Source: Xanthostigma xanthostigma
Taxonomy: Eukaryota > Arthropoda > Insecta > Raphidioptera > Raphidiidae
Direction: 5' to 3'
Assembly: GCA_963575645.1 (NCBI GenBank)
Contig: OY754466.1
Span: 9,030,001 to 9,094,000, forward strand
DNA length: 64,000 nt
Within the stretch, counting starts at the first letter, position 1. Every line of letters starts with the position of its first letter. Made by a program: the position numbers and the translations under genes. Below the pieces are notes generated by a model, which was not told where the DNA came from, searched no databases, and saw only the letters and a list, made by a program, of their open reading frames with translations. Below are positions 1 through 64,000 of this stretch, one piece after another.

Positions 1-153
1 TACTTCTTGCATTCCATCGCGACCAGCTGGTCATCTGACCCAGATCTTTGACAGCCAGAGTCCAGAAAACTCTTTCATAAAGACGCCAATGATCACAACT
101 GTCGAGCGTCTATATTCTACAATCTACAGTATACCTATCAGTTATTGTGAATT

Positions 154-217
154 CATTTAAAATGTTTGACACCTCGAATATGTCGAAACATATTCGAGGT
201 GCCAGACATTTTAAATG
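154..217. repeat. 30-bp-stem hairpin with CGAA loop
   Basis: Two 30-nt arms (154-183 and 188-217) are reverse complements apart from one mismatch and one G-T pair, and enclose a 4-nt CGAA loop. It could be a miniature foldback element or a small-RNA precursor. No host gene is nearby. Confidence 0.7.
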
Positions 218-479
218 GTTCATGTTATTTGTCAGAGAACATTATTTTAGTGTATTGGTTGAAGTTTTTAAGCTATCCAATTAAAAAAACAAACAGTATC
301 TATAAATTTTTACATGTCGTCAAAACGACATCTTTTGGAAAATTTAGAGGGAAAACGCCCCAAAATCAAGAAAAGTCATAGAGGAAATAGGTGTCAGACT
401 AGGCCTAATGAAGCCATATACAAAGTTTGTGGAGAATATGTGTCAGTAAAATTTTTGCCGACGGGCACTCTGACTAATA

Positions 480-867
480 TATCGTCGTTGGTTCTGTAAT
501 AGCTCCTATGTGCATAGTTGGCAGATTTTACGTTTTTTCGATGAAAAGATTCAGGAAACGGAGATCTATACACTAGTAATCCCTCCAAATTAATTTTACA
601 GTAACCAACAAGGGGAAGTAACTCTTATGTGAAAAGTTGTATCAAATAATTCCTCCCATGTGCCAATAAATCCGAAATTAACGTTAAATATTTTTTAAGA
701 AAATATTTCGTCTTAATTAAACATGCATAGTGAAGACAAGTATGAATTAGTAATATACCTCTGAAATTGCTAGTTCTTACCATCCATTGCTGAAATAACC
801 ACTTTTTGGCCTTTCCTGCAAATTTTACTTTTTGCACATAGGAGGTATTACAGAACCAACGACGATA
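480..867. mobile_element. MITE with 34-bp TIRs and TA target duplication (Tc1/mariner type)
   Basis: The ends are near-perfect inverted repeats (480-513 and 834-867, one mismatch), beginning TATCGTCGTTGGTTCTGTAA. Both sides are flanked by TA (478-479, 868-869), the Tc1/mariner-type target duplication. The interior has no long reading frame, so the copy is non-autonomous. Confidence 0.7.
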
Positions 868-1368
868 TAGTCTTTAAAATAAAGAAGAAAAAACAAATTA
901 GTCTTCACCGGGTTAAAAGTCCTCATTTAAGCACCCGTTTTTTAAATGATAAGTGATATTAATAACAAAAAAGACGCAAATGTTCAACAAAGATTAATCA
1001 CGTGTTTATTTATGTAAATAATAGTAATTTATTATTTTAATTATTTGTAATTAATTAATTCGACGGGCGGCAATAGTTAATTATACGCTTGTCAACAAAT
1101 GATTAAAAACGCGCCCGGCCAAAAGTTTAACGGTTTATTAACAAGAACGAAGAATACTCTTAAGATATAATTACACCGACTGAATCTGACCTTGGCCACA
1201 TAATAACGACATGTTTCTGTAAAAATGTTACCTTTAAAACTAACAGAGGCATCGGAATAAACGCCTGTTTATCTATTTCTGTAATAATTAATAACACTCA
1301 CCTGTAGTCCAAGCTTTATCCGCGTACAAAAAGTCTGCTGGACAAAACTACTCAAATTTTATTATTTA
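868..1368. other. AT-rich intergenic stretch, no gene seen
   Basis: I see no coding exon, RNA gene or clear repeat boundary here, only AT-rich sequence with scattered short palindromes. Confidence 0.5.
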
Positions 1369-2060
1369 CTAGCGGTCCCGCCCGGTTTCACCCGAGTGCA
1401 AAAGAACGAATGGGGGGAACATGAGTACGCACATTCATCTTAGTTTACCGAGAAGAATGTTGTGTCAAAATTTCGTGATGATCGGAGTTACCGTTCAAAA
1501 GTTTTTGTCGATAAAAAGCAGTATTTATACTTTTTTTAAGTAATAAATTTCTTTTAAATTAATAATTACTGTAATTAATATAATATAAAAAATATTTAAT
1601 TGAAAACACTGTAGGATAATTATTTTTATATAGGTACCTATAGTTATATCAGTTTTCAAATGAGCTATTAATCAGATTTATTTAATTTTAATTAATCGTA
1701 AATAAAATTAAAATAAATTTAAATGTAAGCCTTAGAAGGGAAAATAAAAAAAAATAAAAATATATTCGCCCAACGTGGGGCTCGAACCCACGACCCTGAT
1801 ATTACCAGTCACTGATAGTGACTGACCTAGCCGGGCTTGTGAATGTACGACCTAATATTGATATATGTAGTTACGGCATTCCACCTGAATAGAATCTATT
1901 TTTGAGATACATTTTGCGACATTTTTCATTGATACTCCGCTCCTATAGGTCGTAGTGTGATAGCCAATAGCCTTCCTCGATCAATGGACTATCCAACAAA
2001 ATTTTTTTTTCAATTTGAACCAGTAGTTCAACCAACCAAACAAACAAACAAACTCTTCAG
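1369..2060 (-). mobile_element. Helitron-like non-autonomous element, interrupted by a tRNA-derived insertion
   Basis: Read on the minus strand, this matches the cleaner copy at 28420-28761. The 3' end (low coordinates) is GC-rich and finishes CTAG next to a host T. The 5' part carries the (GTTT)n-rich head and the conserved block ending near 2060. Homology is broken at about 1510-1900 by an insertion containing a tRNA-Lys-like sequence. The first ~20 bp of the 5' end are missing or diverged. Confidence 0.6.
1767..1836 (-). pseudogene. tRNA-Lys-like pseudogene / SINE head
   Basis: On the minus strand the sequence begins GCCCGGCTAGGTCAGTCA and ends with an intact T-arm (GGGTTCGAGCCCC) and acceptor strand GTTGGGCG. 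These outer parts resemble eukaryotic tRNA-Lys(CTT). The D-arm and anticodon-arm region is scrambled, so it cannot be a working tRNA. A T-rich run follows, as in Pol III terminators. It sits inside a Helitron-like copy, which suggests insertion of a tRNA-derived retroposon. Confidence 0.65.
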
Positions 2061-2810
2061 CTACGTGACCGTACGTCCCGCTTTTAAGCTAAGTGTCCCG
2101 CTGTCCTCAAAATACGTAAAAATGTCCCGCTTTGACAAAACAAACACGTAGCAGCAAGCAAGTCTCAAATTGAACATTTATTCATTTGGAGAAAAGTCCC
2201 TCAGGTATGCAAAAAAAAATTGCAGATAAATTATTGTAAATAATCGATAATTTTCTATAATGTGTATACATTTTACCAGATAGTGTTGAATCCTCTTCGA
2301 GATAATGACAACAAAAATTGAATTAGTGGACCAACGATTTGATGTTTTTTATTATATTATTTGAATTTATTTAAATTCAATAATATTATAAAATTTTAGT
2401 AGTGTTGTCCAGTAGACTTGTATACGGTCAGAGACTATTATTTATTAACATATACATTATTGTATCTTGGTTAGTTTAATATTATACATATAGGTAACAT
2501 TGCTACAGAAACTCATAATAAATCATCTGTTTGCTTATTTACACATAACACAGAAATTCCTACGCTATGTCGTCTGCAATAAATCAATCCGCAACAGGAA
2601 AAAAAATAAAAAAAATATGCATACCAGAGATAAACCGTGATAGACTTGATGAATAAGTTATACCAGCACGCGCAGATTCTCTATAGATCAACCTTACTGC
2701 GAAAAGTATACGGTCGATTATGAAAATTAACCACAAAAAAACAGGCTAAAAGGTTAGAGCTAATAAAAATTGAAAAATATGGGTCAGATATCGGCATAAA
2801 CAAACGCTAA
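2060..2810. other. AT-rich intergenic stretch, no gene seen
   Basis: AT-rich sequence with short inverted runs and no supported gene. Confidence 0.45.
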
Positions 2811-3008
2811 TCAAATAAGAGTTCCGCAAGGCTTAAGGTTTTGACCAGAAATAAAACCGATTACGGGATTGACCGTTCCATCTAAGAATTGCATGACCTT
2901 GGAGTGGTGGGGGAAAAGTTTGAGTCCTTCAATGATTTCTGGGGTTATTCCGTTGGTAGCTTCTCGAACGGTTAGGTATAAGATTAACAACCTCACATCG
3001 TAAAAAAC
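2811..3008 (-). CDS. possible terminal exon of an unidentified gene
   Basis: A minus-strand frame of 65 codons runs from a possible acceptor (TATTTAG before 3008) to TGA at 2811-2813. The peptide has a balanced, protein-like composition (for example REATNGITPEIIEGLKLF and the end GQNLKPCGTLI), unlike the low-complexity shadow frames nearby. I do not recognise the family. No partner exon was found upstream on the minus strand. It could be a real last exon, a gene fragment or a chance frame. Confidence 0.3.
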   Translation of the reverse strand, partial: VFYDVRLLILYLTVREATNGITPEIIEGLKLFPHHSKVMQFLDGTVNPVIGFISGQNLKPCGTLI

Positions 3009-3930
3009 CTAAATAGTTTCGAAAATCAAAAAAGAAAAAACTCAAATAAGGTAAAAGAAAACAATTAAAAAACGTAATTGAAGAAGCAAGGTCAGTAAAA
3101 GGGACGGTTAGAAACATCTAGGTTAATTTGATTGATTGTAGATTATAGACGCTCAACAACTGAGGCCATGGTCTACAGTCTACACAACGGCCAAACTCAA
3201 GTACAAACTTTGTTTAGGGATGATTCTAGTCAGCATAAAAAATTGCTCAGACCTGCTTCTGTTCACGTAACTTGTTCCTTATGATCAGCATCAGGGTGGC
3301 AAGACTGGCAAAAAATATTTTTTTAGAGATCCCGTGACACGACTAAACAAGTGAATCACATCACTCAACAGAAGTATTTATTAATTACAAATCTAACAAA
3401 ATCAGTTTTGTTTTAATTTAGTGGTTTTCAAATTTCTTCCTCGCTTCCTGTTCCACGATATCGCGAAATGTTGATAATATTTTTCTTCCATTAATTACGA
3501 AGGTAGAGGGGGACGTCAAGAATCCTTTTTGTTAGCGAATTCAAATTAATATTGCTCTGTTGGTGGGTCCCCACTCCTTTATCTAGGATGTAACAGCAAA
3601 GGGGTTTCGGATCGCTGTTGAATTGTTTTCGTGTTGCCTAAGAAAATATGACATAATATATTTCAGTTTTATCCCCCCGCGCCCTGTTTCAGTCCCTATA
3701 CTCTCTGGTACTTATCCGTGACTTCGTATAAGTATAAATAAGCGAGTTGCATGATTATAAATTTTTGGGGAAAGTTACTTTATAAACGTGAATAAGATAC
3801 CTGGTAGGCTAACGTATTATTTAAATATCTCTAATCATCTAAGCTACAATTTTTTGTACGTGTTTAATATTTGAATATTTTAATCAAATGACATTGAGTT
3901 ATGAGACAGCATATTATTATAAGAATATAG
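3009..3930. other. intergenic stretch, no gene seen
   Basis: No coding exon or bounded repeat was recognised. Confidence 0.45.
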
Positions 3931-4858
3931 GTGGCCAAAAAACATCAGTGTTTAAAAAAAAACTCATTGAAAATAGAAACCTAAAACAATGGTAGAAGGT
4001 ATTTAATAATACTTGCAGGGTCCGCTCATTAAACAGTTTTTAATTGCAGAATTATGCGGTTGGCAGAGGTTTAACAATTTAACGATTGAACAATTTAACA
4101 ATTCCAGGAGCAACTGTACTTTGTAGTCATTCATACAATTATACAGTTCTATTAAATTGTGAAAAATAACTCTAATAATTTAGAGTGATGATGATCCTGT
4201 TTAAATATTAGAAGATTAAAGGATGAAATCTGGTGGCATAGGATCAATGATCTTTGCAAATATTGAAGGTTTTTTTATTGCATTTTACCTATTGTCTGTC
4301 GTTTCGGAAATCTTTATGCCATCTTCGGAAGTTCGGAGAATCAATGCTGTCTGTTTTCTCAGTATTGTTGTTATGTAAAAAATATATTAAAATAGAAAAT
4401 GTCATCAACGGGTATTAAAATTACTATTTTTCAAGTCGTTTTTTCAAGAAAAATAGTAATTTTAATTAAAGTTTATCAAATTCTGAGGTCGGTCACTATA
4501 GAAATATGTTATATCATTATCAAGTATTCACAGAAACTGTTCGAAGTTGTTGTTGTTCCCGTTTCGTTGGACACACACATGCTCCTGTACATGCTTGTAG
4601 TATAAGGGCCTTCTGCGAATTATTTGGGATGCAATTCCGATTCGTGCTATTATTTCTTCGCGTGTATCAACCGGGCTTTTGAATTAATTAAATAAAACTT
4701 AAAAAATTTAATTAATATTATCTGTCAGCGCCAGAACCTATACTGTATACAATTTGGAGACACATTTTTTATACTCAGCGCGATTTTCTCTTCTATGATA
4801 TGAACATATTTTATATATGATTATAAAAAACTATATGAAGCAAATGTTTTTTGGCCAC
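3931..4858. mobile_element. candidate MITE with 15-bp TIRs
   Basis: GTGGCCAAAAAACAT at 3931 is repeated inverted at the right end (ending 4858). No convincing target-site duplication could be fixed. The interior is non-coding and contains a second hairpin at about 4413-4466 (arms ATTAAAATTACTATTTTTC). Confidence 0.4.
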
Positions 4859-5504
4859 TCGATATACAGGTTGAAATTTTCTCGCCAAAATTTACAAAAA
4901 CTACATATATTGAAATACTAGTGGGAGTTAATTTTTGCAACATCTTTTATGTTTTCATGATTTATCAACTGGAGATAAAATATGAGATTTTATAAAAGCT
5001 AAAAAATCGGAGATAAAATATGAGGTTTTAAAAAAGTTAAAAAACCACAATTTTTTATAAACAGAGTCGAGATTGAGCTCAAACAGGTTCATTAGTTACA
5101 ACCAGAGCCGGATTTAGAGTGATTTGACGCAATCGAGTCTCGCTGTCATAAAAACCCCAGGTGTTAACGACTTTTTGAATTATACAGAGAAAATCATTTT
5201 CAAGAGATAAGAGAAAATGCTAGCTGAATGCAATTAAAGCTAACTATACGTAAAAGTAGAAAGCAGGCTAATCAAAACGCTAGACAGTATTTTTTTTATT
5301 TTATACTAGTTGTCGGGGACTCGAACACCGAAATTTTTCTTTATATTAAATTGCGATTATGTTTTGCATTTTGTCCCATTTCATTCAGATGTCAAACTCT
5401 ACGAGTTCCCAAAGTTCAAAACTTCTGCACTTATTGGGATCGGAATGTATCTATCGATTGGAGTATATAAGTTTAAATCTTTGATTATTGTTTTTTCAAT
5501 ATTT

Positions 5505-5690
5505 TGATATTAATTAATAATTTTGAAAGAATTTTATAAAAAGCGAATTAGAAATTAAATATTAATTATTTTTTATATTTTTTAGATCAGTTCTGAAGAA
5601 GGACCAAATCCGGATCGAAACGTTAATGTATTAATTATATATTTTGTTAATATATTATTGTCTGAAAAATTGGTCGATAATTTTATTTAT
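5505..5690 (+). repeat. Penelope-like repeat fragment with hammerhead-like core
   Basis: Positions 5593-5620 read CTGAAGA, a potential stem II, then GAAA, the conserved core layout of hammerhead ribozymes. The following block (to about 5690) recurs at 7586-7680 and 61002-61110. Penelope-like retroelements are known to carry hammerhead motifs in their terminal repeats. Assignment to that class is inference. In this copy stem II is slightly imperfect. Confidence 0.5.
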
Positions 5691-5988
5691 TCAACACGCG
5701 TGAGTAATATGTAATTTCGGGGCCCTGCTAAACGTGGGAGAAATAATATATTACTTCACTATAGTGTAATAATGAATTTTCTGGCGTGGGAGAAATCATA
5801 TATTACTTCACTAGTGTAATAATGAATTTTCTGGACCAATAGAAACTCAGTAGCAAGCCCAAGCGCTAAATAATGAAAAAAACTGCAAGTAGCTTCTGGA
5901 CCAATAGGAACGTGGTAGGCGGTATTGTATACTTATATGAAAACAGCATCGCAATTCAGCGAAATCATGGCAATCTTGTGTATACACT

Positions 5989-6808
5989 AGACGTGTGTCG
6001 ATCGATCATTTCTTGCGACCCGGGTCGATCGCGACCCACAGGTTAAGTGATCGTATCACAATGTTTCGATCGTTTGATCGATCAGCTTGTACCTATTAGA
6101 CGTGTGTCGATCGAACATTTCCTGCGACCTAGGTCGATCGCAACCTACAGGTCCTAACCTGTAGGTTGCGATACTATCCCCTAGGATAGTATCACAATGA
6201 TTCGATCGTTCGATCGGCTGTCTGAGTACCTATTTCATTTCTATACGAGTTACCATTGACCTGTTGATGTAATTTTCTGCGCTAGCTTGTTTGTACGAAA
6301 GAAAAACTTACCATTGAACAGAACAATAGGCTTTTATTTAACTCGACTCAAATTACTTATATAAAATAGATAATGAGATACGATAAATTAACACCAAGTA
6401 GGTATTTTAAGATTAAATTAATGTTTATATCTATTTTATGACACTATAGGTTATGATTAAGAAATAAAACTTGAGAATTTTTTTCGGGTTTTAAAGAACT
6501 TCTTTTTGCACTTATTGTCATTCCAGCTTTGGAAAAAAATCGTTCGCATGGTACAGATGTAGCATTCATTCAAGTGATTGTTGTATGTTATTATGACTCA
6601 CGAGTCACGACTCTACCATAGAAATTCATCATTCAATCACTCGGTCACGCTCTGTCATCTATTCCTTGTGGCTCTTTGGTTGCTATTGAGCTGACGATCG
6701 ACTCGAGACCGAACGATTGGATCTTGTGAGATTCAGTGATTCAATCACTCAGTCACGGGTGGTGATCGAATCAAAACGATTCGATCAATCGCGATCGACA
6801 CACGTCTA
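5989..6808 (-). mobile_element. hAT-superfamily element, 820 bp, 8-bp TSD GTATACAC
   Basis: The ends are inverted repeats starting TAGACGTGTGTCGATCG. The 8-bp duplication GTATACAC is exact on both sides (5981-5988, 6809-6816), as expected for hAT. The interior keeps a decayed transposase C-terminus on the minus strand (6444-6569). It is also rich in CGATCG-type palindromes, including two tandem copies of the terminal region (about 5989-6095 and 6098-6215). Confidence 0.85.
6444..6569 (-). pseudogene. hAT transposase C-terminal remnant
   Basis: The minus strand reads ATSVPCERFFSKAG, then KRSSLKP, then FLNHNL and a TAG stop. This is the conserved C-terminal dimerisation-domain signature of hAT transposases. 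An in-frame TGA lies just upstream, so only a short piece survives. Its position inside a bounded hAT element suggests the element descends from an autonomous copy by internal loss. Confidence 0.85.
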
Positions 6809-7518
6809 GTATACACTGACGGTGGTACGTCAATCAATGAAGTGATTTATTATTTTTCCCTCTTTTATCAGGGCCCCGATTACATATTACTCCTGCTAGT
6901 TGAATAAAGTATTATGTGCGACTATTGATCGAAGGAGAATATTCCACTCGCGTGTGTTTTACCGCACTCGCTGCGCTCGTGCGGCAAATTTCACGCTCAT
7001 GGAATCTTCTCCTTCTCTCACTAGTCGCACAATATACTATTATTGAAGTATATATATGTTTAATTTGTCTTTTAGCAAAAATTCAGCTCCCGTACAGGTC
7101 CTCGACTACTGACATAAAATAAATAAAAAATACTGTTTCACGTTTAGATTTGCTTTTTTCTTCTTTTACGTAGTCGAGTTTTAATTTTTTTTAATCGGTA
7201 CTAGTGGTCGCCAAGTGATCGAAATTCGAACGCAATTGTATAAATTTTTAAGTTTGAATGTTATTGAGGCTCTTATATGGATTTCTCCTGAATCGATTTA
7301 ACCTGTGCTAATGTGTAGAATTATCGTTATGAAACATTCCCCTTCATTAAAACGAAGAGAGCTATGTATGTTTCAACACGATGTGTGCGAATTAACACAG
7401 TCAAATCGGTACCAGGCTCTTTTTCCTTCCCGTATTTATATATGCTTTATATTTAGTTTAATAGTTTCATAATGCGCACTTCATCTTATTTAAACATAAA
7501 TTGTATTTTTCATTAATT

Positions 7519-7674
7519 AAAATTATCGACCAATTTTTCAGACAATATATTAACAAAATATATAATTAATACGTTTAGATCAATTCTGAAGAAGATCCAA
7601 ATCCGGATCGAAACGTTAATGTATTAATTATATATTTTGTTAATATATTGTCTGAAAAATTGGTCGATAATTTT
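7519..7674. repeat. 54-bp-arm inverted repeat enclosing a hammerhead-like core
   Basis: Arms 7519-7572 and 7621-7674 are exact reverse complements. The 48-nt loop holds CTGAAGA, a GATCC/GGATC stem, then GAAA (7586-7613), the hammerhead core layout. Downstream sequence to about 7720 recurs near 17330-17372, 58880-58900 and 61110-61145. This looks like the terminus of a Penelope-like element. Confidence 0.6.
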
Positions 7675-7719
7675 ATTTATTGAAGAGTTCTAATCAGACG
7701 TTAATCAAAGATTTGATAA

Positions 7720-8205
7720 ATTGTATTTATTTTTTCAACAACCTTAGCTTGAGTTAAATCGGGTAACTAATGAAATCAAGTTGCGATTGCCGATTTTGCA
7801 CAACAGCCTGTACATACACAACCGGAAATGTATTTTGTTTGGACAAGCCAATCTTAACAAAAAAATTAACACCGTAAAACTGTTTCTATATTAAATATTT
7901 TTTCACAACAGATCGCAGAAACCAATAATAAATATAGCGTCCGCCAACATTATCTTACAACAGGGTTGGACTGGCACATGTTAAGAACAAAATTGATGAA
8001 AATGATACTGTCACATCATAATAATAAGGATAAATTCTTTAAGTTCAACTGAAAAATTCAATGTTTTGTACGCGGGATCGCAAACAAGACTGATCGACGC
8101 CTGGTCCGTTTCTCGACTTTATGTCATTACAGACGCCATTCGCACCATTACAATTTTTTTTCTACCACACTTCCCGTTATTTTCTACAATTTTTAAACTT
8201 CAACA
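7720..8205. other. intergenic stretch, no gene seen
   Basis: No supported feature beyond the end of the Penelope-like repeat. Confidence 0.4.
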
Positions 8206-8209
8206 TATT

Positions 8210-8517
8210 TAATAGCAATGAACGAATGAAGGAATTTTTAGAAAATTAGGATAAGGTAGGCAAATTTTGAGCATAGGAGTTTGACAAGTAATCGGCCATG
8301 GCCTTGAATAAGGAACCATCTCGATATTTATTTGGAATTGTTGAAGGAAACCATGGAAAACCTCAACAAGATGGCCGGTACAGGATTTACCGTTACTCGG
8401 CGAGAGGCAGTGGGAAAAAGTCCCTGCCACATCTGCCCCCGCCGGGATTCGAACCCGGTACCTCCCGAATGCGAGTCTAGTGCTTTCACCGCTACGCCAC
8501 CCCGCTCGGCCGATTGG
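8210..8517 (-). mobile_element. tRNA-derived SINE
   Basis: On the minus strand the head (from about 8515) carries a tRNA-like A box (TGGCGTAGCGG) and B box (GGTTCGAATCC), followed by a non-tRNA body. This is the architecture of a Pol III-transcribed SINE. The 3' boundary is not clear. A 189-codon minus-strand frame crosses it, but that frame contains the SINE and is probably spurious. Confidence 0.65.
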
Positions 8518-9109
8518 TAAAAAATACTTATTGAGAACGGCAATATGGGCGGTAATACGACTGCACTCTGGAGTATAGTTGAGCAGGTTATTCAACTTAT
8601 AATCTCGAAGACATCCAAAGCGTTCTAATGGCATGGTTTGTATATTGTCTTTTTGTAAACGGAAGATTTGCCGACATGGTGACGTCATCAGGTACAAATA
8701 CTTCGGTACATGGACGTAACGGATTAAAGATTCATTAATAAAACCCTCAGCGTTTGTTCTGTTTTTATTGTTTTTCATTGTGCTCTCATTAAGATGACCC
8801 GTTCATTCAGATTGTAAAAAGTAATCTCGGTAAATTTCAAACTGTGGTCGCAAAAATATGTACGTTTAAAATTTTAAGCTTATCTAAAGGCCGCTGCACA
8901 CAGAAACGCTGCTAGGAGGTCTGCTAGCCGGTAGGCTGGGTACGAAGCTGGAAATGACGTCATTGCGGGCTGGCCTAATAGCTCACAAGATAGGTTTTAA
9001 AATTAGAACAGCTAGGGGCTATTTTCCCTGCTAGATTTAACAAAACAGTTATAATTCAGCCATTTTGTAAGAAATATTTACAAATTATATACAGAAACCT
9101 TCCTCGTTT

Positions 9110-9212
9110 ATCGCTCTTTCTATTAGTGAAAACAGTATGAAAATCCGTTCGGTAGTTTTTGAGCTTATCGCGTTCAGACAGACAGACGTGGCTGGGGGAC
9201 TTTGTTTTAAAT
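9110..9212 (+). repeat. 3' tail of an insect retroposon-like repeat
   Basis: The block containing ATCCGTTCGGTAGTTTTTGA, then a CAGACAGACAGACG run and GGGGGACTTTGTTTTA, is a common dispersed 3' tail in insect genomes. A related version lies near 59930-59960. I cannot name the parent family with certainty. Confidence 0.35.
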
Positions 9213-9213
9213 A

Positions 9214-9360
9214 TATATGTTACGGTTAATACAAGAAAGTAGTTTATTCGCGAATTAACCGGCTAATACCCGAATTAACAAACGTCAAGGATTGGTTAAT
9301 TCGGGTATTAGCCGGTTAATTCGCGAATTAACTACTTTCTTGTATTAACCGTAACATATA
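9214..9360. repeat. 66-bp-arm inverted repeat
   Basis: Arms 9214-9279 and 9295-9360 pair with one mismatch around a 15-nt loop. Each arm includes the smaller palindrome TTAATTCGCGAATTAA or a near version. Confidence 0.85.
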
Positions 9361-10465
9361 GATAAGAAAATAAAAAATACTTAGTACGCTAATGACATTG
9401 TCAGAAATATTGTTGGTACCTTCATAATATATTATCTTTTAGTTAAGACCGTTTTTTTTAATCTCATATTTTACAACAAATGCTTAACAATAATTGGTTA
9501 CGGAAATGAATTCATTAACAACTTAAAAAACCGTTTTCAAACTACAAGATGTTCGAAAATAAACAACAAAACTTAGGTATATGAAACTTTAATATACATT
9601 ATTACCTAATTACTAATACTACAAATTACAAATTAAAAACAAAAAAAATGTGAGCCGTCGCGGGACGCCTGGCAGATGTGAAATATAATTTAATCTACCA
9701 AGAGAGTAGATTTTACATTTACTGGCGCTTCAAACACACCAAATATACGCGTGCTTAATGCATAGATGAATGCACACTTTAATTATAATAGTAAACAACA
9801 CTGTATACCCTGTGGAGTATACACTATAGGTACATAGAGCGTGGCGACACGTCGCCACGCCAGAAATCTGTTTTACGTGCGGCTATAGATGTTTCACATC
9901 AAAAATTACATTCTTAAATATAGTTAGATTTAAAGCTGAAAATCGTTTCAGAAACCTAACGTACTGTATATCTCTACCATTTTACTATTCCAACACCCCG
10001 CAGTGCAGTGGGGAATGGTACTAATTTAGATCAAAATTTACTTTTTAAATTTTTACAATATTTTTTCGTTTTGAGGTACCTCGAATCAAAAAAACATATT
10101 TTTGGAAAAATTCTGTGAGCAAGATATAGGATAAACGAATGAGCGGATTGAAACCAAATTTTTATATGCAAATATGAAGAGCGTTATTAACTTATTATTT
10201 TTTGGGGAAATCTGTACATGCGCAGAAGAGATATATATGCTATAACGTTGTTTGTTTTAATATGATAATGGTATAATTTTCATAACTATTTATTATTCCA
10301 TTTATTTCTATATAAACTTTCGAAACTAAAATAAATCTGTTGTTCTTTTATTCAGTAGATCTGTTAGGTTTGTAGATAATTTTTAGATGACGTGATATTA
10401 TATAGCAAATATCACAATATTAAATACTAGCCGTTACCCGCGTTACTTTTATTTTCTATATGTCA
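9361..10465. other. AT-rich intergenic stretch, no gene seen
   Basis: No coding exon was recognised. The stretch about 10060-10260 resembles dispersed repeat sequence (compare 53450-53760), but its boundaries are unclear. Confidence 0.4.
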
Positions 10466-10829
10466 AGATGAAAATGACAAAGAAATCCTTTCCAAAAATG
10501 TTTATTTTCACATTAATTAATTTAAGCGCTTTCGGACAATTATTAGTCCATCTTCAGAATTTTTTTTTTTTAATAAAAATCATTAAAATTATCATAACTT
10601 AAAAACTATCACTAAAAAGGAATTAAAGACTGGCTGCCCATAACGAATTCGTTATGGGCAGCCAGTCTTTAATTCCTTTTTAGTGATAGTTTTTAAGTTA
10701 TGATAATTTTAATGATTTTTATTAAAAAAAAAAAATTCTGAAGATGGACTAATAATTGTCCGAAAGCGCTTAAATTAATTAATGTGAAAATAAACATTTT
10801 TGGAAAGGATTTCTTTGTCATTTTCATCT
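10466..10829. repeat. perfect 364-bp palindrome with no spacer and two hammerhead-like cores
   Basis: The two 182-bp arms are exact reverse complements meeting at an EcoRI-like centre (GAATTC, 10645-10650). Each arm carries CTGAAGA, a GGAC/GTCC stem, then GAAA, in divergent orientation (about 10524-10557 minus, 10738-10771 plus). Perfect identity implies recent formation or active homogenisation. Confidence 0.9.
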
Positions 10830-11519
10830 AAATTTTTCCAAATTTATGTGCGTATTTAAAAATTCTATATGTCAAATCTCAATATTTTTGAAGTTGGAAT
10901 GGTGCTATCGGCCAATTGCCTGGATTTTTTTAACACATTGTAAAGAGAATAATAACCGTTAATTTAAAAGATTTTACGAGCAGTTCAACATTTTCTCCGT
11001 CGGTATTGTAAATTCATTATCTGTCTATATTTTATGACTCCGCACACTAATCACGTCTGGTGGCGTCAACATTAAAATTATAAAGACCTTCTTTATCGTC
11101 TCGTTTTTTTGCCATTTGCAAAAATACTTTAATTTACCGTGAAAAAGAATCATCGAATCTCGCAATTACGATTTAAGAATGTTAATTTATTGTTTTCAAT
11201 GTCTCATTAAAGCAAAAAAATCAATATTTTTTTAAGTTTTTTTTAATATCACACAAGAATAGTCACAAAGGAAGATGTCAAGCAAAATTTAATTTCCAAA
11301 CCAATTTAACAAATTTTTTTTCAAGATTTGTTTCTAAATTTTATTTTTTTAGCCAGGTATACGTATTATTTTCAATTTTATTTTTTTATAATTATGATCT
11401 AGGGGAGGGTAATTACCCCCTTTACCCCCCCCCCCCTCTCCCTTATCTACGCTCTTGTATTCGAATATCTCAGAAAGTCCGCATGAAAACGAAATTACCG
11501 ACAAACAGTACCTACTGAA
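10830..11519. other. AT-rich intergenic stretch, no gene seen
   Basis: Low-complexity AT tracts and a poly-C run near 11425-11436. No gene supported. Confidence 0.4.
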
Positions 11520-11887
11520 AAAAACTTTTTAACAAAAAAATTAAACCGCCGAAAAACTGAAAAGCAAAAAATAATAAATCTTTTTATTTAACTAAGTTCT
11601 ATTTAAGTAGTTGAACGTATGTGACAATCTAGTATATCTAAGTAATTTTGAGTCGGCGTCAAACAACCAATGAACAAAGATCACTAAAAGAAATAAACAA
11701 ATCAAATTAGAGAACTCTCGTGAGAGATTTCCGGCGAAGGATTGTTGACGCCGACTCAAAATTACTTAGATATACTAGATTGTCACATACGTTCAACTAC
11801 TTAAATAGAACTTAGTTAAATAAAAAGATTTATTATTTTTTGCTTTTCAGTTTTTCGGCGGTTTAATTTTTTTGTTAAAAAGTTTTT
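11520..11887. repeat. 143-bp-arm inverted repeat
   Basis: Arms 11520-11662 and 11745-11887 are exact reverse complements around an 82-bp loop. No coding sequence lies inside. The next feature is a 165-bp tandem array. Confidence 0.9.
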
Positions 11888-11950
11888 ATTTTATAATTTT
11901 TTGTGGCTATATAATTTATAATTGTAATACACAACTCAGCATGAAAATCT

Positions 11951-12600
11951 GTGAGTGAACAATAAATCACCCCTATTTTCCCACCCTTAGGGTAGGAATT
12001 TTTTTTCCAAATTTATATGAGACCAACCTCGAGGTATACCCTATCCAATAAAAAAATAATTATCAAAATCGGACTACTCTGTAAAAAGTTATGTGTGGTC
12101 ATACATTACAATCAGTGAGTAAACAATCAATCATCCCCTGTTTTCCTACCCTTAGGGTTGGAATTTTTTTACCAAATTTATATGGGACCAACTTCGGGGT
12201 ATACCCTTTCAAACAGAAAAATAATTATCAAAATCGGACTACTCTGTAAAAAGTTATGTGTGGTTATACATTACAATCAGTGAGTGAACAATCAATCATC
12301 CCCTGTTTTCCTACCCTTAGGGTTGGAATTTTTTTACCAAATTTATATGGGACCAACTTCGGGGTATACCCTTTCAAACAGAAAAATAATTATCAAAATC
12401 GGACTACTCTGTAAAAAGTTATGTGTGGTTATACATTACAATCAGTGAGTGAACAATCAATCATCCCCTGTTTTCCTACCCTTAGGGTTGGAATTTTTTT
12501 ACCAAATTTATATGGGACCAACTTCGGGGTATACCCTTTCAAACAAAAAAATATTTATCAAAATCGGACTACTCTGTAAAAAGTTATGCGTGGTCATACA
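11951..12600 (+). repeat. tandem array, four copies of a 165-bp unit
   Basis: Units begin at about 11951, 12115, 12280 and 12445 (GTGAGTGAACAAT or close variants). Each contains TACCCTTAGGGT and GACCAACTTCGGGGTATACC or a variant. The first copy is the most diverged. A poly-A-rich run (12602-12632) follows the last. Confidence 0.88.
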
Positions 12601-12632
12601 TAAAAAAAAAAAAAAAATAAAAAAAAAAAAAA

Positions 12633-13130
12633 TATACGCGTCGACTTGAGAACCTCCTCCGTTTTTGTTTTTCGTCGGTTAATAATAAGTAGGCTGTGGG
12701 GTGATAATAAGCTTTAGTAAAACGCATCAAATTTTTAAATTTTCAACTTACCAATATCTCTTGTATTTTGCAGCAACTACACTTGGCATTTTGTCTTTGT
12801 GAAATGGTAAAAATCTTATCAAAATTTAAATATTTTATTGAAAATCACATTTTTTATAAAACCGTTCTGGATATTCATCACATTAAAAACACCGTTTCTC
12901 ACTTGTTAATCAAACAAAAGCGTCGTTATTCATTTGTTAATTAAACGAATGATCATCAACATCCTAAAAGCGCACAAGATAATTCTTTGAAATCATTGTA
13001 AAATCAAGCACGGTATTGTTTAAATTATAAGAAAATCGCATTCAAAGTATTCGTAAAAGAGTGTTTTTGTGTGAATTTGTTACTTTTCATAAAACTAAGG
13101 CGGGTCATATTTTTTTTAAATATCATTAGC
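12633..13130. other. intergenic stretch, no gene seen
   Basis: Begins with a common dispersed-repeat end (CGACTTGAGAACCTCCTCCG). The remainder has no recognised gene. Confidence 0.4.
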
Positions 13131-13138
13131 TATCAGCA

Positions 13139-14093
13139 CAGTGGCGGATTTACCAGCAGGCTGAGTAGGCTGAAGCCTAGGGCGGCAAATTTTAAGGGGC
13201 GGCAGATTTAGTTTATAAATTTTTTATTTCGATTTACAAAATTAAACAAGAAATTATTATCCACACAAAATACGAATTTCGAAAATTGAAGAGAAATCAA
13301 AATATTTAACAAAAATCGAAATATAGTCCTATATACAGTGCTAAATACTAAATATTTCAACATCTCTACATGAACAATTGCTAAAGGCTTTATAAAGTAT
13401 CCTTTAATGATCATGAATTTTTAGAATATCGCAATAGCGATTCGATAAAAAAATTAAAAACAAAAAACACGGTTTTTTCAATATTTCTTTAAATCTTTAA
13501 GGTTATGTGAAAAAGTTATATTCATAAAAGTTGTAGATCCTTTTAATACCTACAACATTGCCATACAACATTTTTCGATTGGGGGTCAACTTTCGCCGGA
13601 AATAACGAAAAACCGCGTTTGACCCCTAAAATGCACCCCCCACAGCCCTCCGGCCTTTTACGCATTTGAATTTTTGGTTTCTGTATTTCTGACGGCAGTT
13701 TCTTCCCTTCCTCATCATTCGTTTTCTGTTATTAATTTTGTCCTTGTCAAAAGCTAACTTCACTGGTCTATTAACTGATAAACAAATTAAAAAAACATTG
13801 TTTCAGCAGGATTTTCGCAGGCAACCTTAGCGATCTTTCTTAATTATGGTCTTAACTATCATCTCTAATTTTTTCGTTCGTCCACTTTATGACGACACAT
13901 TTTCTGCAGCCGTCTCTTGGACTATTAATTCTCAATGATACTAACCATACGAGAAAAGTTGGAACACAAATCATAAAGTTGGAATTTCATTGATAGAAAA
14001 TGTAATTGATATGATTGTGGACTAAGGTATCAAAATTCAGAGGCGGCAAAAATTGAATAGCCTACAGGCGGCAAATCTGTAAATCCGCCACTG
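13139..14093. mobile_element. hAT element, 955 bp, 8-bp TSD TATCAGCA
   Basis: Inverted ends begin CAGTGGCGGATTTAC. TATCAGCA is duplicated exactly on both sides (13131-13138, 14094-14101). No transposase frame is intact, so this is a non-autonomous or decayed copy. Confidence 0.88.
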
Positions 14094-14101
14094 TATCAGC
14101 A

Positions 14102-14872
14102 AGCAAACCTCTTTTGTCAAAATAAAACAGAATCGAAATTGATAATTTAGAACATTAATTTATAAATCGCACAAATTACATGTCAAATTAACGGTTGAAT
14201 AACGTCGCTTCGCTGTTCAATTGTTTTCAAACATTTATCATAACACAATGACAACAGGCGCACACTTAAATTTGTTTTAAATTAACAACTGAACGTCGTG
14301 CTGCTATCATTTGTCATATTAAACCATTGCACAATATTCATTTACTAAACAAATGAAAACCATTTATCATACCACGTAAGTACAAACAGCTGAACAGCGT
14401 TAAATAGATCATCGCATTGAAAAAGAACGATGTATTTTAAAGTAATTAATTCATCATAGATAAATACGACTTTGTCACTATAATCCAATGTTTGCCATAA
14501 TAATGAAATAATCGCATCTTGTCCACTATTGTCTTTTGTTAATATAAAAAAAATGATTAAATCATACACCCATTACAACGTTTTTTTGTTCTTCAAGATC
14601 CGTACGTTACGTTCTGAGGTAATAACAATGGAATATAGTCGACCACGTGTGTCATTTGTCACAGATAACAATCGAACAACGACAAGCGCGCATTTTAAGA
14701 CACGTTTTGACCGTCTTGGAGCAAATGTTGCACTGGCTGTTGTGTCTGCACTCCGCATAGAAAAATATTAGATAGGCTAGCTGCTGCAGTCGCGGAAGGA
14801 TCTAAGTATACTATGCAGCGTTTTCATAGCTAGAACTCATCTAGCAATTTCGACCCATTTTAAATCTGTATA
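14102..14872. other. intergenic stretch, no gene seen
   Basis: Short frames on both strands at 14345-14771 mirror each other and show no recognised domain. Confidence 0.4.
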
Positions 14873-15289
14873 CAGTCAAACCTGTCTATAATCTATGCCT
14901 GAGTGAGTGAGAACTGGGTAAGCGAGAAAACTCTCTAGTGAGAGAAATTGGCAGGTACCGTCTTTGTAACCCTCTAAAAACTCTATAAGTGAGAAACAGA
15001 AACCTCTATAAGAGAAAGACGTTTTTTACTCATGGACCTTTATAACTGAGACTACTACTTGCCTGTACCTCTATAAGCGACAGTCGAACGTAATTAATAG
15101 TTCCACGAAATTTAAAAATGAGTCATAAATAGCTGAACTAACTAACATTGTTTTTGTATAGTTTCTACAGACCTTATAAGTGAGAAAGGCCACTACTGTA
15201 CATAAGCTAGAAACTCGGATTAGTGAAAAACCTCCATCAGTGAAAAGAGATCGTGGTCCCATGACCTCTTGCTTATCTAGGTTCGACTG
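14873..15289. mobile_element. pogo/Tigger-type MITE, TA target duplication
   Basis: The ends CAGTCAAACCTGTCTATAA and AGGTTCGACTG are inverted and lie between TA dinucleotides (14871-14872, 15290-15291). The interior repeats the phrase CCTCTATAAG(T)GAGA several times, as in pogo-like miniature elements. Confidence 0.7.
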
Positions 15290-15299
15290 TATATTATAT

Positions 15300-15652
15300 G
15301 TATATAAAATCCGACAAGAATTTTTTAACGGTAACTCTGATCATCATGAAATTTGGACACAACATTCATCTCGATAAACTAAGATGAATGTGCGTACTCA
15401 TGTCCCCCCCCCCATTCGTTCTTTTGCACCCGGGTGAACCGTAACGGACCGCTCGCGCTATAATAAGTACTATTTAAAACTCAAAATTTGTCCGTGCGAT
15501 AAAAACTTTTGAACGGTAAGTCCGATCATCATGAAATTTTGACACAACATCCATCTCGATAAACTAAGACGAACGTGAGTACTCAATACTCATGCACCCC
15601 CCACCCCTATTCGTTCTTTTGCATTCGGGTGAAGCCGGGACGGACCACTAAG
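15300..15652 (+). mobile_element. two Helitron-like 3' regions in tandem
   Basis: Two degenerate copies (about 15310-15458 and 15500-15652) match the 3' part of the Helitron-like element at 28620-28761. Each includes the CATCATGAAAT block, a poly-C tract, and the GC-rich terminal hairpin near CCCGGGTGAA. Both termini are mutated. Confidence 0.55.
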
Positions 15653-16209
15653 TATATTATAAGTTCTAAACCTTAACAAAATGCACTTAAAAACACTTGC
15701 TTATAATTTGGCACACAGAACATTAAACCGCAAGTTCACACACATTAATTTGGAAATTATCAGTTATCACTAGTTCTTCACGCGATGTAGATACTAGATG
15801 ACTTCTCGAAACTACTGACAAGTACAATTTGAAAATTACAGATTGTAAACACAAACTCGAGCACGACTTTAAGATAATTGCGTAACTAGTCAGTTCCGTA
15901 AAAAATTGTTTAGGCATTTTACGTAATCCCCTAACAGACACAATTAGAACTAGGGCTGGGTAAAATACATGTAAAATATATTTCAGACACAAAATGCATT
16001 TCGAATACAAAATTAAATACAGCATTCCCGAATTTACCATATTTTAAAAATAGCATGAGAATCTATAAGGCCTACGAATACCGTAGGCTGGAACATCCTG
16101 AAGTATTTCAAATACTAAATACTTTTTCTGATGAAGTTGGAAAATAATATTTGGGTCTACAAAGAAAAAGTAAAATGGCTGCTTTCACAATGTGCATAAT
16201 GCGCTTTAG

Positions 16210-16745
16210 AAAAAAAATTGGTTGTCTGTAAAGTCGGTTTACGGACGATAGTTTTACGTGATAACGTATTCCGTTCGAATATCATATTTAATAATACATG
16301 TTACAGGCGGAACGTTACAGGCGGAACGTTACACTTTTTCGTGCGTGCAGCTGGTGTTTCATCAATTTATAAGACGTTATCACGTCGCTCGAATATCATA
16401 TTTAATAATACATGTTACAGGCGGAACGTTACACTTTTTCGTGCGTGCAGCTGGTGTTTCATCAATTTATAAGACGTTATCACGTCAAATTATTAAGGAA
16501 ATTGCAATTAAATCTTATTAAATTTTAAAAATAAACACAAAACACGTTGTCTCGTATTCAACACGTCATGCTACAGATAATGACATCCGTCTAGGTGGGC
16601 GGAGCTTCGTACAAGCCGACGCTTGGGCAGATCGTGCCTCTCTATCGCTTATATCGCGCTCTCGCTTGCACGCTCAGGCGGAACGTTACACTTTTTCGTT
16701 CATGCAGCCGGTGTTACATCAATTTATAAGACGTTATCACGTCAA
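16210..16745. repeat. dispersed ACGTGATAACGT repeat family, internally duplicated copy
   Basis: The left end has GGTTGTCTGTAAAGTCGG and TTTTACGTGATAACGT. The right ends are GACGTTATCACGTC. A block of about 110 bp (from GAATATCATATTTAATAATA) is duplicated in tandem at about 16276 and 16390. A further family fragment ends at 16745. Relatives lie at 31385-32047, 40518-40765 and 52918-53900. Short frames here arise from the repeat. Confidence 0.65.
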
Positions 16746-16865
16746 AAATATATCTTTTTGTGATACGCCCAATTAGATCCCAAATATGCATTCCATGTGC
16801 TGGACAAATCTACATTCAGTTTTAATTGCGAATAGCTGTCATTTGTTTTCAACTACGATTTCAAA

Positions 16866-17565
16866 TCTAATATATAAAATTCTCGTGTCACAGTTTTCGT
16901 TGCCAAACTCCTCCGAAACGGCTTGACGGATTTTGATGAAATTTTTTGTGCTTATCCGGTATCTATGAGAATCGGCCAACATCTATTTTTCATCCCCCTA
17001 AATGTTAGGGGTAGTCCACCCTTAAATTTTTTTTCTTCCTTTGATTATAATTATTATTAAAGACACGAATTTTTTTTTAAATTCGTATCCATGGTTTTAA
17101 AATATAAACAGCCTTATGTATGATTTGAAAAAATTCTGTCAAAAATTAAAAAAACATTGATTTATATACTTTTAAAATTTTTCATCATTAAATAATTTTC
17201 AAGTGATTTTATAACCTCAAAAGTACTCAACACGTGACACGAGCTTCCAATAACAACGGATTTTGTGTTGTAAGTATACTTTTTTTTATTCATATCGAAA
17301 ATGTTGTTGATCTTATAAAAATTGGTCGATAATTTATTTATTGAAGAGTACTAATCAGACGTTAATCAAAGATTCAAATATCCCCATTCGTTCTTTTGCA
17401 CCGGGCACGACGGCGCAGCCGGAGTGTTCGACATACACACATATACGTCCATGTATATTTTAAAATAAATAAAATAGATAGATAGATGTTCCAATTATAT
17501 AGATATATATATATATATATATATATAATACTGTTAGGCGGTACGAAGTTCGCCGGGTCCGCTAG
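16866..17565 (+). mobile_element. Helitron-like non-autonomous element
   Basis: It begins TCTAATATATAAAATTCTCG after a host A (16865) and ends GGGTCCGCTAG before a host T (17566). This gives the A|TC...CTAG|T boundaries of Helitrons. It contains a Penelope-like fragment (about 17325-17372) and a TA microsatellite (17503-17526). Confidence 0.65.
17503..17526. repeat. (TA)n microsatellite
   Basis: An uninterrupted run of about 12 AT dinucleotides. Confidence 0.9.
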
Positions 17566-17569
17566 TCTA

Positions 17570-18420
17570 GATATAAAACTAAAAATCGTATACATACTGA
17601 ACATTAATATTTCCATAATCGTGAGAACTTTTAAACAATTCGATGTATGAAACATTTCCTGAAGGCACAAATTGAAATTACTGACAATCAAATCAACCGA
17701 AACGTTATTAGAAATGACATTAATAACAGACAATTCAAATTGCCTCCTGGGTTTATATTACGAATGTATTGTGTTGTTAAGCACGGTTGTAAGATATCAA
17801 ATACCAGTGGGATTCAGCACCTACCTAATTCAAAAATTGCAAGGCGCGACAGTTCATCAGTATTTATTCAGTGATTGTTACTTTTACGGCTTTGCAATCT
17901 ATAACGCCTTTCATAGTGAAATTTGAAATGCTGTAACAGGCATGTAAAATGACGAACTCAGTTTGCCTTTGCACCATAGAGTATCATCATAATATTTAAT
18001 ACGCTAAGGTTTAAAATGTTTGCCTCCCTTTTTAGAAAAAACCACACAATTTCGCCACATAAATTATATATCATTTTACAGATAATTGCTTGCTCTATTG
18101 ACATCGACAACTAAAAAATTTATTATTGCTATTGTTTTCGTAAATTAATTAAATTAATTAAACTCTGAACAACGTCTGCCATCTGACGGCGTAACGTTAA
18201 CACTTCGATCTGTCATCTGAACATCATATTATTGTAAATACTGCATACTGCCATCTGACGGGCAACGCTGAACAACGCTTTTGCTACTTGCGCCTCTATA
18301 TGACAATTTTAGTAAAATATTTCTTTTACAACAAAAAGAAGAACGTTATAAGCAGTGTGCAAAATTAGAAACGAATTGAATACCTGCAATCATATTTAAA
18401 AAATAATTTTGTAAAGTGAT
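17570..18420. other. intergenic stretch; two overlapping frames of unknown value
   Basis: Overlapping plus-strand frames at 17647-17926 look mildly protein-like but match nothing I know. No paired exon was found. Confidence 0.35.
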
Positions 18421-18425
18421 AATTA

Positions 18426-18467
18426 TTATACTTATTTAGTGCGAATAATTCGCACAGGTCACGCTAG
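18426..18467 (+). mobile_element. Helitron-like 3' terminus
   Basis: A GTGCGAATAATTCGCAC hairpin, then a short GC-rich tail ending CTAG before a host T (18468). This is the classical Helitron 3' end. The 5' end was not located. Confidence 0.55.
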
Positions 18468-19135
18468 TATAAATTATTAAATATAATATGGTAAATGGTT
18501 CCTATTTATCATATATTTTATAATTTACTATATGAATCATTGTCTATCTATGCGGTGAATGAAGGCAACAAAGAGTATCGAAAATATATCTGCGTCTCTT
18601 TCTTCGATGTAATTCCCTGACTTCTCCGATTATAGCATTGGTTGATATTCAATCTGAATAAAGTATCTCTGTTTCAAAAACTGTCTTTTTTCTATGACGT
18701 TAACATGGGTGTGCCCAGCTTTTGGCTCAGGAGGGAGCAAATTAGAAATTTATTAAGCCGGGTCCCCCGTGCTTGTTTTGTCCTCCTGGATACGCCAGTG
18801 CTTACGGCTTAAAAAAAGACAGAAGTATATGTTTGCACCCTAATCGTTCGATTGCGATTTTATTCATATGCTCAGTATAGAGTAAAAGTATATACTTATG
18901 CTATTTATTTATTACCATTTTGAAGTCGATAAGGGTTGATAAGTGTTTAAAGTTGCATCAATAGCGAGTATATTCTCAAATCGGTAGTTCCTCCAGTGAG
19001 AATTTTAGTCGTTATTCTTAATAAAAATGCGCTTCAGTTAATGTAACAGTGAAGATTATTTCAATTTTAAATCACATAAGTATTTATTATAAATCGATTC
19101 TCCGTTTAAACATTAAACAGTTAAAATAATAAAAT
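18468..19135. other. upstream region of the 867-aa protein gene
   Basis: Mostly non-repetitive AT-rich sequence. The end probably holds the promoter and first non-coding exon of the gene that follows. Confidence 0.4.
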
Positions 19136-19285
19136 GTAAGTTAGAAATTAGTATCGGTTCTATTTTCTGTGTTAGTCAAATTCAATAAATAATTGAAGCA
19201 ATTTAAATAAGAATAACAAAGTCAATTTTTGTAATAGGTTCATTTGTTTAAAATTATTTTCAGTATTCTCATAAATATCAAAAAC

Positions 19286-21889
19286 ATGAAAACAGTTTGC
19301 GTGAAAAAAGAAGTTAATACAAATGAAAATGCTGTCAATGATAAAAAAGAAGAAACCAAATATTTTGTAGAACAAGACACTGAAAATACAAATATTGGAG
19401 ATTTTGAAAAAAAGAAAATAAAACAGGAAAATGCAAGTGGCAGTGACCACAACGATAGTGAACATAGAAGGATCAATGATAGAACGGTGAAAAGGAAAAT
19501 CGATGATACAAATGTTAGTGAAAACAGCGAAAGCGATTATTGTACAGACAACGAAGATAAAATAGACTATAGGAAAAGAAAATATGACACGGATGAAGAT
19601 TATTTCCCTAGCGATGATTCGAAAAGTTCAACTAGCAGTGAAGAAAAAGCGAGTAACGAAGATGAAATAGATTCGACTATCGATTGTGCGGAGAATGAAG
19701 ATCACATATTAGCAATTACTGAAAATTTGAGCAAAATCAACAGAAAAAGAAGGCATGAATCCGAGTCAATTATTTCTGAAGAAACTAGCGCTGAACTGCC
19801 ATTATCTTGCAAGTTTTCACAAAAAATGAAAAATAAATATTTAGATCAATACATACAAAATATTTTATGTGAAAAAGAACAACCTACTGTAGTAGATGAT
19901 GAAATGATAAACGAAGAAAATTCAAATCAATTAGATGAACCGTGTGAAGAAAGAACGCCCGAAACAGTCGAAGGGTCTTCCTTGCAAGAGGAGACTATCG
20001 AGAGGAGGGATTCGGAAAAGAATTTGTCTAAAAACATCGATCCTCACATAAGGCATGAACGGCTGGAAAATAATGGTCAAAAAGTCTTTGAAAAGACAAC
20101 ACAGTCAGATGAAAAGAAAGGAAACGTAAAAATATGTAAAATAACTAATGAAGAATCCGAGAAAGAATCGGATTGTATGAAAAATGAGGTATCGATAAAT
20201 CAAATAGCTGATGAAACAGTTGACAAACCATCGATAAACACGTTAGCGGACAAAAACTATATGTACTTAAAAGCAACTAAAAAGTTTACGAACAAGAAAT
20301 CAAGTTTAGATGATTATATGGACAATATATTAACGGAAAATGCCCGGAATTGTGAGGTAGCGAAAATTAATGAGCCAAAGAACAAAACTTTAAATGATTA
20401 CATTGAAAATATATTGATGGAAAATGCTGGAAGCAGCACTGAAGCTCAAATAATCGAACCTGAACATGACGAATCGTTGGAAGTACGAAAAATTACGGTA
20501 AAAGTGGAAAAGTCGTCGAAAGAGAATGAAAATGATGAATTAGATGAGGAGAAAGAAAATGAAGATTTGGCCAGTCCTTCGAGTCCAACTGAATTTGCGG
20601 AACATGCGTTACAAATAACGGAAAAAGTTCAGAAAAAAAGGTTGTGTTTAGATGATTATATTGAAAACATATTATTTGAAAATGCAGGTACTGTTGAAAG
20701 TAGTGTTACAAGTCCACCAACAGGTGAATGGATTGAGTCTTTTAGCAGTGAGAACACGATGTCAAAAAATGTAACCGATTCTTTGGATGAGAATCATCCA
20801 GTAGAGGAGATGCAGAAAATATACTTAAAGTTGGAAAATGTAGAGAATTATGTATTAGAAAACGGCGATCCTGAACCAGGAAAAATAAAACAGAAAACAT
20901 CACTTTTGTATGATAACGTAACAAATGAATGGTGGTCCGACGTTTATCCAAATATTTGTGCTGATAATACGTTGCAGGAAAATATAAGCATTAATTTAGT
21001 GTCTGAAGATATTGGTATAGAGAAAAATGTAAAAAAAGTTCAAGTTAAATTAGAAAAAACGTCTAATGATAGAGAAGTAGAAATTACAGAAAATTTAAAT
21101 AATAATGAACTGTTTGAAGAAAAACTAAAAGAGAAGGGGTCGCATTTAGAAGATGTATTACCAGAAAAAGTCGAAGAATTTCAGTTAAATGAAGAACTGC
21201 GAGATCCATTGTACCTGAACGAATTTGTTGAAACCACTTTACAGGAAAATAGTACATCTGAATCATCATCCGAAGATACTAAACAAATGCAATGTACACA
21301 ATTAGAAAAGTCAAATGAAGACTTTTTATTGTCAGACAATTCAAGAAGTATTGACTTAGCTGAAGTCAGCGGGCGCAAAGAATTTGACAAGAAAACATCG
21401 TCCTTACACGAATATATGGAAAATATCTTATCGGAGAACGCGAGAACCGTCGAAAATATTGGTACAACTGGATTGTTAACAGATTTAGATGCATTATGTG
21501 AAAAGCAAAATGTAGGCAGTAATTTTATACCGAAAACAGGAATAAAATTAGAAAAAGCGCCAGGTGGTTTAGAAGCTATTTTTTTGCAAGAAAAATTAGA
21601 CTGTAATGATATAGAAAAAACAACTGAAAATGTGAAATATCAAAAACTGTCAAATAAATCATGTAAGATGAAAAAAATTGTGTCGGTATTCAACGCTGAA
21701 GAAAATTCACCGATTGAAGAGAAAATTTCATTGGAAGACTCATTTTTTCCACAGAGGTGTTATTCCTGCCGTACGACGTTTAAAAACTCTTTGGGACTAA
21801 AAGAACATATTCGTACGTTTCATTACAATAGAAAACCGTCTCAGAAATTGGGCACACATTCGGCAGTTAAATTAAAAAGTACAACTTGA
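19286..21889 (+). CDS. acidic repeat-containing protein with one C-terminal C2H2 finger
   Basis: Single coding exon of 867 codons. I place the start at ATG 19286 because an acceptor (TTATTTTCAG) ends at 19263 and a matching donor (GTAAGT, 19136) lies just upstream, implying a short 5'UTR intron. The protein is very rich in Glu, Asp, Lys, Ser and Asn and probably disordered. A motif of the form L-D-x-Y-x-x-N-I-L-x-E-N-A occurs at about residues 186, 341, 369, 455 and 707, with a degenerate copy near 644. It often precedes a KLEK-type stretch. One classical C2H2 finger sits at the end (C825, C828, H841, H846; C-x2-C-x12-H-x4-H). The finger suggests a nuclear, nucleic-acid- or protein-binding role. 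I do not recognise the family. AATAAA occurs downstream near 22243. Confidence 0.85.
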   Translation: MKTVCVKKEVNTNENAVNDKKEETKYFVEQDTENTNIGDFEKKKIKQENASGSDHNDSEHRRINDRTVKRKIDDTNVSENSESDYCTDNEDKIDYRKRKYDTDEDYFPSDDSKSSTSSEEKASNEDEIDSTIDCAENEDHILAITENLSKINRKRRHESESIISEETSAELPLSCKFSQKMKNKYLDQYIQNILCEKEQPTVVDDEMINEENSNQLDEPCEERTPETVEGSSLQEETIERRDSEKNLSKNIDPHIRHERLENNGQKVFEKTTQSDEKKGNVKICKITNEESEKESDCMKNEVSINQIADETVDKPSINTLADKNYMYLKATKKFTNKKSSLDDYMDNILTENARNCEVAKINEPKNKTLNDYIENILMENAGSSTEAQIIEPEHDESLEVRKITVKVEKSSKENENDELDEEKENEDLASPSSPTEFAEHALQITEKVQKKRLCLDDYIENILFENAGTVESSVTSPPTGEWIESFSSENTMSKNVTDSLDENHPVEEMQKIYLKLENVENYVLENGDPEPGKIKQKTSLLYDNVTNEWWSDVYPNICADNTLQENISINLVSEDIGIEKNVKKVQVKLEKTSNDREVEITENLNNNELFEEKLKEKGSHLEDVLPEKVEEFQLNEELRDPLYLNEFVETTLQENSTSESSSEDTKQMQCTQLEKSNEDFLLSDNSRSIDLAEVSGRKEFDKKTSSLHEYMENILSENARTVENIGTTGLLTDLDALCEKQNVGSNFIPKTGIKLEKAPGGLEAIFLQEKLDCNDIEKTTENVKYQKLSNKSCKMKKIVSVFNAEENSPIEEKISLEDSFFPQRCYSCRTTFKNSLGLKEHIRTFHYNRKPSQKLGTHSAVKLKSTT

Positions 21890-22594
21890 ACCGCGTTGCT
21901 GAATATTCAGAACTAGTTGTTTTTTTTTAACAAAAAGTCTACGACAAGATCAATATTGATCAAATGTATGCATATCTAATCGAGGGGGAAACCTGTATCT
22001 GAGAGACTTAGAGAACTAAAAAAGATGAGAAGAAAATATGACGCAAGATTCAGCTCAGTTGGAACTCAATCGAATATAATCAAACTTCAATTTTGAATGT
22101 TTACAACGGAGGGCCGTTTTTTCAAAACTTGATGAAACAAGAAAGAAAATTTTCTACAAGAGATACTTTTTTATATTATGTCGATATATTTTTGTAAAAG
22201 CTGTTTTATTAAATTTTGAAAAGGCAATGTACTTTTTGAATTTTAATAAAAATCGTCCATATGTAAAACCAGATCGAACATTTTGTTTTTAATTTAACGT
22301 TGATTCAATGATTTAAGTTATGTGTGATTGTATGTCGGGGTAAACAGGGCTCAAAATTACCGATAATACAGTTCGTAAATTCTAGACAGTGATTTATAAT
22401 AACTTCACAATAAATATAAGCAATAAGCGATACAGTTTTAATAACGAGTATGGTTTACCATTGCTTTGCCGCTCCATTAAGGAAACTACTATATGATGAT
22501 TCACTCTATACTATTTCAGAACCTCAGCATACTATTGACATGTAATACATTTTTATAGATATTTGTAGATATATAAAACTCAATTCGCAATAAG

Positions 22595-24161
22595 TATGGC
22601 ACGCCGTTTTGCCATTTAATAGCACGTATTTGTTAACGCGAACATGAAAATAAATTATTTATTTTGAAATAAAACAAGAATTAACGAGTAACATTTTTAC
22701 TTTGCTTTAATATAAAAATAATTTATTAAAATTATGATTGATCATAAAATTTATTCTAAGCCCATAAGAATAAATGGAAGAAACTTTAAATTACTATTAT
22801 TATATGGACATGAAATTTATTAATTTTATTTTGTTCAATTTAGTTTTAACATATTTTTTTGTACAATGTCAAAATTGTAATTTAATCAATTTATAATTCG
22901 AGCGGTTATAATATAATATTCTAGGGTCATAATTATGTTGAGATTGATTAAAAATTAATTGTTTATTAAATTTTCCCAGTTAGGTTCAAGCATTTTTAAT
23001 AGTTAAAAAATTCTTATGAATTATTATGGTACGGTAATAAATGTTCAATTTTTAATTAAAACAGTCCTTGGATATTGAATAAAATTATTGAAAAACAGTT
23101 ATAAATTGACGTGAATTTTATTTAAAAAAAGCAATTATTATTATATCATACGATAATTCCAAAAAAGAATATTATAATTATTCTCTTTTAGTTATAATTA
23201 TCATTTTCCCTGAAAAAATTTATACTATTTCCGTTATGTACATATTTTTTATTCTTAAATTATTGCTATGTACATAATTCTACTTTTTTATTTGTCATTC
23301 TTGAATTAAAATTATGTACATAATTTTAATTCTTAAATTTTAATTCGTAAATTTTTATTCTCGAATTGAAATTATTTAGATAATTTCAATTCTTCAATTT
23401 CAATTCGTGAATTTTTATTCTCGAATTAAAATTATGTACATAATTTTAATTCTCGAATTTTTATTCTTGAATTAAAATTATGTACATAATAAAAAATCGG
23501 CAACACTGTCGAGAATGCAGATTCCGACTCTATTCACCTCATCACTTGTATTGCCGTATTTCCATTATGTACATAATTTTAATTCAAGAATAAAAATTCA
23601 GGAATTAATATTATGTACATAATTTTAATTCAAGAATAAAAATTTCGGAATTAGTATTATGTTCATAATTTTAATTCTTGATTTTAAATTCTTGTATTAA
23701 AATTAAGTACAAAGTGTTGATTTACGAATAAAAATTTAAAAATTAACATTATGCACATATTCAAGAATAAAAATTTAAGAATAAGAATTATCTACATAAT
23801 GTTAATTTAAAAAAAATAATTGTGTACATAAGTTTAATTTTTAATTTTTTTTCACCTTAGCATAAATAGTTTAGAATAAATTGGAATTAAAATTAAAAAT
23901 AATTAAAAAGTCAAATAATCATGATTTTAAAATATAAAAGTAATTCTCTGATTTTAAATTTTATTGACGAACAAAAAGAAATATTTTTTTCGTCATCTCT
24001 CCATTCATGAATTAGGTAAAATTATTTAATTGCAATTATTTTTTAAAACAATTGTATTTTTTTTTTTGTTTACTTATTTCTTTGTGAATAATTTTATTTT
24101 AGAGTATTTCCAATCAACTAATTTTTTATTATGTCATTTAATAGCAAAACGGCGTGCCATA
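22595..24161. mobile_element. 1.57-kb DNA transposon, 18-bp perfect TIRs, 7-bp TSD CAATAAG
   Basis: TATGGCACGCCGTTTTGC at 22595-22612 is exactly inverted at 24144-24161. CAATAAG is repeated immediately outside both ends (22588-22594, 24162-24168). The interior has no transposase. From about 23220 to 23830 it carries many copies, in both orientations, of a unit centred on the palindrome TTATGTACATAA with TTTTAATTC arms. The superfamily is uncertain. Confidence 0.85.
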
Positions 24162-24752
24162 CAATAAGTTTGTAAGTACAACATTGTCAGAAAATAATTA
24201 GTAATAGTTCATTTATTTATCAAAATGCGATAAAGAAGTCGATTCCTGTGATTTCCGATCTATATACTATGACGAAAGTATTAAATTATGGATAGAAAAG
24301 ACATAAATAAAGCTCAGTGTTTTCGATTTGTTACAATCAATTTTCCCGATTTTTTTATTTTAAATTCATTTTTACGAAAAGTGTTTAATGTTTAGTCACT
24401 TTATTATGCCGTGGCGCCATCAGAGAACAGAGGTTGCCAATGTTACCAAGTACCTATTTAGATCCAGCGTGTTAAGAAATAGTTTTCGTGTTTAAAAAAA
24501 AGTGAAAATTAATTTAAATCAGATAATTGAGATTATTTTTTGAACGTCAGAATAACTTGTTTATAAATATATTGTACTAAAATTTGAATATACTGTCCAG
24601 TTCTTGGAATGTAATTCCGGTAAGGTAAATGTCACCTTACCCATAAAAATAATTTGTCTAACAAAAAGTGTATTTGATGTAAATTTATTTTAAGATTAAA
24701 ATGTAGTAGTTGTTTAATGATTTCCATTTTTTAGGATATCTCAAAGTCAATA

Positions 24753-26012
24753 ATGCGAAAGAAGTCTAAGGCGATTGCTCATAAAATGAAAAGGAAAAAA
24801 ATACCGAAAACTGAACTAGAAACAGTTGACATAATCGAGGGGAATATTGAAGAAACAGAACACATCGAAATTGCACCAAATATAAATCTCTACCTAAACG
24901 AAATTGAGTCAACGAATAAACCTACTAAAACAAAGAAAGCAAATAAAGAAGCTATCAAAGAAGAGGTATCGTATAACAATGAATATTATCGATATTTGGA
25001 AACCGCGACTGAAGATAATAAAGACACGGTAGTCGTCGGTAGTTCAAACAATAACTTCAAATCGGAACCGATACAGACACAGCCTCTTGAGGACCCTTTG
25101 AAACTAAACGATGATGATTCGAAACCCCATCGTTGCGACATTTGTCCGAGAACGTTTGTGACAGCCAATAATTTAAAAAATCATAAGTTGCTACATGCTA
25201 GAACAGACTGTACCTGCAAAGTTTGTTCAAAACGGTTCAACACGCCGTCAGCTTTAAAACGACACGAATTAACGCACGACAAAAACCGCAAGATCGAAAG
25301 ACGTACGCCGGCCACTAACCAAAACAGTGCATTAAAATGTTCGTATTGCAGTCGCACGTCCAAAAACGAAAGACTAGCCCAGTTGCATGAACTGATTCAC
25401 ACTACGACAGGTCCTTTTGAGTGCAAAGTCTGCTCGAAAACATTCCCTCAACTCGGGAATTTACGGAGACATGGTGCCGTTCATTCAGGATATAAACCTC
25501 ACGCGTGTACTCTATGTCCGAAAGCGTTCTCCGAGCGCAGTCATCTAAAGAGCCACATAAGAACACACACGGGTGAGAGGCCCTTCATGTGCGACATCTG
25601 TTCAAAATCGTTCGCCGACATGAGCACACTCAAAAAGCACGCTTTTACGCACGCCACCGACAGGCCTTACGTGTGCGACGTGTGCTCGAAAAGTTTCTGT
25701 CAGGAGTCGCGGCTAAAGCGGCACAGGGCGTCGCACGATGTAGTGGCGACCGGAGAAAAACCGTTCACGTGCGACATTTGTTTCAACACGTACATGAAAG
25801 TCGATTCGCTTCGACGACATTTGCTTATTCATACCGGAGAGAAAAAGTATACGTGCGATGTCTGTATGAAATCATTTACGCAGAGCGGTACGCTGAAAGT
25901 ACATAAACTGATCCATTCTGGGGAGAGACCGCATGTTTGCGATATTTGCTTTAAGACTTTTACGCAAGTTGGGACTATGAAAAAACACAGGGACGCGCAT
26001 AAATTGAGCTAA
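24753..26012 (+). CDS. C2H2 zinc-finger protein, ten fingers
   Basis: One 419-codon coding exon. An acceptor (CCATTTTTTAG) ends at 24734, just before the ATG, so at least one 5'UTR exon lies upstream; a possible donor is at about 24620. The N-terminal ~125 residues are lysine/glutamate-rich with a basic start (RKKSKAIAHKMKRKK), a likely nuclear localisation signal. Ten C2H2 fingers then run from about residue 126 to 417, most with 12-residue spacing and several with TGEKP-type linkers (HTGERPF, TGEKPF, HTGEKKY, HSGERPH). The third finger lacks the usual aromatic residue. Such arrays normally bind DNA in the nucleus as transcription factors, and the targets cannot be read from sequence. Codons are more GC-rich than the surroundings, as expected for a conserved exon. 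Confidence 0.95.
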   Translation: MRKKSKAIAHKMKRKKIPKTELETVDIIEGNIEETEHIEIAPNINLYLNEIESTNKPTKTKKANKEAIKEEVSYNNEYYRYLETATEDNKDTVVVGSSNNNFKSEPIQTQPLEDPLKLNDDDSKPHRCDICPRTFVTANNLKNHKLLHARTDCTCKVCSKRFNTPSALKRHELTHDKNRKIERRTPATNQNSALKCSYCSRTSKNERLAQLHELIHTTTGPFECKVCSKTFPQLGNLRRHGAVHSGYKPHACTLCPKAFSERSHLKSHIRTHTGERPFMCDICSKSFADMSTLKKHAFTHATDRPYVCDVCSKSFCQESRLKRHRASHDVVATGEKPFTCDICFNTYMKVDSLRRHLLIHTGEKKYTCDVCMKSFTQSGTLKVHKLIHSGERPHVCDICFKTFTQVGTMKKHRDAHKLS

Positions 26013-27722
26013 CGTACTGTTTGCATTTTTGTTGTTCACAATTGAACTAAGAAATTTAAATTTTTATCTTGTTACAGTCGAAGCTTTCAGTTTACACATA
26101 GCCAGAATTTAATATTTTATCTTAATCGTAGACACTACACTGGGTTTCAATGGGCCCCGGCACTAATCGGGTAATCAATGCATTTTCACATGCTTTTTAA
26201 ATATTTAATTTCTACTTTCTTTAAATATAGTGACGGAGAAGTTCTCCTTCAAAAGCTTGGTACCAAAACGAGAGCCGGCGAAATGTCGGTACCGGGTCCG
26301 GTCCCGGTAAAATGGCCGGATACTGGATCCAAAAACATTTTTTCATCTAAAAAGAGCTTTAGAATAATATTCAGCGCAATATGCGTAGCACAATTGTTTT
26401 ACAAGCACTGCATAATATGGGTAGTGTCATAGTATATAATTAATAAATACAATTAATATTATTTGTAGTTTAAAAAATAAATAAAATGGAGAGAATTGTA
26501 AAGTCACAGGTCAAAAATCGTTTATGTGTAATCTGACAGTGTGTAAACTCATAACTTGTAAGTATAATGATGTTACTTTACTTTTTAAAAATAGTAAGCA
26601 ATGTTACTTTATATTTTAAAAATAGTAATCTATTGACGGAGTTGTTAAAACATTTTTAAGTGGACCACCCGCAATCCTGCAGATACTATGAAAAAGAATT
26701 TATTCTTATATTAAAAGATGTAAAATTGACTGTAGAAACTGTGGAAAGATTATTATACTATAAAAAAGGTGTATAAATATAATCGTTATCATACTAATTA
26801 GCCGTTAATTTTTATCCAGAGACCGTTTTTGAAATATCAGTTATAGGTAGACAGACCAAAGACCAGTTTTTTTTATCGAAGCTGAACTTTGCTTGTTTTC
26901 TTACCTTTGGTTGATGTCGAAGTTATTGTATGATGTTCACAAAGTGAGGGATGATACTTATCTCTTACAGAATTGTATGTGTGATTTTACTAAATACAAG
27001 CACTGACTCTCAATTATTCAGTAAATTTAACATTCGGCTTTGATGAAACTTTTAACCTTTTGGCCAAAGCTTTTACTTATAGGTCATTAAAGCTTTTGAT
27101 AAACATTTTATAGTCATTTCCTTTTTTTAATTGTGAGGAACCAGGTTAGTTATTGTTCAGAAATCCCGATTTAAATTAATTTTTAATGTAAAATATTATT
27201 GAAAAATCAAAATAGTACTCTAATTGGTACATATTATTATTATAAAACTGAAAGCGTTTTAAGCACAAATGATTTGGAAATGATCTTTGTACAACAATGG
27301 CCTTTTGTTTTTAAAATGTAAAAATTATAATATTCTAAGGCCTAAAATAAACTAAGCATATGACTAGTATTTATAATAATCAACACTCACCAGTTTTTCA
27401 GATAATCAATTGGACAACAATATTCATAAGTTATACAGATGCTCACAGAAAAAATAGAAGTTGCGCCAATATTTGGCAGTCTTCGATTGTTTCGAAAACT
27501 GATTTCCGTCAACATTTAAAAACAAAAATTCTCTGCTGCCAAAGTTAGCCAATATGTCAAACCTCGAAAATGTGTGAGGAAATGGCATTGAAAAATTCGA
27601 AAACCGCGTAAAATTATAATGAACATTTATTTAAAAATATAATTCTACTTTTAATTTTAACAGTAAATAAGTGTAAACAATTAAAATGTGGCGTTACTGT
27701 TAAATGCGTGTGTTGTTACATA
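26013..27722. other. 3' region of the zinc-finger gene and intergenic DNA
   Basis: AATAAA signals near 26440 and 26474 may end the zinc-finger transcript. The rest up to COX10 shows no recognised gene or bounded repeat. Confidence 0.4.
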
Positions 27723-30700
27723 ATGTTAATATTACAGTTAAGGTTATGTTGCCGTAGAAGAGAGATTCAAAGTCTACCCATCTATTTTAATCATTGTAGA
27801 GTTTATAAGGATGTTCATGTAAGTTAATTGTTCCTTTAGAAATTTAATTATAGTAAGGAAACTCAGTCCGCCGCGATAGTGGAACGATTCTGGGTTCCTA
27901 TCCCGATGGAGACATGTTTGAATTTTTTGATGTAACAATGTGTGTTTCTTAACAATTAATTGCGAAAATATACTCGTACCAAAATTTACTTATTTGATTA
28001 AAAATATCATAAGCGTTCAATACAACTTTGAATCCCATAATCGTGTTTTATTAAATTAAGTTGGAAAAAAGTATCGTGATGCCGAAATTCTGTTTCAGAA
28101 TGGGCGTATATTATACGCACCAAATACATCGAAAAAACGAGACAAACCACACGAAGCCACCGTAAGTATCGCTACCCTACCGTTACCAGCTATACTTACA
28201 TCACCGAACGCATTGATAAAGTGCACCTTTCCATGGAAAGCTACACCGTCAACTGATTCTTCGAAACTAATAGAAAATTATCTTAAACTGTCCAAAATAA
28301 GACTTACAAGTAAGTACTCGTATATGAATGATCGATCTTTAAGTACAGTACTCTTCATTTTAATCCGCCGCTTGATAAACATTGTTCTATAGTCCGTTGT
28401 TCACGCCAAAAGTACACTATCTATACTAATATATAAAGCTGAAGAGTTTGTTTGTTTGTTTGGTTGAACGCGCTAATCTCAGGAATTACTGGTTCGAATT
28501 GAAAAAATTTTTTTTGTTGGATAGCCCATTTATCGAGGAAGGCTATAGGCTATATAATATCACGCTATGACCAATAGGAGCAGAGCATCAATGAAAAATG
28601 TTGCAAAATGTAACTCAAAAACTTTTGAACGGTAACTCCGATCATCATGAAATTTGGACACAACATTAATCTCTGTAAACTAAGATGAATGTGCGTACTC
28701 ATGTACCCGCCCCCCCCCATGCGTTCTTTTGCACCCGGGTGAAACCGGGCGGGACCGCTAGTCTCGCTATATCTTCTTTACCAGGTCGGATTAAAATATA
28801 GTAGTCACACATAAATATTTTAACAGAAGTAATTTCTCTTTTTGCATAGCTCTAGTCGTAATAACATCGATGGCCGGATATGCCGTGGCTCCGGCTCCGT
28901 TCGAGTTTACAACATTCGCGCTGTGCAGCATCGGTACAGGTTTACTGTCTTGTGCGGCCAACTCAATCAATCAGTTCCACGAGGTGCCGTTCGATGCGCA
29001 AATGTCTCGTACAAAGAACAGGGTGCTTGTTTGTGGGAAAATAACGTAACTACCAATCTTTTTGTTCATTTTAAATCAATTAGTGATAACTACTTCCATC
29101 GACGTTAAATAATTAAAATTTCAAACTTAAATTTTGTTTAAAAAAAAAATAATAGCCGAGTTTGTGGCAATGCCATTGTTTGTATTATGACTTTGCTATG
29201 ATTCCTCTATTATAATACGCGCCACCAATCTAAACGGCTCGGAAGTTAGATGCGAATGCGAGTTTGCGCTTGTACAGTCTGTTGAAAAACTACAAACTCG
29301 CAACTCAACAAAACTAAAATAACAATAACTTGACAATAGCGTACTCGCCTGTACTTTAAAGTAGGAAAGCGACAAATGACAAAGGTAACGAGTGATCACG
29401 ACCAATCACCGACGAGCGCATGTTCCGTGCAAGTAGCTGGGAGGTGGTGGGAGCCTCAGCGGCTCTAAAGTGTGCCCCCAGTTCCTATGTTCTAACTTGA
29501 GAACTGGGAAAAGTGTTAATTGAATTTTCAGTTTGAGGGCCAGAAAGGAGAGATTCGAGGGCTTAATTTGACCGTTAATTGCCAGTAGCTGGTTTTTACA
29601 CTGAAATTATATTCTTTTGTAAGACCGAAAAATCTTATCCCAAATAGACAACAGACCTATTAACAGTCATTGTTTAAGCTTGGTGGGAAGCAGTTGATGC
29701 AATTAGCTCTTCAAGACGTGAATTTATTAAACTTTATTTCCGAGCGTCAATGTCTATGTTAATTTTATCTGAAACGTGTTATTAAATTCTATTAACTTGT
29801 AAATTTTCATGACTTATTCTGACGTAGGTATTATATAAATCATTTTAACAATGGCCTTTTTTTATCAGACCATTGCATGCAGTCAGTTTTGCCGCTGCAA
29901 CGAGTATGACTGGTTTGGCGATACTTGCGACGGGCGTGAATGGACTTACGGCTACGCTAGGAATTGCCAACCTTATTCTGTATACGTCTATCTACACCCC
30001 GTTGAAACGTATTAGTATAGCAAACACGTGGGTCGGATCTATTGGTATGTAGTCCCAAAGTAAGAGACAATAAAAATTCATAACCTCATTTCTGTCATGC
30101 GTTAATTGTAAATGATGGCAGTGCATATTAAAAGTATGTCGTTCAGCTTAAATAAAAAATCAAGGACATCACTGTCAGGATCTAATAATAAATTTTGAGC
30201 ATTGCGATTTGGTTTAACTTGAATGAAAATCGATTTTATATAATTTTATGTAACTACAGTTGGTGCGATTCCGCCGCTAATGGGTTGGGCCGCATGCGCA
30301 GGAGATCTAGGCGCAGGCGCCTGGATCATGGCTGGCTTATTGTATGCGTGGCAGTTTCCACATTTTAATGCTTTATCGTGGAATTTGCGACCGGACTATT
30401 CACGTGCTGGCTACAGGATGATGGCTGTTACTGATCCAGGTAATTTAGATATAATTTTCTATAAGAATTTTATTCTACTTATTTCTAAAAACAAACTACT
30501 TGTGACTCCGCATTCGAATAGATGAACATTACTGATTTAAACTCTCTACTGTAGATTCGCTGTTGCATTCATACTGATATAATCACATATTTAATAACTT
30601 CTATATTGCTAGCGGCCGTAAGTGGAAGCGTGACCCATGAAGTGAGACAGTGAGACCGTAATGTTTAAGTCTTTTTCCTGATCTTTGCTAGCAATATAGA

Positions 30701-32653
30701 AGGTATTTTAAATATATGGATATAATACAGTATGTAAACACGTAAGGTGCACATAGGGAAATTAACATTGGGAAAAAATGACTGGATCAGAGTGAGCCTT
30801 GAAATCTTGTTTTTCAATTTGACAGATAATATTCTTTTGCAAAATGAATGTGTATACTAGCGAAGAAAATATTCAAATGATTACAACATAATCGGACTTT
30901 TTTTATTAATGGGACATTAAATTCCCAAAAATACTTAAATATGGTGCGAGATCAAATATCTCCGCCTATTCGTGTTGAACCTAAAGACATTTGGGTCACT
31001 GTTTTATCAACGCGCATACGTCATACCAGTCAGACAATTTTTGAATGAAATGTTTCCAAACAGATGGAGTTGTTTTTTTGTTTTATTTTTGTACAAAAAA
31101 ATTAAAATAATGATTTATAAGAGCTTTTTATTATTAAAAAAGCCAAGTAAAATAAAAATAAATCAAAATAAAAGAGAAATCCTCAAGATACCACGATAAC
31201 TCAATAGAAATAACAATTAATGCAGTCATGGCTAACTCTCATCCAAGTATTTTTTCCCAATGCTAATTTCCCTATGTGCACCTTACGCGTTTACATACTG
31301 TATAGTATGACGCATTTTCATTGGACAAGATCTATGTTTCGCTCTGTTCATTCTGCTATTTCACATACATAAAAATTTAAAAAAAAAAATTGGTTGTCTG
31401 TAAAGTCGGTTTACGGACGATAGTTTTACGTGATAACGTATTCCGTAATACATAACCTAAACCTCCCAAAATTTGGTTTCAATCCGCTTATCCTTGGTGT
31501 CGGAATGATAAGAAATGTCAAAAGTGACGTTTGCAACTTACAAAGTATTATGTTCTAATAATAATTAGTTATTCCAATACTTAACTTAGAAGGCGTTGCA
31601 TTTCACAATATACTAATGTCAAAAAATTGAATTAAACATTAGAAATGCAGCCGTTTTCATGTTAAGACAAGACATACGTTTGCTTCTAATTTCCATGTAC
31701 GGCAAACAAAGACAACCGACCGCGTCGCGCCATGCATTAGACAACATTGCATTTATACAGCTATTTTTCTATATAAATTTGTATAAAATATTTTTCTATA
31801 TAAATTTGTATAAAAAAACTGTTTAGGCAAATTCTGTTATACGAAATCTATGTAAAATGTTCTCCTCTTTCGTTTAAGACTGGTTTCAAACCGATCTGAT
31901 TTAAATTGAGCGAGAAATTAGCAAAAAGCACGCACAGGGTCAGGCGGAACGTTACGCGTTATGCGTTACACTTTTTCATACATGCAGCCGGTGTTTTATC
32001 AATTTATAATATTGGTGATTCATCAATTTATAAGACGTTATCACGTCAAAAAACCTTATGTGTACCTAAATTATAATTTATGCTAATATTGTGACATTTA
32101 AAATTCACGCATATTGAATATTTTAAGCTTGTTGAAATTATGCTGAACATCAAGGGACTCGCTTTATTCGACACATTTTTATAAAACTTCTTTGTTAAAA
32201 CTGTCATTATTGTGAATAAAAAATTTACTATTGTTCACAGGTCTTTGTAGACGAGTGGCTTTACGTTATACGGCTGCAATATCAGTGCTATCGTGGAGTG
32301 CTCCGTTGTTTGATGTCACAAATTGGTGGTTTGCGCTCGAAACCACCCCACTTAATTTTTATTTTCTGTACTTAGGTAATAATAAATTCAAAAAAATGTA
32401 CTGACCTTAATTGACCAGTTTTGACGATTGATTTTTGTTTTCAGCATATAAGTTCTACCAAAAGTCAGACAGCAAATCTTCACGTCAGTTATTCAGATTT
32501 TCGTTAGTTCATCTCCCAGCATTGATGCTTTTGTTCCTGTTGAATAAGAAGCATTGGTTTATTCACAAAAAAGAAAGCAATCGACTGGAAAACAGCGATC
32601 CGATCTCATCGTCTACTGTTCTACCTGTGTTACCACAAATCGCTACGTTATGA
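27723..32653 (+). CDS. COX10: protoheme IX farnesyltransferase, mitochondrial (heme O synthase)
   Basis: Seven coding exons: 27723-27818, 28099-28309, 28850-29045, 29869-30044, 30260-30439, 32241-32375, 32445-32653. All joins are GT-AG and phase-consistent, giving 400 residues. The enzyme transfers a farnesyl group to heme B to make heme O, the first step to heme A for cytochrome c oxidase, in the mitochondrial inner membrane. The N-terminus is Arg-rich without early acidic residues ([13 protein letters not shown]), fitting a mitochondrial presequence. The UbiA-family prenyl-diphosphate/Mg site is at about residues 140-160 (NSINQF, EVPFD, RTKNR). [13 protein letters not shown], the [10 protein letters not shown] motif and GLCRRVAL follow in family order, spread over hydrophobic segments. 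AATAAA lies at about 32735. Intron 2 holds a Helitron-like copy; intron 5 holds a mariner-type element and an ACGTGATAACGT-family repeat. Exon 1 is the least certain part. Confidence 0.96.
28420..28761 (+). mobile_element. Helitron-like non-autonomous element, 342 bp
   Basis: It begins TCTATACTAATATATAAAG after a host A (28419) and ends GGGACCGCTAG before a host T (28762). A GC-rich hairpin (CCCGGGTGAAACCGGG) precedes the end. This is the cleanest copy of the family also seen at 1369-2060 and 15300-15652. It lies in COX10 intron 2. Confidence 0.7.
30599..30702. repeat. 104-bp element with 15-bp inverted ends
   Basis: TTCTATATTGCTAGC at the left is inverted at the right (GCTAGCAATATAGAA), within COX10 intron 5. 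No target duplication is evident. Confidence 0.5.
30728..31300 (+). mobile_element. Tc1/mariner-superfamily element, deleted copy 1
   Basis: Long inverted ends (about 70 bp, beginning CAGTATGTAAACACGTAAGG) lie between TA dinucleotides. The interior keeps transposase fragments: [13 protein letters not shown], then [14 protein letters not shown], then [13 protein letters not shown], separated by stops and deletions. The order fits a DDE transposase of this superfamily. It lies in COX10 intron 5. Sister copies are at 36881-37852 and 57520-59043. Confidence 0.75.
31385..32047 (+). repeat. ACGTGATAACGT repeat family, copy in COX10 intron 5
   Basis: Starts TTGGTTGTCTGTAAAGTCGG with TTTTACGTGATAACGT and ends with GACGTTATCACGTC. 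The interior matches 52918-53900 in reverse orientation. The ends form short inverted repeats, suggesting a non-autonomous DNA transposon of uncertain class. Confidence 0.6.
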
Positions 32654-34188
32654 TATTGTACACTACAGTAACATTTAGTGAATCGAATCATTCTCTTAGA
32701 ATTGCAACTTCTTTTTATTGAGTTGTTGAAAATATTTAATAAAACATTAATATAATGTTATGATTTAACAACATAGATTACTGACATTTTTTCAATTTTT
32801 TTTTGATAACAAAAGACGTTTCAACAATTCAGTATTTTGACGTTCATTTTTTTTTTTTAAAGATTTATTCATGTAAAATCAGTGTGCATGTTTAATTTCT
32901 GTAAATATTTAAAATAATTATATGTAAATATACAAATATTCACTATTTATTTAATTTCGAAAGATTTTTTTAGTAAAGGAACCTTCACGCGTTCAGTATT
33001 GTTCTGATATTTTTACATTTAAATGTTTGAACAAAGAGTTAAATTTTTAGGGAATGTCGAATTCAATTTTAATACTAAAAATATTACCGTTTCTACGATC
33101 GTCAATTTTTAACAGTTGCACATCAAAATTCGAAGTAAATCAATATTTTCGGTATTATTCCTTCGAAAGTTAGTGTGTTTTTTTGCACGATGTTGGCTTC
33201 TGAGTTGAGATCAATCTGCTACTATCCGCTCAAGAACGTTGTCGGTTGTGCGCGTACAATTTTGCGATAATTCTTCCCCATTTTTGTATTTTCCTTGCCG
33301 GCTTTTACGGATTGTGACAAAAATTACGCGAATTCTCATTTACTCTATGGGAAATAATTTATTTTAACAATTATGGGGGTGATTCTAAGAACATTATTAA
33401 CGGAATCGGTGTTACCTTTCGCCTAAGGCATTTTAGTTGCATAGTTAGAGGTCGGTTCGTCGACCACCATTCTTCCATTTTTCCCTCCGTTGTACGTAAT
33501 GTATCCGGCTTTGAACCACGTGTATGTTATGTCAGTTGGCGATTTTTTAAGTGGTTTATTAAGGTTTCGTCAATTTATGTCGACGCGCCAGGTAAGAAAC
33601 ACATTAATTCATTTATAAAATATCAATCTCATGAAATATCTGTTCAAGAAAATGGCATCTTAAAACACCCTTCACAGAACACAAAGCCTCTTACTAAATA
33701 TATCTATACATCGGTCTTTTTAAAGATTTACTATTTCTCATTCACACTTTCGCATTAAATAAAATATTCAATGCATAGTTCGTTTTTATATTGACCATGC
33801 GTTCTTTGTAGAATAGAAAAAAGAAGAAAAAATCGATTCTCCTTTTTTGCAATATCCGGTTTATTTCAAACAGTTTTCTTTGTTTTGAGTAGGTACACGT
33901 TTTTTTCTAATTTGCTTTGAATAACAGAAGAAATATGCAATCACATGTTCAAATACAAGTTTCCTTTGTTTTTTTTTCTTTTGTTTTTTGTACCAACGCA
34001 AAAGAATAAATAATATATGTAGGTATTTGATGCACGTTTTACCCAAGATTTTATTTTTACACACCAATTTTTAAAATCTAATTATTTGTTTTTAGAAAAA
34101 TATGCGCGTTGTATTATTACAATAATAATTTTTTATTTCAAAAGTGTATCACCAGACTTTCTTTTATTTTACTGTTTTTATGTCCTAG
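32654..34188. promoter_or_regulatory. COX10 3' end and Chk1 upstream region
   Basis: AATAAA at about 32735 is a likely COX10 polyadenylation signal. A donor CAG|GTAAG at 33592 and an acceptor TGTCCTAG ending at 34188 suggest a Chk1 5'UTR exon ending at 33591 and a 597-bp intron. No promoter motif can be assigned with confidence. Confidence 0.4.
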
Positions 34189-34208
34189 ATATTTACCAAT
34201 ACAAAACA

Positions 34209-37200
34209 ATGGCTACAGACTTCGTCGAAGATTGGGCAATTGTCAGTACCCTTGGTGAGGGTGCATTTGGAGAGTAAGGTTCTTTGTCATTAATACTGAA
34301 TAATAATTAAACAGTAAATGGGCTGTCTGTCTTTCTGTCTATTCCACCATAATTCATAACCTCTAATTCAGTTTCAATTAAATTTGGTATAGTGTACACA
34401 ACTCTATGAATAGCCGATTTCATATCTTGCTTCGCTCGCGTCAAGATATAGAGCTATAATTTTTTTAATACGAAATTAACAAATGATGTCCGCGTTTCAG
34501 TGAAGTATGTATTTTGGGGCTTGAAAGGTAGAACGTCACACACATTTTGATCTAATCTATAAACATTCTCAATGAATTTCGATAGAACACTGTGCAATGA
34601 ATAAAACTATAAAATTGAGAGTAGAGACTAGTGATGTGCCGGATGTTAAAAATGTATATCCGCGGATACGGATCTGAATACGGATATTTTGTTTCAAGAT
34701 CCGCGGATACAGATACAGATCTTAACTTTCTTAGAGTACGCGGCGGTAAATATTGCACATTGACGTTTGGAAAGAGACTATCTGTTATGGGAAAAAGTTA
34801 TTAAGAGTTAACTCTCATAACAGATTGTCTCTTTCCAAAGATCGATGTGCAATATCTCATTATAAAGATAGTTTTTTAGTACCTTTGAGTTATGTACTAT
34901 TGGTATGGTACTCACTACGATAAATGTTTGCAATATAAAGGTGCCAAATACGATTTTAAAAAATAAAAAATAATCTGATTGGAATTTAACAGTTTTTCAT
35001 TATTACCTAATCACCTATATATATAAAATTTCATTTATGAATTGAAAATTAATAAGGTAAATATCCGCCAAAAACTAACGGATACGGATCTTTTTTCTCC
35101 CTCGGATATCCGCGGATACGGATACGGATCTTTTTTCTCCCTCGGATATCCGCGGATACGGATATCCGGCACATAATTAGTAGAGACATGCCAACGCTAG
35201 TGACTTTAGTTATCGACCGCCTATGATATCTACAACAAATAAATCGACTGTTCAGGGTGAAGCTATTGCTGAACAAGACGACTGGAGATGCAGTCGCAAT
35301 GAAGATGATCGACCTAGACAAGCATCCAAACGCTGCAGAGAGCGTCCGTAAGGAAGTATGCATCCATCGTATGGTGAGCAATCCTCACATTATCAGATAT
35401 TACGGACAGCGCAAGGAGGGAAATCGGGAGTACATATTCCTTGAATACGCTGCTGGAGGAGAGCTTTTTGATAGAATAGGTACGATAAATAATATCTTTG
35501 AACATGGAAGAAAGATTGAATTATTCAGACATCTTGAAGCCGGTTAGCAAAATTATTCATACTTGAAGTTAGAAAGATTTTGTCGGTACTCATGTGATCA
35601 ATTAGATCACAATAAGTGGACAATTTTTAGTTTTTTGACTGCAAAATTAAAATTAAACTAAGTTTTATTACAAACTATTTGTATATAATAGAGAAAAGTA
35701 TATAATAGTTATTGGCGTAACTAGTAGCCTAAGTCATTCATGGCGTTGACAGGTCATGACTTAGCCTACAAGTTGCGCCCATAATTTTATTCAACAATTG
35801 CGCGTTATTCATGTTTTATTTATTGTTATTAATGAGATGTTGTAAATATCTATTTATTTCTTTATAAAAAAAACTGTCAATACTAACAGCACCAAACAGC
35901 ACGATTCAATGTTTTGGTTTGAGGTTAGCCGGTTATGAATAAACTCCATGTCGAAAACATTCGGCCTCTCAATTTTAGTCTCAATGGGTAACAACGGAGT
36001 TGTTGTTACCTACTATTTCGTTACGACTCAGAAAATAGTTACGTTTATTTTCATTACTCCACAATGGCCGAGCTAGTAGGAATCTTCATTGAGTTATGAC
36101 AAGTAATTGTCACCAGTCGGTAAATAGCTATTTAGGATTCGGTTTTTAGGCATGATAAAACATGAATAACGCGCATGAGTTGAATAAAACATATTTAGAC
36201 GTGAAAGAAAATGTAATTTGTTTCTAGAACCCGACGTAGGAATGCCTAGCAGCAAGGCTCAGCAGTACATGAAACAACTGTTGTCCGGTGTCAGTTACTT
36301 GCATCGATGCGGTATCGCTCATCGCGACATCAAACCTGAAAATCTGTTGCTTGATAAATCGGATAACTTAAAGATATCCGATTTTGGTATGGCGACTATG
36401 TTTAGAATGAAGGGCCGCGAACGAATGTTGGACACTCGTTGCGGCACGTTACCTTATGTTGCCCCCGAAGTCATCTCGAGGAAGCCGTATCGGGCGCCAC
36501 CTGCTGACATCTGGTCGTGCGGAATAGTACTTGTTGCTATGCTAACAGGAGGTAAGATCTGTAAATATTTTTTATTAGTATTGCTAAACATCCGAACATT
36601 TATTATTTGAGAATGTTTGAACGAGGAATACGAGAAGTGACGGGATCATTTGAATCACATTTATTTAAACACAGTTATAGGAACAAAACAAATTATTCAA
36701 CAACATAATTGGGAAACAAGAAGAGCATAAAATGTTGGCATTGTCTTGTCTTTGGTATCCTAGCTGTTGGCTGTATTTGAAACGCCTAAAGCTACGACAC
36801 CAAGGGCATGAAGGTGTCTAACCACCAGCGTTGGATTTACGGGTATGTAAGTTTTAATGCAATAAATTAACAAGGATATACAGTATGTAAACGCGTAAGG
36901 TGCACATAGGGAAATTAGGCTTTTGAAAAAAAAAATAATTATCGATTTTTTTATTGTATTTTAAAACTTTATTATAAATAATATTGATAATCTATGCGAA
37001 AAACTTTTTTTAAATTAATTATAAGCAATTTAAAATTGATAAAATATTTATAAAAATCACGTGACTGCAAACGCACTAAAATTGTTTTTGACAGTTGTGA
37101 CGTCATAATGGTAAAATCTATATACGCAGTATACTATCAATGGCTTCTACATATTGTGTATTGACTAAAACATTATGACGTCACATTATGTTCGGGAAAT

Positions 37201-40200
37201 GGCGCGTTCTCGGAACTGGATACAAAAATTTATTTTTAATTTGATATAACTTTTGAATTATAACGAAAATAAAAAAAAGAAAAATAGTTTTGTTATAAAA
37301 CTTATATACGATCTTTCCATTTATGACAAAAAAAAATTTCATTCAAAAGCCCAATTAGCGTTGGGAAAAAATACTTGGATCAGAGTTAGCCATGACTGTA
37401 TTAATTGTTATTTCTATTGAATTATCATGGTAATCTTGAGGATTTCTATTTTATTTTGATTTATTTTTATTTTACTTGGCTTTTTTAATAACAAAAAGCT
37501 CTTATAAATCATTATTTTAATTTTTTTTGTAAAAAAATAAAACAAACAACTCCATCTGTTTTGAAACATTTCATTCAAAAATTGTCTGACTGGTATGACG
37601 TTTGCGCGTTGGTAAATCAGTTACCCAATGTCTTTAGGTTCAACACGAATAGACGGAGATATTTGATCTCGCACCATATTTAAGTATTTTTGGGAATTTA
37701 ATGTCCCATTAATAAAAAAAGTCCGATTATGTTGTAATCATTTGAATATTTTCTTCGGTAGTATACACATTCATTTTGCAAAAGAATATTATCTGTCAAA
37801 TTGAAAAACAAGATTTCAAGGCTCACTCTGATCCAGTCATTTTTTCCCAATTTTATAGGGTGTCTCAAACCACCGAGAAATAAATGAAATTCTGTAATAA
37901 GTACCTAAAATTTCAGAACGGTCTACTAACTCTGTGAAAAATTTTATAATTACGTAGTTAGCAGGTGCTCTTATGGAAAAATCGCGCATTTATTTTTAAA
38001 TACTGCTAAAGCACCGTAATATTATCGAGAAAAATTCGTAGTTTTTAGAATATGTTAGTCAGATAGATATAGGGTTGCAACGATATATCGGTAAATCGCA
38101 ATTATCGCTATTATGGCATAAAAATATCGCAGAGTAAATGTGACTTAAGGAGGTTGAGCCGTTTTACGAAGATAATGAAAAAAATCTGAAATAAAGGTTT
38201 TTTAATATATTTTTTTGTGACAAAATTTTCTGTAAAAAATCCAAAATCATTAGATTTTAAAAATTAAAAAAAAAAAAACTTTTACATGTAGTCTTATGGA
38301 AAATATGTCAACCTAGCTTGCAAACGGTACATTTTAATTTTTTGCAAATAACCAAATAATGTCAGCAGTTCCGAAAACTAATTATGTAAAGCATCGATGT
38401 CTTACGCAATTTTAATATTTTTTTTTTTAAATTATTAAACCTTAGCACTTTTCGATTATGGACTTTTATTCTTGACTATTTTAACAATTTTAAGTGAATT
38501 TTCAACTTTTTAATGATTTAATTTTAATTTTTATTACTTCTAATTTCTTTTTTTTTAATTATTTACTGCAAAAAATATGTAAAATACAGATATTTACATA
38601 ATTTTTTTTTAACCTAACTTTGTACAAAAAATTCAAAAGTTAGTCCATTAAGTAAAATACTGAAATAATTAATTAATATTTTAAAAAAATATTTATTTAT
38701 GCCTTTATGACAATAATTTATTAGTATCATCGACTTGTAACCTTTTGTAAAAATTTATTATGTAAAAGTTCCCATTTAGAATTCGACTTACTTTTGATTG
38801 GGACTGTAACGCATCAACATCCTTAAGAATTGTTTTTAAAAAAAAGTTCATTCGTGTTCGCACAAGCTGATGTGTGTTAAAAGACTGCTAAGAAGGATCA
38901 TTCGTTGTCGCAAAAAAGGTCTTTAACAAATAATAAAAACACTTGAAAACTCTACAAAATATTTTCTGTCTCGACGATCGTTTCGGACAGTCAGTCCCAT
39001 CTTCAGGAGTACAGACCTATACTGAATTTTTTGAATATGCAACTGTTTAGAAGTTCAGAGCTAGATCAAAACTTGCCAACAAACACAGCTTTTGAGTTTA
39101 TGATTATGCAAAATGCATCTTTACAGAGCTTCCGTGGGACAAGCCAACACCCGATTGTCCAGAGTACAAAAATTTCCGCGCGGAAAAGTTTCCGACTACA
39201 TCGCCGTGGACCAAGCTCGATAACATGACGCTTTCGCTGGTCTGTGGCTTATTGAAAGGGGAACCGGATCGTAGAGCTACCATCGAACACGCAAACAAAC
39301 ACAGGTGGATGAAACACACGTTCAGTGCAAACGGTGAGTAATTGTTCGACTCAGTAATTTTATATTTTTTAAAAAACGGAATGTATTATGTACTGTAGAA
39401 TTTTTAAAAGAAGACCGGTCTTTGGAATGTAGCCCTATGACCTTATTGCAGAAGAGCGCACATGTATTTTTATTAGTAAAAGGTAATGATCCTGGAACCG
39501 CTACTATGCAATAAGGGAGTCCAGTCGACAAATCGTATCACAATTGTGGTATCGCGATAATTGTACTCTTGCCATAGCCGTACGACTACTGTTGGATTTT
39601 TAAAATAAGACCGGTCTATGGAATGTAGCCCTATGACTTTATTGCAGAAGAGCGCACATGTATTTTTTATTAATGAAAGGTAATGATCCTGGAACAGCTT
39701 CTATGCAATAAGGGAGTCCAGTCGACCAATCGTATCACAATTGTGGTATCGCGATAATTATACTCTTGCCATAGCCGTACGATTATACAGCGACACGTGC
39801 TAACAGTACAAAAAAAAATCATACACCAGACAGTACATAGGCGTGCGCTCACGGACTAAGTTTATGGGTGTTGTCTGAATATCATCAAAATGGAAAGTAA
39901 AAAGGGAAAAACAGTTAGAAGTGGCGCTAGGGAGGTCATAGCGAATGTAATTAAAATTTTGCTTTACTATTTATTATGAATGCCAACGGGAAATTTAAAG
40001 CTATACATTGTTTGCATGCCTTGCTATGTGCCGCCTATGAATTTCGATAAATCAGCGACTTCTTGCCCTTTCCCCACCGGTCTTCTTTCGCCGATCGCAC
40101 AGTAGACAAAATCTCGTACTTCTGCGAAAATTAAAGTTTTTTTTTTCACATTTTTAAATCCATATTAATGTTTTACTTCCCACATCTTCTTGGACTGTCA

Positions 40201-43200
40201 GTACACTTTTTTGACCGAATAACTCAATGTGAGTTTAGTACATTTAATTTTGGGTTTGTTTTTGCTATAAAATCTCCAGATTCGTGATCTTTTGTTACTA
40301 CTTATTTTTTGAACAGCTGCTAAACAGTACTAAACAAAATCTAACCAATAAATTCCCAGTTTTTTTCACTAAAAAACAATTTTGCCAACAATTCATCCAT
40401 GTACGAATTGTAAACCAGATAGGTGACTGACGGGGAATGTCTGTCGGGGATGCGGGCTGGGGTGTACCCTAAGCCTACGTTAACTAAACAGAGTTATGAT
40501 AAATAAAAATTTATTTTTGACGTGATAACGTCTTATAAATTGATGAAACACCGGCTGCACGCACGAAAAAGTGTCACGTTCCGCCTGAGCGTGTAAGCGA
40601 GAGCGCGGTATAAGCGATAGAGAGGCACGATCGGCCCAAGCGTCGGCTTGTACGCATTTCTCTCTCTTCTCGCGTGACGTCAGAGAGCTCATCAATGTTT
40701 TTTTATGACGTTATCACGTAAAACTGTCGTCCGTAAACCGACTTTACAGACAACCAATTTTTTTTGCTAGGCTTTTCAAATTTCAGCAGTGAATAAAAAT
40801 AATTTCAAGTTTTTATCGAAGAGTAAAAAATATGTAATTTTCCTGTGGACACTAATTTTTCATTTTTCAGCTTGATCGTGTGTTATTTGTATTAGGTTTT
40901 CGTACAAAAGAGGAATTGGCGCTAGCAGAGCCTTCTGTGTCAGGTACTAAGTGACTCTGAGTAGTTTTTAAATCTCAGAGTAACTGAGTGCCTGACATAG
41001 CGTGCTTCTTTCTGGATCCAAAAGCAGTAATTTATTTGGTTAGTTAAAACAACATATCCTGGATTCGTTTTCCGTACTTGATACGATACGGATTTTTAAT
41101 AATTAGTTGAAAATCTTATCAAGCGGCATTTCGGTGAATTCAAAATTATCTAAACTCAACGTACTAAATACCATGTTAACGCGCTTGCGCTATCAGGCTG
41201 ACATAACCTCAACAATTACTATTATGACAGGCATATTAACATGCAAGGCCATAGGTATTTTCGACTCTTTTTCAGATCCCTGGATTCCACGTTTTTTAGG
41301 CATCCATCTGAAATGTAACAATGAAGGATGAGTGAAAGAAATGCTTCATCTCTCTCACTCAACTTTCATTGTTACATTTCATATCATATGCCACTTTGGC
41401 GTTGATCGCAAGTCAGTACAAGGCTAAATAAGTTTTTTCGTAACTAACAATTACATTTACAAATAATACTGATTCATGAAAGTGTTTGGTAAACTTATAT
41501 TAAACAAGTTTTGAAGAGGAGTTATCGTTGTGGCAAGGAAAGTGGTCAAAAATAGTTGCTGCGGAATGGCCCACTACATCATTAGACGCGCTGGACAGCT
41601 GTAACGCATTAATGTTTTCCATGATTAATTTTTTCTATAAGGTCAAGTAAATTCAGGCATATTCGTGAATTCTAGGTACACTCATTCGATTCAGCATGAT
41701 TTTTTGCATAGGACCAAGTCATTTTCAACCACATATTCTATCCGGTCGATCCTGCACTTATTTTAAAATGAAAATTTAATCGTCGCCCCCCCCGTAAAAA
41801 TTTTCAAAATCGAAGTCTCCCAGAACGGGTCGATATTAATGTTACCCGGTAGATTTTGACACGCTGAATCCAATGAGAACAGGCGCAGCTCTGTATCTTG
41901 TCTAGTTTCAGAGATAATTGAGTTTGAAATTTTCAAACTTTCTAATGCTCATAACTTCGAAACCAGAAGAGATACAGTTCTGCGCTTGTGCTCATTCGAT
42001 TCAGCGCACTTTTTCTATAAGGTCAAGTAAATTCAGCCATATCCGTGACACTTTTATATTTTCCAAAAAATTATAATTTTATAATTTTACATAAATATAA
42101 TTGTTACCTATTGTCTATGGTCTCGAGCTCGACCCCCCCGAAGTGGCCTTGTTAACGTGGTGTTTAGTATCTTTTAGATTGTTTTGAGTCACATAGTTGT
42201 GTCCACGATGAACACAATTATGCCCCGGGTGGACACAGTTGTGTTCTCGGACCGGAATAGTTAGATAGTAGATTTTAGAGATGTGCGTTTTAAAACGTAA
42301 ATAGTTTCAATAACTATGTATTGGCGCAATAACCGAAATACAGTATTCGGTTCTACGATAACTATGTATTGGGCGATTAAATAGGTATACATTGTAGAAC
42401 GTTTAGTTACACTGTGTTGTTTTCTGAGAAGTTTAATATCTATTTTAAACAAACTTATTTTGATTTTGATATTCATAACATAACAAATCACCATAAAGAT
42501 TTTTGCTTACGCAACAATAGATAATATATTATATGCATAATAACTAACAATGTTGACTAGCTAATTGGTACAATGAACGTTATTGTTGGCCCATGGCACG
42601 TGTATTATTTGTGTTCGGCCCACTTGATTCTTGAATAAAATATGAAAATATTTTGATTTCTTTTTTAAATCTACAAAATGCACCTCTTGTACTGGTATTA
42701 AGTAGTTGACAAATACATTTTTTTTTTGTATTTGCATTGTATTCGCAACAATGAGTGTTTCAAAAATCAGTAACTATTTGTTATTACATACACTCGTCCC
42801 CGATGATATCGCTACCAAAACACCAAAACCACTTCTAGACTCGTGTATCGCCAATACATAGTTATTAAAATAAATAGTTTCAAAAACCGTTATCGAGTAC
42901 TGATAACTAGTTACGTTTTGTTATTGGAAAAACGCGTACCGACCCATCTCTAGTAGATATTAGAACCTGGATTACTTCATGTGCTTTAATACGGATTCTT
43001 AGGTAACGAATAACAACTCTGAATATATTTTAACAATTTTTTTTTCCAGCCCGTTTTGAATTGGACATCTGAAGTAGTAGTGACTTTGCTTTGGTAATTT
43101 AGCGGTATGAGTATATTAAATGTCATAAAGCTAGATTACCAAAGCATGGCTGCTATTCAAATCACCATAATTGAAACTACTAATGTATACGGTATTCGAA

Positions 43201-46200
43201 GTTCTATATGCTGCGAGTTTCCGGCTTTATATGTTGACTTGATCATAGTGCTCACTCGTAAAGTTTTCCGATTGGTTTATGACTGCCGCGAAGTGAAAAT
43301 GAAGAGATTCAAAATACCCGAGTCCTACTGTAATTGCTAATTGGAAACGCATTTTTAGTTATTGTTTTTGAATACATCGATTGTTATATTCTTTTTGTTG
43401 TGTCCAATTCGTAGATGCAATTCCGAAATTGGACGGCTTAAAATCGGGTTCCGTTAAACGTTTACGTTCGGGCGACTCCGTAAACGGCAGCGAAGACGAC
43501 GTAGATTGCGGTAGACCGTGCCTGTCTCAGCCGGAACCTCACATTCCTGTCAACAGTGAAGATATGACCGGCATCGAAAATGGCGGAGACGCGGCTGCCC
43601 AAATTTGTTTCTCGCAGCCAGTACAATTGGACGATTTGTTGCTTTGCACCCAGTTCAATTTGACGCAAAATTTAACACAATCTGCTGCTACACAGGTAGC
43701 TACTTGTTTTGTTGCTTTTTTAAAACACACAACTTAATATCGCAGATTAGTTACAAAGTACCTGGGTGACCGAGCTTTGCTCGGAAATTTAAATAAAATA
43801 CTGATATGCTGATATCGCCAAAACTTTGAGAACCGTAGGTTCTCTGTCGCTTCCCTTTGTGGAGCCTACGTCTCCACCTTTATTACAGTCTTACCTCGCG
43901 GGGCTGCGCCCCGCTCGGTTGTAAACGACACTAGTCGAGCCTTCGGCTCTCTGGGGAAGCTTCGCTTCCTTTGTGGAGCCTACGTCTCCACCTTTGTTAC
44001 AGTCTTACCTCACGGGGCTGCGCCCCGCTCGGTTGTAAACAACACTAGTCGAGCCTTTGGCTCTCCATATAAGAACCGTAGGTTCTCTGGGGAAGCTTCG
44101 CTTCCTTTTGTGGAGCAATAAGATAATATTGCTGAAACAGTTTGGCTCCTTTGTGGAGAGGATTGTCGGCCCTTATGGCAATCCGGTACTTGTAAAACTG
44201 ATTCGCCGTCATCTTGATCTATGATATTGCATCTTTCGCTTCAAATTTAGGTTAAAAATTTATTTATTAAAATAATAATTGTTTTTAACTTTCTTTCACT
44301 TGGATAGTAATTAAAGATTAACTGTCATAATATTTTGAAAACAATTGTTTCATTGTATAAAATTCCAAAACCTACTTACAATATTTAAGTATTTTCATAC
44401 GTCAAAAAATTGATTTTTATAATGATAAAATTTGTAAGAAAACGATTTTTTCGAGAGATGAGACCTAGCTAAAACGATTTTTTACCCCCCAAAATCCCTT
44501 TTCAGTAAATTTCATCCAAATTGTTAGGGCCGTTTTCGAGAAAATATTTAGGGACATAGGTACATAAGATACATAGGTACGAGATTAGCTCGTTTAATAA
44601 TATAGGGATAGGGATTTCCTTGATTGGTATTTCACGCCAACTGGTGGTAAAAATGTTCATTTTATGGCAGCATTTATTCAAAATATAATTATATATTATG
44701 AGCAGGCTTTGGATAAAAAAAAATTGCATTTATATGTCAATTAGTGACAGTTTGCTTTTCAGTTACGCGAAAATATAAGTAAATTACAAAGTAAAATACT
44801 AATATTATACAAAAAATTATATTATAAAGAAGAAATTACTTATACACCTTTTTTTTTTATTAATTGTTTTTTGGCCTGACTCTTGTCTTTGGCCAGTAGC
44901 CAATCTTCTATCCTTATACATTATACACTTTAGACACTGTTGTTTGTAGTGCAACTTTGCGATTATGACAACTTGCCCATTTAAATAACCTTCGACAACA
45001 TCATATACATGACCAGAATTATATAATTTTTCGCCTTTTGAGCTATTCTGTCTAGGGATGTGAAAAAATAATCGATTTTTATTTTGATCGATTATTTTTT
45101 TCTTATAATCGATTTCTTGTAATCGATTTTATTTATGACAATAATCGATTTTTAATTAATCGATTATAAAAATTACACATTTTAATCGATTTTTGTAAAT
45201 GGTGCCATCTGTGCGACAGACGATTCTTTTTAGTTTTTTGATTCTTTAAATTCAAAGTTTAAAAAAGCATGATTTGTTTTGTATTTTAGTTTTCATACCA
45301 AAAACTTGTCGTTTTACTTTCTTATCGTTTGGTTTTATTTTTATTGTAAATTACAATATTTTGTAATAAAATGTCAAGTTGTAGTAGAAATTGTTTCAAC
45401 AATTCTAATCTGTGTCAATAACTATAAGGTTGTCATTTTGCTTATTATTATTATATTTATCATTTTAAATGATTTTCATTCTTATAAATTGTTAATATTT
45501 TTCTCTTAGTTTCATTATTATATAGAAAAAATCGATTATTCTACAAAAATCGATTATTTCTTTTAAAATCGATTTTTTTAAAATCGATTTATATTCAAAC
45601 TAAAAAAATCGATTTTTTTCATTCAATGTCACATCCCTAATTCTGTCCATGTATACGAGTATTAGTTACAGGTTGAAATGCGTACTTCTTATTTTTTCCA
45701 TTTTTTCAAATATTTTTCATTGTTTACTATTAAAAAATGATCTCATTTACTTCATTAATTAGATACTAGAGAGCGCCAACTTCGTCAGTAGTGCTGCCTC
45801 TATGTTTCACGCACGGTCTCCATAGTGCTCTAGTGTAAAAATTAAATAAAAGTGTAGCATTTTTGACACTATTGCGACCAGTTGTTCCGAATAATTAGCA
45901 GCGGAACGTAATGTAGTGTTAAACAAATTAGGCTTTTGGTAACGTACACTTTTCAACGTAAATTTCACTGAGTTATCTACACTACACTAATATACCAAAT
46001 TTATTTATTTTATACACCTTTTATAAAAATAGGGGACATTGAGTGAATGACGGTAGATTAATAAAAAAAAACTTAAAACAAACGTACATTTCAACACCAA
46101 AAAAAAAAATGTATACTAGAAAACAATAGAAGATCTAATATGTGTTAATATGATGAGATTGGATTCCCCTGCAATTGTTTTATAATTGATTAATCAGTGT

Positions 46201-46816
46201 TCTGAATTAAATCTGAATTTTTTTATTACGAGTAATGTGTAGCAGTGCTCGGTACTGATTTTTTTCATTTCATTTACAGGACGACTTCCGAAAATTAATC
46301 AAACGTATGACAAGATTTTTTGTCAAAGTCGATGCGGATAGTGCGATGAAACATCTATGTTCGTATATTGAAAAATTGAACTACAAATATAACATCGGTC
46401 CTCCGGGAATGGTGAGTGGGACTTCTTTTTGAAAATTCTTTTAAATATTATCGTGATGAATTTGTTTGGATTCCCCTTCAATTAATTATAATTGAAAGTC
46501 CGTATTCTGACAACAAAATAAAAAAAAAACGTTATTATTGTTTTTTCGATTATCAAGACACCGGATTAATTTATTTCAGATGACGATTACAACGACAGAT
46601 AGACAAAACATTCTTGTATTCAAAGCTCATGTTTTGGACATGAACAACGAAGTACTGATCGATTTCAGAAGATCGAAAGGTTGTGGTTTGGAGTTTAAAC
46701 GTCGATTTGTTGATATTAAACTAGCACTAGACAGTATTATCACCGAAGGAAAATATCCTTTGGAACCGTGGAACAAACCGACTTCAAAACCAAATGTTGA
46801 TAAAATCGACGAATGA
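34209..46816 (+). CDS. Chk1: serine/threonine checkpoint kinase Chk1 (grapes)
   Basis: Seven coding exons: 34209-34273, 35256-35479, 36228-36551, 39127-39333, 43415-43695, 46280-46411, 46580-46816. All joins are GT-AG and phase-consistent, giving 489 residues (human CHK1 has 476). The kinase phosphorylates Cdc25-type targets to hold the cell cycle after replication stress. The glycine-rich loop is GEGAFGE (16-22), the ATP lysine K38, the catalytic loop HRDIKPEN with D130, DFG at 148-150 and APE at 175-177. K38, D130 and D148 have the same numbering as in human CHK1. The tail carries SQ/TQ sites at S311 (LSQPEPH) and S340 (FSQPVQ), in the places of the ATR targets S317 and S345, plus TQ at 352-353 and 366-367. 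The C-terminal regulatory (KA1-like) region is at about 368-480 ([22 protein letters not shown]). Introns 1-5 carry many transposon insertions. Intron 4 is about 4.1 kb. Confidence 0.98.
34629..35179. mobile_element. hAT MITE in Chk1 intron 1, 8-bp TSD GTAGAGAC
   Basis: Ends TAGTGATGTGCCGGAT and its imperfect inverse (ATCCGGCACATAATTA). GTAGAGAC is present on both sides (34621-34628, 35180-35187). The interior is built of repeated GGATATCCGCGGATACGG units. It ends 76 bp before exon 2. Confidence 0.82.
35713..35779. repeat. imperfect hairpin in Chk1 intron 2
   Basis: GGCGTAACTAGTAGCCTAAG pairs imperfectly with the sequence ending GTTGCGCC at 35779, giving arms of about 24 bp. Confidence 0.45.
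35786..36189. mobile_element. MITE with ~35-bp imperfect TIRs in Chk1 intron 2
   Basis: TTTATTCAAC followed by GCGCGTTATTCATGTTTTAT on the left is inverted at 36152-36189. The interior is non-coding. It ends 38 bp before exon 3, so it supplies part of the branch-point region. Confidence 0.6.
36881..37852 (-). mobile_element. Tc1/mariner-superfamily element, copy 2, with nested insertion
   Basis: The left end (CAGTATGTAAACGCGTAAGG after TA) is intact. The rest matches copy 1 in reverse. The right terminal repeat is truncated at about 37852. An insertion at 36918-37351 has inverted ends GGCTTTTGAA/TTCAAAAGCC and AATTA on both flanks. Located in Chk1 intron 3. Confidence 0.7.
36918..37351. mobile_element. 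small TIR element nested in the mariner copy
   Basis: Inverted ends GGCTTTTGAA lie between AATTA repeats (with one extra C on the right). No coding capacity. It must be younger than the host mariner copy. Confidence 0.55.
38149..38822. mobile_element. TTAA-target MITE in Chk1 intron 3
   Basis: Inverted ends GGAGGTTGAGCCGTT (left) and CGCATCAACATCC (right) are flanked by TTAA (38145-38148, 38823-38826). TTAA duplication is typical of piggyBac and Kolobok. A second, inverted copy lies at 61814-62521. No coding frame. Confidence 0.75.
38963..39010 (-). repeat. hammerhead-like motif near Chk1 exon 4
   Basis: The minus strand reads CTGAAGA, then GGGACTGACTGTCC (a GGAC/GTCC stem), then GAAAC and GATCGTCGAGAC. 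It probably belongs to a Penelope-like repeat fragment. It ends about 115 bp before the exon 4 acceptor. Confidence 0.5.
39398..39790 (+). repeat. tandem duplication, 196-bp period, Chk1 intron 4
   Basis: Two copies (about 39398-39593, 39594-39790) share ACCGGTCTTTGGAATGTAGC or a close variant, and CACAATTGTGGTATCGCGAT. They differ at scattered positions. Confidence 0.82.
40518..40765 (-). repeat. ACGTGATAACGT repeat family, short copy in Chk1 intron 4
   Basis: Begins GACGTGATAACGTC and ends ACGTTATCACGT followed by the inverse of GGTTGTCTGTAAAGTCGG. Opposite orientation to the COX10 intron copy. Confidence 0.6.
40766..42267. other. Chk1 intron 4, middle section
   Basis: Holds a two-arm hairpin at 41310-41380 and a repeated phrase (CTATAAGGTCAAGTAAATTC) near 41634 and 42012. 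No coding exon was seen. Confidence 0.45.
41310..41380. repeat. 71-nt two-stage hairpin in Chk1 intron 4
   Basis: GAAATGTAACAATGAA pairs perfectly with its inverse at 41365-41380. After a 4x4 internal loop, GAGTGA pairs with TCACTC. The shape resembles a small-RNA precursor but could be a tiny foldback. Confidence 0.5.
42276..42952. mobile_element. hAT MITE in Chk1 intron 4
   Basis: Ends TAGAGATG and CATCTCTA. Flanking 8-mers GTAGATTT (42268-42275) and GTAGATAT (42953-42960) differ at one position, as expected for an ageing hAT duplication. The interior repeats AACTATGTATTGG. No transposase. Confidence 0.72.
43830..44106. repeat. array of short GC-rich hairpins, 114-bp period, Chk1 intron 5
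   Basis: Successive perfect mini-hairpins: GAACCGTAGGTTC (43830), GTGGAGCCTACGTCTCCAC (43859), GCGGGGCTGCGCCCCGC (43898), GAGCCTTCGGCTC (43937) and GGAAGCTTCGCTTCC (43955). A second unit follows with the same order of the central members (period 114 bp from 43861 to 43975). Loops include UUCG and CUUCG types. It starts 135 bp after exon 5 and is far more GC-rich than the surrounding DNA. Confidence 0.85.
45053..45639. mobile_element. hAT MITE in Chk1 intron 5, 8-bp TSD ATTCTGTC
   Basis: Ends TAGGGATGTGA and TCACATCCCTA, flanked exactly by ATTCTGTC (45045-45052, 45640-45647). The interior has many AATCGATTTT repeats clustered at both ends. Confidence 0.9.
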
Positions 46817-48139
46817 CGTACTGTTAAAAGTTAACGTAACGTTAAAAGTTCCTCAAAATTATCGTCTGTTTTATATTTTAAGTATTCTAATTATTCAAAA
46901 AATGATAGTTGGCGTTTCAGCTTATCAAAATGCAGATAATTGCATGTTTGATGGCCTTATTAGAATGATAAATAACCGAATGGGTGTCAGTACAGCTGAC
47001 TTAGTGAAAAAAGTGCCTTAAATTAATAAATGTTGAATTGTTTATTTGTTTTGTGCCATAAAATAGATCATTCGCTGCGATGTGAGTAGATTTTCAGAAA
47101 ATAAACTAATTTTAATAATGAAGGGCAAATAATATTCAAATATTACAAGAAGTAATATTTAACAATCGGCTACTGACTAAACATACGAGCCAAGTCAAAA
47201 CATCTGCTCGGTCAGTCACTGTTTTTTTTTTTTTTTTGCACATTATCGAATAGTGTTATAATAGAAATATTTTTTATAAATGTATGTATTGGAAGCTTAT
47301 TTTTTATATAGACGTTGATAACAGCTGTTCAGCTACTATAATCTGTCTCTCTTTTTTTATTTTGTTATTTTATAGGTAAATTTTAAATCAGTATTTTTTA
47401 TTCATCACTCTACAAATGTGCAAAAATAAGTTTATGAGAAATCAATTTTATCAATGAGCGATTGTTTTTTCATGTTAATTGAATCTCCCATTAAAGACAG
47501 TTAAACCAATGTCGCTACTTTGTGATTATTTTGAATCGGGTAAAAACAATGTTCTTTTTATATTTTCATTTAATGGAATATTTAAATGTAATTAATTTTT
47601 TCACTGCCATAATCACTAATTTTAAGTATTTATTTTTATTCAGTTTTATGAATGAATTTTACTCGTGCTGTAAAAAAACTTTTTTATTATAACTTCTGTT
47701 AAGTTTAAAGCCTTGAATGTTAGTCGTCATCTTTTTAAACAAACGCTTTGCACCGTGAGTATTGAACCACCACAATCCAGAAAAGTTCAATTGTGAGATA
47801 CACAACTAGAGAACAAAAATATGCTTGATACCAGTGCAAACAACATACAATAAGTACGAAATTATAATACATAATTTATCAGATCCATAATTAGGACTAT
47901 CGTATTAGACAGATGGATACCGGAATGATTCAACCGTTTTACACGGAACACTAAAAATGAATATACACGTGGCGTTATATCTAGAGCCGTTAATTATGTA
48001 ATTTTCGCTAAAAAATATGGGAGAAAACAGTTGAATAAAAACAATTGATTTTAGCAATTTTAATTGCGTAAAAACTTATATATGTTTTTTTCTTCGTGTT
48101 GTAGTGGTTTAACATTAATGGTGCCAAGGTGCTCCTTAA
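46817..48139. other. Chk1 3' region and intergenic DNA
   Basis: AATAAA-type signals near 47013 and 47099 may end Chk1. A poly-T run lies at 47222-47239. No further gene recognised. Confidence 0.45.
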
Positions 48140-48914
48140 TAGGCCCCACTCACGATCAAACTTCATGCCACAGTTCAGTGTTCAGTGAAGTTGGACCGAT
48201 TAATCGAAAGACTGACTGGTACCACACACAGCTCATGCAAACTGCTCAGTTTTTAAAATTTTTTGTGTTCAGTTTGGTTCAGTTGTTGGCATACAGTCGT
48301 CGAGTATAGATATATAAAATATATATTATATATACATACTATAATATTATACTATAGATAACTAATAAGAACTAAATGAGTTATTTAAATGGTGAGGATT
48401 GGCTGTTCATAGCTGTGGGATTGTATTTAAAACAGAGAAATAAGAAAAAAAAAGAAGAATACGGGTGAAAAATTGGTTAGAAGAAGTCATGTTTATTTGA
48501 TTAATGAATTACATCTTGAGCCGCTTGATTGGAATAATTATTTACGAATGGATGAATTAACTTACAATTATTTACTGGAATTAGCTACCCCATTTATTAA
48601 GAACCAGGATACAAATATGCGAAAATCTATTTCTACACAAGAAAGACTTGCAGCAACATTGAGATTTTTGGCTTCTGATTGTACAAAACACAGAATTCCA
48701 AAAACTGAACTGAAAAAAACCCACACACACACACAGCAGTTTACTTGAACACTGAACACTGAAGTCGTTCAAAAATCAAGATGCATTTGATGAGTTCATG
48801 CCTGACTTCAGTGTTGGTTTCAGTGTTTATTTGTCCCACACATTATCATGCTTCACTGAACTATAAGTTTGAACACTGAACTGTGGCATGAAGTTTGATC
48901 GTGAGTAGGGCCTA
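48140..48914 (+). mobile_element. PIF/Harbinger element, 775 bp, TSD TAA
   Basis: Inverted ends TAGGCCCCACTCACGATCAA (one mismatch to the right end) continue for about 45 bp. TAA lies on both flanks (48137-48139, 48915-48917), the 3-bp target preferred by this superfamily. The interior holds a transposase N-terminal fragment. Confidence 0.85.
48438..48694 (+). pseudogene. Harbinger transposase N-terminal fragment
   Basis: The frame reads YLRMDELTYNYLL, then IKNQDTNMRKSIS, then ERLAATLRFLAS. This is the conserved N-terminal pattern of Harbinger/PIF nuclease-type transposases. An upstream piece (RVKNWLEE) is in another frame, so a frameshift is likely. The DDE catalytic part is missing, and a CA-dinucleotide run follows. 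Confidence 0.82.
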
Positions 48915-48917
48915 TAA

Positions 48918-49837
48918 GACTGTTTAAAGAATCTCGCATATTGTCTGTTACGATAACTTATCACAAACTGTACAGTACATAGCTCCATTCCAATCTCTTT
49001 GCGAACCGGTATTATTATTGCCACAGTCTTGCGCAGTATATAAATCGATATTGTATCGGTTTTTAAGCTACTGCGCAAGACTGCGTCGATGTTACCATTA
49101 GAGGTTGGAACAGAGCTCATGTGTTTTGTTTTAGCACTCATGAAAACTGCACCGGCGCACATAAGACATAAGTTATCATAGGGACTTAAAAAATACCAAA
49201 CTATTTTTTAACTTTTTTGAATAGTAAATATCAATTAGTGCTAGACCCACAAAAGCCTAACAGCTTTTTAAAAAATGAGGCTTCAAAAAATAAACTTTTT
49301 GAGTGCCTTGTTAATTGATATGCAAAAAAAAATTAAAAAGGGGCCTCTTCCGCAATCTTACATTTTTGTTGTCGTGAACGTTATGTCAAAAAATATTTGA
49401 TTGCATCACAGCATGTTTTAATTGTCTAATTATTAAAGAAATATCACATTTATTTTCGAATTGTAATTTTAATGACTCTTAGAGTCATCATTATTTTATT
49501 GCCAGATATTGTTAATAATTTTTGTTTTTTATGTTTTGTTTTTAGTAATGTTTACAATAAATACAAGTTGACAATGATTTTAGCGTTTTATTACAACAAT
49601 TAACTTTAAATAAAATGAACAATGATGAATATTTATTTGGTTTACAATACTTCCTTTAGTTTGTAACCGTTTATGTGGTCTGCAATAATTTGTCCAGTTT
49701 GTCTATTTCTGTATCGGATCTGTGAAATGTGAAAAAACATTGATCTCGTAAACTCATCACGGCCATAAGTAGTTCGCCGGGCTCATGAGATAACAATTCA
49801 AAGACAGTTTGACTCTATCTTTATGCCAAGAGACGGC
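48918..49837. other. intergenic stretch with a 15-bp inverted repeat
   Basis: CAGTCTTGCGCAGTA at 49024-49038 is inverted at 49069-49083. No coding exon seen. Confidence 0.45.
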
Positions 49838-49845
49838 TTGAATAT

Positions 49846-51281
49846 CAGGGGCGTAGCTACCGCCGTATTTGCCGTATAAATTATACGGGGCCCCCAACGT
49901 GCGTAAGCAAAAATTAATAAAAACTTCCCAATTTTTTTTTTATTTCAGAAATGACAAAAGTCAAAAAAGGCAATTTCTTTTTTTCCCGCGTAAAGCGTGC
50001 GTTCTAAAGTTGGCAACACCCTACATCGGTTATCGCGGGCTGCAGGATTTTCCCGTTTATACTTCAACGGGGGAATCCCACAATAATCGATGTATATGTC
50101 GTAGTCATAATGCAAAATTAGGCATTTTACAAAATGTCTAGGCATTTTATAAAAAGCCGGCAAAATGCGAGCGAACAATGCAGTTTCCGTTATGACTATA
50201 CCAATTCAGGCAAATTGATAAAATGCCGGCAAAATGTGAACAGAAGAACGTGTATCTCGTTCTGACGCATTATTTTCAGGCATTTTACAATTTACCAACA
50301 GCGATGTAGTCATAACGTAAGCGGGAGAAAAAAATAATAAAATTAGGGAGATAGGTACTAGGTAAGTATTTCATAAAATGGCACAATGACACAAAAAACA
50401 ATAAACTTCTTTGTTATATAAATCTAAATAAACACTTCATACCTATAAAAACTTTCAGTTAGGTACTCTTAAAGTAATGCACGAAATAAAGTAACTACCT
50501 AAATAAGTACCTAAGGTAAAGGGTCCAGTTTTTGGCGGTTTAAGAGTAACAGCTGAGGTTATATTACGATACCTAATATAAAATTCAATTTGAATAAATA
50601 ATATTTTATATCATAAACAAGTTCAGAATTTCTAGATAAGGTCATATGAGCGAAATAATTATTTGAACCGAATTTTGACCTAAACTAGTACCATTCCACA
50701 TTTATGAGTTGGAATGGTAAATGAAATATAGAAAATAGTATAAGATAATAAACAATCGTTAAAACTATAAATATTTTAACATTTTATGAAGATGTCCACA
50801 CATATAACCTACTTATTTTAGTTTTAGGTTAGGTTTAAGTACAGCTGTTTGGCTCAACTGTATCAGGAAAGCAATGTTGTGCGTTTTGACTACATCGCTG
50901 TTGGTAAATTGTAAAATGCCTGAAAATAATGCGTCAGAACGAGATACACGATCTTCTGTTCACATTTTGCCGGCATTTTATCAATTTGCCTGAATTGGTA
51001 TAGTCATAACGGAAACTGCATTGTTCGCTCGCGTTTTGCCGGCTTTTTATAAAATGCCTAGACATTTTGTAAAAAGCCTAATTTTGCATTATGACTACGA
51101 CATATATATGATACTATGATGAATTGTTTGGAAAAAGTGACAGATAGATAATTATGAAGAATAAATATTTCTTTTAATTTTATGCAAACATTTTTTTTCT
51201 TTTGTGAGAAATCTTTACCCTTCCTAAGGGCCCCCAAACAAATTTTTATACAGGGTCCCGCCAAGGCACGCTACGCTTCTG
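49846..51281. mobile_element. hAT element, 1436 bp, 8-bp TSD TTGAATAT
   Basis: Ends CAGGGGCGTAGC and GCTACGCTTCTG, flanked exactly by TTGAATAT (49838-49845, 51282-51289). Subterminal GGGCCCCC blocks are also inverted. A second inverted-repeat element (50095-51110) fills most of the interior. Confidence 0.87.
50095..51110. mobile_element. foldback element with ~220-bp arms nested in the hAT element
   Basis: Arms of about 220 bp (50095-50318 and 50888-51110) begin TGTCGTAGTCATAATGC and carry repeated GGCATTTTA and GCCGGCAAAATG phrases. The flanks may share TATA. No coding frame. Confidence 0.8.
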
Positions 51282-51511
51282 TTGAATATATAGATTACTA
51301 CTATATAATTAAACAAGGTTTTTTTTTTCACGAAAACAGCTCTATGAGTTTGCATCGGAAATGTTTTTATGAGGATTAGAAACAAATGTGAAGCAAAAAC
51401 TTGTAAAAACACCCATAATATAAAAACGTTTAGATTTTTTAGTTCCATCTCTAGGTTCCGCTGCCCGCTTGTCAACGACTAATTCTAATAAAAATTACTA
51501 AATATTTACAG

Positions 51512-51695
51512 AAGAAAATCGCACTCAGATAGTGCATCTGTTTTGATGCCAAGAAGTATTGATGCAAAAGTTAGTACTGCGGTGTGGTGGAGCAAGGCGT
51601 CAAAAATCATTCAAGATCGTGTTCTGAAGTATTATTTAACGTGTACAGAAAACTCCCTCAAAATCGGTTCCTTTGTTTTTAAAGATATATGGTAA
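51512..51695 (+). CDS. possible terminal exon of an unidentified plus-strand gene
   Basis: From the acceptor ATTTACAG a 60-residue frame runs to TAA at 51693-51695 (for example STAVWWSKASKIIQDRVLKY, ending GSFVFKDIW). The composition is protein-like, but no upstream exon could be paired and I do not recognise it. The transposons to its left may have displaced or destroyed the rest. Confidence 0.3.
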
Positions 51696-51782
51696 TAGAG
51701 TGAGACAAACATCTCTCACAACGCATTATTTAATCCCTATCGTTGTGGGTAAAAATAATCAATTTCAACTTGAAAAAAAACA

Positions 51783-52572
51783 TTACCTTATCAAATCGTT
51801 GTCTCTTTCTTGTAATTTTTTTTCCTTGATAGCAACCATCCGAGAATGCTTTTGATGCAGTTTTTCCAGTTCTGCGTCTGCATATTCAATTGTAACTATC
51901 AAATCTACCAATGTACTGCCGTTTTCTCGTCTTGTAAATGATGTTTTTTCTACAAATAAATTTTTAATTTGTGATGGCGATGTCACGAAGTATAGACGAA
52001 AGAGTTATAAAGTTGCTACGATTCGATGGACAGATTTTTTGGTAGGTAGAGTAATCACCGTAGTTATTATTAGTTGAATAGAACTTTTTTACTCACTGTT
52101 ACTGATGTTTTCTGCAGATGTATTGAGGCTGATTGGTTTTGATAATACTGTTTGCGAAACAAATTCATCAGCTTCTTTAGCAAATTCTTGTATAACAGAA
52201 AACCTATCATTCTGTGGTTGATCCTAAAAGCCACAATTTAAATTTACTTAATTAATGGTCAGTACATTTTGGTTTGAAAAATTCAAAGAAAAATAAAAAC
52301 TTACCAAGAAATGTTCTTGACCTTTCAAATCAAAAAAATTCTCGTTAACGGCCTTCTTAAAATATTTTATTTTGTCATTGTCTAAAGACGTTTGTAATCG
52401 CAAGTTTAAAAGTTCTTTTATCAGTTGTTCATTTTCGTCTTGAGTAACACCTTGAATAATTGAAATATTCAGTTTTAAAGATATGGCCGCGTTTATCCTT
52501 AAAGATTGTTTATTATTTAGATAATTAATACAAACCAGAATTACTTCCTTCCTTTGGCGCTTTATTATCCAT
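51783..52572 (-). CDS. unidentified multi-exon protein with coiled-coil C-terminus
   Basis: Minus-strand exons that join in phase: 52305-52497, 52097-52223 and 51949 down to a TAA at 51783-51785. Splice sites are GTAAG, CTTTTAG, GTGAGT and TTTGTAG. A likely start is ATG at 52572-52570 (MDNKAPKEGSNSG). Linking it to the next exon needs an intron of only about 34-38 nt or a frame change, so the 5' end is uncertain. The protein would be about 170 residues, Glu/Lys/Asn-rich, with a heptad-like C-terminal stretch (ELEKLHQKHSRMVAIKEKKL). I do not recognise the family. It faces away from the TMEM126 gene, with a repeat (52918-53900) between them. Confidence 0.5.
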
Positions 52573-52917
52573 CTTTGAACAATTGAAAAGAAAAAATTAA
52601 CTTGACAGTATGAAAATATAAATTTCTATTTTGGAAAATGAAAAATTCAAACCGCCCAATGATTCGTCGTGAAGATAAACGAATAATTTGCCGTAGGCGA
52701 GGATTGCGCGCTTAGCACTGCGCAGTAAAATTTTTATTTCTTCCAAAGTCCAGGGACGTATTTGTAAAATTTTCCCCCGAATAAAAACGATTTTACTCTC
52801 CCCCCTCCTTTAACAGTTACATTGTGTCTGCCTCTGCGCCTTGATTTCTTCTGATATTTAAAATCATCGCGCTGGTTATGCTACTCTCTCAAATCTGCCG
52901 CCTTTGGGCAAGTGCTT

Positions 52918-53900
52918 TTTGACGTGATAACGTCTTATAAATTGATGAATCACCAATCTTATAAATTGATAAAACACCGACTGCATGCACGAAACAGTGT
53001 AACGTAACGTTCGTAACGCGTAACGTTCCGCCTGACCCTGTGCGTGCTTTTTGCTAATTTCTCGCTCAATTTAAATCAGATCGGTTTGAAACCAGTCTTA
53101 AACGAAAGAGGAGAACATTTTACATAGATTTCGTATAACAGAATTTGCCTAAACAGTTTTTTTTATACAAATTTATATAGAAAAATAGCTGTATAAATGC
53201 ATTGTGTAATGCATGGCGCGCGCGCGACGCGGTCGGTCGTCTTTGTTTGCCGTACATGGAAATTAGAAAATAACGTATGTCTTGTCTTAACATGAAAACG
53301 GCTGCATTTCTAATGTTTAATTCAATTTTTTGACATTAGTATTTTGTGAAATGCAAAGCCTTCTAAGTTAACTATTGGAATAACTAATTATTATTAGAAC
53401 ATAATACTTTGACAGTTGCAAACGTCACTTTTGACATTTCTTATCATTCCGACACCAAGGATAAGCGGATTGAAACCAAATTTTGGGAGGATGTTTGATA
53501 TGCAAATATGAAGTGGCCTATTGTTTTTGGGGAACATCGGCGCATGCGTAAAAGAATATATCTCTTATAATGATGTTTTATATAATAATAATATAGTTTT
53601 TAAAACGGTTTTTACTCTATCTATTTTTACTAGAAATTTTTGTAAATTTTTTGGGGAAAATCGGCGCATGCGCAAAAGAGATACATGCCATAGTTGTTTT
53701 TTATATAATAATAGTGTACTTTTTATAGTGTTTTATTATTCTACTTAATAAAATTTACCTAAATTTGAAGCGAAAGATGCAATATCATAGATTCGAATTA
53801 TTATAATTATTATATAAATTTAGGTTATGTATTACGGAATACGTTATCACGTAAAACTATCGTCCGTAAACCGACTTTACAGACAACCAATTTTTTTTTC
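52918..53900 (-). repeat. ACGTGATAACGT repeat family, long copy
   Basis: Begins GACGTGATAACGTC and ends ACGTTATCACGT plus the inverse of GGTTGTCTGTAAAGTCGG, about 980 bp. Its interior matches 31470-31990 in reverse, with extra sequence at 53460-53830. Confidence 0.65.
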
Positions 53901-54601
53901 GCTATATGCAAATACGTCCCTGAGTCCATGTTAACCAACAGACGTCCCGCCAAAATCCATGTCACGGATTCTGATTACCAGCTAAATTATTGTTCCAACA
54001 GATCGTTTACTGACGATTAGAAAAATTTGAACAATAGGTAATTCCTAAGTTCGTCAAATTGTAGAGGATTAGACTGAAGTTTTTGAGGCTAGATATCTTT
54101 TTTTTAAACACTGTAGTGAAAGGTAGATAGTAATCGGCGCATAAAATGTTTTATCAAACAAGTTTAAGACTGCTCTATCCATGGTTGTTGGACAAACTTT
54201 TTGTACATTTGTTACCTCTACAGAATCACACTCTACGAAATATCAATTATACAAGTGTTTACTAAAAATTGTTGTATACATATGTAACAATTGCATATGT
54301 TACTGTTTTACAGCCGCGCCGTTAAAAATTTGGAACATTGGTGTATTATTCACAACTCCAATTCAAGAAAAAAATTTAAGGGTAATGGACTAAAAATAAC
54401 GTCGACGCTACGAATAGGTATGTGAGACTTTTTTTAATTTACAAATTTATTAATATGTTTTTTGATGCAGCGTGATTTTTCTATTTAATTGAAGCTCGAT
54501 TGAAGTAATAAATGGTTGTTGTAAATTGTAGATGCTCGACAGTTGAGGTCATTAGCAGAATACTAAATTGTCAATCTCTTGTAAGTTCGCATGATACCAT
54601 A

Positions 54602-57600
54602 ATGGCACTGCAAATAAAAACATTGAAGAAAAATGAACAACCGCCGGAAGATGCCGTATTGCTTAGGGAAAGCGAAGCACTAACATATCAATTGAGATTA
54701 GTGTATTCGTGGGAACCGGGCGCTTTTCTGTAAGTATATTACTTTATAAACATAACCTATAAAATTGCTTTGATCAAAAATTTTAATCACTGCAAAAATG
54801 ATTTTGTTTCAAAATCATGTTTACCTTTTTCAAGTTCCTTACCAAAACTATCAGCGGAGTCTAGTTATTACGTAAGGCTAGACGTTTTCTCTAGGTTAGG
54901 TCTGTGCTTCTAGCATTCCCCTCTTGCGCCTTCACTATTTTAACCCAATTCCCAGGCGTGCTTATCTATAAATTCTTGGTTGATCTCACCACAGACCACG
55001 TGTGGTGTGTGTATTTCACAAAAGAAATAAAGAAAATGAGACCCCAATGCCCTAAGTCAGTATTTTTTTTCAAATTTCAAATTCCATTGCACTGAAATTT
55101 TATCCTGTCTCAGTTTTTTTTTATTTAACTGTCAGGTAGAATTTCTTTTGCTGAGGCCTTTTTAATAAAAAGTTTTACCATTTTACGTTCGGTATATCAA
55201 TAATAATGAAATATATATTTGTTTAGCCCAGATGGGGTACAAAAGAGTCAATTACAATTTTTTCAAAATTTCTCCTATACTATAGGGCAGAGGTGGGCAA
55301 ATCTTTTGATCGTCGGGCCACATTGCGGATGAAAATTTGACTGTGGGCCAAACAATTTCTTTTTCTAATTTTGGTAATTATACACTTTCGCGGTCACCTG
55401 GTTTTTTGGCTCTAGAAAATCGAAAAATCATCCGATTTCGATGAATTTTTTTTTTAAATCTTCGTTTTTATGGCGGATTTGTGGAAAAAAATACGAAAAT
55501 TGAAAAAATCAATATTTCTCACAGTTTCATGACTTTAAATGCAAAAAAAATTGACTTTCTACATATAATCCTTTATAACTGTTTCTGACGTCGTGGAATC
55601 AAGTTCGTATATTTTTTTTCGCAATCTACATAAAAAAATGAATATTTTGAAAAAAAAAAATTTCAAAAAAGTTAATTTTTCGGTATTTTACAGCCTAAAA
55701 TGTATTCTATTTCACATTCTAAATCACATTTACACGAATGTTCCAATTTATGCATTTAAACGGGTATGCGAATTGTAATTCCGGGGTGAACGATAAAGGG
55801 GTATGCGAATTGTAATTCCGGGGTGAACGATAAAGGGGTATGCGAATTGTCTCGCAGTGAAACGGGAAGGGGCAAATGGGGAGTTTTTAAAAAAACAATT
55901 CCGGGGTGAACGATAAACGGGTATGCGAATTAGATAGTTAATTGTTTGAATAGAATTGCGTTTTCTAAAAAATGTATATTTAATTGACAGTCAATTAAAT
56001 AAATATTTTTTAGAAAAAAAAAATTTATTTTAGCTACTTCTACTAATTTTTTTCATAAATCCGCCCTAAAATGGAACTTTTTGAGACCGAGATCATTGAA
56101 ATCCATCTATTTTTCGATTTTCTAGAGCCAAAAAACCAGGTGACCGTGAAAGTGTATAATTACAAATATAGTTTTTTTTTTTAAACAACAATTTCAAGTT
56201 TTTAAACACTATTTACTATTTTTCTAAAATTCTTTTTTTGCGCCAATTTATACTGGCGAACATTAATATTTTTGCTTTTAATAATCAAATGCTTCGCGGG
56301 CCGGAGAAAATTCTAATGCGGGCCAATTTGTAAATATAAGGTTTTTCGTTATTGATTTTACCTTTTTTTAATAGATGGCCAATAAAGCACGGAATGCTTG
56401 TACTGGGATTGACATCTGGATTTTCTGCCTTCTATTTTAACAATTACTACAGAAGTCGACTGCGACTCCTACATTTTGGTAAAATGTCAACATATATACC
56501 GATAGTCGTAATTCCAAGTATTCTTTCAGGTTTTGTTCACCAAAAGGTTAGTTATTTTATTTTTAATTACTATCCTAATGATAAAATCGAGAAGAGTAGA
56601 TAGATGAGGCTGAAATCGCGTAACAGAGGTTGGATAAAATACGACGCATATCATGGCGTCCCTTGATAACATGCATTTGTTCTCGTTGTCTTCATTCTCT
56701 AGTTATAATAACTATTTCATCGTTAGATGATAACACCACCGTGCGACATATAGACAATGCATCATCGCTTTACATACAGTAGAACGCCGATGATCTGAAT
56801 TAATTGGGACCGGGGTCGATTCGGATAATCGGACATGTAGTGTCTTGCCTCTAGCTTTCAACCATAACAGTTGAAATATATCTGGACTCCAGCGAGTTCC
56901 AACTTCGACGAGTGCTGATACCATTGTAGCGTCTGCACGGCAATTGTCACTCGCATTTTTGTATTCTTGCGTCCCCACAAAACTTGTTTTTATTGAAAAA
57001 TTACTTGGTTTTAATTTTTTATATTACGCTTAGGACCGATTCAGATAATTGGCGACTCGGTTAATCGGCGTTCTACTGTAGCTCGGTGTAGCGTGTTCGG
57101 TTTCCTATCTCTAGCCGTCTTGAATAAAGCTAAGGAAAATCTAAACAGAATTATGGGAAACATAATAATGACTACAACTTTACTTTTTGGAATATCGATA
57201 ATTTAAATTTTAACATTGTTATTCGTTCTGCCATCGCTCAAAAAGTTAACGTCATTAATCGTTAAAGCGTTAATTTAATGCATATGTAACAGAAGTAAGG
57301 TATTGGCTATTGAATATTTTTAATTTTTAAATCAGTCAGTCATCAAGGATTCTGTTGTCATTATTTACATCTATAAAATTGCAAAAAACATTGAAAAAAG
57401 AAACCCGGAGATCTCCAAATATCCATAAACTGTTAATAAAACGATGCGACATCTAGTGACAAAAATTTAAACCATGCATACATTACATTTAACTATATTA
57501 CTACATATACAGTATGTAAACATATAAGATGCACATAGGGAAATTAACATTGGGAAAAAATGACTGGATCAGAGTGAGCCTTGAAATCTTGTTTTTCAAT

Positions 57601-60600
57601 TTGGCAGATAATATTCTTTTGCAAAATGAATGTGTATACTACCGAAGAAAATATTCAAATGATTAAAACATGATCGGACTTTTTTTATTAATAGGACATT
57701 AAATTCCCAAAAATACTTAAATATGGTGCGAGATCAAATATCTCCGCCTATTCGTGTTGAACTTAACCCTAGGGCCAGACTATGCTCCTCGCACTGCTCC
57801 TCGCTCTGCTCATCGCGTTGCCGCGATGTTTGCCCTAAGCGGCCACACACTGCCTACTCGAGCTACTCATCGCGACGCTCCGCACTTGGCTCTCGCCTTT
57901 CGACAATGGAAGTTAATACTGTGGCAGTGTGCGCACTATGTCTTTATACAGAAAAATGTATTTTAACTGTGCCGTCTATATACGTCTATTTTACTTTATG
58001 TTTTATAAAACGACGTATTCATAATTATGATACGTTTCAGGCTATCCATGGACATGACACAAGGAATAATTCTAATGTTATTTTGGCTTTGCCGAAGTCT
58101 ACACTGATGTTGTTTAATAAGAGCGCTGAATATAACGCCTTGAAAATGTTCAATAAATTGCCAGACAGTTTCAAAAATTTTAAAATTTCTAAATTTAAAA
58201 GAGTATTGAAGACTGCTCTTTTTAAACAATGTCTGTATAAGGAAGACGATTTTATGAGTTGTAAACACGATTTATCTTTCTTTTGACAAATCCTATACAT
58301 AATTGTATGTCTTTGGATAAATAAATTCCAAATTCAAATAGCATAGCAAATTTTATAAATGTTATAAAACGAAACGATATTATAATTAAACGTCGTAGTC
58401 GTCGTCATCCATTGATAGTTTGAGCGCTTGATGCGTACTGCGTGGCGCGGGAGTATGTGGCCGGCTTATTCGTGCTCTATTGCCGGTCCTTTGACTCGCG
58501 CACAAAAAACCGACAATCGAGGGAGCACTGGGCATGACGAGCAGCATGATGTGCGGAATGGCGAGTAATGCGGCCACACTACGTTCCTGCCTCCTTTCCT
58601 CGCCACTTCCCATGCCACTCGTCGAGTGTGTGGCAGTAGCATAAGACATTGGGTCACTGACTTACCAACGCGCATACGTCATACCAGTCAGACAATTTTT
58701 GAATGAAATGTTTCCAAACAGATGGAGTTGTTTTTTTGTTTTATTTTTGTACAAAAAAATTAAAATAATGATTTATAAGAGCTTTTTATTATTAAAAAAG
58801 CCAAGTAAAATAAAAATAAATCAAAATAAAACAGAAATCCTCAAGATTACCACGATAATGCAATAGAAATAACAATTCAAATCTTTGATTAACGTCTGAA
58901 TAGAACTCTTCAAATAAATAAAATTGTCGACTAATTTTATTTATTTGAAGAAATAACAATTAATGCAGTCATGGCTAACTCTGATCTAAGTATTTTTTCC
59001 CAATGCTAATTTCCCTATGTGCACCTTATGCGTTTACATACTGTATATGTGAAAAATGGTCGATCCAACTTCGCTCATATGTCAAATTGCAATAGAGCAG
59101 GATCTATGGAGCAGATGGAGTAACAAGTATATAATAGGTACAGTAGGCTAGGTAGGGAAGGTAATTAATAAAAAACATAAGTACTAAATATAATATGAAC
59201 TTATTGTGTTTCTTGTCTACTGCATTTTAACTTCTTGAGGATAAAGACTTAACAACACATCTTTAGATGTTGAAACTGCCTTAATTTTCAGAGACAATGT
59301 CAGAAATTAAATTAATTCTATTAAGATTAACAGATGTATGTTAACGGAACAAAACTTAATGGAAGTTAAGAAATCCGTCAATAATTTTCTACATTAAAAT
59401 TATTGTTATATCGCTAAGCGCGTTATTAACGTCGTTAATTATTTTGATAACGTGCCCAGCTCTGGTGGATTACAATTTTCACTTATTTTAGGAAGTAACA
59501 CATAGAATTCTGTTGAAACCAGAATGTCCAGTCTGTACCGAGGTTCGAGCAGCCTTATGGCAGTGTATTTTTGGATTATTATATCCATTGATATTAGCGC
59601 CTACAGGAGCACTTACAGTAAGTTGTAATGGCGTTTTCTTTTTTTAAAAGATTTTAATATCTTTTAGCTGTCAGGCCCGGGCAGATTTTTATTTAGCAAT
59701 GAAATAATCAAGAGGGATAAATTTCTCATATCTCACTTTACTGTATGTCTTAAGTTTAGCTAGATTACAGTAAATTAGCTCGAAAATTGCTTGCGTGATC
59801 CCAGACTTGCTTCGCATTTTCGCTTTATGCTCACATCTCTTTTGTCTTAGCGTAATAAGATATAGCCTATGTTACTCGAGAAGAATTACACTTTCAAACC
59901 TTTCAAACAATGATAGAATATTTTAAAATCGGTTCAGTAGTTCCTGAGATTATTCGCGACAAACCTACAAAATTTGCATCTTTATCAATACAACTATTAT
60001 AAGGAGGTAAAGTTTGGATGTAGGAGGTAATCTCCGAAACTACTCATTCTATTTTAACATAGGCTATATATTATCGCGTAAAAAAATTAAAGCGTTTTTT
60101 GCGCAATCAATTTTGCAACTTAAGTCGACGAAAAAGCGGTGGCAATCTACAAATTCGGGCGAAACCGGACCGTGCCGCTAGTAATAATATAAATTAGTTC
60201 GTGTATGAAATCACATATTATGAAGATTTGAGGATTTAGAGTAGGGAAATGGGGGTACGCTCCATTATCAAACGTTTTATTGATTTTTTAGATTTCCTCA
60301 AATAAATAAATTTTTTTTTCAGACTATGTATTTACAAAGAATAAAATTATAAATCAATATTACAAAAGATGGCGTTTCGATCCGGATTTGGATCTTCTTC
60401 AGAAATAATCTAAAAAATATAATTATTAATTATTTTATAATAAATAATAACAAACAATTTTCGATAATTAATTAACTTCATTCGATTATAAAATAAGTAG
60501 ATATATACTAATTAATATATTAGATATCGTGTCCATCGATAATAGTTAATAAGAAAAAATTCGCAGGTTTGTAAACAATAGTTATATTTATAATTGTACG

Positions 60601-61386
60601 ACGTTTCGTCTATAAATTTAGACTTTTTCAAGTACAAATTGAAAATTATTTAAAACAATAATTATGAAGATAAACATTAATTACTAACCATAGCAATTAA
60701 CAAAAGTTAAGGTACATAAGATTTATTTTTATTTATTTTTTTTTAATTTTTATTGTTTAAAAATTTATACATAAACTTGTTGCCATGTTTTTATCTTATG
60801 TACCTTAACTTTTGTTAATTGCTATGGTTAGTAGTTAATGTTAATTTTCATAATTATTGTTTTAAATAATTTTCAATTTGTACTTGAAAAAGTCTAAATT
60901 TATAGACGAAACGTCGTACAATTATAAATATAACTATTGTCCACAAACCTGCGAATTTTTTCTTATTGTACTAATTCATTTTTATATTTTTTAGATTATT
61001 TCTGAAGAAGATCCAAATCCGGATCGAAACGTCATCTTTTGTAATATTGATTTATGATTGTATTTTTGTCAATACATAGTCTGAAAAAAATTGGTCGACA
61101 ATTTTATTTATTTGAAGAGTTCTATTCAGACGTTAATCAAAGATTTGGGTTTTTTTAGATTGCCCTTCGTTATAATACATATGATCTTCCTTCGATAATA
61201 TATGAAAAGATGAAACTGTTCAATTTGTGGAAACGTATGTCGAAGCCTTTGTTGACACCAATTACAATTTTAAGTATAGTACAGATAGTTATTGCAATGG
61301 GATTAACTCATTTTGAAGTAAAAGCATTTTATCGACTCCAAGATGAAGTTAATAAAGCTACAAAATACAGAGAAGAACTTCAATAA
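54602..61386 (+). CDS. TMEM126: TMEM126-family mitochondrial membrane protein
   Basis: Four coding exons: 54602-54729, 56375-56546, 59492-59617, 61159-61386, phase-consistent with GT-AG sites, giving 217 residues (human TMEM126A has 195). TMEM126A/B are mitochondrial inner-membrane proteins that assist complex I assembly. Family features seen: the NNYYRSRL segment after the first membrane span, the Cys pair in PECPVCTEVRAALW, a glycine/proline-rich span (GLLYPLILAP), and the LWKRMSKPLLTPI region before a last hydrophobic segment. I start at MALQIKTLKK; an in-frame ATG 90 bp upstream is possible but less family-like. The introns hold a hAT-like remnant, a pogo MITE, a mariner copy with a LINE tail, and a large foldback. 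AATAAA follows at about 61547. Confidence 0.9.
55287..56335. mobile_element. decayed hAT-like element with nested foldback, TMEM126 intron 1
   Basis: The left end CAGAGGTGGGCAAA is a common hAT terminus. GGGCC-rich sequence at about 56295-56335 is the opposite, degraded end. Inside, arms of about 55 bp (55374-55430 and 56107-56162, AATTATACACTTTCGCGGTC) form a foldback. Confidence 0.5.
55758..55935 (+). repeat. minisatellite of ~37-bp units
   Basis: GGGGTATGCGAATTGTAATT followed by CCGGGGTGAACGATAAA repeats two to four times with one diverged spacer, inside the foldback. Confidence 0.8.
56777..57078. mobile_element. pogo/Tigger-type MITE, TMEM126 intron 2
   Basis: Ends CAGTAGAACGCCGAT and ATCGGCGTTCTACTG lie between TA dinucleotides. 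Length 302 bp. An 88-codon minus-strand frame may be a transposase relic, but no domain is visible. Confidence 0.82.
57520..59043 (+). mobile_element. Tc1/mariner-superfamily element, copy 3, with large insertion
   Basis: TIRs start CAGTATGTAAACATATAAGA and are flanked by TA. Transposase fragments match copy 1, then homology breaks at about 57766 and resumes at about 58650 (GGTCACTG). The intervening ~880 bp includes GC-rich flanks and a LINE tail. A Penelope-like scrap (58878-58950) is also inserted. Located in TMEM126 intron 2. Confidence 0.72.
58020..58340 (+). pseudogene. 3' tail of a non-LTR retrotransposon ORF2
   Basis: The frame reads IHGHDTRNNSNVILALPKS, then YNALKMFNKLPDSFKNFKIS, then FKRVLKTALFKQCLY and a stop at 58284-58286. 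The H-x-H-x-T-R-N ... N-K-L-P ... F-K pattern is typical of the C-terminal tail of Jockey/CR1-like LINE reverse-transcriptase proteins. A short 3' UTR with GATAAATAAA follows. The reverse transcriptase itself is absent (5' truncated). Confidence 0.7.
59920..60181 (+). mobile_element. Helitron-like 3' region, TMEM126 intron 3
   Basis: Ends GGGCGAAACCGGACCGTGCC then GCTAG next to a host T (60182). The 5' end is unclear. Confidence 0.45.
60298..61146. repeat. 849-bp double foldback of Penelope-like sequence, TMEM126 intron 3
   Basis: Inner arms 60548-60722 and 60793-60967 (175 bp) pair almost perfectly around a 70-nt loop. Outer arms hold hammerhead-like cores in opposite orientation (60375-60402 minus, 61002-61029 plus). 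The inner arms hold a related motif (GTC...GACGAAACGTCG). The structure ends 12 bp before the exon 4 acceptor region. Confidence 0.78.
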
Positions 61387-61813
61387 AAGTTTGATATGAT
61401 GCAAATAGAGTAGGACATAGTCGCCAACTTAAAGAAACTTTTATTCGTTTATCAGTACTGGTGCTTATTATTTGGTTTTATATTTACAAAGTATTGAAGA
61501 TAACTTTATTTTTCAAGAACAATTGAAAAATGTTCCTTGATAACAAAATAAAACTATTTCATAATATGTACAAAGATTCGCTACTGATGTTTTACGTGGA
61601 GTTCGTAATATAAAAGTGAATAAAATAATTTGAAAATCTTTTATTGTTTAATAACCCTTTCCTGGTTGACCTTGAATCCTTACTCTGGAATCAGGCGGAG
61701 CTTTACGAGACAAGGAGATGGTAAGGCATGTGCGGCCATTGGTATATGCAACTTTAATAATCAAAACGAAGTATATCATTGAAAGAATTGTATAAATAAC
61801 AGAGAATTTTTAA

Positions 61814-62521
61814 GGAGGTTGATCCGTTACAGTCCCAATCAAAAGTAAGTCGAATTCTAAATGGGAACTTTTCCATAATAAATTATTACAAAAGGTTATA
61901 AGTCGTGACACCAATAAATTATTGCCATAAAGGCATAAATAAATATTTTTTTTAATATTAATTAACTATTTCAGTATTTTACTTAATGGACTAACTTTTG
62001 AATTTTTTGTAGAAAGTTAGGTTAAAAAAAATAAATTTATGTTAAATATCTGTATTTTACATATTTTTTGCAGTAAATAATTACAAAAGAAATTAGAAGT
62101 AATAAAAATTCAAATTAAATCATTAAAAAGTTGAAAATTCAGTTAAAATTGTTGAAACTGTCAAGAATAAAAGTCCATAATCGAAAAGTGCTAAAGTTTA
62201 ATAATTTTTTTATTGATTAAAAGTCTCCTAATTAAATTGGAAAAAATATTTAAATATGCGTAAGACATCGATGCTTTACATAGTTAGTTTTCGGAACTGC
62301 TGACATTATTTGGTTATTTGCAAAAAATTAAAATGAACAGTTTGCATGCTAGGTTGACATATTTTCCATAAGACTACATGTAAAAGTTTTTTTTAATTTT
62401 TAACTTTATAAATCTCCTAATGATTTTGGAGTTTTTACAGAAAATTTTGTCATAAAAAAATCTATTAAAAAAATTTTATTTCAGATTTTTTTCATTATCT
62501 TCGTAAAACGGCTCAACCTCC
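61814..62521. mobile_element. TTAA-target MITE, second copy
   Basis: Ends GGAGGTTGATCCGTT and AACGGCTCAACCTCC, flanked by TTAA (61810-61813, 62522-62525). It is homologous to 38149-38822 in reverse orientation. Confidence 0.8.
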
Positions 62522-62525
62522 TTAA

Positions 62526-63207
62526 GTGAGTCGATGAACTGTTTGCATTATTGAGTTGGGTTATTATCGTAATATATTCATGAATCACGGTACAACTCTG
62601 CAGAAAGTGAAAGGCAGTGGGCGGAGTGAAGAGTTCACGTACACACTGCTACACTCAAATCGTACAGGTTGATAAAACACGTCCCTCCCCCTCTGCTTTC
62701 ACCGACATGTCTATTGTCTCCTAGCCGGGAAAGGATTAAACTAGTTTTTATTTACGGTTTTGCTTAAATTAATGTTGATTTTGCCGAAAACGTTATCTAA
62801 CCCGATTGTAGCTTTGACATGTAGCAGACAACCTTGAAACTACTTTGTTTAAACCAGAGGTTCCCAAACTTTTTTGTCTCGTAGACCACTTGCCATGTTT
62901 TTCGGTTTTGGGTAGACCCCCTGCTTATCTGTTATTGATTTTTTGCAAATTCATTAATTTCAAATGTATTTTTGACAACCGGTGTAGTGCTACTCACTTT
63001 GAACGATTTCCTAGGTAAAGGAATGGAGACCCATCAACAGGGCAATATGATAACAATTTATCGGCGATATATCAGAGTTGGGTGATCTGAGCAACCTGCT
63101 TTCGTGTTGCTTCGTATACAAACGGCCTTATTTTTTTGCCTTGTATCCCAGTCTCCGAAATGATTAAGTTATTTATAATACGAACAGAGGAAAGTGTTTT
63201 TTTGCAA
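62526..63207. other. intergenic stretch with a hAT-like terminus
   Basis: CAGAGGTTCCCAAACTTTTT at about 62856 resembles a hAT end. No opposite end was found. No gene. Confidence 0.4.
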
Positions 63208-63683
63208 TTAGTCGATTGCACAGTACTGGGCATCTAGAGTGTGAAACGCGATCCAGTCGAGGTATTCTTGCACTCTGGTGTAAACTCCGGGCAATCCCGG
63301 AGAAGCACAGCCAATTCCCCAAGAGACGGCTCCTAAAAACATTAAAAAATAGCGACATTTGCTTGTTAGCTTCCCAGTGCATTGGGAAGTTATTGTAATG
63401 GGTCCGAAAATCGAAATCAAAATTTTTGTGTTTCAAGGTGGCTACCCTCCGCGCGCGCGTTTTACATCCATAAAAAAATATTTTTTTCCGTAATTATAGG
63501 GTCAAGCATCAGGTATTTTCAGTTGACGCGTGCATACCTCGCTTTATTTTTTCTAGTTTTCTGAAATTATTTTCGATTTGATGACTTTTTTAGGACCCGG
63601 TACTTGGTCCAGAAATGTTACATACCGGCTAGTTCGAATTTAGATGGTCTTCTTCGGAATGCGAGTGGCCCACCGCTATCACC
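63208..63683 (-). CDS. trypsin-like S1 serine protease, last two exons (partial)
   Basis: Minus strand, exons 63626-63683 and 63208-63332, GT-AG with matching phase. The first starts at GDSGGPLAF, holding the catalytic serine. The second gives [20 protein letters not shown] and the C-terminal helix (EYLDWI), ending at TAA 63208-63210. SWGIGCA/PGVYTRV is the S1A substrate-pocket and C-terminal signature. A Gly in the pocket region and Asp six residues before the Ser cannot be checked because upstream exons lie beyond the window. A short tail after the helix ([11 protein letters not shown]) has an extra Cys. Probably secreted, but the N-terminus is not visible. Confidence 0.93.
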
Positions 63684-64000
63684 CTGAAAACAAGATAATG
63701 TTTTATTTATTCAATGGTTAACTTTATTTGTGGCTCTCTATTTATTTGTATTCTTTGCAGTCCTATAGGATGTGTGCACGAAGCCTACTAGCGCCGCTAG
63801 TGGGTACACTTTTTATGGAAATCGCGACATGTTTCTAAGGTGATAAATCAAAAACTTTAGTTGGCCATGATGTATCATAAAAAAAATGTTATAATAAAAA
63901 CTGATGTTAATTTGTTTACACTGACAGCGGAACGTCAAATTAGGGCGCCAATGGTTTTTATTTTACTTAAATCGCCATCAGCGCAACAGCTCGGAACACA
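63684..64000. other. intron of the serine protease gene
   Basis: The minus strand shows no further protease exon before the window ends. Confidence 0.5.

Follow-up and report, generated by a model that had tools for sequence, protein, structure and literature searches.

The GC-rich hairpins in an intron of Chk1 are not specific to that intron; the array they form is part of a transposon dispersed over the genome. In the best explanation, to which we assign a probability of about 0.72, this transposon is a Helitron-like non-autonomous element whose array would serve as a set of tandem internal 3' terminators. The copy studied lies in the window, i.e., the 64,000-nt stretch of DNA that was analyzed (C3:9030001-9094000), within a 623-Mb genome of 28 contigs, and comprises the following features:

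43758..44608, minus strand: non-autonomous Helitron-like element of 851 nt, delimited by the same ends in fetched copies and by empty sites
44608 and 43758-43761, minus-strand reading: element ends, 5' TC at 44608 and 3' GTAC at 43758-43761, with host A and T at 44609 and 43757
43770..43784, minus strand: terminal palindrome CCGAGC-aaa-GCTCGG, 12 nt from the GTAC end
44420..44608, minus strand: 5' end region, common to array-less subfamilies and to the Rep-helicase relative L116
44045..44218, minus strand: open frame running into the array, with a stretch NPLHKG.KLFQQY that tentatively resembles a Rep-domain motif of L116
43828..44105, minus strand: hairpin array of two units and a partial one, with one B module missing in the window copy
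Array modules, minus strand: A GGAAGCgaaGCTTCC, B AGAACCtacGGTTCT, C GAGCCgaaGGCTC, D CGGGGCgcaGCCCCG, E GTGGAGacgtaggCTCCAC
43931..43934, minus strand: CTAG after hairpin C (43937-43949), an apparent internal 3' terminus of the canonical Helitron type; copies end at the corresponding CTAG
44045..44048, minus strand: CTAG after the other hairpin C (44051-44063), an apparent second internal terminus, CTAG being present in both units

The element, its insertion and its Rep-helicase relative

Two exons of the host gene have Chk1 as their best match among PDB sequences (E 4.4e-10 and 1.1e-11), in agreement with the original prediction, while Pfam recognized the gene weakly (kinase, 16 bits, under the cut-off). 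The distance of 135 bp between exon and array was also correctly predicted, provided that the splice donor is the GTAGCT at 43696. The Chk1 introns further contain plus-strand Rfam matches to mir-306 and mir-9/mir-79 (40929-41006 and 43079-43154 of the window), both above the gathering scores; the mir-306 match would point to an insect as the source of the DNA.

A genome search with positions 43757-44160 gave 1247 first-look candidates, 40 of which were scored and yielded 41 matches; 35 of these, the window copy included, reach within two bases of both query ends, and 22 span 427 nt, i.e., 23 more than the window copy. Exact matches to the 28-nt 3' end number 627 across the 623-Mb genome, against 0 for the reversed pattern, used as a control. 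Twenty copies were fetched with their flanks, and the similarity among them begins and ends at approximately 43757 and 44609. The window copy departs from the family majority at 5 of 848 sites. End bases were tallied in 19 rows (the window copy and 18 others), excluding L024, in which foreign sequence precedes the 3' part, and L028, a duplicate of L027. The minus-strand 5' TC is present in all 19 rows, the 3' GTAC in 18 (GTGC in the remaining one), and the flanking A before and the flanking T after the element in 18 each. Elsewhere in the window, a 62-nt stretch on the minus strand (53733-53792) is 90% like 44217-44278 and represents DNA related to the interior of the element at a distance of 9.5 kb, and tandem repeats are found at 11946-12601 (165 bp x 4) and 39391-39782 (197 bp x 2).

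Membership of the array in a transposon family had been named in the original prediction as grounds for giving up its reading, and the genome-wide search came out in that direction, with the same DNA dispersed. One of its two suggestions, a mobile palindromic element of a kind better known from organelles and microbes, was right in placing the array in a mobile element, but this element is eukaryotic and Helitron-like. A microbial or viral origin was rejected, with no match to pieces of the element in exact-pattern scans of viral and prokaryote contigs, exact patterns being a weak test, or to the element in a distant blastn search of phages.

The mode of insertion is visible in several loci. 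For L009 and L021, the joined flanks align across the A/T junction to related repeats, i.e., to empty sites, with no gap, and those of L025 do so with a gap of 3 bases that lies one base beyond the junction. The joined flanks of L116 align across AA/TT to positions 44267-44510 of the window element, with a single-base gap located five bases ahead of the junction, and L116 is thus inserted into another copy of this family. For L013 the match extended over 35 bases only, and for L016 and L024 no row spanned the junction. In L071, the end of one element directly meets the start of another (GTAC followed by TCCC); such a head-to-tail junction may bear indirectly on rolling-circle transposition, and an insertion between A and T before another copy would also explain it. 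Besides, in L013 and L116 incomplete 5' portions of the family are found directly beside full elements, and positions 10220-10307, 53558-53626 and 53670-53746 of the window resemble the insertion site of L009, which belongs to another repeat family also seen at other loci.

The short TAGGTACA repeats near 44540-44608 could be taken as the tail of a plus-strand retroelement or SINE, with some likeness to insect RTE tails. On the other hand, the target-site duplication that marks non-LTR elements and SINEs was not seen in any of the 21 rows compared (in one of them, L024, our script paired the element with the wrong 3' end), empty sites are found at A/T, and the long relative of the element encodes a Rep-helicase and not a reverse transcriptase, so that the probability of a retroelement is practically negligible.

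This relative is represented by L116 and L118 (8920 bp, TCCC to GTAC). L116 shares family positions 26-297 (96.4%), 340-385 (95.7%) and 825-879 (98.2%) with the element, as well as the exact terminal 18 nt, and has an intact frame of 1833 aa with matches to Helitron_like_N (1.8e-56), PIF1 (6.1e-53), Pif1_2B and STPR. The frame contains the HUH motif VEFQKRGLPHMH (RGLPHMH), the two tyrosines in YLYKY and the Walker A motif GPGGTGKT, so that L116/L118 provide an autonomous, same-ended Rep-helicase relative. The array is absent from L116, in which our script found the terminal palindrome and two other hairpins, so that this relative gives no indication of the source of the array. Across the genome there are 89 Helitron_like_N matches, and 0 of 14 control genomes have any. 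Two further candidates for the partner were rejected: L117 (2241-aa frame, RGSPHAH) has no ends in common with the element, and 18 end pieces from 9 Rep-helicase copies, whose frames measure 1498-1620 aa, matched the element over 23 nt at most, although some of these pieces may stop short of the true element end. A second Helitron group looks young, with many equal-score Rep-helicase matches in 1555-aa frames (e.g., C16:25398, 49277, 74286; C1:50134221).

The likeness of NPLHKG.KLFQQY, in the frame that runs into the array, to the Rep motif of L116 was equaled in score by 3 of 2000 shuffles. A Pfam search of this frame gave no match. We tentatively consider that the frame before the array may be a Rep remnant.

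The hairpin array and the question of a structured RNA

Within 43828-44105 we found ten perfect inverted repeats (17, 19, 17, 13, 15, 19, 15, 13, 15 and 15 nt), in line with the approximately ten of 13-19 nt that had been predicted. The predicted interval, 43830..44106, does hold the hairpins, but the whole element extends over 43758-44608 and has a further hairpin at 43770-43784. GC-rich hairpins with a stem of at least 5 and a loop of 3-5 number eight in 43830-44106, against a mean of 0.47 and a maximum of 3 in 1000 dinucleotide shuffles of this interval. A period of 114 was measured, as proposed; it covers only 1.9 copies and thus represents two units rather than a long array. Besides, this 114-bp period is peculiar to the window copy, which lacks a 22-nt hairpin module, and the unit of the family majority is approximately 136-137 bp. 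Differences between units in a loop and at a stem edge were recovered (family D1). The UUCG/CUUCG-type loops were not, as the actual loops are of 3 nt (TTC, TTT, TGC, GTA) or 7 nt (CCTACGT) and, because the palindromes are of odd length, a cUUCGg tetraloop is out of register for the CTTCGG letters.

The presence of the array varies between copies. Of 40 sampled copies in which the 3' end is exact (38 located on C1 and 2 on C2, chosen from the first 100 of the 627 places), 25 have the terminal palindrome only, eight have one unit, two have two units and five are partial, in a tally that is blind to modules with more than three substitutions. With 25 of the 40 sampled 3' ends lacking it, the array is optional. 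Other subfamilies are longer or shorter (ca. 0.73, 0.89, 1.5 and 1.8 kb), and an open frame of 110 codons is absent from seven of the nine stretches fetched to examine them.

The original prediction had offered structured RNA as one of its two readings of the array, and a structured intronic RNA, or an RNA-processing signal for Chk1 or its microRNAs, is also one of the alternatives considered here. The RNA fold is better than that of shuffled sequences on both the strand of the gene (z -5.25) and the other strand (z -7.30), and the mir-306 and mir-9/79 matches lie in the same gene. A good RNA fold would, however, be expected of any set of palindromes, an Rfam search of the array gave no match, the same DNA occurs genome-wide, and the array is missing from 25 of the 40 sampled elements with this 3' end. 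In inserted copies, change amounts to 40/2947 (1.36%) in stems, 13/909 (1.43%) in loops, 51/2973 (1.72%) in linkers and 99/9555 in the rest of the element, i.e., stems are no better kept than loops. The covariance check that had been proposed revealed 26 one-sided breaks, 16 wobbles and 0 two-sided (compensatory) changes in 319 hairpin instances from 74 sources, a set that excludes instances with more than five substitutions and counts one array copy twice (L045 = L070); as the copies are so alike, differing by a few per cent, this result has low power against structure. Since stems, loops and linkers change alike and two-sided change is absent, the inserted copies are not under visible structural selection, which says little about active source copies. 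Overall, we regard such an RNA role for Chk1 or its microRNAs as highly improbable.

The computed DNA fold has a slightly lower energy on the transposon strand (-73.8 kcal/mol) than on the other strand (-69.8 kcal/mol), with z scores of -6.88 and -6.46. Modules A, C and D, when read on the transposon strand, carry the loops GAA, GAA and GCA closed by C-G, and A contains GCGAAGC. These GNA loops and the slight predicted advantage of the transposon strand would fit a role as single-stranded DNA, without proving it.

Copies that end at an internal CTAG

On the transposon strand, module C has the sequence GAGCCgaaGGCTC-GACTAG, with a T after it. Four of the 41 genome matches lack the 3' end of the element, and both of those examined, L119 and L120, stop exactly at the CTAG after module C. 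Beyond its CTAG, L119 is joined to a further family copy from which the first bases are missing, and the flank upstream of L119 is unlike the remnant of a simple insertion. The pattern CTAGT followed by a non-G base occurs at 38 places in the genome, of which 20 were read: the array continues with small changes in 16, and unrelated DNA follows at once in four (L123, L124, L125, L142). L143 is an element of 586 nt that begins with TCCC after a flanking A and ends with CTAG before T, and L144 is built likewise with 711 nt. L146 ends at CTAG and has a diverged 5' end, and L145, which matches the array over only its last ca. 86 nt and otherwise consists of different AT-rich DNA, ends at CTAG as well. 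The pattern CTAG followed by a non-T base was found at two places: L148, where the array continues, and L147, which runs from TCCC after A to CTAG and is followed by A.

Seven copies (L119, L120, L143-L146, L147) therefore end exactly at the module-C CTAG; the next base is T in six and A in one. As L143-L146 were picked with a pattern that already demands the T, the T after them has no value as a test; the patterns fix the following base, and the fair comparison is thus at least four ends before T, a count based on the 20 of 38 CTAGT places read with a pattern that took CTAG and T, then non-G, versus one before another base. Two further ends before T (L119 and L120) came without a base-fixing pattern. 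No other array-internal end was seen in the fetched loci scanned, of which L048 is truncated by the limit of the fetched stretch. These loci are a biased set and not a control, since some of the elements have no array and four of the loci had been selected for their CTAG.

These ends bear on a further possibility, namely that the element is Helitron-like and the array captured palindromic DNA with no link to termination, the CTAG ends having arisen by chance truncation or later recombination. The dispensability of the array (25 of 40 copies are without it), its lack of conserved structure, the irregular junction of L119 and the A after L147 would agree with this. On the other hand, seven copies in different flanks end at the identical base after a canonical CTAG, this end recurs in L145 on an unrelated body, and the fetched loci, biased as they are, show no other array-internal end. 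We consider captured DNA unlikely, although it deserves to be kept in mind.

We favor array termination, in which the window copy would be a structurally atypical non-autonomous Helitron inserted between A and T in the Chk1 intron, antisense to the gene. The Rep-helicase relative, with its same ends and intact frame, may mobilize it in trans. The array would be a block carried within some subfamilies, each full unit of which holds an apparent Helitron 3' terminus, i.e., small palindromes and then CTAG. Replication would mostly read through the internal CTAG stops to the family palindrome and GTAC; an occasional stop at an internal CTAG would produce shorter elements, with ends like those of the copies described above. 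More speculatively, and in our opinion rather less probably true than false, the array may be a chain of working terminators whose minihairpins have GNA loops on the transferred strand, giving a leaky, graded choice of 3' end, while GTAC would have drifted and still be cut by the same Rep-helicase. If so, copies would terminate at either of the two CTAG sites or run on to GTAC, and the family would shed shorter elements and could gain new sequence.

Comparison with known Helitrons

For an intron to carry a non-autonomous Helitron is nothing unusual. Two features are less common: the GTAC terminus of a family this abundant, because CTRR counts as defining, and the internal CTAG ends where copies stop. 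Finders based on CTRR would miss such an abundant family, and palindrome arrays in introns can be parts of transposons and not RNA genes. Our literature search, with thin coverage of subscription journals, found no account of hairpin arrays inside Helitrons.

In PMC4686876, GCGAAGC is described as an extraordinarily stable DNA minihairpin. The array resembles these minihairpins, which are synthetic oligonucleotides, in the sequence of its GNA loops and in the GCGAAGC of module A.

Helentrons and HINE/DINE-1 (PMC4067079) are alike in including non-autonomous rolling-circle elements and in having a 3' stem-loop and central repeats. Their insertion is between T and T, they possess subterminal inverted repeats and they carry RGSPH, the S being typical of Helentrons and the L of RGLPH of Helitrons; our element is inserted between A and T, and its relative L116 has RGLPHMH. 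Lepidopteran and other insect non-autonomous Helitrons (Hel-2 and silkworm families; PMC4344730, PMC3789558, PMC6544945), compared by description only, are likewise short, abundant and AT-rich, with a TC start and a 3' hairpin as in ours. They are defined by CTRR, which ours is without, and families without CTRR were set aside as atypical in the silkworm work (PMC3789558). Chimeric silkworm Helitrons with swapped 3' parts are also described in these papers.

Canonical animal Helitrons, including the reconstructed bat element Helraiser (PMC4067079 and PMC4778049), also provide a close comparison. They have in common with our element the 5' TC, the A/T target without duplication, an RGLPH Rep-helicase relative, a head-to-tail junction and a hairpin as presumed terminator. 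The palindrome of Helraiser has 19 nt and lies 11 nt from the end; ours, of 15 nt and at 12 nt, is one base under the usual 16-20 nt and compares with a usual distance of ca. 11 nt. Unlike canonical Helitrons, the window copy ends in GTAC and not in CTRR/CTAG, for which reason we file the element as atypical and Helitron-like; CTAG ends the seven shorter copies instead. The element also stacks internal palindromes with CTAG ends, and this CTAG lies two bases past hairpin C, compared with the usual Helitron spacing of ca. 11. In PMC4778049, the 3' hairpin of a reconstructed Helitron is described as a terminator with occasional bypass. The choice of 3' end, hence the capture of host DNA by read-through, has been tested in a bat Helitron reconstructed for the purpose of such work. 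If array termination is true, a family with two internal CTAG stops and a GTAC end, and with copies for each of these ends, would offer a natural series for measuring the use of such terminators.
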